Shown here piece by piece: positions 1 to 55,325 of a DNA stretch of 55,325 bases. The notes beneath the pieces are model-generated. The model made no database searches. It saw only the letters and a program-made list of their open reading frames with translations, and was not told the origin of the DNA. A program made the position numbers and the translations under genes. How positions within the stretch are numbered: position 1 is the stretch's first letter; every line of letters starts with the position of its first letter. This DNA comes from Alistipes sp. (GTDB taxonomy: Bacteria > Bacteroidota > Bacteroidia > Bacteroidales > Rikenellaceae): contig JAFVRN010000032.1 in assembly GCA_017504265.1 (NCBI GenBank), positions 1 to 55,325 of the forward strand, in the 5' to 3' direction.

Positions 1-77
1 AGGTAACGAATAGAATAACCTTCTTCGAGCATCCTCATATATTTGAGCAATGCTCCATAATCGTGCTTTTTGCGCAT
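1..77 (-). CDS. Transposase-like helix-turn-helix protein, N-terminal 25 residues (partial)
   Basis: An ATG at 77 on the minus strand opens 25 codons without a stop that run off the window edge. The residues begin MRKKHDYGALLKYMRMLEEG, basic and then helical with an LEEGYS segment, as in the N-terminal HTH of IS3-family OrfA and related transposase proteins. It is cut by the window, so neither length nor a frameshift to an OrfB can be judged. Confidence 0.5.
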   Translation of the reverse strand, partial: MRKKHDYGALLKYMRMLEEGYSIRY

Positions 78-119
78 AAAGAAACCCCAAAAGTTTTTTG
101 TCTAAACTTTTGGGGTCAC
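1..119 (-). mobile_element. 5' end of an IS3-like insertion sequence (partial)
   Basis: The left edge holds the start of a leftward helix-turn-helix transposase reading frame (1-77) preceded by a 13-bp inverted repeat (84-96 with 104-116, loop 97-103). Read on the minus strand, the element appears to begin near 118 with TGACCCCAAAAGTTTAGACA, which resembles IS3-family (IS150 group) ends as I recall them. The sequence just outside (122-142) is identical to half of an intact terminator hairpin at 29907-29934, which supports a junction around 118-121. The family call is inference because most of the element lies outside the window. Confidence 0.5.
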
Positions 120-121
120 TT

Positions 122-142
122 CAAACTTGTTGGACACGCCCC
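122..142 (-). terminator. Remaining half of the tdh terminator, interrupted by the IS
   Basis: These 21 bases are identical to 29914-29934, where they form the loop and one arm of an intact minus-strand terminator. Here the matching arm is absent and IS sequence follows instead. The site is directly downstream of the minus-strand tdh gene, where a terminator is expected. Confidence 0.5.
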
Positions 143-169
143 TTCTGATTTTTGTGATTATAGGATGTA

Positions 170-1114
170 TTACAACTGCTTCTTGCGTACAGCCTCCAAC
201 ATATCAACTGTCATAGACTCCAAATCCCACTGAGGTTTCCATCCCCACTCTTCACGAGCGCAGCTGTCGTCGAGAGAGTTAGGCCAGCTACGAGAGATCT
301 GATCCTTAACAGGGTCTACGTTGTACTCCATCTGGAAACCGGGTACATGACGCTCGACAACCTCGCGGATAATCTCGGGAGTGAAGCTCATAGCGGCGAT
401 GTTGAACGAGTTACGATGCTTGAGCTTTGCAGGGTCAGCCTCCATAAGCTCTACCGTAGCGCGCAATGCGTCAGGCATATACATCATATCCATATATACG
501 TCGGGAGCGATGTTGCATATGAACTTGTTACCCTTAACTGCCTCGTAGTAGATCTCTACTGCATAGTCAGTTGTACCGCCACCTGGAAGTGTTACGTTAG
601 AGATGATACCGGGGAAACGTACCGAACGAGTATCAACACCAAAGCGTGAGTGGTAGTAGTTAGAAAGCAACTCGCCTGTAACCTTGCATACACCATAGAT
701 TGTGTTTGGCTGCATCACGGTATCCTGTGGAGTCTTATCACGAGGGAAGTCGCCACCGAAAGCACCGATAGAACTTGGAGTAAATACGGCACACTTCTTC
801 TCGCGTGCGATTTCAAGAGAGTTCTCCAAAGCACCCATGTTGATACGCATAGCAAGCTGAGGGTTCTTCTCGCCGGTAGCCGAAAGAAGTGCTACGAGGT
901 TGAAGATAGAGTCGATCTTGTACTTATCGACAAGCTCGGCATACTGCTTTGCATCAAGAGCGTCGAGAGCCTCAAATGGGCCTGCCTCGGCCAATACGGC
1001 GTTGTGTTTTACATCGGTAGCAACTACATTTGATGCACCGTAGATTGAGCGAAGATATGGCACCAACTCAGATCCAATCTGACCGCCGGCACCCAAAACC
1101 AAAATACGCTTCAT
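170..1114 (-). CDS. NAD-dependent L-threonine 3-dehydrogenase, short-chain (epimerase-like) type
   Basis: This 314-residue protein is an extended short-chain dehydrogenase. It has an N-terminal Rossmann motif GAGGQIG (residues 8-14) and a catalytic Tyr140-x3-Lys144. Overall sequence and length match the short-chain threonine dehydrogenases of Bacteroidota, which oxidise L-threonine to 2-amino-3-oxobutyrate in the cytoplasm. That product is normally cleaved to glycine and acetyl-CoA by Kbl, which is not in this window. The gene stands alone. A TATTTTTG box (1195-1202, minus) about 80 bases upstream is a possible -7 element. The alternative is another sugar-nucleotide epimerase, which is less likely because the whole protein resembles Tdh. 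Confidence 0.8.
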   Translation of the reverse strand: MKRILVLGAGGQIGSELVPYLRSIYGASNVVATDVKHNAVLAEAGPFEALDALDAKQYAELVDKYKIDSIFNLVALLSATGEKNPQLAMRINMGALENSLEIAREKKCAVFTPSSIGAFGGDFPRDKTPQDTVMQPNTIYGVCKVTGELLSNYYHSRFGVDTRSVRFPGIISNVTLPGGGTTDYAVEIYYEAVKGNKFICNIAPDVYMDMMYMPDALRATVELMEADPAKLKHRNSFNIAAMSFTPEIIREVVERHVPGFQMEYNVDPVKDQISRSWPNSLDDSCAREEWGWKPQWDLESMTVDMLEAVRKKQL

Positions 1115-1296
1115 TGAATAGTTTATAGTTAGTTATTTCTTTTAGGTTTCAGTGTGTTAGCTCTCTGCTTATGCTTAATGCGGAGAATCATCAACAAAAA
1201 TACACAAAATTTACAAATTAAGTGCGTTTCTATCCACTTTTTTTTCATCATTACGAAAATTATGTGGCATCGGACTCACCTCACGCAAAAAAGTAT

Positions 1297-1304
1297 TATA
1301 TTTG
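1297..1304 (+). promoter_or_regulatory. TATATTTG -7 box for the YqaA-like gene
   Basis: TATATTTG matches the Bacteroidota TAnnTTTG consensus and lies 17 bases before the ATG at 1322. I see no clear -33 TTTG at the expected distance. Confidence 0.5.
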
Positions 1305-1321
1305 TTGCTCAAATATTGGCT

Positions 1322-1771
1322 ATGGAATCACTTCTCGAATATGGATATATAGGCCTCTTTGTAGGCTCTTTTCTGGCTGCGACAATCTTCCCATTCAGTT
1401 CTGATGTGCTTCTCGTCGGAATGTTGCTTGCAGGTGGCGACCCCTATATTACGGTCGTTGTAGCCACCATGGGCAACTGGATTGGAGGACTCACCTCCTA
1501 TTGGATAGGGTGGCTCGGCAAGTTGGAGTGGCTCGAACGCTGGTTCAGGGTTAAGCACGACACCATCGAGCGGCATCGTGCCAAGGTAGAGCGGTGGGGA
1601 CCACTCTTGGCTCTTATGACATGGCTACCCTTCGTAGGCGATATATTTGCGATAGTCTTGGGCTTCTACAAGGCTCGTTTTCTCCCATCTGCATTGTGGA
1701 TGTTCGTGGGTAAGTGCGGCCGTTTTGTGGTTTGGACTCTACTCTACGTAGGTCTTGGCATTGAGCTATAA
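1322..1771 (+). CDS. YqaA/DedA-like small integral membrane protein
   Basis: The 149-residue protein is strongly hydrophobic with about four membrane segments: near residues 5-30, 38-58, 92-115 and 125-147. The short loop motifs (FPFSSDVLL near the N-terminus, LPFVGDIFAIVLG near residue 105) are typical of YqaA, the short relatives of DedA/SNARE-associated proteins of the inner membrane, whose substrate is unsettled. I chose the ATG at 1322 because an upstream in-frame extension is A+T-rich and would lie before the TATATTTG box. The stop overlaps the convergent ispE stop by 6 bases. Confidence 0.75.
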   Translation: MESLLEYGYIGLFVGSFLAATIFPFSSDVLLVGMLLAGGDPYITVVVATMGNWIGGLTSYWIGWLGKLEWLERWFRVKHDTIERHRAKVERWGPLLALMTWLPFVGDIFAIVLGFYKARFLPSALWMFVGKCGRFVVWTLLYVGLGIEL

Positions 1772-2578
1772 CTGCTCTACGTGCAGGAATATAGGGTCTG
1801 AAAACTGCAACGATGGTCTTGTGCGATATAGCGCAAATAGCGCAGATCCCGAACCCGACATCGAAGCATATAGCGCGCCACTGCTTAACAACTGCTCTTT
1901 TAGCTCGGCAATACGCGGATGTGCCTTGAATATATGATGTTCAAAGTCGTTTACTACTCTTGTTTGCCACTCCTCGATAGGTGCTGTGATGCTGTGACAT
2001 AGCTCTTCGTCGGGTTGTTTGGGCGATATGCCACCGTATGCCTCTGCTGTCGATACCCCCTCATCGGGTTTTACCACGGCAAGCCATAATCCTTCGAGAT
2101 CTATATCAATAGGTTGCATTACCTCGCCTCGTGAGGTGCAGTACTGTGGGGTGTTGTATACAAAAAATGGGGTGTCGCTGCCAAGCTCCGCCGCGAGTGT
2201 GGCAAGTCTCCTCTTGTCGAGATTAAGACCATACAATGTGTCGATAGCCATTATCACTGCTGTGGCATCCGACGAGCCACCGCCAAGACCGGCTCCAAAA
2301 GGTACACGCTTGTCGAGTGACAAGCGCACGCCCCCTACACCATAACGCTCCTGCATTAGGCGTGCGGCACGTACCATGAGGTTCTTGTCGGGAGGACAGT
2401 CTACCGTAATGCCACATTGGCTAAACGCAATCTCGTTACCCTCGTTGCGTTGCACCTCTACGATGTCGTACAGCCCCTTGACGGGCAGCATAATGGTTTG
2501 TAGCTCGTGGTAGCCATCCTCTCGTTTGCGCACGACACGCAATCCGAGGTTTATTTTGCAGTTGGCCCTGATAATCAT
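1766..2578 (-). CDS. ispE: 4-diphosphocytidyl-2-C-methyl-D-erythritol kinase
   Basis: A 270-residue GHMP kinase that phosphorylates the 2-hydroxyl of CDP-methylerythritol in the non-mevalonate isoprenoid pathway, using ATP in the cytoplasm. The start (ANCKINLGL near residue 5, then DGYHELQTIM) and the glycine-rich ATP loop PFGAGLGGGSSDATA are diagnostic for IspE. The ATG at 2578 is chosen because the family begins right there; a longer frame would run into the preceding gene. It starts one base after the stop of the zinc-ribbon membrane protein gene, so the two are probably cotranscribed. Confidence 0.93.
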   Translation of the reverse strand: MIIRANCKINLGLRVVRKREDGYHELQTIMLPVKGLYDIVEVQRNEGNEIAFSQCGITVDCPPDKNLMVRAARLMQERYGVGGVRLSLDKRVPFGAGLGGGSSDATAVIMAIDTLYGLNLDKRRLATLAAELGSDTPFFVYNTPQYCTSRGEVMQPIDIDLEGLWLAVVKPDEGVSTAEAYGGISPKQPDEELCHSITAPIEEWQTRVVNDFEHHIFKAHPRIAELKEQLLSSGALYASMSGSGSALFALYRTRPSLQFSDPIFLHVEQL

Positions 2579-2579
2579 A

Positions 2580-2936
2580 CTATGAGAAGATGCCAAAGCA
2601 TACGAAGGGGAAGAAGATACCGATAACAAACGCTATAAGTACGGCATATATAGCATACTTAGCGAAACGTCGTGAGTATCTGCCATATAACTCCGCACCG
2701 GCCTTATTGCCACAATCCCACCTGTCGTCCGACTTGATGTAGTAGTATAGCGATACCAGGCCGAATGGCCAGAATAGTATAATGGCTATTACCACACGAG
2801 CAAGGCTGCTATGTGGGTTTTCACCCTCGGTCGTTGAGTGTTGCATATCACTGCCGAGTTGATGCCCGCAGTGTGGGCAGTGGCTGATTGTCGAGGCTAC
2901 CAAACCTCCACATTCGGGACAAGGTCTTGCTGTCAT
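2580..2936 (-). CDS. Zinc-ribbon and CD225/dispanin-like two-helix membrane protein
   Basis: The 118-residue protein begins with a zinc ribbon (C6-x2-C9 and C20-x2-C23) and continues with a polar linker. It then has two hydrophobic segments (about residues 45-68 and 95-117) separated by a basic loop with an AGAELYGRYSRRFAKYA pattern. This layout matches the CD225/interferon-induced transmembrane-like family found in many bacteria next to a zinc ribbon, whose role is unknown. It is the first gene of a two-gene unit with ispE (1-base gap). A TAACTTTG box on the minus strand (2958-2965) is a plausible promoter. No enzyme function is suggested. Confidence 0.65.
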   Translation of the reverse strand: MTARPCPECGGLVASTISHCPHCGHQLGSDMQHSTTEGENPHSSLARVVIAIILFWPFGLVSLYYYIKSDDRWDCGNKAGAELYGRYSRRFAKYAIYAVLIAFVIGIFFPFVCFGIFS

Positions 2937-3034
2937 ACATACAAATTTTAGCAATAGCAAAGTTAATAACAATTTTTGAGATTATAAAGATAACGAAACA
3001 ATAGTTTGTGGTATAGATAATATTTTGACAAATA

Positions 3035-3066
3035 TTTGCATATGATAAATCGTTTTCTTATCTTTG
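3035..3066 (+). promoter_or_regulatory. Bacteroidota-type promoter for the 94-residue protein gene
   Basis: TTTG at 3035-3038, a 20-base spacer, then TATCTTTG at 3059-3066 match the -33/-7 consensus well. The ATG at 3097 follows 30 bases later. Confidence 0.7.
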
Positions 3067-3096
3067 CATTTAGCAAAATCTATAAAAAGAGATATT

Positions 3097-3381
3097 ATGG
3101 CAAATCTAAGAGTACTTAAAAAGGAGATTGACTACCGTTTGGAGGAGTTCGTTTTCGACTGCGAGATGGCAGCATTTGTGCAGCCTAACAAGGAGGAGTC
3201 AATCGTTGAACTAATGCAGAAGAGCATCGAGTTGCGCAACCTTCTATATTGCAAGGCAAACAACCCTGCAGAGCCTAAGAATCGTTCCCTCGTAAAGAAA
3301 CACTATGCTGCTTTGCGTCGTGATATGGTAGCAAGCTATGCTGCCTTGTTCGAGGAGCTTAGCGAGGTTTGCAACAAGTAA
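3097..3381 (+). CDS. Small cytoplasmic protein of unknown function
   Basis: A 94-residue, mostly helical protein beginning MANLRVLKKEIDYRLEEFVF. It is rich in Glu, Lys and Leu and has no signal peptide or membrane segment. It has its own good promoter (3035-3066) and a consistent coding pattern. I believe similar short proteins occur across Bacteroidales but recognise no named family. The gene stands alone, ends near the pyr operon terminator, and nothing around it suggests a function. Confidence 0.7.
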   Translation: MANLRVLKKEIDYRLEEFVFDCEMAAFVQPNKEESIVELMQKSIELRNLLYCKANNPAEPKNRSLVKKHYAALRRDMVASYAALFEELSEVCNK

Positions 3382-3417
3382 ACTTCCAAGTTTTGGACGT
3401 ATGGTGGTCTTTGCAAC

Positions 3418-3458
3418 CACCAAACAAAAGAGGGGCTGACCTAAGCGGTTAGCCCCTC
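3418..3458 (-). terminator. Intrinsic terminator of the pyr operon
   Basis: A 12-bp stem (3430-3441 with 3447-3458, one G-T pair, loop TAAGC) lies between pyrB and the convergent 94-residue protein gene. On the minus strand it is followed by TTTTGTTTG, so it fits termination after pyrB. The plus-strand side has a weaker T-tract and may also stop the convergent gene. Confidence 0.75.
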
Positions 3459-3477
3459 AATCGTTTTGCTGTGCCGT

Positions 3478-4560
3478 CTACTCTGCCTTCGACTCGCAAT
3501 ATACACAGCGAATAGTGCCACTCTCAATTGCCGATGCCTCAAAGCGTGGACGTACAGGCTCCAAATTTGAGATACACAGAGGATTAGAACACTTGCAACC
3601 TGCAATCGCCTGACCTTCGTGTTGGTCAAAATTCTTCTCAGGATTATTCTGCCACTCCAATAATTTGAGAATAAGTGCCATACGTACAAATTTGCCGTTC
3701 TCCACCTGGCGGAAGTATGCGGCACGCGGGTCGCTATCTACGTCAATGGCAATCTCGTTTACGCGGGGTAGCGGATGAAGTATTGCCATATGCTCCTTAG
3801 CACCACGCAGCTTGGCTGCATCGAGTATGAAGCAATCCTTAACGCGCTCATACTCATCCAGGTCCGTAAAACGCTCCTGCTGTACTCGCGTCATATAGAG
3901 TATATCGATATCGCCGATAACGCTCTCTATATCGTTTGACTCACGGTACTCTATGCCGAAGCGGTCGCATACATCGCGCTTGATGTAGTCGGGTAGAGCA
4001 AGCTCCGGAGGCGAGATAAGGATAAAGCGGGTATTCGAGTAGCGCGTCATAGCCTTTATCAGAGAGTGTACCGTACGGCCATATTTCAGATCTCCCACAA
4101 GACCAATAGTCAGGTTGTTGAGTGTGCCTAACTCTCGTTTGATGGTGAGCAGGTCGGTGAGTGTCTGTGTAGGATGGCTATGGCTGCCGTCACCCGCATT
4201 GATTATAGGCGTGCGTGATACCTCGGTTGCGGCAAGGGGAGCTCCCTCCACCTTGTGGCGCATAGCGATAATATCGGCAAAGCAGTTGATAACACGCACC
4301 GTATCCTGCACCGTCTCGCCCTTGGATACCGACGAAGAGCGGGCATCGGCAAAGCCGATAACATTACCGCCAAGCTCCATCATCGCCGATGTAAAGCTCA
4401 GGCGTGTACGTGTACTTGGCTCGTAGAAGAGCGTCGCAAGCTTCTTGCCGCGGCATACGTCGCTGTACTGCTCTCTGTTTGCGATGATATCTTCTGCAAG
4501 TGCAATAATCTCGGCAATCTCGTGTACCGAGAGATCAGTGGGGTCTATCAAGTGCTTCAT
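3478..4560 (-). CDS. pyrB: Aspartate carbamoyltransferase with a fused PyrI-type zinc domain
   Basis: The first ~308 of 360 residues are a standard aspartate carbamoyltransferase, which joins carbamoyl phosphate and aspartate. Visible motifs are the carbamoyl phosphate loop [12 protein letters not shown], the [12 protein letters not shown] segment and HPLPRVNEI near residue 265. A linker of about 12 residues leads to a C-terminal domain with C324-x4-C329-x22-C352-x2-C355, including CISNLEPV and CVYCESK. That pattern is the zinc domain of the regulatory chain PyrI, whose C-x4-C and C-x2-C ligands dock it on PyrB. The PyrI N-terminal nucleotide-binding domain is absent and no separate pyrI is in the window. 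It is the last gene of the operon, 29 bases after pyrE. The catalytic assignment is firm; the role of the fused domain is inferred. Confidence 0.93.
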
Positions 4561-4589
4561 CTTAGCTATTGTTATAGTTTGACCTCTAA

Positions 4590-5219
4590 TTACTTAATCC
4601 AACTCTCGTCAGAGGGGTTGCTTCTGAATTTTAGGATACGCTCCTTATCATCGGCCTTGATGTAACCCTCTTCGGCTGCTACCTCTACCAATGCGTCGAG
4701 GTTTGACAAAGAGTAGTTCTTGGCATTGGCAGCAGCAAGACGGTCCAAACCCTTCTGCATACCATATGTGAAGATGCTTACGATACCGAGTACATCGGCA
4801 CCTGCGCTACGCAAGGCCTCTACTACCTCGATGCAGCTGCCGCCTGTTGAGATAAGGTCCTCGACAACTACTACCTTCTGACCCTTTTCGAGCTTACCTT
4901 CAATCTGGTTGCCACGGCCGTGATCCTTCGAGCCTGAACGAACATAACCCATTGGAAGGTTGAGGATGGTAGCTGTAATTGCTGCGTGTGCGATACCTGC
5001 CGTAGATGTGCCCATAAGTACCTCTACCTCGGGGTAGTGCTTACGGATAAGCTCCGCAAGACCCTCCTCTACGTGGTTACGTACCTCGGGGGCGGTGAGA
5101 GTAAGACGGTTATCGCAATATATAGGGCTCTTGATACCACTTGCCCATGTAAAGGGCTGCTCGGGACGCAAAAATACTGCGCCGATAGAGAGTAGGTCTT
5201 TTGCTATCTTCTTTTCCAT
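4590..5219 (-). CDS. pyrE: Orotate phosphoribosyltransferase
   Basis: A 209-residue type I phosphoribosyltransferase converting orotate and PRPP to OMP. It has [16 protein letters not shown] near residue 24, the [10 protein letters not shown] loop, the mobile lysine loop [15 protein letters not shown] and the PRPP motif [13 protein letters not shown], in the usual order. Length is normal. It sits between pyrF (55-base gap) and pyrB (29-base gap). This is the largest gap within the operon, but it contains no convincing terminator or promoter. Confidence 0.95.
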
Positions 5220-5274
5220 AAATAGTTTATGTGTTTTATGTGATTAATAACTTAATATGTAAATACGTTTCGCT

Positions 5275-5976
5275 CTATTCACCACAGAACTCCTTTAAGC
5301 AACGCTCATAGGCAGCTACAGGGTCGTCGGCAGCCGTAATAGGGCGACCTACAACGATGAAGTCCGAGCCAATCTCACGTGCACGTTCCGGTGTTGTTAC
5401 ACGCACCTGATCGCCTACCTCGCCATCGGCAAAGCGTACGCCCGGTGTGATTGTCATAAACTCACTGCCACACGCCTGCTTAACCATTGCAGCCTCCAAC
5501 GGAGAGCATACCACGCCATCCAGGCCGGCCTCCTTGGTGTTCTGTGCATACTTAACGATGGTATCGTTGATAGTTGCGTCTATAAGCAACTCCTTCTGCA
5601 TACGCTCCTCAGATGTTGAGGTGAGCTGCGTAACGGCAATAAGCAGTGGTCGTGTACCATCTTCGCGTGTGAGGCCCTCACGCGCAGCACGCATCATATC
5701 TATCGTGCCGGCTGCGTGTACGTTAGTCATATCGACATCCAAGTTGCGGAGTACGGACATAGCCTTCTTCACGGTGTTTGGTATATCGTGTAGTTTAAGG
5801 TCGAGGAAGATGCGGTGACCACGAGCCTTGATTGTGCGTACAATCTCCGGACCCTCGGCATAGAATAGCTCCATACCGATCTTTACAAAGGGCTTACGGC
5901 CGGTAAACTTATCCAAAAAGTTGAGTGTCTGCTCCTTGCTGCTGAAATCGCAGGCGATAATTACATCTCGTTTCAT
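5275..5976 (-). CDS. pyrF: Orotidine 5'-phosphate decarboxylase
   Basis: A 233-residue TIM-barrel enzyme that decarboxylates OMP to UMP, the last step of the pathway. It shows the catalytic charged cluster [11 protein letters not shown] near residue 58, ACDF at the start, and the phosphate-binding TPGVRF and GRPIT segments near the C-terminus. This is the short ~235-residue bacterial type. It lies 7 bases after pyrD in the same operon. Confidence 0.95.
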
Positions 5977-5983
5977 ACCTTAT

Positions 5984-6904
5984 CTATTTTACAATTCCTA
6001 TAATATCTGTTAGTCGCTCTATGCCAAGGCGTTGCATCTCGCGTGGCAGGGCCTCGATTATATCCTTTGCGGCATATGGGTTTTTGAGGTTGGCGGCACC
6101 CACCTGCACGGCAGTTGCGCCGGCCATCATCATCTCTATCACGTTGTCGGCACTACTTACGCCACCGCATCCCATAACCGGAATATGACAGGCATTGGCC
6201 ACCTGATATACCATACGTACAGCCACAGGGAAGATGGCATCTCCCGAGAAGCCGCCCATCTTATTGGCGATGACAGGTCGGCGACGCATAGTGTCTATAC
6301 GCATGCCGAGCAGCGTGTTAATCAGACATATGCCATCGGCACCTGCATCCTCGCATGCGCGTGCTATGGATACAATATCCGTAACATTGGGGCTGAGCTT
6401 GATAAATACCGGCTTTGTCGTCACGCTCTTGACACGTCGTGTAACCTCGGCTGCCGACTCGGGCTGTGTGCCGAAGCTCATACCTCCGTTATGCACATTA
6501 GGACACGATACATTAACCTCGATGATCTCCACCTGCTCCTCTTTATCTATCTTAGCACAACACTCCTCGTACTCCTCCAACGAGAAGCCACTGATGTTGG
6601 CTACTATAGGCTTGTGAAATATCGAGCGTAGGTGGGGTAGCTCCTCCGAGATAACCTTATCGATACCCGGATTTTGCAATCCTACCGAGTTTATCATGCC
6701 CGCCTCGCACTCTGCAATACGTGGTGTGGGGTTGCCAAAACGTGCATCACGTGTTGTACCCTTGAACGATATCGCTCCGAGGCAATCCAAGTCGTAGAAG
6801 TCGGCAAACTCACGGCCGAAACCAAAGGTGCCGCTTGCCGGAATTATGGGGTTGTCGAGCTTCACGCCGCAAAGCTCGACCGATGTATCGTAGTGCTTTA
6901 CCAT
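5984..6904 (-). CDS. pyrD: Dihydroorotate dehydrogenase, class 1B catalytic subunit
   Basis: A 306-residue FMN TIM-barrel enzyme that oxidises dihydroorotate to orotate. It has ASGTFGFG at the start, the active-site Cys in EVNVSCPN, KLSPNVTD, and the FMN phosphate site MGCGGVSSADN near the C-terminus. The upstream gene pyrK overlaps it by 7 bases, which marks it as class 1B: electrons go through PyrK to NAD+. Compare the PyrD-like paralogue at 53868-54842, which lacks the Cys motif. Confidence 0.95.
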   Translation of the reverse strand: MVKHYDTSVELCGVKLDNPIIPASGTFGFGREFADFYDLDCLGAISFKGTTRDARFGNPTPRIAECEAGMINSVGLQNPGIDKVISEELPHLRSIFHKPIVANISGFSLEEYEECCAKIDKEEQVEIIEVNVSCPNVHNGGMSFGTQPESAAEVTRRVKSVTTKPVFIKLSPNVTDIVSIARACEDAGADGICLINTLLGMRIDTMRRRPVIANKMGGFSGDAIFPVAVRMVYQVANACHIPVMGCGGVSSADNVIEMMMAGATAVQVGAANLKNPYAAKDIIEALPREMQRLGIERLTDIIGIVK

Positions 6905-7638
6905 ATTATCTCTTCACGTTTAAGTACAGGACCATCCTTGCATATACGCTTATTGCCATACTTGGTCTTGCACGAGCAACCCATGCAAGCACCAAAGCCA
7001 CATCCCATGCGCTCCTCGAAGCTAAATTCGGCAGCTACATCCGTAGCATCGTACAATGCTTTGAGCATAGGCAGTGGGCCACAGCTGTATATGTAGTCGA
7101 AGTCGAGACCCTTCTCCTTGATGACATCCGTCACAAAACCCTTTGTACCTACCGAGCCATCGGCTGTCGATACGAATACATCCACGCCTAAGGCCTTAAA
7201 CTCCTCGTAGTAGAATATCTCACTCTCGGTGTTAAAGCCGAGGATAACCATAGGGTGCTTACCTTCGGCAATCAGCCTCTTGCATAGGTTGTACATAGGT
7301 GGTACACCTACGCCACCGCCAACAAGTAGCGGGCGACGAGCATTGTTATCTGTCGAGAAGCCGTTGCCAAGACCCGTAAGGATGTCGAGCCTCTCGCCGA
7401 CCTGTAGCATCTTCATCTGCTCGGTGCCACGTCCTACAACCTTATATATAATGGTGATGGTGTGCTCATCGTAGTCGCAAACCGATATAGGACGACGTAG
7501 ATACTTGCCTTCAAGCTCGATATTGATGAACTGTCCCGAACGTGTTATATATTGGGTATCACCCTCCAACACCATACGGAATACCGCAGGTGTCAGAGGT
7601 GTGTTACTTACAATGGTATATTCTCCCTTTTTATACAT
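6898..7638 (-). CDS. pyrK: Dihydroorotate dehydrogenase electron-transfer subunit
   Basis: A 246-residue flavoprotein of the ferredoxin-reductase type carrying electrons from PyrD to NAD+. It has the FAD motif RRPISVCDY, an NAD-binding GGGVGVPPMYNL segment, and a C-terminal [2Fe-2S] site C213-x4-C218-x2-C221-x11-C233. Its ATG shares one base with the carB stop (TAATG), and its end overlaps pyrD by 7 bases, so translation is likely coupled through carB-pyrK-pyrD. Confidence 0.95.
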   Translation of the reverse strand: MYKKGEYTIVSNTPLTPAVFRMVLEGDTQYITRSGQFINIELEGKYLRRPISVCDYDEHTITIIYKVVGRGTEQMKMLQVGERLDILTGLGNGFSTDNNARRPLLVGGGVGVPPMYNLCKRLIAEGKHPMVILGFNTESEIFYYEEFKALGVDVFVSTADGSVGTKGFVTDVIKEKGLDFDYIYSCGPLPMLKALYDATDVAAEFSFEERMGCGFGACMGCSCKTKYGNKRICKDGPVLKREEIIW

Positions 7639-10600
7639 TATTCAGCATCGATTGTTGATACACCCAGCGTTATCTCCTCCAATACGTCGAGCAGTACGCT
7701 TACTGTCTCCAAAGCAGTGAATATTGTCACGTTGTTCTCGACGGCACAACGACGTATGTCGTAGCCGTCAAGGCGTGCGCTATGCTGGTTGATATCTATT
7801 GTGTTGATAACATAGTTTACGTGTCCCTTACGCAACGACTCGAAGATCTCCGACGAACCCTCGCTGAGCTTTCTCAGACAGCGGGTGCGTATACCGTTAT
7901 CTCGCAAGAACTTCGTAGTGCCACTTGTCGCCTCGATGTTGAAACCGAGCTCATAGAAACGACGGATAAGAGGCAGTGCCTTAGGCTTGTCGGCATCGGC
8001 GATAGATACGAAGATAGTACCGTAGTTGGCGATGGTCATACCCGACGACTGCAACGACTTATACAATGCGCGGCGTAGCGATCTGTCGTATCCGATAGCC
8101 TCACCCGTAGACTTCATTTCGGGTGATAGGTATGAATCGACACCTCGAATCTTTGCGAATGAGAAGGCAGGAGTCTTTACATACCAACGCTTCTTCTCCT
8201 CCGGAATGATAACATCTATGCCCTGCTCGCGCAACGAGTGGCCAAGCATTACGTTTGTCGCAATCTTTGCCATAGCTACACCCGTAGCCTTCGAGAGGAA
8301 TGGTACGGTACGTGACGAACGAGGATTCACCTCAATGACATATACCATATCATTGCTGTCGGCAATGAACTGTATGTTATAAAGACCACGTATGCCAATC
8401 TCCTTGCCAAGACGAATGGTGTAATCCACGATGGTATCCTTGACCTTTTGGCTTACGCTGAATGTTGGGTATACGCTGATAGAGTCTCCCGAGTGGATAC
8501 CTGTACGTTCCACGTGCTCCATAATGCCGGGGATAAATACATTCTCACCGTCGCAGATGGCATCTACCTCCAACTCCTTACCCATAATATACTTATCTAC
8601 GAGTACGGGCTGATCCTCGTTGATCTCTACAGCTGTCTTTAAGTAGTGGCGCAAAGCCTCCTCGTTAGAGACAATCTGCATGGCACGGCCACCAAGAACA
8701 TAGCTTGGACGTACCAATACGGGATATCCGATGCGCTCGGCGGCAGCTACACCACGCTCGATATCGGTGATAGCCTCGGCATCGGGCTGAGGAATACCCG
8801 CACGGCGCATAATGGCCTCGAAGCACTTTCTGTCCTCGGCATTGTTGATGGCTTCGATACCCGTACCAATAATCTTCACTCCGAGGTCCGACAATGGCTT
8901 CGCAAGGTTGATTGCGGTCTGTCCGCCCAGCGATACCACAACACCCGTAGGTTTCTCAAAGTCGATGACGTTCATCACATCCTCGACAGTCAAAGGCTCG
9001 AAGTAGAGCTTATCGCTGATGGTGTAGTCCGTAGATACTGTCTCGGGGTTGTTGTTGATGATGATGGCCTCATATCCTGCCTCACGTATAGCCCAGATGG
9101 CGTGTACCGTAGAGTAGTCGAACTCCACTCCCTGGCCGATACGTATAGGACCCGAGCCGAGTACAACGATCTTCTGGCGATCACTTACCACCGACTCGTT
9201 CTCCTGCTCATATGTAGAATATAGGTATGGTACCTCCGACTCAAACTCGGCAGCACACGTATCAATCATCTTGTATACCGGGAAGATGTTGTGCTCCTTG
9301 CGAAGAAGGAATACCTCCGACTCGGTCATGTTCCATAGTCTGCCGATATACTTATCGCTGAAACCAAGACGCTTAGCATCGTATAGTACCTCCTTGTTAC
9401 GAGGGTTCTGCTCTACGACCTTCTCCATCTCGACAATATTCTTGAGCTTCTCGAGGAAGAAGAGGTCAATCTTGGTGTTGTCGTATACGTGTAGCAAATC
9501 TACGCCACGACGTATCAACTCTGCAATAGCGTATAGACGGTCGTCCGTGCCCTTGCGAATATATGCGAGGATGCCCTCAACCGACATTGCGTCAAACTTC
9601 TTGTGGTAGATGTGGCATACGCCTGTCTCCAACGAGCGCACTGCTTTGAGCAGACCCTCCTCGAAGGTGCGGCCAACGCTCATCACCTCACCCGTAGCCT
9701 TCATCTGTGTGCCGAGTTCGTTCGAAGCATCGCTAAACTTGTCAAATGGGAAGCGCGCAACCTTTGTTACGATGTAGTCGAGCGTAGGCTCGAAGCTGGC
9801 CGGTGTATTGGCGATACGTATCTCGTCGAGAGTCATACCCACTGCAACCTTAGCCGTTACACGGGCAATAGGGTAGCCACTCGCCTTAGATGCCAAGGCC
9901 GACGAACGGCTCACACGAGGATTTACCTCGATGATATAGTATTTGAACGATAGTGGGTCGAGTGCAAACTGCACGTTGCATCCACCCTCAATTTTGAGTG
10001 CGCGTATAAGCTTCAATGCACTTGAACGCAACATCTGATACTCCTTGTTTGCCAACGTCTGGCTTGGGGCTACCACAATAGAGTCACCGGTGTGGATACC
10101 TACCGGATCGACATTCTCCATCGAGCAGATGGTGATGGCCGTATCGTTCTTGTCGCGCATCACCTCGAACTCAATCTCCTTGTAGCCCTTAATGCTCTTC
10201 TCTACAAGCACCTGATGTATAGGCGATAGGGCCAAGGCGTTACGCATAATATCACGTAGCTCCTCCTCGTTGTCGGCAAAGCCGCCTCCCGTACCGCCGA
10301 GCGTGAATGCAGGGCGTAGAACTACGGGATAGCCAATCTTCGAGGCGGCCTCTACACCCTCCTCGATAGTGTTGGTGATATACGAAGGAATCACAGGCTC
10401 GCCGATGCGCACGCAAAGCTCCTTGAAGAGCTCTCTATCCTCGGCCTCTTCGATAGAGGTAAACGATGTACCCAAAATCTCTACGCCACACTCCTCCAAG
10501 ATACCCTTCTTGGCAAGCTGCACAGCAAGGTTAAGACCTGTCTGGCCACCGAGGCCGGGAACGATGGCATCGGGACGCTCATAGCGGATAATCTTTGCTA

Positions 10601-10820
10601 CATACTCCAATGTCAATGGCTCCATATATACCTTGTCGGCAATATGGGTGTCGGTCATTATAGTTGCAGGATTAGAGTTCACCAAGATAACCTGATAACC
10701 CTCCTCTTTGAGTGCAAGACACGCCTGTGTTCCGGCGTAGTCGAACTCTGCGGCTTGGCCGATAACGATAGGACCAGAGCCGATGACCATTATTTTCTTG
10801 ATATCTGTTCTCTTAGGCAT
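7638..10820 (-). CDS. carB: Carbamoyl phosphate synthetase large subunit
   Basis: A 1060-residue protein with the two duplicated ATP-grasp halves ([20 protein letters not shown] near residue 13 and the matching [20 protein letters not shown] near residue 555). A C-terminal MGS-type allosteric domain runs from about residue 935. It makes carbamoyl phosphate from bicarbonate, ammonia and two ATP. Nothing in either half looks damaged. It overlaps carA by 8 bases. Since the partner CarA lacks glutaminase residues, CarB here may have to use free ammonia. Confidence 0.96.
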
Positions 10821-11901
10821 TTTTGTTCTCCTCCATCAGTTTAATGAATTTATCGAAAAGATAGCTGCTGCTCGCTTCAGGAGCACAATTGGGATGATAG
10901 TGTACCGAGAACACCTTGTCGTGCAAAGACTCGATACCGGCTATCGTGTTATCGAGGATGTTGCGATGTGTAACAACCAACTGTGTGCCTTTCAACGACT
11001 CCTCGTCTATAGCGTAGCTGTGATTTTGTGTGACTATTTCGAGCTTATCGTTACTCAAACACTTAACGGGGTGGTTGGCACCACGGTGTCCGAACTTCAT
11101 CTTTATGCTCCTTGCTCCAAAAGTCGATGCGATGATTTGGTGTCCTAAGCCTACACCAAAGATAGGTAGCTTGCCACGTAGCTCAGTGAGAGCCTTGCCT
11201 ACAACAGCCACATCGTCGGGGTTACCCGGACCGTTCGATACGAAGATACCATCGGGGTTGAAGGCGAGGATATCCTCTGCCGATGAGTCGAATGGCACAA
11301 TCGTTACGTTACATCCCTTGGCATTTAGCTGACGGATAAAGCTGTACTTGATACCGCAGTCGATAGCCACTACATCCCACTTGTGGTTGGGAGTACGTGA
11401 AAACCAACGCTTCTTGCAACTTACGCGCTCCACCTGATTGCGGCGTAGCTCGGTGTTGCGTACAAGGCTCAGGGCCTCTTCGGTCGGTGTGTCGATGTCC
11501 ACGATAACAGCCTTCTGTGTACCCTCGTTGCGGATGATACGGGTGATCATACGTGTATCCACGCCGCTGATACCCGGAATATCAAGCTCCTCAAACGCCT
11601 CGTTCATAGTCTTGGTATAGCGGAAGTTGCTGGGAGAATCGCAGCACTCGCGAACAACCATACCGCCCATTAATGCCGACTTACTCTCGTTATCCTCGTC
11701 GGTAAAACCGTAGTTGCCCATCAAAGGATAGGTCATAACCACAATTTGGTCGGTGTAGGTCGGGTCGGATATAATCTCCTGATAGCCAACCATCGAGGTG
11801 TTGAACACCAACTCGCATACCGTAGCACGGTTCGAGCCGAAGCCATAGCCCGGAAACTCCTTGCCGTTTTCAAGTACAAGTTTCTTGGTAAAAGGTTTCA
11901 T
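10813..11901 (-). CDS. carA: Carbamoyl phosphate synthetase small subunit lacking glutaminase catalytic residues
   Basis: A 362-residue CarA with the normal N-terminal domain ([29 protein letters not shown]) and a class I glutamine amidotransferase domain from about residue 180. The nucleophile elbow, GICLGHQ in active enzymes, reads GVGLGHQ: codon GGC at 11149-11151 gives Gly251 in place of Cys. The triad region, usually HPEA, reads HPNC: His336 is kept but Glu is Asn338. The neighbouring NHGF reads NHSY and the usual PGPHD after the triad is missing. The frame is open and the rest well conserved, so this is not a pseudogene. I infer a structural or regulatory subunit with no glutaminase. 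It is 17 bases after pyrC. Confidence 0.93.
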
Positions 11902-11918
11902 CTAATCTTGTTTTTATG

Positions 11919-13199
11919 TTATTTTGTTTTGCTGTCGTAAACTATATTTCCGCGGTGCAAGGTCATCACCACGTCGCCACACATATCACGTCCGTCGAAC
12001 ATCGTAATCTTGCCCATTGAGTAGAAGTCGCGGCTATCGACTCTCCACTCCTTCTCGGTGTCGATGATTACCACATCGGCTCTGTCGCCTATGTTAAGGC
12101 CTCCCTCTATGCCAAATACCTTGCGAGGGTTGATGCTCATAAGCTCTACAAGACGGTCAAGCGAGATGATACCCTTGCGTACAAGGTGTGTGTTGAGGGC
12201 TGCAAAGGCTGTTTCAAGGCCTACGATACCCATCGCGCTATCCTTCAATCCTCGTGACTTCTCCTCGATGCTGTGCGGTGCGTGGTCGGTGGCAATCATA
12301 TCTATCGTACCATCCTTGATACCCTCGATGAGTGCTGCACGATCCTCGGCCGAGCGCAGTGGCGGGTTCATCTTCCAGCGTGCATCCTCTTGCAGATCTA
12401 TATCCGAGAATATAAGGTAGTGCGGGCCGGTTTCGCATGTTACCTTCACGCCACGTGCCTTGGCCTTGCGGATAAGCTCTACGGTCTGCTTCGTAGAGAT
12501 GTGACATACATGGTAGCGGCATCCGCTCTTCTCGGCAAGCTCTATATCGCGTTCTACCTGTCCCCATTCACTCTCCGAGCATATTCCCTTATGTCCGTGC
12601 TGTCGGGCATATTCGCCATCGTGGATATAGCCGCCACGCAGAAGCTCCTCCACCTCGCAGTGTGCTGCAATTATTGCATCGTGCTTCACTGCCTCGGTCA
12701 TTGCCGCTTCCATCATCTTATCGTGCTGCACACCCGAACCATCATCCGAAAAGGCGCAAACCTTACCTTTGAGAGCTTCGATATCGACCAGCTCCTCGCC
12801 CTTGCGACCTATGGTGATTGCAGCGTAGGGTAGTACCTCTATCTTGGCATCGCGGTCGATGATATCCTGTTGTGCTTTGAGGTTCTCCACGCTATCCGGC
12901 ACAGGGTTGAGATTGGGCATCGAGCATACGGTAGAGTAGCCGCCGCGAGCAGCCGCCATAGTGCCTGTTGCTATTCTCTCTTTATAGCCGAAACCTGGCT
13001 CACGAAGGTGTACGTGTACATCGACAAATGCCGGTGCTACAACAAGTCCGTTGGCCTCAATCACGTGGTCATTTGGTGTTGAGGTAATGTTTTCGGCAAT
13101 CTCTACTATGCGCTCCTGCTCGATGGCTATATCTGCCTTTCCTTGGCGAGAGCTGCCTAAAATAGTGCCTCCTTTGATTATAATTCTTGCTTTATCCAT
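11919..13199 (-). CDS. pyrC: Dihydroorotase
   Basis: A 426-residue amidohydrolase that cyclises carbamoyl aspartate to dihydroorotate. The metal-binding motif DVHVHLREPG is at residues 60-69, with later GPHYL and ATDHAPHS segments, as in class I (PyrC/AllB-like) dihydroorotases. Being first in a pyr operon decides for dihydroorotase over allantoinase. Its ATG lies five bases after the T-tract of the upstream terminator, so almost no leader mRNA remains between attenuator and start codon. Confidence 0.93.
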   Translation of the reverse strand: MDKARIIIKGGTILGSSRQGKADIAIEQERIVEIAENITSTPNDHVIEANGLVVAPAFVDVHVHLREPGFGYKERIATGTMAAARGGYSTVCSMPNLNPVPDSVENLKAQQDIIDRDAKIEVLPYAAITIGRKGEELVDIEALKGKVCAFSDDGSGVQHDKMMEAAMTEAVKHDAIIAAHCEVEELLRGGYIHDGEYARQHGHKGICSESEWGQVERDIELAEKSGCRYHVCHISTKQTVELIRKAKARGVKVTCETGPHYLIFSDIDLQEDARWKMNPPLRSAEDRAALIEGIKDGTIDMIATDHAPHSIEEKSRGLKDSAMGIVGLETAFAALNTHLVRKGIISLDRLVELMSINPRKVFGIEGGLNIGDRADVVIIDTEKEWRVDSRDFYSMGKITMFDGRDMCGDVVMTLHRGNIVYDSKTK

Positions 13200-13203
13200 A
13201 TAT

Positions 13204-13231
13204 CAAAAAATAGGCGGCCAAAATAGCCGCC
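13204..13231 (-). terminator. Attenuator terminator upstream of pyrC
   Basis: On the minus strand a perfect 6-bp GC-only stem (GGCGGC, 7-base loop, GCCGCC; 13226-13231 with 13213-13218) is followed by TATTTTTT. It lies between the leader ORF stop (13233) and pyrC (13199), so all transcripts from the promoter at 13359-13389 must read through it to reach the operon. Confidence 0.85.
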
Positions 13232-13232
13232 A

Positions 13233-13340
13233 TTATCTAAAATAAACAGTATTTCCAAAACAGTTGAAACGTCGATCATTCGCCGCAAAACGGGTAGCTT
13301 GAGGAGATAACCCGGCAACCATATTCGTAGTTCGTTTCAT
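13233..13340 (-). CDS. Putative pyr operon leader peptide (35 residues)
   Basis: An ATG at 13340, about 12-15 bases after the predicted transcription start, opens a 35-codon frame beginning MKRTTNMVAGLSPQATRFAA. The TAA at 13233-13235 stands one base before the attenuator stem. The last ten codons are U-rich in the transcript (TGT TTT ... GTT TAT TTT). A ribosome reaching the stop would cover the stem and prevent the terminator. This layout parallels the E. coli pyrBI leader, where low UTP slows polymerase and lets the ribosome catch up. Sequence similarity to that peptide is not evident. Translation and function are inferred. Confidence 0.65.
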   Translation of the reverse strand: MKRTTNMVAGLSPQATRFAANDRRFNCFGNTVYFR

Positions 13341-13358
13341 AGTCTGTCTAAATTTGTG

Positions 13359-13389
13359 CAAAGGTAAGTATTTTTTATTAATCTGACAA
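13359..13389 (-). promoter_or_regulatory. Promoter of the pyr operon
   Basis: On the minus strand TTG (13387-13389), a 20-base spacer and TACCTTTG (13359-13366) match the Bacteroidota -33/-7 pattern. Transcription should begin about 12-15 bases before the leader ATG at 13340. Confidence 0.75.
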
Positions 13390-13492
13390 CTATTTCGGGG
13401 AACTTTTTTTGATATTTTTCAATGTTATTCAAATGTTAAAAAAAAGTTGAAAAAAGTGGTATGAGGATTTTTATTTTACACAAAATAAATGC

Positions 13493-13500
13493 TATCTTTG
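13493..13500 (+). promoter_or_regulatory. TATCTTTG -7 box upstream of the pur leader
   Basis: TATCTTTG matches TAnnTTTG. The -33 region is only T-rich (13468-13476), so the match is partial. Predicted transcription start is near 13504. Confidence 0.55.
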
Positions 13501-13503
13501 TCG

Positions 13504-13713
13504 TATGAATTTCCTTGTCGAACAGATGTGTTACGGTATTACGCCGTTTAACTCTACTGAGACGATGTGCGATGTGGTGGGACAGAGTCCTCATATGCAC
13601 TTCGGTCAATATCGTTCGTCGGTTATGCAAGATGCTTGTATTGTGGGCATTAAGCAGGCTATGGGGAATGTATGGTAAGGTGTAGGCCGCTGACATTTAG
13701 TGTGTTAGCGGTC
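13504..13713 (+). ncRNA. Structured leader RNA of the pur operon, or a terminated small RNA
   Basis: Between the TATCTTTG box and an intrinsic terminator lie about 210 bases with several local hairpins: ACGG/CCGT at 13533-13547, GTGC/GCAC at 13567-13600 with an inner GGAC/GTCC, and TGCTT/AAGCA at 13633-13656. The region also holds an open frame 13505-13678 (57 codons, six of them ATG) ending 6 bases before the terminator stem, so it could be a leader peptide like the one on the pyr side. Its ATG would sit at or next to the predicted transcript start, which makes that uncertain. I see no match to purine, PRPP or ZTP riboswitch cores. Confidence 0.4.
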
Positions 13714-13725
13714 GTTTAATTTTTT
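13685..13725 (+). terminator. Terminator (attenuator candidate) upstream of purE
   Basis: An 11-bp stem with G-T pairs (13685-13695 with 13703-13713) is followed by GTTTAATTTTTT. It lies 30 bases before the purE ATG at 13755 and after the promoter-like box at 13493, so it would terminate the leader transcript unless bypassed. No second promoter is obvious between it and purE. Confidence 0.75.
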
Positions 13726-13754
13726 GAAATTAAATTATAAAACACGAAAATATT

Positions 13755-14222
13755 ATGAAAGTAGCAGTTATTATGGGTTCTACCAGCGACTGGGATATTA
13801 TGCGAGCCGCTGTTGAGACATTGGAAGAGTTGGGTATCGAGTATGAGAAGCGAGTTATCAGTGCACACCGTACTCCGCACCTTATGTTTGAGTATGCCAC
13901 CACAGCTCGTGAGCGTGGTATAGGTGCTATCATAGCGGGTGCCGGAGGTGCTGCGCATGTAGCAGGCGTTACCGCGGCCCTCACTACTGTTCCTGTCATC
14001 GGCGTTCCTATCAAGACCTCGGCACTCGGTGGTATGGACTCTTTGCTCTCTATCGTTCAGATGCCCGGTGGTATCCCTGTATCGACTACGGCTATCAACG
14101 GTGCGAAGAATGCAGCTCTCATAGCAGCCTCAATCTTCGCTCTTACGGACAAGGCTCTCGAGGAGCGTCTTATTGCCTTCCGTAAGGCACAAACAGAGAA
14201 GGTGCTTGCATCGGAGCTATAA
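13755..14222 (+). CDS. purE: N5-carboxyaminoimidazole ribonucleotide mutase (class I PurE)
   Basis: A 155-residue protein that rearranges N5-CAIR to CAIR. It has GSTSDW at the start, SAHRTP near residue 42, [12 protein letters not shown] and [15 protein letters not shown], all typical of class I PurE, which needs PurK to make N5-CAIR. No purK is in the window, so it must be elsewhere. First gene of the purine operon. Confidence 0.95.
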
Positions 14223-14260
14223 CCTACTAACCCCAACTATTATTGCTTATTCGAACGATT

Positions 14261-17200
14261 ATGAAGAATCGCCGCATTTTTGTTGAAAAATATCCTCGTT
14301 TTCAGGTTGAGGCTGACACTCTGCGCAAGGAGTTCAACACAAATTTAGGATTAAACATCGAGCGACTACGCTACATCAATGTATACGACCTATTCGGTTT
14401 CTCGGACGAGTTGTTGGAGAAGAGCCGCTATTCGGTATTTGGAGAGGTGGTGACCGATATGGTTACCGATACATGCGACATGGAGGGTATGCCTCATTTG
14501 GCTGTCGAGTATCTGCCCGGTCAGTTTGACCAGCGTGCAGCATCGGCTGTCGATTGTGTGCATCTTATCGAGCCCAATGCAGAGGTTAAGATTAAGTCGT
14601 CGCGTCTGCTTATCTTTGACGAGAGTGTCACACCCGAGGCAATGGCTCGTATCGAGAAATATTTTATCAATGCCGTGGAGTCACGCAAGAAGAATCTCGA
14701 TGTGCTGTCCGATGCCGAGAGTGTAGATGTCAAGCCTGTTCCCGTATTGGAGGGCTTCCTCGAGATGAAAGATGAGGAGTTGGCCCCCTATTGCAAGCAG
14801 AATGGCTTGGCTATGAACAGCGACGACCTGCGTGAGGTTGTAAACTACTTCCGTAGAGAGGGTCGCGATCCGCGTGAAACGGAGCTCCGCATATTGGATA
14901 CCTATTGGAGTGACCACTGCCGTCATACCACCTTCACCACCGAGATCGAGAGCATCACTCTCGATGAGTCGTTTATGAAGGCTGAGTTCGAGGAGTCGTT
15001 GGATTTGATGAAGAGTATTCGTAAGGAGCTTGGTCGTGAACAGAAGAGCCTCTGTCTTATGGAGCTTGCCACTATCGGTGCTCGTTATCTGCGCAAGCGA
15101 GGTAAGCTCGATGATATGGAGCAGAGCGAGGAAAACAATGCGTGCAGCATCTTTGTCGATGTCGATGTTGATGGCGAGATGCAGCGTTGGTTGTTGCAGT
15201 TTAAGAACGAAACACACAACCATCCAACCGAGATTGAGCCGTTTGGTGGTGCTTCTACATGTCTTGGTGGTGCTATTCGTGACCCGTTGTCTGGTCGTAG
15301 CTACGTATATCAGGCTATGCGTGTTACCGGTGCCGGGGATATATACAAGAGTTTCGACGAGACGCTCGATGGTAAGCTTCCGCAGCGTATCATCTCTACA
15401 AAGGCTGCCGCAGGCTATTCGAGCTATGGCAATCAGATAGGTCTTGCCACGACGCACGTGCGTGAGGTATTCCATCCCGACTATGTTGCCAAGCGTTTGG
15501 AGGTGGGTGCTGTGGTAGGTGCTGTCAAGGCTGATAATGTGCGTCGTGAGAGTCCGACACCTGGCGATGTGGTATTGTTGCTTGGCGGTCGTACCGGTCG
15601 TGATGGTGTTGGTGGTGCTACGGGTTCGTCAAAGGAGCATACGCTCACCTCGTTGGAGGAGTGTAGCTCGGAGGTGCAGAAGGGTAATGCCCCTGAGGAG
15701 CGTAAGCTGTCGCGCCTGTTCCGTCGTGGCGATGTAACCCGCCTTATTAAGAAGTCTAACGATTTTGGTGCCGGAGGTGTCAGTGTCGCTATTGGAGAGC
15801 TTACCGACGGCCTTGATATATACATCGACAGAGTTCCTACAAAGTATAACGGTCTTAATTCCACGGAGCTTGCCATCAGCGAGTCTCAGGAGCGTATGTC
15901 GGTGGTTATCGAGCGCAAGGATATGGAGCAGTTTATGGCTCTCTGTCACGAGGAGAATGTGGAGGTTACCTACGTAGCTGACGTTACCGATACTCGCCGT
16001 ATGCGTATGTATAATGGCTCGGAGTTGGTCGTAGACCTGTCGCGCGACTTCATCGACTCGGCCGGAGCCAAGCACTACACCAGTATCAACATCGGTGCTG
16101 TCGAGCAGTGCAATCCATTCGAACGTAAGGTCGAGGGTGTTACCACCACAGCACGTATGAAGGCCAACTTAGAGGATGACAACGTGGTATCGCAGAAGGG
16201 TCTTATCGAGATGTTTGACTCTACCATCGGTGCATCTACCGTGCTTATGCCTTTTGGCGGTCGTACTCAGACCACCGAGACGCAGGTATCGGTACAGAAG
16301 CTCCCCGTTGGTAACCACTATACCAATACGGCAAGTATTATGGCCTTTGGCTACAACCCCTATATCGCAAAGTGGAGCCCCTATCACGGTGCTGCCTATG
16401 CCGTTGTCGAGGCTTGTGCGAAGGTTGTTGCTGCTGGTGCTCGCTACGATAAGATGCGCTTCTCGTATCAGGAGTATTTCGAGCGTATGACAACGGCTAC
16501 GTCGTGGGGTAAGCCTCTTGCGGCACTCCTCGGCGCTTTGAAGATGCAGGTTGAGTTGGGCTTGCCATCTATCGGTGGCAAGGACTCTATGAGTGGTACG
16601 TTCCGTGACATTAATGTGCCACCAATGCTTATGGCCTTTGGTATCACCACGGTTGATGCTCGTACGGTTATCAGCCCTGAGTTTAAGAGTGCCGGCAACA
16701 ATATCTATGTAATACGTCACACGCCCGAGGCTAACTATATGCCATCGACCGAGCAGCTCAAACGTAATTTCGACTTTGTATCTAAGAAGATTGCAGAGGG
16801 CGATATTGTCGCTGCCTATGCCGTAGGCTTTGGTGGTGTAGGTGAGGCTGTGTCGAAGATGTCGTTCGGTAACAGAGTTGGTGCAGCGTTGGAGTGCGAT
16901 GAGCAGATGTTATACAACTACTCGTACGGCTCAATCGTTGTTGAGAGCCGCCGTACGCTTAACTTCCCATCTGCCGAGCTTATCGGTAAGACTGTCGAGG
17001 AGGATGCCATCATTGTTAATGGCACGGCACTTACGATTGATGAGTTGTTGGAGGCCAATACAGTTAAGTTTACCAAGGTGTATGCCGACAGGGGTGCTAA
17101 GGGTGGTGTAACACGTATAAGCGATGGCAAGAACCACGTTGCAGAGTATAAGGGCGAGAGAGTAGATAAGGTTAAAGTATACCTCCCCGTATTCCCCGGT

Positions 17201-17968
17201 ACTAACTGTGACTACGATACAGCACGTGCCTTCGAGCGTGCCGGTGCCGAAGTGGAGGTGTCGGTATTCAAGAACCTTACCGGTAGCGATGTCCTTGAAT
17301 CTATTGCCGAGATGAAGGAGTGTATCGGTCGTTGCCATATTATGGCACTCAGTGGTGGTTTCTCGGCAGGCGATGAGCCTGATGGTAGCGGTAAGTTTAT
17401 TGCCAACGTGCTTAACAATAAGGATGTAGCCGAAGCTATCCACGCCTTGCTCGATAGAGGAGGCTTGATGCTCGGTATATGTAACGGCTTCCAGGCGTTG
17501 GTTAAGTCGGGATTATTGCCCTACGGTCGTCTGGGTAAGGTTACCAAGGAGTCACCTACGTTGTTCCGTAACGATATCAACCGTCATATATCGCAGGTGG
17601 TATCCACACGTGTCGGTACTACGGCATCGCCATGGTTAAAATCGTTCGAGGTGGGCGATATACACTCTATCGCTGTTAGCCACGGTGAGGGTAAGTTCGT
17701 GGTAAGCGAGCAACTCGCCGAGGAGCTCTTCCGCAATGGACAGGTTGCCTTCCAGTATGTCGATGCCGATGGTATGCCTACCACCGATTCGCCATTCAAC
17801 CCCAATGGTTCGAGCTACGGTATCGAGGGTATAATCGATTGCAGCGGTCAGATTCTCGGTAAGATGGGACATACGGAGCGTTACGAGCGTGACCTTATGA
17901 AGAATATCTATGGAGAGAAGGTTCAGGATATCTTTGCCAATGCTGTAAATTATTTCACTAAAAAGTAG
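14261..17968 (+). CDS. purL: Phosphoribosylformylglycinamidine synthase, large single-chain form
   Basis: A 1235-residue enzyme converting FGAR, glutamine and ATP to FGAM. It has the PurS-like N-terminus, two AIRS-type halves (DTYWSDHCRHTTF near residue 220, NETHNHPTEIEPFGGA near residue 325) and a C-terminal class I glutaminase domain. The glutaminase has an intact nucleophile, Cys1074 in LGICNGFQ, and HGEGKF. The ATG at 14261 is preferred over an in-frame TTG at 14243. Its intact glutaminase contrasts with the damaged one in CarA across the divide. Confidence 0.95.
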   Translation: MKNRRIFVEKYPRFQVEADTLRKEFNTNLGLNIERLRYINVYDLFGFSDELLEKSRYSVFGEVVTDMVTDTCDMEGMPHLAVEYLPGQFDQRAASAVDCVHLIEPNAEVKIKSSRLLIFDESVTPEAMARIEKYFINAVESRKKNLDVLSDAESVDVKPVPVLEGFLEMKDEELAPYCKQNGLAMNSDDLREVVNYFRREGRDPRETELRILDTYWSDHCRHTTFTTEIESITLDESFMKAEFEESLDLMKSIRKELGREQKSLCLMELATIGARYLRKRGKLDDMEQSEENNACSIFVDVDVDGEMQRWLLQFKNETHNHPTEIEPFGGASTCLGGAIRDPLSGRSYVYQAMRVTGAGDIYKSFDETLDGKLPQRIISTKAAAGYSSYGNQIGLATTHVREVFHPDYVAKRLEVGAVVGAVKADNVRRESPTPGDVVLLLGGRTGRDGVGGATGSSKEHTLTSLEECSSEVQKGNAPEERKLSRLFRRGDVTRLIKKSNDFGAGGVSVAIGELTDGLDIYIDRVPTKYNGLNSTELAISESQERMSVVIERKDMEQFMALCHEENVEVTYVADVTDTRRMRMYNGSELVVDLSRDFIDSAGAKHYTSINIGAVEQCNPFERKVEGVTTTARMKANLEDDNVVSQKGLIEMFDSTIGASTVLMPFGGRTQTTETQVSVQKLPVGNHYTNTASIMAFGYNPYIAKWSPYHGAAYAVVEACAKVVAAGARYDKMRFSYQEYFERMTTATSWGKPLAALLGALKMQVELGLPSIGGKDSMSGTFRDINVPPMLMAFGITTVDARTVISPEFKSAGNNIYVIRHTPEANYMPSTEQLKRNFDFVSKKIAEGDIVAAYAVGFGGVGEAVSKMSFGNRVGAALECDEQMLYNYSYGSIVVESRRTLNFPSAELIGKTVEEDAIIVNGTALTIDELLEANTVKFTKVYADRGAKGGVTRISDGKNHVAEYKGERVDKVKVYLPVFPGTNCDYDTARAFERAGAEVEVSVFKNLTGSDVLESIAEMKECIGRCHIMALSGGFSAGDEPDGSGKFIANVLNNKDVAEAIHALLDRGGLMLGICNGFQALVKSGLLPYGRLGKVTKESPTLFRNDINRHISQVVSTRVGTTASPWLKSFEVGDIHSIAVSHGEGKFVVSEQLAEELFRNGQVAFQYVDADGMPTTDSPFNPNGSSYGIEGIIDCSGQILGKMGHTERYERDLMKNIYGEKVQDIFANAVNYFTKK

Positions 17969-17972
17969 GAGT

Positions 17973-18692
17973 ATGAAGCAGTTGGAACTTCTATACGATG
18001 GCAGTAGCAAACAGCTATATGCGACCGAAAATCCGGAGCAGATAATCATCCGCTTCAAGGACGATACTACGGCATTCTACAATATAAAGTGCGCAAAGAT
18101 TGAGAATAAGGGCAAGATGAACTGTGCAATATCGTCGATGATACTCGACTATCTTGCCTCAAAAGGTGTTAAAACTCACTTTGTGGAGCAGGTAGACGAA
18201 AACAGCCAGCTATGTCGCGTTGTTAGGCATATACCCATCGAGGTCATAGTGCGTAATGTTATCGCCGGCTCTATGGCCAAGCGTCTTGGTATCGAGGAGG
18301 GTAGAGTGCCCAATAACAAGATTTATGACCTATGCCTGCGCTCCGACGAACTGAGCGACCCGCTTATCAACGACCATCATGCCGTAGCCTTGGGTCTTGC
18401 CACATACGAGGAACTTGGCGAGATGTACGCTGCATCGGAGCGTATCAACACCTTGCTTACCGACCTGTATGCTAAGGCGGGTATTCGTCTTGTCGATTTT
18501 AAGATAGAGTTTGGCAGAACTGCAAGTGGAGAGTTGGTGCTTGCCGACGAGCTTACTCCCGACACCTGCCGTATCTGGGATATGGCTACGGGAGAGCGTA
18601 TGGACAAGGATCGTTTCCGTAGAGATCTCGGTCGTGTGCGTGAGGCATACGAGGAGGTGGCCAATCGTTTGAAGAGTGCTCTTAATAAATAA
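17973..18692 (+). CDS. purC: SAICAR synthetase
   Basis: A 239-residue protein that ligates aspartate to CAIR. It begins with LLYDGSSKQLYAT, has RFKDDTTAFYN near residue 27, EVIVRNVIAGS near residue 90 and the C-terminal VDFKIEFGRTASGELVLADELTPDTCR, all PurC signatures. Four bases separate it from purL and six from purF. Confidence 0.96.
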   Translation: MKQLELLYDGSSKQLYATENPEQIIIRFKDDTTAFYNIKCAKIENKGKMNCAISSMILDYLASKGVKTHFVEQVDENSQLCRVVRHIPIEVIVRNVIAGSMAKRLGIEEGRVPNNKIYDLCLRSDELSDPLINDHHAVALGLATYEELGEMYAASERINTLLTDLYAKAGIRLVDFKIEFGRTASGELVLADELTPDTCRIWDMATGERMDKDRFRRDLGRVREAYEEVANRLKSALNK

Positions 18693-18698
18693 TAAGGT

Positions 18699-20093
18699 AT
18701 GCTTAAAGATTCATTAGATATATATGGTGATGACCTGCACGAGGAGTGTGGCGTCTTTGGTATCTTTGGTGTTGATGATGCACCCAACCTCGCATACTAC
18801 GGCTTGCATGCCTTGCAGCATCGTGGCCAGGAGGCTTGTGGTATATCGGCCTTTGACGGCGATAAGCTCAATACGGTCAAGGGCGAGGGTCTTGTTACCG
18901 AGGTATTCAACCAGCAGAAGCTATCGAAACTTAAAGGTCGTATAGCTATTGGACATGTGCGCTACTCGACAACGGGTGGTGGCGGTGCCAATAATGTGCA
19001 GCCCTTCTCGTTCAACCACTATACGGGCGATTTCGCACTTGCACATAATGGTAACCTTGTCAATTCCCGTGAGCTGGCACGTTACCTTGAAGTTCGAGGC
19101 AGCCTCTTTCACTCGTCGTCCGATAGTGAGCTTTTAGCGCACCTTATCAAGAAGGAGAATAGCGAGAACCCTCGTATTGATAACATCATCGAGGCACTCA
19201 ATATGCTTGAAGGAGCTTTCGCCTTCCTTATTATGACCAAAAACCGTATCTATGCTTGTCGTGATAAGCATGGTCTGCGTCCGCTATCTATCGGTAAGCT
19301 CGGTGATGGCTATGTTATCAGTAGCGAGACATGTGCCTTCGATATTATCGGTGCCGAGTTTATCAGGGATATAGAGCCGGGAGAGATTGTCACTATTGAC
19401 CACCATGGCATACGCAGTAACTACTATTCGCGTTATCAGCGTCATTTGATGTGTTCGATGGAGTATATCTACTTTGCGCGCCCCGATAGCGATATTGAGG
19501 GTTGCAACGTTCATACCTTCCGTAAGCAGACAGGCCGTTATCTGTATGAGCAGTCACCTATCAAGGCAGATGTGGTTATCGGTGTTCCCGATTCGAGTAT
19601 CAGTGCTGCTATCGGTTACTCCGAGGCCAGCGGTATTCCATATGAGATGGGCCTGATTAAGAATAAATATATAGCACGTACCTTTATCCAACCATCGCAG
19701 GAGATGCGCGAGAAGGGTGTGCGTATGAAGCTGTCAGCGGTGCGCTCGTTGGTTAAGGATAAGTCGGTAGTGCTTATCGATGACTCTATTGTGCGAGGTA
19801 CAACCTCGTTGCGTATCGTGCGTCTGTTGAAGGAGGCGGGAGCCCGTGAGGTACATGTACGTATCGCAAGCCCTGCGATTACCAACCCTTGCTTCTACGG
19901 TATAGATATGTCTACTCGCAACGAGCTGCTCTGCGCACGTAATACCATTGATGAGGCACGCAAGGCTATCGAGGCTGACTCTTTGGAGTTCCTCAGCGAG
20001 GAGTCGTTGCTCAAGGCGGGTAATCGCTCGGAGTTGTGTATGGCATGCTTCAATGGTTGCTATCCCACATCATTGTATCAGAATAAGAGATAA
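18699..20093 (+). CDS. purF: Amidophosphoribosyltransferase
   Basis: A 464-residue enzyme for the first committed purine step, PRPP plus glutamine to phosphoribosylamine. The N-terminal class II glutaminase has its nucleophile at Cys17 (EECGVFGIFG) after a short propeptide, and RYSTTG and HNGN segments. The C-terminal phosphoribosyltransferase has VVLIDDSIVRGTT near residue 350. Cys pairs in the last part (CMACFNGCYP) fit the iron-sulfur type of PurF. Confidence 0.95.
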   Translation: MLKDSLDIYGDDLHEECGVFGIFGVDDAPNLAYYGLHALQHRGQEACGISAFDGDKLNTVKGEGLVTEVFNQQKLSKLKGRIAIGHVRYSTTGGGGANNVQPFSFNHYTGDFALAHNGNLVNSRELARYLEVRGSLFHSSSDSELLAHLIKKENSENPRIDNIIEALNMLEGAFAFLIMTKNRIYACRDKHGLRPLSIGKLGDGYVISSETCAFDIIGAEFIRDIEPGEIVTIDHHGIRSNYYSRYQRHLMCSMEYIYFARPDSDIEGCNVHTFRKQTGRYLYEQSPIKADVVIGVPDSSISAAIGYSEASGIPYEMGLIKNKYIARTFIQPSQEMREKGVRMKLSAVRSLVKDKSVVLIDDSIVRGTTSLRIVRLLKEAGAREVHVRIASPAITNPCFYGIDMSTRNELLCARNTIDEARKAIEADSLEFLSEESLLKAGNRSELCMACFNGCYPTSLYQNKR

Positions 20094-20112
20094 TAATAAA
20101 ACAATATAGATT

Positions 20113-21141
20113 ATGGCAAAAAGTTACGAAGAGGCCGGTGTAAACCTTGAAGCCGGTTACGAGGTTGTTCGACGTATTAAGTCACATGTCGCATCGACAA
20201 AGCGACGTGGCTCAATGGGTAATATAGGTGCTTTCGGAGGTATGTTTAACCTTGCGGAGCTCGGTATCAAGGAGCCGGTGTTGGTTAGTGGTACCGATGG
20301 CGTGGGAACTAAACTCAAACTCGCTTTCGAGATGGATAAGCACGATACGATAGGTATCGATGCCGTGGCAATGTGTGTCAATGATGTCTTGGCGCAAGGT
20401 GCTGAGCCTCTTGTCTTCTTGGACTATGTGGCTGTGGGCCACAACGAGCCTGCTAAGATTGAGGCTATCGTGGCAGGTGTTGCCGAGGGCTGTCGTCAGG
20501 CAGGTTGTGCCTTGGTAGGTGGCGAGACTGCCGAGATGCCGGGTATGTATGGCGATGGCGAATACGATATCGCCGGCTTCACGGTAGGTGTCGTGGAGCG
20601 TTCTAAGCTTATCGATGCCGGAGAGCGAGTACAGACGGGCGACGTTCTGATAGGTATCGCTTCAAGCGGTGTTCACTCTAATGGTTTCAGCCTTGTACGT
20701 AAGGTTGTTAGCGATAACGGTCTTAAACTCAACGAGTGTTACGACGAGATAGGTGGCCGTAAGCTTGGTGAGGTGCTTCTCACGCCTACACGAATCTACG
20801 TTAAACAGGTGTTGCGCGTTATTGCCGAGTGCGATGTTCACGGCATCAGCCACATCACGGGTGGTGGTTTCGACGAGAATATCCCACGTATCTTGAAGCC
20901 CGGACAGGGAGTCGAGGTTAAGGAGGGCTCATGGGAGATACTTCCGGTCTTTGCTCTTTTGGAGAAGTATGGTAAGGTTAAGCACCGTGAGATGTTCAAC
21001 ATCTTCAATATGGGTATCGGTATGGTCATCGCCATGGACGAGAAGGATGCAGCCAAGGCAATATCTATCTTGGAGGAGTGTGGCGAGAAGGCATCTGTTA
21101 TCGGTAAGGTTGTCGATGGCGAGGGTGTAACCATAATCTAA
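20113..21141 (+). CDS. purM: AIR synthetase
   Basis: A 342-residue ATP-dependent cyclo-ligase making AIR from FGAM. It shows GAFGGMF near residue 37, [13 protein letters not shown], the [23 protein letters not shown] block, [11 protein letters not shown] and [13 protein letters not shown]. Length and domain order are normal. It lies 19 bases after purF. Confidence 0.96.
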
Positions 21142-21154
21142 TGTTTCTACGGGG

Positions 21155-21730
21155 ATGAAACGTACAAAGTTGGCTGTTTTTGCAAGTGGCAGCGGTAGTA
21201 ACTACGAGGCTATCGTCGAGGCGTGCCGTGATGGACGTATCGAGGCTGATGTAGTATTGCTGGTATGTGATAAGCCCGGGGCAAAGGTCTTGGAGCGAGC
21301 CAAGCGTTTTGGTACAGAGAGCTTCGCCTTCAATCCCAAGGATTACGAGTCGAGAGAGGCCTATGAGACCGTTCTCGTATCGATGTTGGAGGAGCGAGGC
21401 ATAGATTACATATGCTTGGCAGGTTATATGCGCATCGTGGGTAAGGTTCTCTTGGAGCGTTTCGAGCAGCGTATCGTAAATATCCATCCTTCGCTGCTTC
21501 CCTCGTTCAAAGGGGCTCATGCCATACAAGATGCTGTTGATTATGGTGTTAAGATATTTGGTGTCACCACCCATTTCGTCGATGAGACGCTCGATGGTGG
21601 ACGTATCATCGACCAGGCAGCTATCGTTTACGAGGGTTCGGATATAGAGGAACTTACCAATCTTATACACAACATCGAGCATAAGCTCTATGTTAAGACT
21701 ATTAACAAACTGATAAATAAGAAATACTAA
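21155..21730 (+). CDS. purN: Phosphoribosylglycinamide formyltransferase
   Basis: A 191-residue enzyme that formylates GAR with 10-formyl-tetrahydrofolate. It has FASGSGSNYEAI at the start, the catalytic AGYMRIVG region, HPSLLPSFKG and a GVTTHFVDETLDGG loop with the essential His and Asp. folD in the same operon supplies the formyl donor. Confidence 0.95.
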   Translation: MKRTKLAVFASGSGSNYEAIVEACRDGRIEADVVLLVCDKPGAKVLERAKRFGTESFAFNPKDYESREAYETVLVSMLEERGIDYICLAGYMRIVGKVLLERFEQRIVNIHPSLLPSFKGAHAIQDAVDYGVKIFGVTTHFVDETLDGGRIIDQAAIVYEGSDIEELTNLIHNIEHKLYVKTINKLINKKY

Positions 21731-21736
21731 GATAAT

Positions 21737-23266
21737 ATGAGAGCATTAGTTAGTGTTAGCGATAAGCGTGGTGTTGTAGACTTCTGTAAGGAGCTGCGTC
21801 GCTTGGGCTGGGAGATTATAGCTACCGGAGGTACTATGAAGCTACTCGAAGACAGTGGCGTGGATGTCATAAACATCAGCGACGTTACGGGCTTCCCCGA
21901 GATATGCGATGGTCGTGTTAAGACGTTGCATCCTAAGGTGCATGGCGGTCTTTTGGCACGTCGTGACGATGAGAGCCACCTGCAAGCATTGCGTGATAAC
22001 GCCATTGAGTTTATAGATATGGTATGTGTCAATCTCTATCCTTTCCGTCAGACTATCTCCAAGCCTGATGTAAGTATGGAGGATGCCATAGAGAATATCG
22101 ACATAGGTGGCCCATCTATGTTGCGTTCGGCAGCTAAGAATTACCGCGATGTGACGGTGGTATGTAATCCCGATGACTATGCTCGTATTATCGCCGAGAT
22201 CGAGGCTAATGGTAATACTACGCTCGACACACGCTTGCAGCTATCGGCAGCGGCATATACACACACCGCAGAGTACGATATGTGTATTGCTACCTATATG
22301 AGAGGTGCTGCCGGTCTTAACGAGAAGCTCTTCACGTCGTTCGACTTGGTGCAGACCCTGCGCTATGGCGAGAATCCACATCAGTCGGCTAAGTTCTATC
22401 GTGCTGAGAAGAGTGTTCCTTTCTCGCTTGCTACGGCCAAGCAGCTCGGAGGCAAGGAGATGTCGTATAACAATATTCAGGATGCCAATGCTGCGTTGAA
22501 TATCACGCGTGAGTTTTCGGAGCCATTCTGCGTAGGTCTTAAACATATGAATCCATGTGGTGCTGCTATTGGCAAGGATATCAAAGAGGCGTGGGAGAAG
22601 GCCTATGAGGCAGATAAGGTAAGCATCTTCGGTGGTATTGTGGCTGTGAACAGAGAGCTTACCAAGGAGGTCGCCGAGCTTATGAAGCCTATCTTCTTGG
22701 AGATTATCATGGCACCATCGTTCTCGGATGAGGCACTTGAAGTCCTTTCGACGAAGAAGAATCTCCGTCTGTTGCAGGTAGATATGACACCATCGGCAGA
22801 TGTGCAGACGCAATACGTATCGGTAAATGGTGGAATGCTTGTTCAGCAGCTCGATACCGAAACCCGAGAGGTTGTCGCAGATATGTGTGTCACACAGCGT
22901 AAACCATCATCCGATGAACTTGCGGATATGAACTTCGGCTGGCGTATCGTTAAGCACGTTAAGTCCAATGCTATCGTTGCTGTTAAGGATGGTCATACGG
23001 TAGGTGTTGGTGCAGGCCAGATGAACCGTGTGGGTTCTGCCGAGATAGCCTTGAAGCAGGCTAAGGCCGCAGGCTTTGCCGAGGGTCTGGTTTTGGCTTC
23101 GGATGGTTTCTTCCCATTCGACGATACCGTAACACTTGCAAAGGAGTATGGCGTTACAGCCTTGGTACAGCCCGGCGGTAGCGTTCGTGACGAGGATTCG
23201 GTGAAGCGTGCCGATGAGTTCGGCATGACAATGCTGATGACCGGTATGCGCCATTTCAAACACTAA
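21737..23266 (+). CDS. purH: Bifunctional AICAR formyltransferase / IMP cyclohydrolase
   Basis: A 509-residue protein for the last two steps to IMP. The N-terminal cyclohydrolase domain has SVSDKRGVVDFC, ATGGTMKLL and RVKTLHPKVHGGLL. The C-terminal transformylase domain has LRYGENPHQSA, KHMNPCGAAIG and a final SDGFFPFDDTV region. It follows purN by six bases. Confidence 0.96.
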   Translation: MRALVSVSDKRGVVDFCKELRRLGWEIIATGGTMKLLEDSGVDVINISDVTGFPEICDGRVKTLHPKVHGGLLARRDDESHLQALRDNAIEFIDMVCVNLYPFRQTISKPDVSMEDAIENIDIGGPSMLRSAAKNYRDVTVVCNPDDYARIIAEIEANGNTTLDTRLQLSAAAYTHTAEYDMCIATYMRGAAGLNEKLFTSFDLVQTLRYGENPHQSAKFYRAEKSVPFSLATAKQLGGKEMSYNNIQDANAALNITREFSEPFCVGLKHMNPCGAAIGKDIKEAWEKAYEADKVSIFGGIVAVNRELTKEVAELMKPIFLEIIMAPSFSDEALEVLSTKKNLRLLQVDMTPSADVQTQYVSVNGGMLVQQLDTETREVVADMCVTQRKPSSDELADMNFGWRIVKHVKSNAIVAVKDGHTVGVGAGQMNRVGSAEIALKQAKAAGFAEGLVLASDGFFPFDDTVTLAKEYGVTALVQPGGSVRDEDSVKRADEFGMTMLMTGMRHFKH

Positions 23267-23278
23267 AATTTAGCGACC

Positions 23279-24526
23279 ATGAAGGTATTAGTTATAGGCT
23301 CAGGTGGCCGTTGCCATGCTATTGTCGAGGCGTTGTCACGTTCGCAGCAGGCCGAGAAGATATATTGTGCTCCGGGTAATGCAGGTATTGCAGCTTTGGC
23401 CGAGTGCGTAGCAATTAAGGATACAGATGTCGAGGCATTGCTATCCTTTGCCAAGAGTGAGGGTATAGGTCTTACGGTTGTAGGCCCCGAGGCATCGTTG
23501 GCAGTAGGAGTTGTAGATCGCTTCCGCGAGGAGGGTCTGAAAATATTTGGCCCTACGCAGGCCGCTACGGAGATTGAGTCGAGCAAGGATTTTGCTAAAC
23601 GTCTTATGAAGAAGTATGACGTACCTACTGCCGACTACGCTACATTTACCGACTTTGAGCAGGCTATGGACTATGTGCGTCGTGGCACGCTGCCCACGGT
23701 GCTTAAATACGATGGTCTGGCAGCGGGTAAGGGCGTTGTAATTGCAGAGAGTATGGAGGAGGCCGAGGCTACGCTACGCGATATGTTGCTTGATACGAAG
23801 TATGGTGAAGGCCGAGTTGTCATCGAGGAGTTCCTTACAGGTGAGGAGTTTTCGTTGATGTGCTTTGTTGCAGGTAACAATGTCGTTGCAATGCCTGTTG
23901 CGCAGGATCATAAACGTGCATACGATAATGACGAAGGCCCAAATACGGGCGGTATGGGAGCATATACCGAGTTGCCTTTCGTTACGGAGGAGGATAAGAG
24001 CTACGCCATGACAAACATTATGCAACGTGTGGCAGATGCTATGGTCGAGGAGGGTATACCATTTACGGGTGTCCTCTACGGTGGCCTTATGAAGACCCCT
24101 CAGGGCATCAAGGTTATCGAGTTTAACGCACGTTTTGGTGACCCTGAGACCGAGGTGGTATTGCCACGTCTGCGTAGCGATGCTGTCGATCTATTTATGG
24201 CAGTTGCCGAGGGACGTAAACCCTATGCGGAGTGGAGTGAGGGTGCTACGCTCGGTATCGTCCTCGCCTCGAAGGGATACCCGGGTAGCTACGATAAGGG
24301 CTACGTTATACGAGGTACGGAGAGCGTCGATGCCAAGATATACCATATGGGAACAGCCCAAAAGAATGGAGAGTTGGTTACGGCAGGTGGCCGTGTGATG
24401 ATTGTTGTTGCCGAGGCAGCAACGCTCAAAGAGGCACAGCAGAAGGCTTGTGCCGAGGTTGCAAAGATAGAGTGCGAGAACCTATTCCACCGCTCGGATA
24501 TAGGTGCTAAGGCATTCAAATATTAG
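23279..24526 (+). CDS. purD: Phosphoribosylamine-glycine ligase
   Basis: A 415-residue ATP-grasp ligase forming GAR from phosphoribosylamine and glycine. It shows GSGGRCHAI at the start, LKYDGLAAGKGVV near residue 145, DEGPNTGGMGAYT and the metal-binding FNARFGDPETEVVL. The usual GGREHA motif reads GGRCHA, a minor change. It sits 12 bases after purH. Confidence 0.95.
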   Translation: MKVLVIGSGGRCHAIVEALSRSQQAEKIYCAPGNAGIAALAECVAIKDTDVEALLSFAKSEGIGLTVVGPEASLAVGVVDRFREEGLKIFGPTQAATEIESSKDFAKRLMKKYDVPTADYATFTDFEQAMDYVRRGTLPTVLKYDGLAAGKGVVIAESMEEAEATLRDMLLDTKYGEGRVVIEEFLTGEEFSLMCFVAGNNVVAMPVAQDHKRAYDNDEGPNTGGMGAYTELPFVTEEDKSYAMTNIMQRVADAMVEEGIPFTGVLYGGLMKTPQGIKVIEFNARFGDPETEVVLPRLRSDAVDLFMAVAEGRKPYAEWSEGATLGIVLASKGYPGSYDKGYVIRGTESVDAKIYHMGTAQKNGELVTAGGRVMIVVAEAATLKEAQQKACAEVAKIECENLFHRSDIGAKAFKY

Positions 24527-24545
24527 ATTAAAACGATATAAAACT

Positions 24546-25397
24546 ATGATTATAAAAGGTAGAGATTTATCAACATCAATTAAAGAGGCACTCAAAGTAC
24601 GTGTCGAGGTGCTAAAAACAGAGTATGGTCGTACCCCCAACCTTGTGGTTATTCTTGTAGGTGAGGATCCGGGTAGTGTGTCATATGTAACAGGTAAGGC
24701 GAAGGCTGCCAACGAGGTGGGCATTGCAAATAATACTATACGTCTTGAGGATACAATATCCGAGGCAGAGCTTTTGGCCTTGGTAGACAAACTTAATCAC
24801 GACGATACGGTAGATGGTATCCTTGTGCAGTTGCCACTGCCCAAGCATATCGACGAAAGGAAGGTTATTGCCGCTATATCTCCCGATAAGGATGTCGATG
24901 CCTTCCATCCTATGAATGTTGCCAAGCTATGGCTCAAGCAGCCCTGTGTTTTGCCATGCACGCCCAAGGGTATCATCAAGTTGCTTCACTTTGCCGGCGT
25001 GGATATAGCAGGTAAGGAGGCGGTTGTTGTCGGTCGTAGCAATATTGTAGGCCAGCCTGTGGCCAAGCTCTTGTTGGATGCCAATGCCACTGTAACCGTT
25101 GCACACTCAAAGACTCGAAATCTCGCCGAGATCACTCGTCGTGCCGATATTCTTGTGGCAGCTATTGGTCGTGAGCGTTTCATCACGGCAGATATGATTA
25201 AGCCCGGTGCTGTGGTCATCGACGTGGGTGTCAATCGCGATACTCGCAATGGTAAGCTCTGTGGCGATGTAGATTTCGAGGCGGCACAGAATGTTGCGGC
25301 TGCCATCACTCCCGTTCCTGGCGGTGTAGGTCCTATGACTATCGCCTGCTTGATGGAGAATACCGTCGAGGCATTTGTTAATAGAATGAGTAAGTAA
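24546..25397 (+). CDS. folD: Methylenetetrahydrofolate dehydrogenase / methenyltetrahydrofolate cyclohydrolase
   Basis: A 283-residue bifunctional enzyme that makes 10-formyl-tetrahydrofolate. It has VGEDPGSVSYVTGKAKAA with the catalytic Tyr/Lys, QLPLPKHID, VGRSNIVGQPVAKLL and PVPGGVGPMTIACLMENT. The ATG at 24546 fits the family start. Its position between purD and purB suits its role as cofactor source for PurN and PurH. Confidence 0.95.
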   Translation: MIIKGRDLSTSIKEALKVRVEVLKTEYGRTPNLVVILVGEDPGSVSYVTGKAKAANEVGIANNTIRLEDTISEAELLALVDKLNHDDTVDGILVQLPLPKHIDERKVIAAISPDKDVDAFHPMNVAKLWLKQPCVLPCTPKGIIKLLHFAGVDIAGKEAVVVGRSNIVGQPVAKLLLDANATVTVAHSKTRNLAEITRRADILVAAIGRERFITADMIKPGAVVIDVGVNRDTRNGKLCGDVDFEAAQNVAAAITPVPGGVGPMTIACLMENTVEAFVNRMSK

Positions 25398-25422
25398 TAA
25401 ACAATAAAAACTAACCTGCCTT

Positions 25423-26718
25423 ATGATTGAAAGATATAGTAGAGAGATAATGCGCAAGGTGTGGACCGAGCAGAATAAGTTCGATGCCTATCTTCGTGTC
25501 GAGATTTTGGCCTCTGAGGCGTGGAGCCAGCTGGGAGTAGTACCCAAGGAGGATGTAGAGAAGTTGTGGAAGAATGCTTCGTTTAGCATCGACCGCATCA
25601 CAGAGATCGAACAGCAGACACGTCACGATATCGTGGCCTTCACACGTGCCGTGAGCGAGACTCTTGGCGAGGAGCGTAAATGGGTACACTACGGCCTTAC
25701 AAGTACCGATGTTGTTGATACAGCCAATGGCTACCTGCTTAGACAGGCCAATGCTATTCTTTTGGACGATATAGAGAAGATGTTGGAGGTGTTGCGTCGT
25801 AGAGCTATCGAGTTCAAGGCGACACCTTGCATTGGTCGTACACACGGTATACACGCAGATATAACATGCTTCGGTTTGAAGTGGGCATTATGGTACGAGG
25901 AGATGAAGCGTAATCTTACTCGCTTTGTAGCAGCATCACGTGGTGTTGAGGTTGGTAAGATTAGCGGTGCTGTTGGTAATTTTGCCAATATCCCTCCATT
26001 TATCCAGGACTATGTATGTGAGCATCTTGGCATTGAGAGCGCAAATATCTCTACGCAGGTTATCCAGCGTGACCGCCATGCCTACTATATGGCAACACTT
26101 GCAGTCATCGCATCGAGTATCGAGCAGATGGCAATGGAGATTCGTAACTTGCAGCGTACCGAGGTGCATGAGGTTGAGGAGTCATTTGGTAAGGGACAGA
26201 AGGGTTCGAGTGCTATGCCTCACAAGCGTAATCCTATTTCGAGTGAGAATATGTGTGGATGCGCACGTGTTATGCGTGGCTATATGGCAGCCTTCTACGA
26301 GAATGTTGCTTTGTGGCACGAGCGTGATATATCACACTCATCTACCGAGCGTATCATCCTTCCCGATGCAACAATGCTTCTTGACTATATGCTCAACCGT
26401 TTCCGCGGCATCCTCGAAAATCTCGTAGTATTTGAAGATGTTATGATGGAGAACATCTATCGTACCCGTAAGGTAATCTTTGCGCAGCGTGTTATGAATG
26501 CACTTATCGAGCGCGGTTTCTCGCGTGAGCAGGCATACGATACTGTGCAGCCTATCGCTATGCGTGCCATGAGTGAGCGCGCCGACTATCAGGAGCTTCT
26601 TGCCGAGAGCCCAGAGGTAATGGCAGTACTCAGCCGAGAGGAGTTGGATAGCTGTTTCACTCTCGACTACTATCTCAAAAATGTAGATTATATATTTGAG
26701 CGTGTAGGCATAGAGTAA
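25423..26718 (+). CDS. purB: Adenylosuccinate lyase
   Basis: A 431-residue fumarase-superfamily lyase acting twice in purine synthesis, releasing fumarate from SAICAR and adenylosuccinate. The motifs [29 protein letters not shown] and the signature [17 protein letters not shown] near residue 263 are clear. It is the last gene of the operon, and palindromic repeats follow its stop directly. Confidence 0.96.
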
Positions 26719-26860
26719 ATTTTTGTGATAGCGGCGCATTAGCGACGCTTCAGTCCAAAGGGCGAATGGGAAATACGCTTAGTATGTCCCATCCGCCCTT
26801 TCTCGTGTCAGCGCCACTACTGCGCCACTCTGACAAAAATTTGAGGTATAACCGCTGATT
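26719..26860. repeat. Palindromic repeat unit, copy 1
   Basis: Starting one base after purB, this unit contains a long hairpin: 26758-26772 (AAAGGGCGAATGGGA) pairs with 26787-26801 (one mismatch), with an inner ATAC/GTAT pair. The unit is framed by ATTTTTGT near 26720 and ACAAAAAT near 26834. Bases 26763-26841 are identical to 26908-26986 in copy 2. It may act as the purine operon's terminator or be the remnant of a small non-autonomous element; no gene is seen. Confidence 0.7.
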
Positions 26861-26863
26861 GGG

Positions 26864-26990
26864 ATTTTTGTGATAAGGGGTCATCTGCGACCTCTCAATC
26901 ATTGCCCCGAATGGGAAATACGCTTAGTATGTCCCATCCGCCCTTTCTCGTGTCAGCGCCACTACTGCGCCACTCTGACAAAAATTGGGG
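26864..26990. repeat. Palindromic repeat unit, copy 2
   Basis: It begins 145 bases after copy 1 and shares an exact 79-base core (26908-26986). Its left arm differs: the AAAGGGCG arm is replaced by sequence containing its own GGGG/CCCC pairing (26877 region with 26905-26908), so the outer part of the hairpin is lost. ATTTTTGTGAT at 26864 repeats the start of copy 1. From here to 27159 I see only a nine-C tract (27046-27054) and a hairpin around CCACGTGG near 27164, but no gene. Confidence 0.7.
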
Positions 26991-27159
26991 CCTTACCGCT
27001 GATTATCCCGAGTGTGGTGGGTTCTATGGGTTCAGTGGGAAAAATCCCCCCCCCTCTAAAATAAGGAGCGTGCTTGAAGCATCCCTCTACTTTTTCCTAT
27101 CTGTTTTCCATCTGTCTTTCCAGCCTTCTCCCCACCTGCCTTATTGTGAGCGATGTACG

Positions 27160-28053
27160 CTACCACGTGGTATATCGCTCGTACTTAGCGGGATATATTG
27201 ACTCTATCGGTACAAGAATACCCGTCTCATACACATTGCCGAGCTCGGGGTTGTACACCGAGTCGAAGATACGCATAGCATTGGTTAGGTTGATATATGC
27301 GTTGAACATCGGAGGGATGACCTCTTCGAAGTCACGTATCTTGGCGCGTAGTATCTTATAATCCTCATCAAACGATGAGCCTGTAAATATCTTATTCAAA
27401 CTCTCGGTGTCGATGTCCATAGATATTGGGTGTAGTCCTTCGACAAGGTTTTTGCTCGTGGGGTAGTGCTTACGCAAGAAGTAGAACAACATGTTACGTG
27501 CCTCGATATTATACGACGAGTACATAGTAACCTTTCCGAGCAGATATTTAATATTGGAATTATTCTTTATGAGTGCTCCGATGCCATCCCACAAGTTGTC
27601 CAAAGCATAAACGCCACGAAGCATATCTACGCCAGGATTGACAAAGGCGCGCCCAAGCTCCAAGGTGTAGGGTAGATACTCCTCGCGGAACTCCTGGCTG
27701 AAACGGAAGTAGTGCTCCGTAGATAGGTGCTTCTGCTCCGAAGAGCTGCAAATAATATAACGGTAGCCACCTATAACCTCTTTTGTTGTCGGATCCCAGG
27801 CTATAAGCTGGCAGTAGCCATCCGTAGCCATATCGTCGGCATCGATGTCTACCTCCTCGCCGGTGCCGCCACCGCCACTGCGGAATGCCTCTTCACGCAG
27901 ACGACCCACCTCACGCATAAGGTTGGGTGCGCTGGCAGCTGTGAAGGAGTATATCTCGTTATTGCCGTGACGTGTAGTACGTAGCAACTCGGCCGAACTA
28001 CTAAGCTCTGATAATAGTATCTCTCTATCTATCGGGTTAATAATAGGTTTCAT
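27160..28053 (-). CDS. GNAT-like N-acyltransferase, probable glycine-lipid GlsB
   Basis: A 297-residue cytoplasmic protein of the OlsB/hemolysin-type acyltransferase family (Acetyltransf_5-like). It has LREEAFRSGGGGTGEEVDIDADD early, then IAWDPTTKEVIGGYRY and LELGRAFVNP. It is followed 3' by a PlsC-like acyltransferase on the same strand in the order glsA-glsB (10-base gap, glsA first). In Bacteroides, GlsB N-acylates glycine with a 3-hydroxy fatty acid and GlsA adds the second acyl chain. The pairing supports this role, but other acyl-amino-acid lipids such as ornithine lipids cannot be excluded. Confidence 0.65.
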   Translation of the reverse strand: MKPIINPIDREILLSELSSSAELLRTTRHGNNEIYSFTAASAPNLMREVGRLREEAFRSGGGGTGEEVDIDADDMATDGYCQLIAWDPTTKEVIGGYRYIICSSSEQKHLSTEHYFRFSQEFREEYLPYTLELGRAFVNPGVDMLRGVYALDNLWDGIGALIKNNSNIKYLLGKVTMYSSYNIEARNMLFYFLRKHYPTSKNLVEGLHPISMDIDTESLNKIFTGSSFDEDYKILRAKIRDFEEVIPPMFNAYINLTNAMRIFDSVYNPELGNVYETGILVPIESIYPAKYERYTTW

Positions 28054-28063
28054 GCGGTATGGG

Positions 28064-28858
28064 TTAGCTGTTTCTTAGACTATATACACGGCGACGAATC
28101 TCGGTGCATACATTGTTGCGATTGCCATTGATGGTTGATACATCTATGGGCTCGCCTACGATAATCTCTATATGGTTACCACGCTGACGGAACATCTCAT
28201 CAACGAGTAGTACAAGTTCAAGGTTGATGTTTATATGCAGGAACTTACGTATTTTATATATACGGTAGAAACGCTTTGACAGTGTGCCGGCAACAAATAC
28301 GGGAACTACCTCTCTGTTGTACTTTATAGCATCCTTTATAAAGTGGCTCTTCCACTCCGTATCTGCTACCTCGCCATCTACAATACGTGAGCAGAAGCCT
28401 GCGGGGAAGGTTAGTATCTGCTTTGTGGGCGAGGCGAAAGCCTCATCATATTTACGACTCTTCTCGGCACTCTGCTTACCATATTTGTTGATAGGTATCC
28501 ACAGTGGTTTGAGATAGGCCACATTCATAAGCAGGTCGTTTACTACGGCACCTGCATCGCCCCAGCGGTTGAGCAACATATCTACAAGTAACATGCCGTC
28601 AAGGCCGCCGAAGGGGTGATTTGAAGCAAAGATATATCGTCCGTCATCTGCCAATGGGGCAGTATAACGTACGCTACAAGTGATATCGAGATATTCGAAT
28701 GCTCGTTTTAGAAACTCATGAGGTGTGACACCCTTGCAGTTGTCGAAGAGTGTATTCAGTTCCTGTTGGTGTATGAGTTTTTCGAGTGGAGATATTATGA
28801 AGCGTGGAAGACGCCTTCCTGTACGCTTGTAAAGTATCTCTTGTATATTTATATGCAT
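28064..28858 (-). CDS. PlsC-like lysolipid O-acyltransferase, probable GlsA
   Basis: A 264-residue membrane-associated acyltransferase. Its active-site motif is SNHPFGGLDG near residue 79, a His-x5-Asp variant of HX4D found in amino-acid-lipid O-acyltransferases. A later FPAGFCSR and PVFVAGTLSKRFYR match the EGTR/PV blocks of the family. It is transcribed just before the GlsB-like gene. A TACTTTTG box (28894-28901, minus) is a possible promoter. The likely reaction is O-acylation of N-acyl glycine in the inner membrane. Confidence 0.65.
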   Translation of the reverse strand: MHINIQEILYKRTGRRLPRFIISPLEKLIHQQELNTLFDNCKGVTPHEFLKRAFEYLDITCSVRYTAPLADDGRYIFASNHPFGGLDGMLLVDMLLNRWGDAGAVVNDLLMNVAYLKPLWIPINKYGKQSAEKSRKYDEAFASPTKQILTFPAGFCSRIVDGEVADTEWKSHFIKDAIKYNREVVPVFVAGTLSKRFYRIYKIRKFLHININLELVLLVDEMFRQRGNHIEIIVGEPIDVSTINGNRNNVCTEIRRRVYSLRNS

Positions 28859-28970
28859 TATATGACAACAATAAACATAAACGTTTCAATGTACAAAAGT
28901 AATAAATATGGTTCATTTTTATATTGGTATATATACCTATTTTTATGTTCTATATGTGAATATAGCCTCA

Positions 28971-29008
28971 AAATAGAGGGCTATCCTAACATAATTGTCG
29001 GATAGCCC
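28971..29008 (-). terminator. Terminator of the zeta-like kinase unit
   Basis: A 9-bp stem (28978-28986 with 29000-29008) is followed on the minus strand by CTCTATTTT. It lies 57 bases after the stop of the 53-residue protein gene. Confidence 0.65.
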
Positions 29009-29065
29009 CATATAGTCTATTGAATATACGTTATGGAAATTGTACCTCTATGATGATTACGTTGG

Positions 29066-29227
29066 TTATTGACGTAGCTGATCGGGTGTAAGGCGCACAA
29101 CCTTGCCGTCACGCACTACCACCAAGTCACCATTGTCCTTGCGTGTGCGTTCAATAAGCCGGCGCTGTGCGAGTAGTATTCCGGCATCAATGCGTTCTTG
29201 TAGCTCTCTTATCTCAAACTCACTCAT
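29066..29227 (-). CDS. 53-residue partner of the zeta-like kinase (candidate antitoxin)
   Basis: An ATG at 29227 opens a 53-codon frame beginning MSEFEIRELQERIDAGILLA. It overlaps the end of the zeta-like kinase gene by 8 bases, so the two are translationally coupled. The first half is a charged helix (ELQERIDAG..LAQRRLIERTRK) and the second a short strand-rich tail (DLVVVRDGKVVRLTP). No family is recognised. Small genes next to zeta-type kinases are often antitoxins, but here it follows rather than precedes the kinase, so that role is a guess. Confidence 0.6.
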   Translation of the reverse strand: MSEFEIRELQERIDAGILLAQRRLIERTRKDNGDLVVVRDGKVVRLTPDQLRQ

Positions 29228-29792
29228 AACTCAAAATCTTTTGGTAAGCTAACGGATCAACAATCTCTTTTATTTCGCTCTTTGACCCATAAGCAATCTT
29301 TTTTACGCCCTCGGCAGTAGAGTTGTCGTAGATAACCCAGTAATCACAGATGGGGATGTAGAGCTTAGTTAGATTACGCATACTACTCTCATAGCGACGA
29401 CATATCGTATTAGTTGGGATATTGTGCCCACCAAGACTCACACGTTTCGCAACGCGCTCTATCGCCTGCTCGGGTGTGGGTAGCCAAAAATAGAGCAACG
29501 ACACGAAGTAGCCTCGCTCGTGCGCTCTGTCTATAAACTTCTGATATGTTCGTGTTGATAGGGTAGTCTCGAAAGCAAAGTCAGAACCTTCATCTAAAAG
29601 GTCGTTTATGCGTCGTAGCATAAGTCTGCCCGCCTCAATAGCCATACTATCGGGGTTGAATGGAGAGAGTCCACGCGCTATCTCGTCAGCATTGACAAAC
29701 TCGTGGCAGTGTAGTAGCTCGGGCAACATCGTATACGATGCCGTAGTTTTGCCGGCACCATTACATCCTGCTATGACATAGAGTTTCTGCAT
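29220..29792 (-). CDS. Zeta-toxin-family P-loop kinase
   Basis: A 190-residue protein with Walker A G9-CNGAGKTT at the N-terminus, VNADEIARGLSPFNP, AFETTLSTRTY and RVSLGGHNIPTNTICRRYESS, in the order seen in zeta toxins and related UDP-N-acetylglucosamine kinases. The ATG at 29792 is chosen because it directly precedes the P-loop strand. A well-formed promoter (TTTG at 29839-29842, 20-base spacer, TATATTTG at 29811-29818, minus) lies just upstream. It could be a toxin or a housekeeping small-molecule kinase; the conserved Asp and Arg positions suggest an active kinase. Confidence 0.75.
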   Translation of the reverse strand: MQKLYVIAGCNGAGKTTASYTMLPELLHCHEFVNADEIARGLSPFNPDSMAIEAGRLMLRRINDLLDEGSDFAFETTLSTRTYQKFIDRAHERGYFVSLLYFWLPTPEQAIERVAKRVSLGGHNIPTNTICRRYESSMRNLTKLYIPICDYWVIYDNSTAEGVKKIAYGSKSEIKEIVDPLAYQKILSYE

Positions 29793-29810
29793 AATCAAAT
29801 TATTGCTTTG

Positions 29811-29842
29811 CAAATATAATATTTTCTGAAATAATCGCCAAA
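29811..29842 (-). promoter_or_regulatory. Promoter of the zeta-like kinase unit
   Basis: On the minus strand TTTG (29839-29842), 20 bases, TATATTTG (29811-29818) match the Bacteroidota consensus. The start codon is 19 bases downstream. Confidence 0.75.
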
Positions 29843-29891
29843 TTTTATTGCAATTTATCCACTTTCGTACCACAGATTATGGTAGGGTAAA

Positions 29892-29934
29892 CTCCTAAAA
29901 TAAAGAGCGTGTCCAAACTTGTTGGACACGCCCC
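29892..29934 (-). terminator. Terminator of the M16 peptidase gene
   Basis: A 10-bp perfect stem (29907-29916 with 29922-29931, loop ACTTG) is followed on the minus strand by TCTTTATTTT. Bases 29914-29934 are identical to 122-142, so this terminator sequence is dispersed in the genome. Confidence 0.85.
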
Positions 29935-29955
29935 ATAATGCGGTAGCGTTACTGC

Positions 29956-32784
29956 TTACTCAGCGTGCTCTGGACGCATTATAACAAGAGTGCGGTTGCC
30001 ATCCTCCAAAATCTTAGCAGCAAGAGCCTTGACATCCTCACCTGTTGTATTCTGAAGAATACCGAGGTACTCATCCTTGTAGTTGTAGCCCTCCTCATAC
30101 CAGCTGTTGATAGCTGACATCCAACCACCGTTGTTCTCCAAGACGTTGTTGTAGTTCTTCTGCAAGAACTCCTTAGACTTGGCGATATCGTCTGCCAAAG
30201 GACCCTCCTCGGCAATCTTGCGAAGCTCAGCATCGCAAATTGCGATAAGCTCGTCGGCCAACTGCTCGTTGGTGTCGAAAGCAATCATAAGCTCATAGTG
30301 CTGTGTAGGATACTTATCGATACCCTCATTTACACCTACGCCGTAAGTACCGCCCTTCTCCTCGCGGATAGAGATGTGGTAGCGTGAGTCAAGCGCACGG
30401 CTGAGAAGATTGAGCGTAAGACGATTCTGTGCCTTGTCCTCCAACTCACCAGAGTAAACCAAGAAAACAGAAACCTTAGGCTGCTGCATAGATGCAGTGA
30501 AGTCGTTGGTTACAACACCCTTTGCGTTGCGTACGCCATCATCTACAACCTCGTACTTAACCTTCTTAGATGTTGGTAGCGAACCGATATACTTCTCTAC
30601 AAGTGGCTTCAATGTATTAAGGTCTACATTACCTACGATAGTGAAGCGGAAGTCATCAGCATAGCTATATAGCTTGCTGTGGATTGCAGCCAAATCATCG
30701 ATGTTGAGGCTCTCGATTTGCTCCGAGCTGGTCATCTGACGACGAGGATGGTTGTTGTAGAGTGTCTTGAGCAACTCTCTCTGTGAGATATATCCCGGAT
30801 CAACCTCCATATTCTTGAAGTATGGTACATACATCTTCTTCATGTTGTCGAGGTCGGTCTGGTCGAAGCGAGGCTTAGTGAAGTTGAGGTACATAAGCTG
30901 AAGGATAGTCTCGATATCCTTTGGAGAACCACCGGCATTCACTCTGTGCTCGTATGCACCAGCACCAACGCTTGCATATGCGCTCTTGCCTGCAAGCTGC
31001 TTAGTGAGCTCCGAAGCAGAGAACTTGCTGATACCAGACAGATCCATAACCATTCCCAAGAAGCTACCTGTTGCAAACTCCTCGTCTGTAAGCATTGAAA
31101 GACCACCCTTAGAGGTTGCGCTGATGGTTACCTCGTCAGCCTTTAATGTAGAAGGACGAACAACAACCTTGATACCATTCTTCAAAGTCCACTCGGTGAA
31201 GCCAAGTGACTCGTTTACGTCGGTAGAAACAACCTTAGAACCCTTGAGCTTTACATCAGCACCGATAAGTGGCTCGATAACGGTGTTGTCTGCATAAGGC
31301 TCAATCTCGGCAGCAGCAACCTCGGCCATGATAGCCAAAAGCTCCTCCTCGGTAGGAATTACAACGCCCTCCTTCTTTGGTGAGCGAGCCAAGATTACAA
31401 GGTTCTCGTTAGGACGAACCATCTGAGCGTATGCCTGGTTGATATCGTTTACTGTAAGGCTGTTGATGAGCATCTGGTCAATCTGCCACTCGGTGTCGGC
31501 ATCCATCATAGGTGTACCCTTAGCATAGTTGTCCAAATAACGCTGTGCATACTCATCATTCTTCACGTCATTACGGTTGGTGTACTGACGCTCTGCATAA
31601 CGCAAGATCTCCTGCTTAGCACGATCGAACTCACCTGCGGTGAAGCCGTGACGGCGCATACGCTCCATCTCGGTGTAGACAGTACGCATAGCATCGTTGA
31701 TGCGACCCTCATGTGCATTTGCCACGAACATTGTAGCATCCATAGTAGGGCAGATACCGATGTTACCCTCAGACATGCCGCCACTAAGGATAGGTGCGTC
31801 GGCCTGCTGTGCGATCTCCTCAAAACGTGCGTTCATCATCTGCATTACGAAGTTCATAATGAGATTTGTTGAGTAGCCGATGATAGTACCATTAAGCTCC
31901 TTTGGAAGAGCATCACGACGAGCAAACATCATAAGGCTTGACTGTGTGAGCTCAGGATCGGCGAATACCGAGATGATAGGCTCCTCGGTTGGAGGTACCA
32001 TTACAACAGCCTTCTGAGCAGCATCAGCCGGTGACGCTGGGATGTCTGCCATGATGGTCTTAATCTTAGCCTCGATCTGGTCTACATCAATATCACCTAC
32101 AATAACGATGGCCTGATACTCAGGACGATACCATTTCTTGTAGAAGTTCTCCAATGATGTGTGGTCAAATGACTCCAAACCTTCCAAATAACCGATAAGG
32201 TTGCGCTGCTCGTAGATAGTACCCTTGAAAAGGTTGCGAATCATATCGTTCTGCGAGCGAAGATTTGCGCCATCACGTGTACGCAACTCCTCCTTGATAA
32301 CGCCGCGCTCCGAATCTATCTCGGCTGGCTGCAATGCGATGAACTGTGACCAGTCGTGGAGGATGAGAAGAGCTGTATCGACAACACCCTCACGAGCTGT
32401 AGGGCAATCCTTGATCATGTACTCGGTGCAATCCCACGATGTGAAGGCGTTGAGGTTGTAGCCAAACTGTACGCCGACAGTCTCCAAGTACTCGATCATC
32501 TGCTTGCCTGGGAGGTTCTTTGTACCGTTGAATGCCATATGCTCAAGGAAGTGAGCCAAACCCTGCTGGTCGTCCTCCTCCTGAACGGCACCTACATCGT
32601 GGTAGATGTAGAAGCTGGCCTGTCCCTTAGGCTTCTCGTTGTGGCGAATGTAGTAAGTAAGGCCGTTGTCGAGCTTACCTACGCGAACATTCTGGTCTGC
32701 GGGCAGAGGAGCCATAGGATCCTGAGCCGAGAGCGACGCAACACCAATGAATAGTGCTACGACTGAAATAAAGAATTTTCTCAT
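29956..32784 (-). CDS. Secreted M16 (insulinase/pitrilysin family) zinc peptidase
   Basis: A 942-residue protein with a signal peptide (MRKFFISVVALFIGVASLSA, cleavage near residue 20) and two homologous M16 halves. The first half has the inverted zinc motif H78-F-L-E81-H82 and the distal Glu in ERGVIKEE. The second half, from about residue 530, lacks the HxxEH motif, as is normal for single-chain M16B-like enzymes. It likely acts in the periplasm on peptides. Its promoter candidate is TATCTTTG (32856-32863, minus). It stands alone with its own terminator. Confidence 0.88.
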   Translation of the reverse strand: MRKFFISVVALFIGVASLSAQDPMAPLPADQNVRVGKLDNGLTYYIRHNEKPKGQASFYIYHDVGAVQEEDDQQGLAHFLEHMAFNGTKNLPGKQMIEYLETVGVQFGYNLNAFTSWDCTEYMIKDCPTAREGVVDTALLILHDWSQFIALQPAEIDSERGVIKEELRTRDGANLRSQNDMIRNLFKGTIYEQRNLIGYLEGLESFDHTSLENFYKKWYRPEYQAIVIVGDIDVDQIEAKIKTIMADIPASPADAAQKAVVMVPPTEEPIISVFADPELTQSSLMMFARRDALPKELNGTIIGYSTNLIMNFVMQMMNARFEEIAQQADAPILSGGMSEGNIGICPTMDATMFVANAHEGRINDAMRTVYTEMERMRRHGFTAGEFDRAKQEILRYAERQYTNRNDVKNDEYAQRYLDNYAKGTPMMDADTEWQIDQMLINSLTVNDINQAYAQMVRPNENLVILARSPKKEGVVIPTEEELLAIMAEVAAAEIEPYADNTVIEPLIGADVKLKGSKVVSTDVNESLGFTEWTLKNGIKVVVRPSTLKADEVTISATSKGGLSMLTDEEFATGSFLGMVMDLSGISKFSASELTKQLAGKSAYASVGAGAYEHRVNAGGSPKDIETILQLMYLNFTKPRFDQTDLDNMKKMYVPYFKNMEVDPGYISQRELLKTLYNNHPRRQMTSSEQIESLNIDDLAAIHSKLYSYADDFRFTIVGNVDLNTLKPLVEKYIGSLPTSKKVKYEVVDDGVRNAKGVVTNDFTASMQQPKVSVFLVYSGELEDKAQNRLTLNLLSRALDSRYHISIREEKGGTYGVGVNEGIDKYPTQHYELMIAFDTNEQLADELIAICDAELRKIAEEGPLADDIAKSKEFLQKNYNNVLENNGGWMSAINSWYEEGYNYKDEYLGILQNTTGEDVKALAAKILEDGNRTLVIMRPEHAE

Positions 32785-32960
32785 AGTTGGTTAAAAATTA
32801 AAAGTTTACTGTTATAAAATTTTCTCTATTTTTCTATTTAGCCTACTAATTCAAGCAAAGATACTCTTTTTTTGCTTAATTACAATATTTATTATCTATT
32901 TTTTTTGTCTTCTTCTGTCGAAAAAATAACGACCATCTACAATAAATATTATATTTTCAC

Positions 32961-32968
32961 TATATTTG
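32961..32968 (+). promoter_or_regulatory. TATATTTG -7 box for the acyl-ACP thioesterase gene
   Basis: TATATTTG lies 18 bases before the ATG at 32986 and matches TAnnTTTG. The -33 region is A+T-rich without a clear TTTG. Confidence 0.5.
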
Positions 32969-32985
32969 TACGTAAATTTATGATT

Positions 32986-33711
32986 ATGGCAGAGATTACC
33001 TCATATAAGTTTAGGGTGGAACCACAAAATGTAGACTTCACGTTACGAGCATCTGTTTCGTCGATTATCGACTGTATGCTGAATGTGGCAGGTGAGGATG
33101 CTCATAAAAAGGGTTTTGGCGTAGATGTGCTTCAAGGACAGTCGTTTACGTGGGTGCTATCACGTTTGGCTGTCGAGGTGTACAGACAACCACAGCAGTA
33201 CGATAATATCGAGGTAGATACCTGGGTCAATGAGTTTAACAGACTCTCATCAACTCGTAATTTCCGTATGCGTTTGGGCGACGAACTCTTGGCATCGGGT
33301 GTATCGCAGTGGTGTATGCTCAATATGGAGAGCCGTCAGGTTGTCGATATGTCGGTGTTGAAGGATGTATACGAGAGGGCTATGGTGGCCGAGGAGTCGC
33401 CAATATCCTCGCCTCAGCGTCTGCGAGCTATTGAGCCTGCGACCACAACATCACGTCCTGTGGTATACAGCGATATTGACTTTAACCGTCATGTCAATAC
33501 ATTGCGATATATCGATCTTATCTTCGATGCGCTACCCTTGGATCTTATCGAGAAGAATAATGGTCTGCGTATCGATCTTAACTTTATTGCCGAGGCTCGC
33601 TATGGCGATACGCTTACGGTGGGTTGCCTGTCGGATGATAATGTGTGGCAGTTTGAGGTGTCGTCGGACGGAGGAAAGGTTTTGTGTCGAGCAAAGATAG
33701 AGTTTAAGTAA
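32986..33711 (+). CDS. Acyl-ACP thioesterase
   Basis: A 241-residue double hot-dog protein of the bacterial acyl-ACP thioesterase family, releasing fatty acids from ACP. The N-terminal half contains the substrate tunnel helix (LNVAGEDAHKKGFGVDVL) and WVLSRLAVEV. The C-terminal half holds the catalytic region SDIDFNRHVNTLRYIDLI. The Met at 32986 (MAEITSYKF) was chosen over 32980 because the family starts here, and longer forms would precede the promoter box. Confidence 0.85.
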   Translation: MAEITSYKFRVEPQNVDFTLRASVSSIIDCMLNVAGEDAHKKGFGVDVLQGQSFTWVLSRLAVEVYRQPQQYDNIEVDTWVNEFNRLSSTRNFRMRLGDELLASGVSQWCMLNMESRQVVDMSVLKDVYERAMVAEESPISSPQRLRAIEPATTTSRPVVYSDIDFNRHVNTLRYIDLIFDALPLDLIEKNNGLRIDLNFIAEARYGDTLTVGCLSDDNVWQFEVSSDGGKVLCRAKIEFK

Positions 33712-33726
33712 TTTATTGCATTGGTT

Positions 33727-34125
33727 ATGAAGAGAATATTAACAGCCTTTATCTTTGCTGCATTGCTGCTTGTCGTAGGATGCAACAAGGAGAGTAAGAA
33801 CGATGGTATTGTGCGTGTAGGATTGGCTGCCGGTAAGATTTCGGAGACAACCCTCGAGTTCTCGGTATCGGTAATTAATGCCACAAATTGTTCGTATCTG
33901 TGGTTGAAGGAGAATACCGAGCCCTCAATCGATGATATCATTGCCAACGGTACAACCATTATGCTGTCTGGTATGGCGAGCCGCACCATCCGTTTAGATG
34001 ATTTGGAGCCCAATACCACCTATCACATTTATGTTGCGGCATCCAATTTTTATAGTACCGATACGGCTTATCTGAGGATGGCGACTGTGTCGGATATTTC
34101 AGGAGATGTAAATCCCGATATTTAA
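33727..34125 (+). CDS. Small lipoprotein with a fibronectin-III-like domain
   Basis: A 132-residue lipoprotein: signal peptide with lipobox LLVVGC (Cys19), then a single beta-sandwich domain. The LEPNTTYHIYVAASN segment near residue 95 is typical of fibronectin type III folds in Bacteroidales surface lipoproteins. An upstream in-frame TTG at 33721 is less likely than ATG at 33727. It lies 15 bases after the thioesterase gene and 8 before a glycosyltransferase, so the three may form one transcript. Ligand unknown. Confidence 0.75.
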   Translation: MKRILTAFIFAALLLVVGCNKESKNDGIVRVGLAAGKISETTLEFSVSVINATNCSYLWLKENTEPSIDDIIANGTTIMLSGMASRTIRLDDLEPNTTYHIYVAASNFYSTDTAYLRMATVSDISGDVNPDI

Positions 34126-34133
34126 TACGAATA

Positions 34134-35273
34134 ATGGAGCGTCGTCGGCTTAAAATAGCTATTGTGGGGCCTGCACATCCATATCGAGGAGGCCTGGCCT
34201 CGATTATGGAGAGTATGGGACGAGAGTTTCAGCTACGTGGCGATAAGGTTGAGATACTTACCTTTACGCTGCAATACCCCGCATTGCTCTTCCCCGGCAA
34301 GAGCCAGACGGTAACTACACCCCCTCCTGCCGATCTAAACATTCGTCGAGTGCTATCGACAATAAATCCTCTTTCGTGGTGGAGAGTAGGACGCGAGTTG
34401 CGTAAGGCAAAGCCCGATATTGTGCTGATGAAGTATTGGACACCGTTTATGGCTCCCTGTTTCGGAACGGTGGCACGTATGGCGCGTCGTAATGGACACA
34501 CGCGTGTTATCTGCCAAATAGATAATGTCGAACCACACGAGCATCACCCGAGCGACAAGCTGTTTAACCGCTACTATCTTGGCTCGGTAGATGGTTTTAT
34601 ATATATGTCGGAGCAGGTACATGGCGAGTTGAAGAGGTATACTTCTGCCCCGGCACTCTTCTCGCCGCATCCCATATTCGACAATTTTGGCGAACGTGTC
34701 GAGCGCAGTGCCGCGTGTGCGGCTCTCGGTCTTGATCCGAATGTGCGCTATACGCTATTCTTCGGCCTTATTCGTGATTATAAAGGCCTTGATACATTGA
34801 TAGATGCGTGGAGTAAGTTCCGTCGTGATGGGCATAAGTTGCTTATTGCCGGAGAGTTCTACACGGCTAAACAACCATACGTAGAGCAGATAGAGCGACT
34901 TGGTCTTACTCGCGATATTGTCCTACACGACTTCTTTGTGCGTGATGCTGATGTGAAGAACTACTTTTCGGCGGCCGATTGCGTAGTGTTGCCATATAAG
35001 ACAGCTACGCAGAGTGGTGTGACGCAGATATGTTATAACTTTCGTACCCCCGTTATTGTCACCCGTGTTGGGGGTCTTGCCGAGATAGTCCCCGATGGAC
35101 GTGTGGGATATGTGTGCGAGCCATCTGCCGAAGGTGTTGCCGAGGCACTTGAACGTATCTATGAAGGCGATAAATTGTCGCAGTTTTCGAGGGCTATGCT
35201 CGATGAGCGCAAGCGTTTCTCGTGGTCGGCTATGTGTGATAAAATCGAAGAGCTATACGCCGAGCTATCGTAG
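34134..35273 (+). CDS. Glycosyltransferase, GT4-like GT-B fold
   Basis: A 379-residue GT-B glycosyltransferase. The N-terminal domain starts KIAIVGPAHPYRGGLASIME. The C-terminal nucleotide-sugar domain has FFGLIRDYKGLDTLIDAW and the acidic region SAADCVVLPYKTATQSGV, followed by VTRVGGLAEIV. There is no signal peptide; action on a lipid-linked or surface glycan at the cytoplasmic face is inferred. Sugar specificity cannot be read from the sequence. Confidence 0.85.
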   Translation: MERRRLKIAIVGPAHPYRGGLASIMESMGREFQLRGDKVEILTFTLQYPALLFPGKSQTVTTPPPADLNIRRVLSTINPLSWWRVGRELRKAKPDIVLMKYWTPFMAPCFGTVARMARRNGHTRVICQIDNVEPHEHHPSDKLFNRYYLGSVDGFIYMSEQVHGELKRYTSAPALFSPHPIFDNFGERVERSAACAALGLDPNVRYTLFFGLIRDYKGLDTLIDAWSKFRRDGHKLLIAGEFYTAKQPYVEQIERLGLTRDIVLHDFFVRDADVKNYFSAADCVVLPYKTATQSGVTQICYNFRTPVIVTRVGGLAEIVPDGRVGYVCEPSAEGVAEALERIYEGDKLSQFSRAMLDERKRFSWSAMCDKIEELYAELS

Positions 35274-35295
35274 CTATATCCACCTATATCCTAAA

Positions 35296-35790
35296 TTACA
35301 ATATCTTTAATGCTATGGCTGCGCACGCCTCGGCATCGGCAAGTGCGTGGTGATGGCGATTTAGGTCATAGCCGCATGCTGCTGCAACAGTGGGTAGCTT
35401 GTGATTTGGTAGCGAGGCTCCGAATATGCGCCGTGCCCCACGACAGGTGCAGTGAAATTCGTATTGAGGGTAGGGCATGCCATAGGCTTCGTGTACAGCC
35501 TTCAAACAACCCTCGTCAAACGATGAGTTGTGGGCTACGAATGGCAATCCTGCAATATGTGGTTGTATCTCTCGCCATACAAAAGGGAAGCCCACGGCAA
35601 AGTCTGTATCTCGGCGTGTCATGCCGTGAACGGCAGTGCAATATGGCGAGTAGTAGTTTGGTACGGGGCGTATCAGTCTGTGTATGCGCTCGGTGACCTC
35701 GCCGTTGCGTACGACGACAATACCCACAGAACATACACTCGAGCGGTTGTTATTGGCCGTCTCAAAATCTATTGCCACAAAATCTTGCAT
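35296..35790 (-). CDS. DEDDh 3'-5' exonuclease (DnaQ-like)
   Basis: A 164-residue exonuclease domain protein with the four acidic motifs in order: AIDFETAN at the start, HNSSFDEGCL near residue 89, and HHALADAEACA near the C-terminus. It resembles the stand-alone epsilon-like proteins common in Bacteroidota. The ATG at 35790 begins the domain; a longer frame reads back through the preceding gene. It follows the DUF5106-like lipoprotein by five bases. Confidence 0.85.
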   Translation of the reverse strand: MQDFVAIDFETANNNRSSVCSVGIVVVRNGEVTERIHRLIRPVPNYYSPYCTAVHGMTRRDTDFAVGFPFVWREIQPHIAGLPFVAHNSSFDEGCLKAVHEAYGMPYPQYEFHCTCRGARRIFGASLPNHKLPTVAAACGYDLNRHHHALADAEACAAIALKIL

Positions 35791-35795
35791 AGAGG

Positions 35796-36749
35796 CTATT
35801 GTGATATAATGTACTCGACGTGAGCTACGTTTGTGCCATCTTTGATAAGTACACGCTTCTCTTTGTCGAGAAGGTATAGTGCAGGTATCGCTCTTAGGTC
35901 GTAGAGATGCTTGCGTGATATGTGCATATCGGCATCGTAGCCGTTTATCCACGAGGTGGGCATATCTGCGATGTGTGCCCTCCATGCGTCAATATCTCCA
36001 TCGGGGTATATGCTCATTATCTTCATGCTGCCACAGTCAATGAGCTCATTGATAAGTGGCGATGCCGATAACTCGGCTATGAGCTGCTTGCAACTTGGAC
36101 ATCCGGGATTGGATATCATAATGAGTAGGTAGTCAGCATCGATATCGTGCATATGTGCCGCACTGCCATCGGCGAGCGTGTATACGAAGTCATTGGCAAT
36201 GCTGTATAATCTATTCTTGCGGGCGATGTCGAGGTCATATGCAGGGGCTATACGCTCATATTCATCAAGAAGCGGGGAGGCTATCAGCACTTCAAGAATC
36301 GGAATGTAGTACTCGTCGTTGCGTAGTGGCGAGTTGGGGTCATTGAGTACGGTGCGAGCTACATCGGAGAAGATGTTGAGAACAGGACGGCTGCTCTCGG
36401 CGCGGTGCATAAGGTTGCGTAGCAACGAATCGGCATGCTCCGGTTCAATGTAGACAACATAATCGGCAAAGGCCTGAATGATACTCAACGTATCGTAGTT
36501 CGCGACAAGGCTGTCGGCTTCAAAGTCGAAGTTATCCCAATAGCGATTTATGGCATCGAGATACTCCTCGCGAGAGGAGATGCGTGCAGGGTTGAAATCG
36601 GCCTCGAAGTATCGTCGTGACGCAGTTGTATCTGCCGACGTATTATCGGTCGATGTTGCACTCTCCTCGTTGCCTTGTTGCGGAGTATTGCCGCAGCCGA
36701 CAAGTGTTGTTGCAATAAATATCGCTATGATGGTGTAGAGTAGTCGCAT
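35796..36749 (-). CDS. Thioredoxin-fold lipoprotein with a DUF5106-like domain
   Basis: A 317-residue lipoprotein with signal peptide and lipobox TLVGC (Cys19), a Ser/Thr-rich linker, and a helical middle region (about residues 60-190, DUF5106-like). A C-terminal TlpA-type thioredoxin domain carries the redox motif C-P-S-C in SNPGCPSCKQL and a cis-Pro region AIPALYLLD. It probably works in the periplasm as a disulfide reductase or sensor anchored to a membrane. I start at the Met of MRLLYTII because it begins the signal peptide. Possible cotranscription with the exonuclease downstream. Confidence 0.75.
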   Translation of the reverse strand: MRLLYTIIAIFIATTLVGCGNTPQQGNEESATSTDNTSADTTASRRYFEADFNPARISSREEYLDAINRYWDNFDFEADSLVANYDTLSIIQAFADYVVYIEPEHADSLLRNLMHRAESSRPVLNIFSDVARTVLNDPNSPLRNDEYYIPILEVLIASPLLDEYERIAPAYDLDIARKNRLYSIANDFVYTLADGSAAHMHDIDADYLLIMISNPGCPSCKQLIAELSASPLINELIDCGSMKIMSIYPDGDIDAWRAHIADMPTSWINGYDADMHISRKHLYDLRAIPALYLLDKEKRVLIKDGTNVAHVEYIISQ

Positions 36750-36756
36750 ATACCAT

Positions 36757-36793
36757 AAAAATAGGGTGACTAACCCCAAAGTTTTAGTCACCC
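36757..36793 (-). terminator. Terminator of argS
   Basis: A 10-bp perfect stem (36764-36773 with 36784-36793) lies just after the argS stop and is followed on the minus strand by TATTTTTATG. Confidence 0.85.
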
Positions 36794-36806
36794 ATGTATC
36801 TATCAA

Positions 36807-38585
36807 TTACATTCTCTGAGGAACCGATATACCAAGAAGCGACATTGCCGAGCGTATTACGCGTGCCACCTCCGAGGCAAGCTTCAAGCGTAGTGAGCGT
36901 ACTGCGCTGTTCTCCTCTTTGAGTATAGAGTGGTCGTGATAGTAGCCGTTGAACTGCTTGGCAAGCTCGTAGGCGTAGGCTGCAATTACCGATGGCGCAA
37001 ACTGCTCACCGGCGGTGCGAACCGTGGCAGGGTAGTCTGCAAGGAGCTTGATAAGCTCTACCTCCTCGGGGAGTAGCTCCGCCTTGTCGAAGTCGGCAGA
37101 TGAGATACCTGCCTCATCGGCTTTGCGTAGTATCGAGCAGATACGTGCGTGTGTGTATTGGATGAATGGGCCGGTGTTGCCGTTGAAGTCGATACTCTCA
37201 CGAGGATCGAAGAGCATAGTCTTCTTGGGGTCTACCTTCAAGATAAAATACTTCAAAGCTCCAAGGCCTACCATCTCCGATATGGCTGCCGCATCCTCCT
37301 CCGAAACACCGTCGAGCTTACCCAACTCGGCTGACATCTCGCGTGCCGTACCAATCATGTCGGCGATAAGGTCGTCGGCATCAACCACAGTACCCTCACG
37401 TGACTTCATCTTACCCTCGGGAAGCTCCACCATGCCGTATGACAGGTGGAAGATATTGTCGCTCCACTCGTAGCCGAGCTTTTTGAGGACGAGTTTGAGT
37501 ACCTGGAAGTGGTAATTCTGCTCGTTACCCACAACATATATCATGTCGTCGAGTCTATTCTCCTCGAAGCGGCTGAGGGCAGTACCTAAATCCTGGGTCA
37601 TATATACCGAGGTGCCATCGCCACGAAGCAGAAGCTTTTGGTCAAGGCCGTCTGCCTCCAAGTCAATCCATACGGAGTTATCCTCCTTGCGGAAGAATAC
37701 GCCCTTGTTAAGACCATCCTCCACAAGGCTCTTGCCGAGCAAATATGTCTGTGACTCGTAGTATACCTTGTCGAAATCGACACCCATAGCTTTGTACGTA
37801 ACGTCGAAGCCCTCGTATACCCAGCCATTCATCTTCTCCCAAAGGGCATATACCTCGGCATCCTTAGCCTCCCACTTGCGAAGCATCTCTTGTGCCTGCA
37901 ACATTATGGGAGCCTGACGCTTGGCATCATCCTCCGAAAGTCCCTTGCTATCCATCAGTTCCTTGACCTCTGCTTTGTAATGCTTGTCGAACTCTACATA
38001 GTACTTGCCGACAAGGTGGTCGCCCTTCATGCCCGAAGACTGTGGTGTTTCGCCATTGCCATAGAGCATCCATGCCAACATCGACTTGCAGATGTGTATA
38101 CCTCGGTCATTGACAAGGTTTACCTTGATGACATTATGGCCATTGGCTTTAAGGATGGTTGCAACCGAGTAGCCGAGCAGGTTGTTACGTATGTGTCCGA
38201 GATGTAGTGGTTTGTTGGTGTTGGGCGACGAGTACTCAATCATTATTGTGCGTCCCGATGCTGGTGCCATGCCGTAGTTCTCGGTAGCTGCAATCTCGGC
38301 AAAGCGCGCTGCCCAGAACGATTTATCCACAACAAGGTTAAGGAAACCTTTGATTACGTTGAAGCTTTTAATCTCGGGTGTGGCACTTACGATCTTCTCG
38401 CCAAGCTCCGTGGCTGTTGCCTCGGGTGACTTGCGTGATGCACGCAATAGTGGGAAGACAACCACGGTGTAGTCACCTTCGAACTCCTTACGGGTCTTTT
38501 GTATTTGGATGTTGTCGCTTACGCCATACAACTCACCTGTTGCACGTGTTACGACGCTTGAAATAAACTCTTCGATATTAATCAT
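36807..38585 (-). CDS. argS: Arginyl-tRNA synthetase
   Basis: A 592-residue class I synthetase charging tRNA-Arg. The HIGH-type motif is in NKPLHLGHIRNN near residue 125, and the KMSKS counterpart is GKMKSREGTVVDADDL near residue 385. An N-terminal additional domain and the C-terminal anticodon-binding domain ending in LLGISVPQRM are present. A TACCTTTG box on the minus strand (38615-38622) is the likely -7 element. Confidence 0.96.
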   Translation of the reverse strand: MINIEEFISSVVTRATGELYGVSDNIQIQKTRKEFEGDYTVVVFPLLRASRKSPEATATELGEKIVSATPEIKSFNVIKGFLNLVVDKSFWAARFAEIAATENYGMAPASGRTIMIEYSSPNTNKPLHLGHIRNNLLGYSVATILKANGHNVIKVNLVNDRGIHICKSMLAWMLYGNGETPQSSGMKGDHLVGKYYVEFDKHYKAEVKELMDSKGLSEDDAKRQAPIMLQAQEMLRKWEAKDAEVYALWEKMNGWVYEGFDVTYKAMGVDFDKVYYESQTYLLGKSLVEDGLNKGVFFRKEDNSVWIDLEADGLDQKLLLRGDGTSVYMTQDLGTALSRFEENRLDDMIYVVGNEQNYHFQVLKLVLKKLGYEWSDNIFHLSYGMVELPEGKMKSREGTVVDADDLIADMIGTAREMSAELGKLDGVSEEDAAAISEMVGLGALKYFILKVDPKKTMLFDPRESIDFNGNTGPFIQYTHARICSILRKADEAGISSADFDKAELLPEEVELIKLLADYPATVRTAGEQFAPSVIAAYAYELAKQFNGYYHDHSILKEENSAVRSLRLKLASEVARVIRSAMSLLGISVPQRM

Positions 38586-38665
38586 ACGTACCTATTATTT
38601 ATAACTCATAGGCGCAAAGGTACGTTTTCTTTGCGAAATATTCGCCATTTGCATCGAAAATTTAG

Positions 38666-38673
38666 TACCTTTG
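38666..38673 (+). promoter_or_regulatory. TACCTTTG -7 box for the dus gene
   Basis: TACCTTTG lies 19 bases before the ATG at 38693; TTCG at 38641-38644 is a partial -33. The divergent argS box (38615-38622) is nearby, so the two promoters share about 50 bases. Confidence 0.55.
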
Positions 38674-38692
38674 CGCAACTATTTGTTGATTT

Positions 38693-39715
38693 ATGAAGAT
38701 TTCAGATATAGAACTTGGTTCACAACCGCTGTTCCTCGCCCCTATGGAGGATGTGACAGACCCCTCGTTTCGCTATATGTGCAAGAGGTTTGGAGCCGAT
38801 GTGGTATACACGGAGTTCATATCCTCTGATGGGTTGATACGTGATGCGTGGAAGTCGCGTGCCAAGCTAAACATCGCCAATGAGGAGCGTCCCGTAGGCA
38901 TACAGATATACGGCCACCTTATCGAGCCTATGGTCGAGGCGGCACGTATTGCCGAGAGTGCCAACCCCGATATCATAGACATCAACTTCGGATGTCCCGT
39001 AAAGAAGATTGCAGCACGTGGTGCTGGTTCGGGTATGATGCGTGACCCCGACCTTATGGTGGAGATGACACGCCAGATAGTACGCGCTGTAAATAAACCG
39101 GTAACGGTTAAGACACGTCTTGGTTGGAGCGACGAGATGCGTAACATCGAGGAGATAGCTCTCCGCTTGCAGGATGTGGGTATCGCAGCACTTACGATAC
39201 ATGGCCGTACGCGCTCGCAGATGTATCGTGGAGAGGCCGACTGGACACTTATAGGCAAGATTAAGAACGACCCTCGCATAACAATCCCAATCATCGGTAA
39301 TGGCGACGTAGATTCGGCCGAGAAGTGTAAACAGATGTTCGATAGATATGGCGTGGACGGTGTGATGATAGGGCGTGCCACATATGGTAGACCATGGATA
39401 TTTCGTGAGTGCCGTCACTATCTGACGACAGGTGAACTGCTGCCGCAACCATCTGTCGTAGAGCGTGTGGCGATAGCCAAGGAGCATCTGCAAAAGTCGT
39501 TGGAGATAAAGGGCGACAGGGTAGGAATATTAGAGATGCGCCGCCATCTTACCAACTACTTCAAAGGTCTGCCGGATTTCAAACAGACACGCCTGCGCCT
39601 TGTGACATCATTCGATGCCGATGAGATAGTGTCGCTACTTGACTACGTTGCGGAGCGTTGGGGAGACTTTGATATGCGAGAGATTACCCCTGCGCCACTG
39701 TCACACGATATATAG
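38693..39715 (+). CDS. tRNA-dihydrouridine synthase (DusB-like)
   Basis: A 340-residue FMN TIM-barrel enzyme reducing uridines in the tRNA D-loop. Motifs are LAPMEDVTDPSFR at the start, the catalytic INFGCPVKKI with its Cys near residue 100, VTVKTRLGW, TIHGRTRSQMY and GRATYGRPWIF. The subfamily (DusB) is assigned by general resemblance. It is convergent with the ABC-F gene. Confidence 0.92.
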   Translation: MKISDIELGSQPLFLAPMEDVTDPSFRYMCKRFGADVVYTEFISSDGLIRDAWKSRAKLNIANEERPVGIQIYGHLIEPMVEAARIAESANPDIIDINFGCPVKKIAARGAGSGMMRDPDLMVEMTRQIVRAVNKPVTVKTRLGWSDEMRNIEEIALRLQDVGIAALTIHGRTRSQMYRGEADWTLIGKIKNDPRITIPIIGNGDVDSAEKCKQMFDRYGVDGVMIGRATYGRPWIFRECRHYLTTGELLPQPSVVERVAIAKEHLQKSLEIKGDRVGILEMRRHLTNYFKGLPDFKQTRLRLVTSFDADEIVSLLDYVAERWGDFDMREITPAPLSHDI

Positions 39716-39746
39716 TCGCTTGTAGGTGGTATGCTTCGTTGTTATG

Positions 39747-39797
39747 GATGCGATGGTTGAGCCTTATTCGTTAAGCTCCAACCATCGCATCTCTTTT
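39747..39797 (+). terminator. Terminator of the dus gene, reaching into the convergent ABC-F gene
   Basis: A 13-bp perfect stem (39747-39759 with 39779-39791) with further pairing inside the loop is followed by TCTTTTTC. The downstream arm lies within the last codons of the ABC-F gene (39764 onward), so coding sequence doubles as terminator. Confidence 0.8.
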
Positions 39798-41632
39798 TCG
39801 TCTATCGAGGCTATAATCTCCTCGATGCGTAACGATAGTTCGTTAAGCCTGTCGTATGGCAGGTCGCCCGACGATAGCTCAGCTTCGAGCCTTTGTCGTT
39901 CAAGGGCAAGCGTTGATAGCCCCTCCTCGATAGACTCCAATTCACGCTGTTCTTTGTATGATAGTTTGCGCTTTGAGCTGTCGTGTGTGCGCTGTTGTTG
40001 AGGCTTGGCAGGTGTTGTTATGCGTTGCTCGCTACGCTGTTGCGCCTCCTGCTCCCGCATATATTCACGATACTCGCTGTACATACCCACAAAATCCTTG
40101 ATGCGGCCGTTACCCTCAAAGACGAAGAGGTGGTCTACACATTTGTCGAGGAAGTAGCGGTCGTGCGATACAATAAGCAGCGACCCCTCGAAGTTGTGCA
40201 GATACTCCTCCAAGACGTTTAGCGTCATAATGTCGAGGTCGTTTGTGGGCTCATCGAGGATAAGCAGGTTGGGATTGCGCATAAGTACGGTGAGCAGATA
40301 TAGACGACGTTGCTCGCCACCGCTGAGTATCTCTACGCGCTTGGTAAAGGTCTCGTGCGGAAAGAGAAAGCGGTTGAGATAGGTGGTGGCAGATACGCTA
40401 CTGCCATCCGAGGCCTTGACAATCTCGGCAATATCCTGTACACACTCCAATACTGTCTGCCCGGGCTTGAAGCTTATGCCACGCTGCGAGTAGTAGCCTA
40501 TGCGTAGCGTCTCGCCACGCTCGATGATGCCGCTGTCGGGCTCTAAGTTGCCCGAAATAAGATTGAGGAAGGTTGTCTTGCCTACGCCATTTGCTCCCAC
40601 GATTCCGACACGTTCGCCACGAGTGAACTTATATGAGAACTTGTCGAGCATACGACGCGGACCAAACGACAGATCTACATCCGTACAATCGACAATCTTG
40701 CGACCTAATCGTGAGGTGGCAACATCTATCTCTATATTGTTGGTGCGTAGGCTTACCGAGGCTTTGTCGCGCAGGTCGTAGAAGGCGTTTACGCGGTAAC
40801 GAGCCTTGCCCGTGCGTGCCTGAGGTGTGCTTCGTATCCATTCGAGCTCTCGGCGTAGCAGGTTGCGTGATTTGTCTATCTCGGCTTGCATATTGCTATA
40901 CCTCTCTTCGCGCTTTTCGAGATACTCGGTGTAGTTTCCGCGATAGGTATACAGCTTACCTCGGTCAATCTCCATAATGGTGTTGCACACCCTGTCGAGG
41001 AAGTAACGGTCGTGGGTGACCATAAGCAGTGTGCAACGTGAGCGTTGCAGGTATCCCTCCAAATACTCGATTATCTCTATGTCGAGGTGGTTGGTAGGCT
41101 CGTCCATAATGAGAAATTCGGCCTCTTGAAGCATCATACAGGCTATAGCAACACGTTTAGCCTCGCCGCCCGATAGCTCGCCTATACGTTGGTCAAGACG
41201 CTCTATTTTCAGTGACGACAACACCTGCTTGATGTTCTGCTCTATGCGCCAGCCGTCTGTGGCATCCATTGCATTTATGGCACGTTCCAGACGCTGCGTA
41301 TCGCCACTCGATAGGGCATATTCATACTCTTTGAGCGCAGGTGATATATCTCCCATACGGGCATATACCTCTTCGAATATGGTGTTGTCGGGGTTGAACG
41401 CGGTGTTCTGGTCGAGGAAGGCGACGCGTATGTCCTTCATAAACTTAACTTCGCCGCCACGGTCGGAGTGCTCCACGCCTGCCAATATCTTCAAAAGCGA
41501 AGACTTTCCTGTGCCATTGGGTGCTACAAGAGCTATCTTATCGCCCTCGTTGATGTTGAAACTGATACCCTCGAAGAGTGTGCGGTCGCCGTACGCCTTT
41601 GATATATTTTCTACTTGAAGATAACTTGCCAT
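39764..41632 (-). CDS. ABC-F ATPase, Uup-like
   Basis: A 622-residue cytoplasmic protein with two ABC domains and no membrane segments. Domain 1 has Walker A APNGTGKSS near residue 39, signature LSGGEAKRV and Walker B FLIMDEPTNHLD. The inter-domain linker is near residues 240-310. Domain 2 has VGANGVGKTT, LSGGEQRRL and LLILDEPTNDLD. A charged, coiled-coil C-terminus (from about 550) is typical of Uup/YdiF-like ABC-F proteins that act on ribosomes. Antibiotic resistance is not implied. Confidence 0.88.
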   Translation of the reverse strand: MASYLQVENISKAYGDRTLFEGISFNINEGDKIALVAPNGTGKSSLLKILAGVEHSDRGGEVKFMKDIRVAFLDQNTAFNPDNTIFEEVYARMGDISPALKEYEYALSSGDTQRLERAINAMDATDGWRIEQNIKQVLSSLKIERLDQRIGELSGGEAKRVAIACMMLQEAEFLIMDEPTNHLDIEIIEYLEGYLQRSRCTLLMVTHDRYFLDRVCNTIMEIDRGKLYTYRGNYTEYLEKREERYSNMQAEIDKSRNLLRRELEWIRSTPQARTGKARYRVNAFYDLRDKASVSLRTNNIEIDVATSRLGRKIVDCTDVDLSFGPRRMLDKFSYKFTRGERVGIVGANGVGKTTFLNLISGNLEPDSGIIERGETLRIGYYSQRGISFKPGQTVLECVQDIAEIVKASDGSSVSATTYLNRFLFPHETFTKRVEILSGGEQRRLYLLTVLMRNPNLLILDEPTNDLDIMTLNVLEEYLHNFEGSLLIVSHDRYFLDKCVDHLFVFEGNGRIKDFVGMYSEYREYMREQEAQQRSEQRITTPAKPQQQRTHDSSKRKLSYKEQRELESIEEGLSTLALERQRLEAELSSGDLPYDRLNELSLRIEEIIASIDEKEMRWLELNE

Positions 41633-41656
41633 ATGGATTTTCTTTGGCTTAAATGG

Positions 41657-42157
41657 TTAGATGTTAAGGTCGTAGGCTTCGCGTTCGCCACTTGGATAAT
41701 GGACAATGCCACAGTAGTCGAAGCCTCGTTTACGCAGCAGTGTGCGCATCCTTATATTGCCGCTGTGAGTGTCGATGCGAAAGGCGTAGATGGCGTTGGC
41801 ATGAGCTATCTCTATGGCCTTATCTATGAGTCTGTTGGCAACACCACTGCGTCGGCTCTTCTTACCCACGCATATGCGATGGATGACAACATAGCGGTTA
41901 GGCGTGTGCCAACTATCGCCAGAGAGTTGTGTGTAGGCCTGCTCGCCTGTCAGCACAATAGCGGCATAGCCTATCACATCGCCCTGCTCGTTGCAGGCTA
42001 CATACCCGCTGCCTGTCTCTATATCCTCAGTGATAATATCTTGCGTAGGGTAGCCATCCTGCCATTGGTCTATGCCAAGATCGGCTAAGGCCCTTTGTGC
42101 CTCGCCAACAATACCCATTATGCTCTCGATGTCGCTATGTGCAGCCTTGCGTATCAT
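41657..42157 (-). CDS. GNAT-family N-acetyltransferase
   Basis: A 166-residue acetyltransferase with the acetyl-CoA binding region RICVGKKSRRSGVANRLID near residue 95, followed by FRIDTHSGNIRMRTLLRKRGF. Its start overlaps the stop of the ABC permease gene by 4 bases, so it is the last gene of that operon. Substrate unknown. Confidence 0.8.
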   Translation of the reverse strand: MIRKAAHSDIESIMGIVGEAQRALADLGIDQWQDGYPTQDIITEDIETGSGYVACNEQGDVIGYAAIVLTGEQAYTQLSGDSWHTPNRYVVIHRICVGKKSRRSGVANRLIDKAIEIAHANAIYAFRIDTHSGNIRMRTLLRKRGFDYCGIVHYPSGEREAYDLNI

Positions 42158-43338
42158 TGCTTGCGTGATATATGTTTAACCTTTCGACGTATGATGAATA
42201 GGTTGAACAAGATGATTGCTAAGATGATACATAGACCGCTGAGGGCTGATGTAAGTGGTGAGGCCGAAAGCTCGTAGCCGGCAATATCGGACAGGTATCT
42301 CGTGTAGATGCTCTGTATGATGACTACCGCAACGATGCTTACCACGTATATAGCAACGTTAAGAGCTATGGTAATGATATTGTAGGGTGCAGTTACCGAG
42401 CCTAACGAGTATCCTATAAGCATAAGGTTGTTTAGCTTATCGATATTTTTTTGCAGTAACAGGTATATGCTCAGCATAAATATTATTATCGACAATATGC
42501 TGAATATTAATCCTATAAATACGATTACCACAACACATACTTTAAGCAGGAATAGTGCCTTGCCACTCTCCGAAGGTTTATCCTCTGCAACATACCCCTG
42601 CTTGGATAGATACTCCTGCACCTCAGGGTCAGCCGGATTGGCAACCTCGATAATAAGGCGTGTTGCATCGGTGTTGTTCTCTGCGGCGTAGTGATTGTTG
42701 GCCCACTCCATAAATGTCATCGGTACGAGGATGGTGTTAAGGCGGTCCGAGAACCCTACTATGTATCCCTTGTACATATCGCGCTTGCCATTGCCACGCA
42801 ACTCGATGCCCAGCTCAACACGCTTTATCATATCTTCGGTAATCTGAGGCAGACTTTGTGTTTGGCTAAACCCGAAGTTATACAAATTGAGGTAGTTGCG
42901 AGGAATGATAATAGGAATGTTCTTATCGCCATTCTCGAAGTGCCACGCGTCGCTCTCCACATCTATAAAGATGTCCGGCACGGCCTCGAAAAACATCATC
43001 GTGGACAGGCGGCTGCCATTGAATACGATGCTGCCCATAACCTCATACTGCGATGATTGAAAGGTGCCGATATTTTTTACGAAGGGCTGATTGCCAAGTT
43101 CCTCTATCTCGGTATCGGAGAAGTGCTTTACGTTAGTTCCAAACCTCTCAACCGGATGTGTGAGAATCATATAGTCGTTGCCAATGAGCCTCTTTTCGCC
43201 CGTGAGCATAGGTTTCACATCGCTATATAGCTGTATGCCCGAGAGTATCACTACCATACCTATAAGGTTGGCTACGAAGAATATAGCCAGCTCCGTGATG
43301 CTTATGTGCTTGCGAAGTAACTTCCAGATAAGTCTCAT
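42154..43338 (-). CDS. ABC transporter permease, FtsX/MacB-like topology
   Basis: A 394-residue membrane protein with one N-terminal membrane segment (about residues 14-38), a large extracytoplasmic domain (about 40-265), and three C-terminal segments (about 268-300, 315-345, 360-385). This is the layout of MacB/FtsX/LolE-type permeases, which move lipids or peptides or act mechanically rather than import solutes. It overlaps the ATPase gene by 4 bases. Function in this operon is unknown. Confidence 0.75.
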   Translation of the reverse strand: MRLIWKLLRKHISITELAIFFVANLIGMVVILSGIQLYSDVKPMLTGEKRLIGNDYMILTHPVERFGTNVKHFSDTEIEELGNQPFVKNIGTFQSSQYEVMGSIVFNGSRLSTMMFFEAVPDIFIDVESDAWHFENGDKNIPIIIPRNYLNLYNFGFSQTQSLPQITEDMIKRVELGIELRGNGKRDMYKGYIVGFSDRLNTILVPMTFMEWANNHYAAENNTDATRLIIEVANPADPEVQEYLSKQGYVAEDKPSESGKALFLLKVCVVVIVFIGLIFSILSIIIFMLSIYLLLQKNIDKLNNLMLIGYSLGSVTAPYNIITIALNVAIYVVSIVAVVIIQSIYTRYLSDIAGYELSASPLTSALSGLCIILAIILFNLFIIRRKVKHISRKQ

Positions 43339-43979
43339 AACTTGAAGTGTTTATCGTAGTCGATATGCGGATGTTTACCTATCGATGTCACAATGATGGC
43401 AGCTCCGCTTTGCGCCGCCTCTCGTAGGATGATATCGCGCATAATATCGCCATTTCTATCATCGAGATGCGATATCGGCTCATCCAAAAACAGAAAGTCA
43501 AAGGGTTGGCATAGGGCTCTGATGAGGGCTACGCGTTGCTGCTGTCCGTAGGACATCTTGTCGATGCGTGAATCTATCTTATCTGCTATGCCCAACTCCT
43601 CGAACCAACTCTCAATCTGCGCTCGGGTGCGCGCGTTTGTCAGACGGTTCTTAATCTCGATATTTTCCCACGATGTAAGTTCTCCGAATAGGCGTAACTC
43701 CTGGAAGAGTATGGAGATGGAGTTTTGCCGAAGTGTGGTCCATTCGGCCATAGATAACCTTTTGATGTCGTTATTGTCGAAGAGTATCTGACCGCGGTAA
43801 TCGCCACGCTTGCCATAGAGATAGCTACATAGCGACGATTTGCCCGTACCCGATTCGGCTTCGATAAGGTAGCGTTTGCCACGCTCAAAGACGATGTCGT
43901 GATGCCATATATCCGAACGGAGATTTTCGCGTTCGGCAAAAATCTCCGGTACTACGTTATTTAGTCGTATTTCGTTCAC
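43335..43979 (-). CDS. ABC transporter ATPase with unusual H-loop
   Basis: A 214-residue ABC ATPase with Walker A AESGTGKSSL near residue 38, Q-loop LFQELRL, a signature reading MSYGQQQRV instead of LSGGQ, and Walker B FLFLDEP. The switch region reads IVTSIGKH where most ABC ATPases have a His after the Thr, so the H-loop His appears to be replaced. It pairs with the permease at 42154 (4-base overlap) and follows the anchored protein gene by 14 bases. Confidence 0.8.
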   Translation of the reverse strand: MNEIRLNNVVPEIFAERENLRSDIWHHDIVFERGKRYLIEAESGTGKSSLCSYLYGKRGDYRGQILFDNNDIKRLSMAEWTTLRQNSISILFQELRLFGELTSWENIEIKNRLTNARTRAQIESWFEELGIADKIDSRIDKMSYGQQQRVALIRALCQPFDFLFLDEPISHLDDRNGDIMRDIILREAAQSGAAIIVTSIGKHPHIDYDKHFKL

Positions 43980-43993
43980 GTTGTTGTGCTTGG

Positions 43994-45706
43994 TTATAGA
44001 AGTGTCTCAAAATCGAGAAAGCAGGGTGCGACAATATCCATAATCTGCTCCAAAGAGTTGGTTTGAACATCGTCGAATACCCATACAAATTCCATTGAGT
44101 ATATATCTATGATGCTGTGGTATACGTAGTCGCTTATATCGATAAGACGGTCGCATAGCTCGGCATCCGCTTCATCCATATCGGCCGTTAGATTGATATA
44201 CCACGCATGTATATAGCTGCTATACATAAAACTCTCAATGTCCAAGACGACATATCCTCCGCAGCCCTCGACATTATCAATCCAGCGGGCTGCTGTGGCA
44301 GGTGTTGGCGACTCTGTCGGGATGCTGTTGATGCCGGCATAGAAGAGGTTCTCCTCTTCGCCCAAATAGAGCTTCATATCCTCGGATAGAGGCATCGAGT
44401 ATAGCTCGGAATCCTCCTCTTCACGAGTAAGAAATCCGCCTGCAAAGCTTCGTATATTATCGTATATATAGCTGTCCGAGACATCCATTATGGCAAGCAG
44501 ATTCATATCGTCGAGCGTGATACGCTTCACCTGCTCCATCCAGTATGAGTTGTAGTGGCTGTGCTCTTCTCCGTCCAAGCTGTTGAGGGCGATGGTAACA
44601 TCGCCATCTATAGAGCTTAGAGCATCGAGTGCTATTTGGAATGCCATATTGAAGTCGTTACGTGCCAGACCCGTAATTGAGGATAGCTGCGACGATAGAT
44701 TGTTGTTGAGATATTCGGCCAATACCTTGCCGTTTATGCCATAGTTTGCCACAGCGATAAGCTCCTCATCAAGATATTTCAGGTGGCTGTTGTCTACGGG
44801 GTACAATACCTCGGTATTGCTGTTTACTCCCTCGCCATTTAGGCTGAGTGTCACTCGTCCTGCATCAAAACGTAGGCCGGCTATAAGCGATGCATCCTCT
44901 TTCATCGTGGGCCTAAGTTTCTGTACCTGTGTAAGTATATCGTTGAGTGAACTTATCTTGTATTCGTACATCTCGGCCTCGTAGTCATATTCGCTATTCT
45001 CTATAGCCATACGATACTGCTCAATCTCGGCTGTTGCATTATTCTCGAATATGGTTAGCAGGGTGTGCATATTGGCATATGCAGCAGCATCCTGACCCTC
45101 GAATATAGATAGGTCGGTAAGTGGTCTGCTCAGTGCCTCCTGAGTGAGGCGTAATCTGTGATTTCTACTACATACAATTGCTAAACGACTATCGTTGTAG
45201 CCTCCGAAAATGTCGATGCTCTCAATGATGCGGTTATCACCATCACGACGTATGTTTAGCAAGTATCCGAACTCACTATCCAAAAGCGACTGCACCATCT
45301 CCATTGTAGCATCTACGCGCTCCACGTCGTGTACCTCGGCGATTACTACCATATCGATATTATCCTTGAAATCGCCATTGATGTAGCTGTATAGAGGCTT
45401 GCTGAATGTGATGCCCGTGTTGTCGGGGTTGGAAGCTATCTCCGATAGCTGTTGCGAATACTCCTCTCCCTCTATATCGGAAGATAGCAGCGTGGCAATG
45501 AAGCGGCGGTTGGGCTCGCTTATAAACTTCTCGACAGCTCCCTTCTCTACAAGCTGCTTGCAGTCGAGGTATAGCACTACGGTATCCTTTATCGGCTCTC
45601 GATAGCTGCACTTGTTGCTATAAATGATATAAATAACGCCGATTAGCGATATAGCGGCAATTATGGTCAGTGCAATTAGTAGAAAATTCTTCTTGCTCAT
45701 ATTCAT
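43994..45706 (-). CDS. Membrane-anchored extracytoplasmic protein, DUF4836-like
   Basis: A 570-residue protein with one N-terminal membrane segment (about residues 8-30, no lipobox) and a long acidic extracytoplasmic part. The DTVVLYLDCKQLVEKGAVEKF segment near residue 42 and repeated alpha/beta units recall DUF4836/DUF3352-type proteins. It is first in an operon with an FtsX-like permease, ATPase and GNAT, so it may be the transporter's periplasmic partner. A TATCTTTG box (45837-45844, minus) is a candidate promoter, giving a 5' leader of about 130 bases in A+T-rich DNA. Confidence 0.65.
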   Translation of the reverse strand: MNMSKKNFLLIALTIIAAISLIGVIYIIYSNKCSYREPIKDTVVLYLDCKQLVEKGAVEKFISEPNRRFIATLLSSDIEGEEYSQQLSEIASNPDNTGITFSKPLYSYINGDFKDNIDMVVIAEVHDVERVDATMEMVQSLLDSEFGYLLNIRRDGDNRIIESIDIFGGYNDSRLAIVCSRNHRLRLTQEALSRPLTDLSIFEGQDAAAYANMHTLLTIFENNATAEIEQYRMAIENSEYDYEAEMYEYKISSLNDILTQVQKLRPTMKEDASLIAGLRFDAGRVTLSLNGEGVNSNTEVLYPVDNSHLKYLDEELIAVANYGINGKVLAEYLNNNLSSQLSSITGLARNDFNMAFQIALDALSSIDGDVTIALNSLDGEEHSHYNSYWMEQVKRITLDDMNLLAIMDVSDSYIYDNIRSFAGGFLTREEEDSELYSMPLSEDMKLYLGEEENLFYAGINSIPTESPTPATAARWIDNVEGCGGYVVLDIESFMYSSYIHAWYINLTADMDEADAELCDRLIDISDYVYHSIIDIYSMEFVWVFDDVQTNSLEQIMDIVAPCFLDFETLL

Positions 45707-45907
45707 AGTGTGTTAGTTATCAAAATGTTGAGCCTGTATGGCCTTTGTTTTTGTGTTGTTTTGTCTTATTATAACCCCTATATGTAGTGGTGTGTAATAT
45801 CTGTGTAGGGTATATATAGTATATATATACACCTTACAAAGATACGAATAATTTCTTAAATAAACACACATCGTTGGATATTATTAATAATTAGGTATCT
45901 TTACTTA

Positions 45908-45937
45908 TTGATGTTCGCGAAAAAAAGAGTATATTTG
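45908..45937 (+). promoter_or_regulatory. Promoter of the cysteate synthase gene
   Basis: TTG (45908-45910), a 19-base spacer and TATATTTG (45930-45937) match the Bacteroidota consensus, 35 bases before the ATG at 45973. Confidence 0.7.
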
Positions 45938-45972
45938 CGCGATATATTGTGATAGTAAATCTGAACTTAGAT

Positions 45973-47262
45973 ATGAAAAATTTTACACCTACGAAGTACA
46001 CGCTTAAATGTGTAGCTACCTCAAGAGAGTTCGTCGATGAGGGTTGGATGTTGGATAATCCGGAATGTAAGACACCGTCATTGGTGCGTGCTGATTATGC
46101 CCAGAAACAGATAGAGGTTAAGTCAGATGACTACGGCTTCTACAAGTTCTGTGATTGGTTGCCCGTAAAGCGCATTCTCAGTGGGTCGTCAGCTCCTGTT
46201 ACCTACAAGAGTGAGGCTTTGGCGAAGCATCTGGGTCTATCTAATCTGTGGATTACGCTCAATGGCTATTGTCCGTCTAAGGGTGTGAAGATGTCTACAT
46301 GCTCATTCAAGGAGACCGAGGCATATAGCGTATGTGCCCGCATCGACGAGAAGGAGGAGCGTATTATGGTGGTAGCTTCGGCGGGTAATACGGCACGAGC
46401 CTTTGCTAAGGTTTGCTCGGATAACAACATCAAGCTGCTCCTTGTCGTTCCTTCGGACAATCTCTCGGCGTTGTGGTTTACCGAGCCTCTCAACGATTGT
46501 GTGAAGCTTATTGCTTGCGATAAGGGCGGTGACTACTTTGATGCCATCAACCTGAGCAACATCGCGCTAAAATCGTCGAAGTTCTATGCCGAAGGCGGTG
46601 CTAAGAATATTGCGCGTCGTGATGGTATGTCCACTACGGTACTCTCTGCGGTTACTACCATTGGCCGTATTCCGGACTACTATTTCCAGGCTGTGGGTAG
46701 CGGTACGGGTGCCATTGCAGCGTGGGAGGCAAATATGCGTCTGATTGAGGATGGCCGTTTCGGTAGCAACCTTATGAAGCTCATAGTATCGCAGAACGCG
46801 CCGTTTGTGCCTATGTATGATGCCTGGCGTGCCGATTCGCGCGAGATGTTGCCGTACGATGCCAAGAAAGCACGTCGCGATGCAGAGCTTATAGATGCCA
46901 AGGTGTTGTCTAATCGTAAGCCTCCTTATGGCCTTGCCGGCGGTTTGTATGATGCTTTGAAGGCAACAGGTGGCGATATTATGGTTGCTACAAATGCTCA
47001 GGTGCGTCGTATGCGCAAGCTCTTCAAGGAGTTGGAGGGTATTGACATCTACTCGGCACCGGCAGTAGCACTTGCATCACTTGTAAAGATGGTTGAGAAC
47101 GGAAGCATCGATAAGGATGCTTGCATAATGCTTAACATTACGGGTGCCGGCGAGGAGGCTCTTACGGCAAACCGAGAGTTGTGGTATCTCAAACCGAGCA
47201 AGGTATTCTCGCTTACACCCGATGTAGACGATGTGGTAAGCTCGGTGGAGGCTCTATTTTAA
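45973..47262 (+). CDS. Cysteate synthase (threonine-synthase-like PLP enzyme)
   Basis: A 429-residue fold-type II PLP enzyme related to threonine synthase. The PLP lysine is probably K113 in CSFKETEA, and the phosphate loop is VASAGNTARAFA. The start FTPTKYTLKCVATSREF and the insert around SGSSAPVTYKSEALAKHL are, as I recall, those of enzymes annotated cysteate synthase in Alistipes. That enzyme makes L-cysteate from phosphoserine and sulfite for sulfonolipids. The ATG at 45973 is preferred over an upstream GTG at 45949. Threonine synthase is the alternative; no thrA/thrB neighbours are present. Confidence 0.75.
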   Translation: MKNFTPTKYTLKCVATSREFVDEGWMLDNPECKTPSLVRADYAQKQIEVKSDDYGFYKFCDWLPVKRILSGSSAPVTYKSEALAKHLGLSNLWITLNGYCPSKGVKMSTCSFKETEAYSVCARIDEKEERIMVVASAGNTARAFAKVCSDNNIKLLLVVPSDNLSALWFTEPLNDCVKLIACDKGGDYFDAINLSNIALKSSKFYAEGGAKNIARRDGMSTTVLSAVTTIGRIPDYYFQAVGSGTGAIAAWEANMRLIEDGRFGSNLMKLIVSQNAPFVPMYDAWRADSREMLPYDAKKARRDAELIDAKVLSNRKPPYGLAGGLYDALKATGGDIMVATNAQVRRMRKLFKELEGIDIYSAPAVALASLVKMVENGSIDKDACIMLNITGAGEEALTANRELWYLKPSKVFSLTPDVDDVVSSVEALF

Positions 47263-47291
47263 TTTGATGGTTATCGAAGGTTGGTGAGAGT

Positions 47292-48275
47292 ATGTTGTAT
47301 CCGTTGAAATTCAAGCCCCGTGTCAAGGAGCGTATATGGGGTGGTAGTGCGATATTGAAGAAGAAGGGTAGTGCCGTTTCGCGTCTTGCCAAGGATAAAC
47401 TCTATGGCGAGAGCTGGGATCTGTCGGCCGTGAAGGGCGATGTCTCGGTTGTGACAAATGGTTTCCTTAAAGGCAATAACCTCGAAGAGATTATCGAGGT
47501 ATATATGGGTGAGCTTATGGGCGAGGCGCATTTCGAGCGTTTCGGCTTGGAGTTCCCGTTGCTTGTCAAGTATTTGGATTGCTGCGACAAGCTCTCGGTG
47601 CAGGTACATCCTGACGATGCCCTTGCCGAAGAGCGTCACGGTAGCTACGGCAAGACTGAGGCGTGGTATATCGCCGACTGCAAGCCCGGAGCTGCGATAT
47701 ATCTTGGCTTCAAGGATTTGTCGCTATCACGCGAGGAGTATATAGCTGCCGTATCGGAGTCGCGTCTTGAAGAGCTGCTTAACCGTGTAGAGGTTAAGAA
47801 GGGAGATATATTCTTCATCCCTGCCGGCACGGTACACGCGCTTGGCGCAGGTATAGAGGTTGTCGAGGTGCAGCAGACATCGGATGTGACATACCGCATA
47901 TACGACTGGGATAGAGTTGATGCAACGGGTAAGGGTCGTGAACTTCATACGGCATTGGCTGTGGATGCTATCGACTTCGAGGCCGATGCAGACCTGCTGC
48001 ATAAGCCATACGACTTGCAGCGTGGCGGCGAGGTTAAGGTTATAGACTCTAAGTTCTTCACTATGTCGTTGCTCGATGTTGCTGACTATAAACTTTTAGA
48101 CCGTTCGGCACTCGACTCGTTCATCATCTACATAGCCCTTTCGGGTAATATGACCGTTAAGGCAGATGGTAATGCGGAGAGTCTATCGGAGGGTGAGCTT
48201 GTACTCATCCCTGCGGAGTGTTGCGAGGTGGAGTTCGAGGGTTGTGGTCGTCTTATGGAGGTCTATATCCGATAA
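47292..48275 (+). CDS. manA: Mannose-6-phosphate isomerase, class I
   Basis: A 327-residue cupin-fold zinc enzyme interconverting mannose 6-phosphate and fructose 6-phosphate. Metal ligands are visible in KLSVQVHPDD near residue 105 and TEAWYIAD near residue 123, with a further His in PAGTVHALGAG near residue 180. This short bacterial type is about 320 residues, as here. It lies 29 bases after cysteate synthase; the association seems incidental. Confidence 0.9.
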   Translation: MLYPLKFKPRVKERIWGGSAILKKKGSAVSRLAKDKLYGESWDLSAVKGDVSVVTNGFLKGNNLEEIIEVYMGELMGEAHFERFGLEFPLLVKYLDCCDKLSVQVHPDDALAEERHGSYGKTEAWYIADCKPGAAIYLGFKDLSLSREEYIAAVSESRLEELLNRVEVKKGDIFFIPAGTVHALGAGIEVVEVQQTSDVTYRIYDWDRVDATGKGRELHTALAVDAIDFEADADLLHKPYDLQRGGEVKVIDSKFFTMSLLDVADYKLLDRSALDSFIIYIALSGNMTVKADGNAESLSEGELVLIPAECCEVEFEGCGRLMEVYIR

Positions 48276-48284
48276 TAAAAGTTG

Positions 48285-48896
48285 ATGGAAGCTATGATGC
48301 CGCAGATGTCCATAATAATTGAAAATACGTTGAGTGCAATGGCTCTACGCTCATTATTGTTGGATATAGTGCCAGGTATTGAGGTGGTTTGCTACCGCTC
48401 GATGGAGGACTATCGTGCAGCAATGCCTGTACATACGGCGCACTTCTTCGTGTCGGATGCTGTGGCCTTCCACAATCCCGATTTCTTCAAACCCATATTA
48501 CGGCGAACGATTATCATCACCACAGGTGAGGCGGCTTCGTTTGCCATGAGCGGCTTCAATACCATTGATGCTACCGAAACGGAGCAACATATCGTCCGTC
48601 AGCTGCTAAGCATCCATCATGCAGGACATCCTGTTGGCCATCCCGTAGCGGTAAATCGTGGCATATGTAGTGATTCAGTGGCTGAGCAACCACAACTGTC
48701 GGCACGTGAGCGTGATGTGCTGGCTCTTGTAGTTAAGGGTATGATAAATAAGGAGATTGCCGATGCTCTTAATGTGTCGGTTGCTACGGTGATATTCCAT
48801 CGTAACAACATATCAACGAAGCTCGGCACCCGCTCCATAGGTCGTCTGACTGTATATGCAGTACTTAATAATATTGTTGCGTTATCAGAAATTTAG
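48285..48896 (+). CDS. LuxR-type transcription regulator with a degenerate N-terminal domain
   Basis: A 203-residue protein whose C-terminal ~65 residues are a LuxR/NarL helix-turn-helix (LSARERDVLALVVKGMINKE, then NVSVATVIFHRNNISTKLG). The N-terminal ~120 residues look like a receiver-fold remnant without the expected phosphorylation Asp surroundings. An ATG at 48285 is preferred over the in-frame TTG at 48282. It lies 18 bases before a large surface lipoprotein gene, which it may control. Confidence 0.75.
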   Translation: MEAMMPQMSIIIENTLSAMALRSLLLDIVPGIEVVCYRSMEDYRAAMPVHTAHFFVSDAVAFHNPDFFKPILRRTIIITTGEAASFAMSGFNTIDATETEQHIVRQLLSIHHAGHPVGHPVAVNRGICSDSVAEQPQLSARERDVLALVVKGMINKEIADALNVSVATVIFHRNNISTKLGTRSIGRLTVYAVLNNIVALSEI

Positions 48897-48914
48897 AAAA
48901 TATAAGTATAACTT

Positions 48915-50486
48915 ATGAAATGCCTATTCAGATTATTATTCCTATCTGCTGTACTATCGGTTGCAGGCTGCTCGGATAATATGGAGTTTGCAGAGGACGC
49001 AGTTCAGCGCAATGTCACTATATCCATTGTCGCCGATCAGGATGATGTGCGTACGTCACTCGATGCAAGTGGCACTAAGGCCAAGTGGAACAGCTCGGGC
49101 GAGTACATATGGGTATATGAGAGTGCCGATGGCAAGGTTACGAAGGTAAAGAGTAGCGAGGCTAAACTCAATAGTGATGGACTGGCTACGTTTGCCGCAA
49201 CGTTCACATCGAATAGCAAGGCTGCGGAGTTTAGCTATAATGCTCTCTACGCCTCTGCTGTCGGCTCGTCTGCCGGTTTGGTTGCGGATGTTACGCTTGC
49301 CTCCGAGCAGAAGCCCGTTGTAGGTTCGTACGATAGCTGTGGTGATATTCTTGTGGCTCAGACTGTCGAGGCTGACGAGCAGATAACCGATATGTATATG
49401 TCGTTTAAGCGTATTACGGCTTTGGCCTGTATGCAATTAAAGGGCTTGGACACGGAGTATGGTGTAAGCAGTATAGACAAGGTGGTCTTTACTACCTTTG
49501 CCGATAACATTGCAGGAACATTCAGCCTCGATATTCCTAATGCCGAGATAAAGAGCGTTAAGAGTGGAAGTAAGAGTATGGTTTTGACCTTTGCTAAGGG
49601 TTTTACACCTGCCTCTCCGATATACTTTATGACACTCCCCGCAACATTGGCCTCAGGTGAGAAGTTTACCGTTGAGGTGTACGCCGGTGATGATATCTAT
49701 AAGAAGGAGGTCTTAATTGCTGCAAACCGCAGTATAGAGCTTGTTCCCGGTGATATAGCTAAGTTTAGCGTCGATATGCGTAATACGAAGGTTGATAACG
49801 GTGGTAGTGAAGAGGAGCCTATATTGGAGGTGTCGCCTACGTCGCTGAACTTTAAGTCCGAGGGAGGTAGCCAGACAATCACGGCTACGCTAACCAACTC
49901 TACGGATGCTATCGTTGCCGAGTCGAGCAATCCTCACTTTGTAACATCTGTCAGCAAAAATATAATAACCGTAACTGCGGCCGCCAATACGACTTATTTG
50001 CCTATCACGGCAACTATTACGGTCAAGGCAGGTACTCTTAGCAAGAGCGTTAGCGTGTCGCAAGAGGCAGCCGAGGATATAGGTGGCGGAGGTGGAAATG
50101 AGGATATTACCGATGCCGACCTCAGCTCGATAGCAGGATATTGGCACTTGGTATCGTGGGGTGGCGATACGACACTGGATTTTGATGTATACCTATCTAT
50201 ATTGTCGGATGGTAATGTGACACTATGGCAGCGTGGTCTGGCTTCACATTCTTGGAAACGTTACGACAGCCGTGCAACACTTGTAGATGGTATCATTAGC
50301 GGCAAGTATAACGATAATGAAGTTTGGGCAAACAGCTACAATGTCGATATATCGGCAGATAGTATGACGTGGACAGCTACGGGCGATGCTGAGGATGTAT
50401 CGGTATATGAGCGATGCTCAACGCTACCCGATGAACTTGATGCGGCAACTATAAATAGCCTATCGCCGATGTTATTTGCGTTGTAG
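48915..50486 (+). CDS. Surface lipoprotein: fimbrillin-like domain, BACON domain, lipocalin-like C-terminus
   Basis: A 523-residue lipoprotein with lipobox SVAGC (Cys19). Residues about 35-290 resemble the fimbrillin-like (FimA/Mfa-type) adhesins of Bacteroidales. Residues about 302-385 are a BACON-like beta domain (EVSPTSLNFKSEGGSQTITA). A Gly-rich linker follows, then a C-terminal lipocalin-like segment starting IAGYWHLVSWGG. It is probably exported to the cell surface and binds glycan or protein; ligand unknown. The LuxR-type regulator gene is directly upstream. Confidence 0.75.
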   Translation: MKCLFRLLFLSAVLSVAGCSDNMEFAEDAVQRNVTISIVADQDDVRTSLDASGTKAKWNSSGEYIWVYESADGKVTKVKSSEAKLNSDGLATFAATFTSNSKAAEFSYNALYASAVGSSAGLVADVTLASEQKPVVGSYDSCGDILVAQTVEADEQITDMYMSFKRITALACMQLKGLDTEYGVSSIDKVVFTTFADNIAGTFSLDIPNAEIKSVKSGSKSMVLTFAKGFTPASPIYFMTLPATLASGEKFTVEVYAGDDIYKKEVLIAANRSIELVPGDIAKFSVDMRNTKVDNGGSEEEPILEVSPTSLNFKSEGGSQTITATLTNSTDAIVAESSNPHFVTSVSKNIITVTAAANTTYLPITATITVKAGTLSKSVSVSQEAAEDIGGGGGNEDITDADLSSIAGYWHLVSWGGDTTLDFDVYLSILSDGNVTLWQRGLASHSWKRYDSRATLVDGIISGKYNDNEVWANSYNVDISADSMTWTATGDAEDVSVYERCSTLPDELDAATINSLSPMLFAL

Positions 50487-50510
50487 CTTAGTTCTTCGAA
50501 CATATAATAA

Positions 50511-50561
50511 GAGAGTGAATAATAAGTAGTTTAGTCTACGATTATTCACTCTCGCTTTTTT
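50511..50561. terminator. Bidirectional terminator between the lipoprotein gene and rmlB
   Basis: A 13-bp perfect stem (50511-50523 with 50541-50553) encloses a second GTAG/CTAC stem. The plus strand continues GCTTTTTTG, a good T-tract for the lipoprotein gene; the minus side (TTATTATAT) is weaker but sits 3 bases after the rmlB stop. Confidence 0.8.
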
Positions 50562-50564
50562 GTA

Positions 50565-51554
50565 TTATCGTTGCTTGATGTACCACCTTACGGTCTGCAA
50601 CAATCCATCGTCGAAATTCATTTCAGGCCTCCATCCGAGTTCTGATTGCAGCAGTTGGCTATCTATTGCATAACGTAGGTCGTGACCGGCACGATCCGTT
50701 ACATAGTGTATAAGCGACATACTCTCGCCCTCGCTACGCCCCAGCTCACGGTCTACGATTGCTATCACTCTCTTGATAAGCTCGATGTTTGACCATTCGT
50801 TGGAGCCTCCTACGTTGTAAGTGCCACCATTGCGCCCGTGATGAAACACCGTGTCTATGGCTCGTGCATGGTCGCCAACATATAGCCAGTCGCGCACGTT
50901 AAGGCCTTTGCCGTATACCGGTAGAGGCTTGCGCTCGATTATATTATTTATAAATAAAGGTATAAGCTTCTCGGGATACTGTCTTTCTCCATAGTTGTTG
51001 GAACAGTTGGTGATGACCGTAGGAAGAGAATATGTGTCGTGGTAGGCACGTACGAAGTGGTCTGACGAGGCCTTAGATGCCGAATAGGGCGAATGTGGCT
51101 CGTAGCGCGACTCCTCGGTGAAGATTCCTCCGTCGAGGGGTAGTGCTCCGTAGACCTCATCGGTAGATACATGGTGGAAACGTTTGCCCTCCTCGGCTCC
51201 TGCCCACGCCTTACGTGCCGCTTCGAGAAGCGTTATAGTGCCAAGTATATTGTTTACAGCAAAGTGCATGGGGGCATCTATCGACCTGTCTACGTGGCTC
51301 TCGGCGGCAAGATGTATAACACCATCGATGTTATGCTCCGCGAAGATGGCCTCGACAACCTTACGATCGGTGATGTCACCATTAATGAAGAGATGGTTGG
51401 ATGCTCCCTCCACACATTTTAGGTTATCTAATGAGCCTGCGTATGTAAGTTTGTCGAGTGTTATAATCCTATACTCGGGATATTTGCGTACAAAAAGCTC
51501 CACTACGTGGCTGCCGATAAAGCCTGCACCACCTGTAATCAATATATTTCTCAT
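50565..51554 (-). CDS. rmlB: dTDP-glucose 4,6-dehydratase
   Basis: A 329-residue extended short-chain dehydratase. Rossmann motif GGAGFIGSH near residue 8; STDEVYG with the catalytic Thr-Asp-Glu near residue 130; YSASKASSDHFVRAY with the Tyr-x3-Lys; and NNYGERQYPEKLIP. It is the last gene of rmlA-rmlC-rmlD-rmlB, which makes dTDP-L-rhamnose for surface glycans. Gap to rmlD is 3 bases. Confidence 0.95.
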   Translation of the reverse strand: MRNILITGGAGFIGSHVVELFVRKYPEYRIITLDKLTYAGSLDNLKCVEGASNHLFINGDITDRKVVEAIFAEHNIDGVIHLAAESHVDRSIDAPMHFAVNNILGTITLLEAARKAWAGAEEGKRFHHVSTDEVYGALPLDGGIFTEESRYEPHSPYSASKASSDHFVRAYHDTYSLPTVITNCSNNYGERQYPEKLIPLFINNIIERKPLPVYGKGLNVRDWLYVGDHARAIDTVFHHGRNGGTYNVGGSNEWSNIELIKRVIAIVDRELGRSEGESMSLIHYVTDRAGHDLRYAIDSQLLQSELGWRPEMNFDDGLLQTVRWYIKQR

Positions 51555-51557
51555 AAT

Positions 51558-52418
51558 CTAATTCTGCTTAATGCGTGTGATACATTCGGCTAACGCAACT
51601 TTCCAGTCGGTTAGTATTATCTCATCAAATGTACATATGCGTCTTTTCGACAATACCGAATAGGCGGGACGCTTGGCACGTGTTGGTCTATCTGTCGAAC
51701 TGCACGCCGTGATGGTGCATGAAGCATCACAAATACGTGCTATTTCACATGCAAACTCATACCACGTAGCCTCTCCGCGGTCGGTATAGTGGTATATGCC
51801 CGACATATGGAGTATCTGCCCTCTCTCTATCAGGCCTACTATCATGCGGGCGAGTGTCAGTGCCGATGTGGGCGTTCCTCGTTGGTCATCCACAACCTTT
51901 AATGTAGGTTCGGTTGTTGCAAGGCCTATTATGGTGCGTACGAAGTTATTGCCCCAAGGCGAGTATAACCATGAGGTGCGAATCACGATGCCGCCATTTG
52001 CCACGACAGCCTCCTCGCCCTCAGCCTTGCTCAGCCCGTAGTTGTTTATGGGAGCTGTGGGGTCATCTTCGAGATATGGTGTGTTGCGTGTGGTGTCGCC
52101 GCCAAAGACATAATCCGTAGAGATGTGTAGCAATGTCGTTTTATACCTCTTACATAGCGTGGATAACCCGGCAACTGCATCGCGGTTAATGCGGTATACA
52201 TCCATATCCTCCTCGGCGCGTTCCACATTGGTATATGCGGCGCAGTTTACCACGACATCTATCTCTTTGCTGCGTAACATACTCTCCACAGCCTTATGGT
52301 CACATATGTCAAGCTCCGCGTGCGATAGGAACGTGTAGTTGTCCGCTGCGTTTTCTGCTGCCTCAGCAATGGCAAGAGATAGCTGTCCGCCACCGCCTGT
52401 TACAAGGATATTAAGCAT
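51558..52418 (-). CDS. rmlD: dTDP-4-dehydrorhamnose reductase
   Basis: A 286-residue short-chain reductase for the last step to dTDP-L-rhamnose. It starts ILVTGGGGQLSLAI, has STDYVFGGD near residue 100 and YGLSKAEGE with Tyr-x3-Lys, then RTSWLYSPWGNNFVRT. It overlaps rmlC by 8 bases. Confidence 0.93.
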   Translation of the reverse strand: MLNILVTGGGGQLSLAIAEAAENAADNYTFLSHAELDICDHKAVESMLRSKEIDVVVNCAAYTNVERAEEDMDVYRINRDAVAGLSTLCKRYKTTLLHISTDYVFGGDTTRNTPYLEDDPTAPINNYGLSKAEGEEAVVANGGIVIRTSWLYSPWGNNFVRTIIGLATTEPTLKVVDDQRGTPTSALTLARMIVGLIERGQILHMSGIYHYTDRGEATWYEFACEIARICDASCTITACSSTDRPTRAKRPAYSVLSKRRICTFDEIILTDWKVALAECITRIKQN

Positions 52419-52986
52419 AATAGTCTATGGTATTGTCGAAGAGTTCGTTGCACGCCTCAATCGTGGGTGCTGCCATATCCTTGGCCGACAATACGGCATT
52501 GTCGGTATCTATGCCCCAGTCTATGCCTATCGTAGGGTCGTTCCAACGTATAGAACCCTCTGCCTCTGGAGCGTAGTAGTTGTCACACTTATATACTACT
52601 CGTGCCTCGCCACGTAGTACGGCGAAGCCGTGCGCGAAGCCTCTTGGGACAAAGAGTGCGCGGTGGTTGCTGTCGCTGAGCTCTACGGCCACATACTGAC
52701 CAAAGGTCGCAGAACCACGTCTTATATCAACTGCAACATCGAGTATTGCCCCACGTGTCACACGTATCAGCTTAGATTGGGCATGTGGCGCTCGTTGAAA
52801 GTGTAGGCCTCGTATTACACAGCTTCCGGATGACGACTCGTTCTCTTGCACAAAGTCACACTTATGGCCAAGTGCCGCCTCTAATTCATCCTTGCGTAGC
52901 ACCTCGTAGAAGTAACCACGGTCGTCACCCTTAATGTCGGGTTCGAGGATGATTACACCGTCGAGCTTAGTGTGGATATATCTCAT
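52411..52986 (-). CDS. rmlC: dTDP-4-dehydrorhamnose 3,5-epimerase
   Basis: A 191-residue cupin epimerase. It has the catalytic His in [14 protein letters not shown], the [13 protein letters not shown] segment and a terminal [11 protein letters not shown]. It overlaps rmlA by 4 bases and rmlD by 8 bases. Confidence 0.95.
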
Positions 52987-53849
52987 AGTCCTAATAGGTA
53001 TTCGCCATATTGATTATTGCGCATAGGCTGTGCAAGAGCAATCAGCTCATCGTGTGTAATCCACCCATTGCGCCATGCAATCTCCTCGATGCACCCTATC
53101 TTCTCGCCCTGTCGTTTCTCGATGACCTCTACAAAAATAGATGCTTCTGCCAACGAGTCGTGTGTGCCGGTATCGAGCCACGCATATCCCTTGTCAAGAA
53201 TCTCAACATCGAGTTCTTTGCGTCGAAGATACTCCTGGTTGATTGACGTTATCTCTAACTCGCCACGTGCCGAAGGCTCTACCTTGGCTGCAATATCTAT
53301 AACACTGTTGGGGTAGAAGTATAGTCCGGTTACAGCGTAGTTCGAACGTGGATTTTGTGGCTTCTCCTCGATAGTTAAGGCTCGGCCATTGTCATCGAAT
53401 TCGACAACACCATACCTCTGCGGATTGTTTACACGATAGCCAAATACGGTTGCTCGTTGCTCGCTGACCAATCGCTCTACGGCACGACGTAACATATCGC
53501 CAAAACCCGCACCATGGAAGATGTTATCGCCAAGTACCATACACACATCGTCGCTACCGACAAAGTCTCGTCCGATGATAAAGGCCTCGGCAAGACCGTT
53601 TGGTTGCGCCTGCTCGGCGTAGCTGAACTGCATACCCAGCTCCTTTCCACTGCCCAAAAGACGCTTGAAGGCGGGTAGATCCCAAGGTGTAGATATGATG
53701 AGTATCTCTTGTATTCCGGCCAACATCAATGCCGAGATAGGGTAGTATATCATCGGCTTGTCGAAGATGGGCAACAACTGCTTGCTCACACCCTTGGTAA
53801 TAGGGTAGAGCCGTGTGCCACTTCCGCCTGCTAATACGATGCCTTTCAT
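52983..53849 (-). CDS. rmlA: Glucose-1-phosphate thymidylyltransferase
   Basis: A 288-residue nucleotidyltransferase making dTDP-glucose. It has [20 protein letters not shown] at the start, the VLGDNIFHG active-site motif, the [17 protein letters not shown] block and [10 protein letters not shown]. It follows the DHODH-like gene by 18 bases and likely shares its transcript. Confidence 0.96.
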
Positions 53850-53867
53850 TAATACTCAGAGTGTAAG

Positions 53868-54842
53868 TTATGACTTAAAGTGAAGATACTGTGCGCGTAA
53901 CAGGTCTTTTGCATATTGACCCTTCGATGCGTTCATACGTCCTCGGTAGGTGTCAATAGACTCCTCAAAGTGGTTCTGCTGCCACTCCTCCAAGCCCTGT
54001 TTCATCTCCGCTACATAGTCTATGCCTTTGTGATATAGTGCGCTGCATATCTCTACGGCAGAAGCACCGGCAAGTACCGCCTTTACTATGTCCTGCCAGG
54101 TCTGTACACCTCCCGATAGAGCATAGTCCATCGCCGGAATCTCAGCCGAAAGAATGCCTGTCCAGCGTAGTGGGGTGGCAAGATTGTATGCCGATGTCAG
54201 TACCTGCCCTGTGGTGTACTCCCTCTTTTCAATGTCAATATCTACGGGGTATGGACGGTTGAAGAGCACTACGCCATTTGCACCGCATGCTTTGAGCCTG
54301 TCTACCAGAGCTGCCGGGTTTGTCATATTCGATGCCAACTTTACGATGATTGGTAATGAGGTGTTTTTACGTACCACCTCAACGGTATGCGCCAAGTGAT
54401 GCTCTATCTCGCCATATGGAGTATGACGTGTGCAACGACCTACGTTCATTAGGTTTAGCTCAAGGGCATCAACACCGGCCTCACTTGCCGTACGTGCATA
54501 ACGCTCCCACGTCTCTATGCTGCGACACGCAATAGATGCAATGATGGGTATCGAGCATGCAGCCTTGATGCTTACCAAAGAGTTCTTCCACTCCGATACC
54601 ATCTGCTCGCCAATATATCCGTCGAGGTAGTCTACCTCCTCGCCGTGTGACAGCATATCGGATAGCTCCTGTGAGTTGTGAGCGATGCTCTCCTCAAAGA
54701 TGCTTTTAATGACAATCGCTCCCACTCCAGCCTTTTCTAACTCTACGCACTGTTCGGCAGTGGCAGTCAGAGGACTGGCCGCTGCAATAATAGGGTTGTT
54801 AAGCTTCAACCCGGCAAATGTAGTTTTAAGATTTGTTGTCAT
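53868..54842 (-). CDS. Dihydroorotate-dehydrogenase-like flavoprotein lacking the catalytic Cys
   Basis: A 324-residue FMN TIM-barrel protein similar to class 1 PyrD throughout (TFAGLKLNNPIIAAASPLT, IPIIASIAC, PIIVKLASNMTN, GGVQTWQDIVKAVLAGA). The active-site loop, NVSCPN in true enzymes such as the PyrD at 5984-6904, reads LNLMNVG here, so the catalytic base is absent. It is the first gene of the rml unit and has a TATATTTG box (54928-54935, minus). It may reduce or oxidise a different substrate; the connection with rhamnose synthesis is unexplained. Confidence 0.8.
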   Translation of the reverse strand: MTTNLKTTFAGLKLNNPIIAAASPLTATAEQCVELEKAGVGAIVIKSIFEESIAHNSQELSDMLSHGEEVDYLDGYIGEQMVSEWKNSLVSIKAACSIPIIASIACRSIETWERYARTASEAGVDALELNLMNVGRCTRHTPYGEIEHHLAHTVEVVRKNTSLPIIVKLASNMTNPAALVDRLKACGANGVVLFNRPYPVDIDIEKREYTTGQVLTSAYNLATPLRWTGILSAEIPAMDYALSGGVQTWQDIVKAVLAGASAVEICSALYHKGIDYVAEMKQGLEEWQQNHFEESIDTYRGRMNASKGQYAKDLLRAQYLHFKS

Positions 54843-55054
54843 CGCTATATCTTTTTATTGTCGTTTTGCCATCTATTTCCGCTAAGTATTGTATGCTTGT
54901 CGGAGCAAAAAAATATTTTCGCAACCACAAATATACAATAAATATGGCAAATAAACCATTTTTCTCGTGTTTTTTTGCAACTAAGTATTAAGTGTTGGTA
55001 ATAAGATAGTTATAAATGGTGTGTTAAAAGAAGTAAATTTTTTTTGCAAAAAAG

Positions 55055-55085
55055 TTTGCAGATACGAAAAAAGTGTATATCTTTG
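55055..55085 (+). promoter_or_regulatory. Promoter of the tRNA-Phe gene
   Basis: TTTG (55055-55058), a 19-base spacer and TATCTTTG (55078-55085) match the Bacteroidota consensus, about 38 bases before the tRNA. Confidence 0.75.
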
Positions 55086-55122
55086 CACTCGCTTACAACA
55101 AATAAGCACAACCAAATACGAT

Positions 55123-55195
55123 GGTGCCATAGCTCAGTTGGTAGGGCAAAGGACTGAAAATCCTTTTGTCCCTGGTTCGAATCCCGGTGGCACCA
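55123..55195 (+). tRNA. tRNA-Phe (GAA)
   Basis: A 73-base cloverleaf: acceptor GGTGCCA pairs with TGGCACC, the anticodon arm AAGGA-CTGAAAA-TCCTT gives anticodon GAA, and the T-loop is TTCGAAT. The discriminator A is at 55195; the terminal CCA is not encoded. The T-stem (CCTGG with CCCGG) has one T-C mismatch at the middle pair. The D-stem uses a G-T pair (GCTC with GGGC). Confidence 0.93.
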
Positions 55196-55218
55196 CGAAG
55201 AATCACAGCAAAAAGATG

Positions 55219-55258
55219 AAAACCTCTGAATTTCAACGAATTCAGAGGTTTTCTTTTT
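55219..55258 (+). terminator. Terminator of tRNA-Phe
   Basis: A 14-bp perfect stem (55219-55232 with 55239-55252) is followed by CTTTTTG. It follows the tRNA by about 24 bases. From here to the window end only a weak second hairpin with an eight-T run (about 55301-55323) is seen. Confidence 0.88.
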
Positions 55259-55325
55259 GTTTCAACTGTGCAAAACATGCAGATTTAGGAATTTCAATCG
55301 TGCCAAATTCGTGGCTTTTTTTTGA

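Follow-up and report, generated by a model that had tools for sequence, protein, structure and literature searches.

A carbamoyl phosphate synthetase small subunit of Alistipes with an apparently inactivated glutaminase, and the probable use of free ammonia

The window, i.e. the whole stretch of 55,325 nucleotides that was analysed, contains a group of pyrimidine genes on the minus strand. The small subunit of carbamoyl phosphate synthetase (CPSase), carA, is located at 10813..11901 (362 aa, ATG to stop), and its glutaminase is predicted to be dead. Its upstream neighbour is a pyrC-like dihydroorotase (11919..13199), and downstream follow carB, the large (synthetase) subunit (7638..10820, 1060 aa, TIGR01369 with 1489 bits), whose ORF overlaps the end of carA, and a pyrK-like gene (6898..7638). 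The pyrC-like and pyrK-like genes were named by reading and keep their places in related loci, where the order pyrC-carA-carB-pyrK is intact as far as each contig reaches. Also by reading, pyrD-like (5984..6904), pyrF-like (5275..5976) and pyrE-like (4590..5219) genes were assigned. The N-domain of a carbamoyltransferase, probably pyrB, is found at 4138..4557 (PF02729, 159 bits, the one match in the window genome). The CarA of the operon (6898-13199) is 63-65% identical to CarAs of MAGs labelled Clostridia or Paludibacteraceae and only 31-41% identical to those of most other Rikenellaceae genera, a difference that suggests a horizontal transfer of the pyr operon.

In a profile search the CarA of the window obtains 410 bits against TIGR01368, above the cut-off of 307.35; this profile describes the glutamine-hydrolysing small subunit. 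The AlphaFold model (pLDDT 88.4) retains the CarA fold. The first match of the model in Foldseek is E. coli CarA (1a9x_B, E 8.4e-46, TM-score by query 0.92), with the ammonia-specific human CPS1 ranking after it, and the E. coli mutants C269S (1c30) and G359F (1m6v) are among the nearest folds. Profile score, fold and the adjacent carB and pyrimidine genes all identify the gene as a carA. The class I glutaminase (GATase) domain covers 10840..11367 (PF00117, 145.5 bits). At the position of the nucleophile, E. coli Cys269, it has Gly251 (codon GGC, 11149..11151), and at that of the triad glutamate, E. coli Glu355, it has Asn338 (AAT, 10888..10890). Both replacements had been reported by an earlier, sequence-only reading of this DNA and are confirmed here by codon reading and alignment. 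The third triad residue, His336 (CAT, 10894..10896, E. coli His353), is present. According to the accessible text of PMC6245113, Cys269 and His353 are essential to glutamine hydrolysis in E. coli.

We collected related loci from named genome contigs and retained the best 80 of 388. Among these 80, 33 lack the Cys (L034-L066, 76-85% identical) and 47 have it (L067-L113); the relatives labelled Clostridia retain it. By their titles, 30 of the 33 come from the hindgut (colon, cecum or rectum) of a ruminant, and three name no host. Together with the window these loci make up 34 distinct sequences, mostly from ruminant-hindgut Alistipes MAGs, and they form a single group with an SH-aLRT of 100 in a quick-search tree from which the three triad columns were left out. 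The Cys, His and Glu positions read D/Q/D in 29 sequences, G/Q/D in two, D/Q/A in one, D/Q/gap in one and G/H/N in the window. None of the 34 has the Cys, its position being D in 31 and G in three, the H353 position is Q in 33, and E355 is lost in all. Two cysteines are newly fixed in this clade, Cys339 (E. coli 356, 32/34) and Cys87 (E. coli 86, 34/34).

The intact relatives retain all four of Cys269, H353, E355 and G359 (66/66). The missing PGPHD loop had been listed as a mark of the loss, and it is one, as G359 is gapped in 34/34 lost and present in 66/66 intact sequences. The reading NHSY had been listed with it and has to be given up, since the Ser at E. coli G313 is also found in 62 of the 66 intact relatives. 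Two other changes had escaped notice: Thr replaces Ser47 and Val replaces Thr308 in 34/34 clade CarAs. The His had been described as kept: the codon is there, but that it was kept is doubtful, because 33 of the 34 members have Gln and the window is nested among them. A regain is simpler than a remnant, and His336 is probably a later regain, with two changes on the tree.

The loss extends beyond this clade. The family sample has 150 genomes, 119 of them with a CarA over the cut-off, and the CarA of all 119 was read. It lacks the nucleophile in 39, of which 31 belong to the genus of the window, six to genus g20 and two to g16. In the window's genus (62 genomes including its own), 27 genomes have the Cys, 31 do not, and four (G104, G108, G121, G139) have no CarA over the cut-off. 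The nucleophile is replaced by Asp, Gly, Ser, Asn or Arg in the family, and the replacement codons differ (GGN, TCN, AGT, AAT, CGC). A tree of 93 rows gives eight nucleophile changes, at least seven of them forced by well-supported branches, and a tree of 87 rows, excluding six g16 rows, gives six changes, all in the Alistipes-type gene; both trees come from quick searches in which long branches were flagged, and the exact loss counts may therefore shift. The 93-row tree took 14 of the 34 window-clade sequences, eight of the 47 loci that are named and intact, and six of 52 Bacteroidetes-type rows (Asn at E. coli 272), so that 46 of the latter, L241, L243 and L246 among them, were omitted. A single origin in the Alistipes-type gene is rejected (p-AU 0.000538; 87 rows, 43 lost rows constrained together).

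According to these trees, the glutaminase nucleophile is lost repeatedly and independently in the family. The alignment at residues 251, 336 and 338, with the loss mapped on a tree, had been proposed as a check by the sequence-only reading; its outcome supports a clade-wide and recurrent conversion, wider than first noted, rather than an oddity of one genome. His and Glu are retained in some loss groups (L226, L228, L230-L239) and also lost in others (the window clade; L245, L249, L252, L253, L257, L258), which looks like successive stages of triad loss. Three g20 genomes (L241, L243, L246) have the Cys present, Q and D at the His and Glu positions, and the PGP loop lost, a different form of triad damage.

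Outside the family, the order sample of 198 genomes contains 101 with a CarA over the cut-off, the window's included. We read 79 of the remaining 100, starting at the lowest rank and stopping short of the 21 highest-scoring, and found Cys, His and Glu all retained in 79/79, so that within the genomes read the losses are particular to Rikenellaceae. A loss across Bacteroidota was searched for as Gly or Asp before LGHQ, a pattern that is blind to other replacements, and was rejected: the pattern is found in 25 of 395 genomes, at 27 places, and only the window's own fell in CarA.

The search for a second, intact CarA in the window's assembly found none over the cut-off; the genome is 89.6% complete, so one could be missed. 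Seven clade mates (90-98% complete) have one CarA over the cut-off each and no second. In the family, three of the 39 nucleophile-less genomes (G105, G112 and G141; L240, L173 and L172) also hold an intact CarA, in which the Cys is present and which adjoins a second CarB, besides the nucleophile-less CarA of the operon; we count these three against the use of ammonia. The PF00117 proteins of the window genome are three, CarA and two with the size and motif of CTP synthase and GMP synthase, both with the Cys; the names PyrG-like and GuaA-like were assigned by size and motif. The seven clade mates have two or three such proteins each, and the Cys is retained in the PyrG-like (5/8 genomes read) and GuaA-like (4/8 read) amidotransferases. 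Among the translations of the window, the presumed PurL contains GICNGFQ, presumably its glutaminase motif, and the presumed PurF has a Cys close to its N-terminus. Some other glutaminase could dock on CarB or on the dead CarA and deliver ammonia, which is compatible with the sequence data of a search that covered the PF00117 class. However, the only members of that class besides CarA in the window genome are of PyrG and GuaA size, and CarA itself is still under selection, and we consider a docking partner very improbable.

The glutamine pocket is largely retained in the clade: E. coli D45, G241, G243, Q273 and H312 are found in 34/34, N311 in 33 and K202 in 31, residues that we take to contact glutamine. 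With so much of the pocket in place glutamine might still bind, and it might serve as a signal. The same residues, and the newly fixed Cys339, could also be taken to mean that CarA still hydrolyses glutamine, either with Cys339 as a relocated nucleophile or with the Asp at the nucleophile position and another base. However, E. coli 356 is S, G, A or P and never Cys in the family sample's remaining 31 CarAs that lack the nucleophile, and their nucleophile position is G, S, N or R. The window clade has moreover replaced its His and Glu and altered Ser47 and the G359 loop. Continued hydrolysis by such a route is very unlikely.

To see how the genes evolve, we compared median pairwise dN/dS values, which are rough since dS is near saturation (median 1.19). 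In the lost clade the GATase part has a value of 0.108 (503/561 pairs usable), pyrC 0.092 (493/528 pairs), pyrK 0.097 (379/406 pairs) and carB 0.044 (378/378 pairs), and the GATase part of intact Alistipes has 0.149 (369/378 pairs). Other loss groups obtain 0.139 (16/21 pairs), 0.121 (10/10, one row missing) and 0.162 (4/10); L249, L230, L231 and L232 are absent from the codon comparison, and one loss group, left with one pair, was unused. With a rough dN/dS of about 0.1, the carA of the clade is by this measure under purifying selection and not decaying. The opposite reading, a decaying carA in a cell living on imported pyrimidines, could point to the internal stop in L050 and to the five residues deleted from the triad loop of L065, both clade members. 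It has to account for the low dN/dS over 34 sequences, the absence of an internal stop from 33 of them, an intact operon and a CarB with 92-98% identity to that of the window across the part covered, and it is highly implausible. Sequencing or binning error has a negligible chance, as had been argued earlier: the named clade relatives are all draft MAGs by title, but the correlated changes recur in 33 contigs that represent many different isolates and hosts, Cys to Asp takes two base changes, and the Cys is absent from 34/34 clade sequences and present in 65/65 other rows of the tree.

Each of the 8 genomes of the window clade has one carbamoyltransferase, which in the window lies close to the operon; pyrimidines are therefore probably the only use of carbamoyl phosphate. 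A general switch to ammonia is unsupported, as glutamine synthetase is retained in 8/8 clade genomes and the ammonia-using AsnA, sought in 11 genomes, was found in 0/11. The glutamine synthetase match (G000:C6:91065-92081 and its mates) lies in a frame of 502-512 aa in the 8 window-clade genomes and of 728-773 aa in the intact sisters G038, G110 and G120. One form of the enzyme has apparently been swapped for another; the longer frame presumably has the size of GSIII.

The large subunit could be checked at 90% cover or more in 28 of the 34 lost-clade rows. At 24 of 28 checked positions, whose numbers we take to be those of the catalytic and tunnel residues, all 28 sequences have the E. coli residue. 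These include R129, R169, E215, H243, Q285, E299, N301, R303, R675, R715, E761, H788, Q829, E841, N843 and R845, and the tunnel positions E217, C232, A251 and A314. The remaining four (208, 210, 754, 756) are unlike E. coli and agree with the majority of intact relatives.

The loss of the glutaminase is thus strongly supported, being clade-wide and recurrent, in genes under purifying selection and with no second carA found. We think it likely that the clade has a CPSase small subunit that does not hydrolyse glutamine and is still needed, with CarB running on free ammonia. The dead CarA would be retained probably to stabilise and regulate CarB, and its N-domain, which keeps 61 of 68 invariant columns while the glutaminase part keeps 60 of 91, fits such a structural or regulatory role. 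In the carboxyphosphate step CarB would use free ammonia, of which the gut has plenty, and the carbamoyl phosphate made from it would then feed pyrimidine synthesis. The use of ammonia had been proposed in the sequence-only reading; it is the simplest consequence of the unchanged CarB sites, and we infer it, together with the route of entry and the remaining role of CarA, for the living cell from sequences. The available text of PMC4655335 describes E. coli variants whose tunnel is blocked or perforated; they are unable to use glutamine and have normal activity with external ammonia, which makes the ammonia chemistry feasible. The accessible part of PMC6245113 gives a very high ammonia requirement for the E. 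coli CPSase; one would therefore expect Km-lowering changes in the clade sequences, and we identified none.

A further route to ammonia dependence would be a CarB without a CarA, unless such genomes use an unrecognised glutaminase. In the window's genus, three genomes that are 94-96% complete, G104, G108 and G121, carry a second type of CarB at full length, with 1076-1077 aa (L170 4699-7929, L171 4206-7436 and L266 2939-6172, respectively), and by profile search have no CarA over the cut-off in their assemblies. In G104 and G108 this CarB shares 42% identity with that of the window, and the only PF00117 proteins there have the size of GuaA and PyrG. Each of the three genomes has two carbamoyltransferases. 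A similar second-type CarB lies beside arg-like genes in L270 (G017). In the order sample, CarB over the cut-off is found without CarA over the cut-off in G379, G649, G682, G694, G708 and G731.

A bolder account, which we regard as possible and rather unlikely, is that gut Rikenellaceae changed a glutamine-fed CPSase into an ammonia-fed one about six to eight separate times and remodelled the old glutaminase instead of giving it up, in parallel with vertebrate CPS I. In the ruminant clade the Asp at the nucleophile position (31/34), the Gln-Pro-Asp-Cys triad loop and the G359 deletion would then make up an entrance through which ammonium or ammonia reaches the old tunnel. The living stages would be the loss of the Cys alone, the loss of the whole triad and the absence of CarA.

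To our knowledge, the step from glutamine to ammonia is otherwise known from vertebrate CPS I. The family may offer a natural series of replicates in which a glutamine-dependent CPSase becomes ammonia-dependent, and nucleotide synthesis may be tied to the high ammonia levels found in the gut. In the accessible part of a review, glutamine is given as the physiologically relevant donor for E. coli. Half of the sampled genomes of the Alistipes genus carry a nucleophile-less CarA, through several independent losses, which on sequence grounds argues against glutamine as the donor by rule. In titles and abstract openings of the open-licence PMC literature we found no bacterial CarA without the Cys.

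Among known systems, E. coli CarAB (1A9X, 1JDB) is alike in the two-subunit fold, the carA-carB order and the catalytic residues of CarB. However, it uses glutamine, and in the window the Cys and Glu are replaced and the G359 residue is deleted; the corresponding E. coli mutants in the PDB are C269S (1C30) and G359F (1M6V). Isolated E. coli CarB reportedly makes the product with ammonia, in work by Rubino et al. in 1987. This resembles the proposed synthesis from ammonia by the large subunit, but it is an experimental situation, whereas the window clade retains CarA under constraint. Vertebrate CPS I (human CPS1, 5DOT, 5DOU) is alike in retaining an inactive glutaminase domain, and its donor is ammonia. 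According to the available text of PMC4655335, its catalytic Cys is changed to Ser. In the clade the triad is replaced, the G359 loop gone and the checked CarB sites unchanged, which would fit an ammonia-dependent CPSase of this kind. However, CPS I is a single chain of 1500 residues that is activated by N-acetylglutamate and serves urea synthesis, while carA and carB of the window are separate ORFs, so the window's enzyme is not a CPS I proper; its subunits are bacterial and lie in a pyr operon, and the losses are independent. The CPSase of the window is best read as convergent with vertebrate CPS I.
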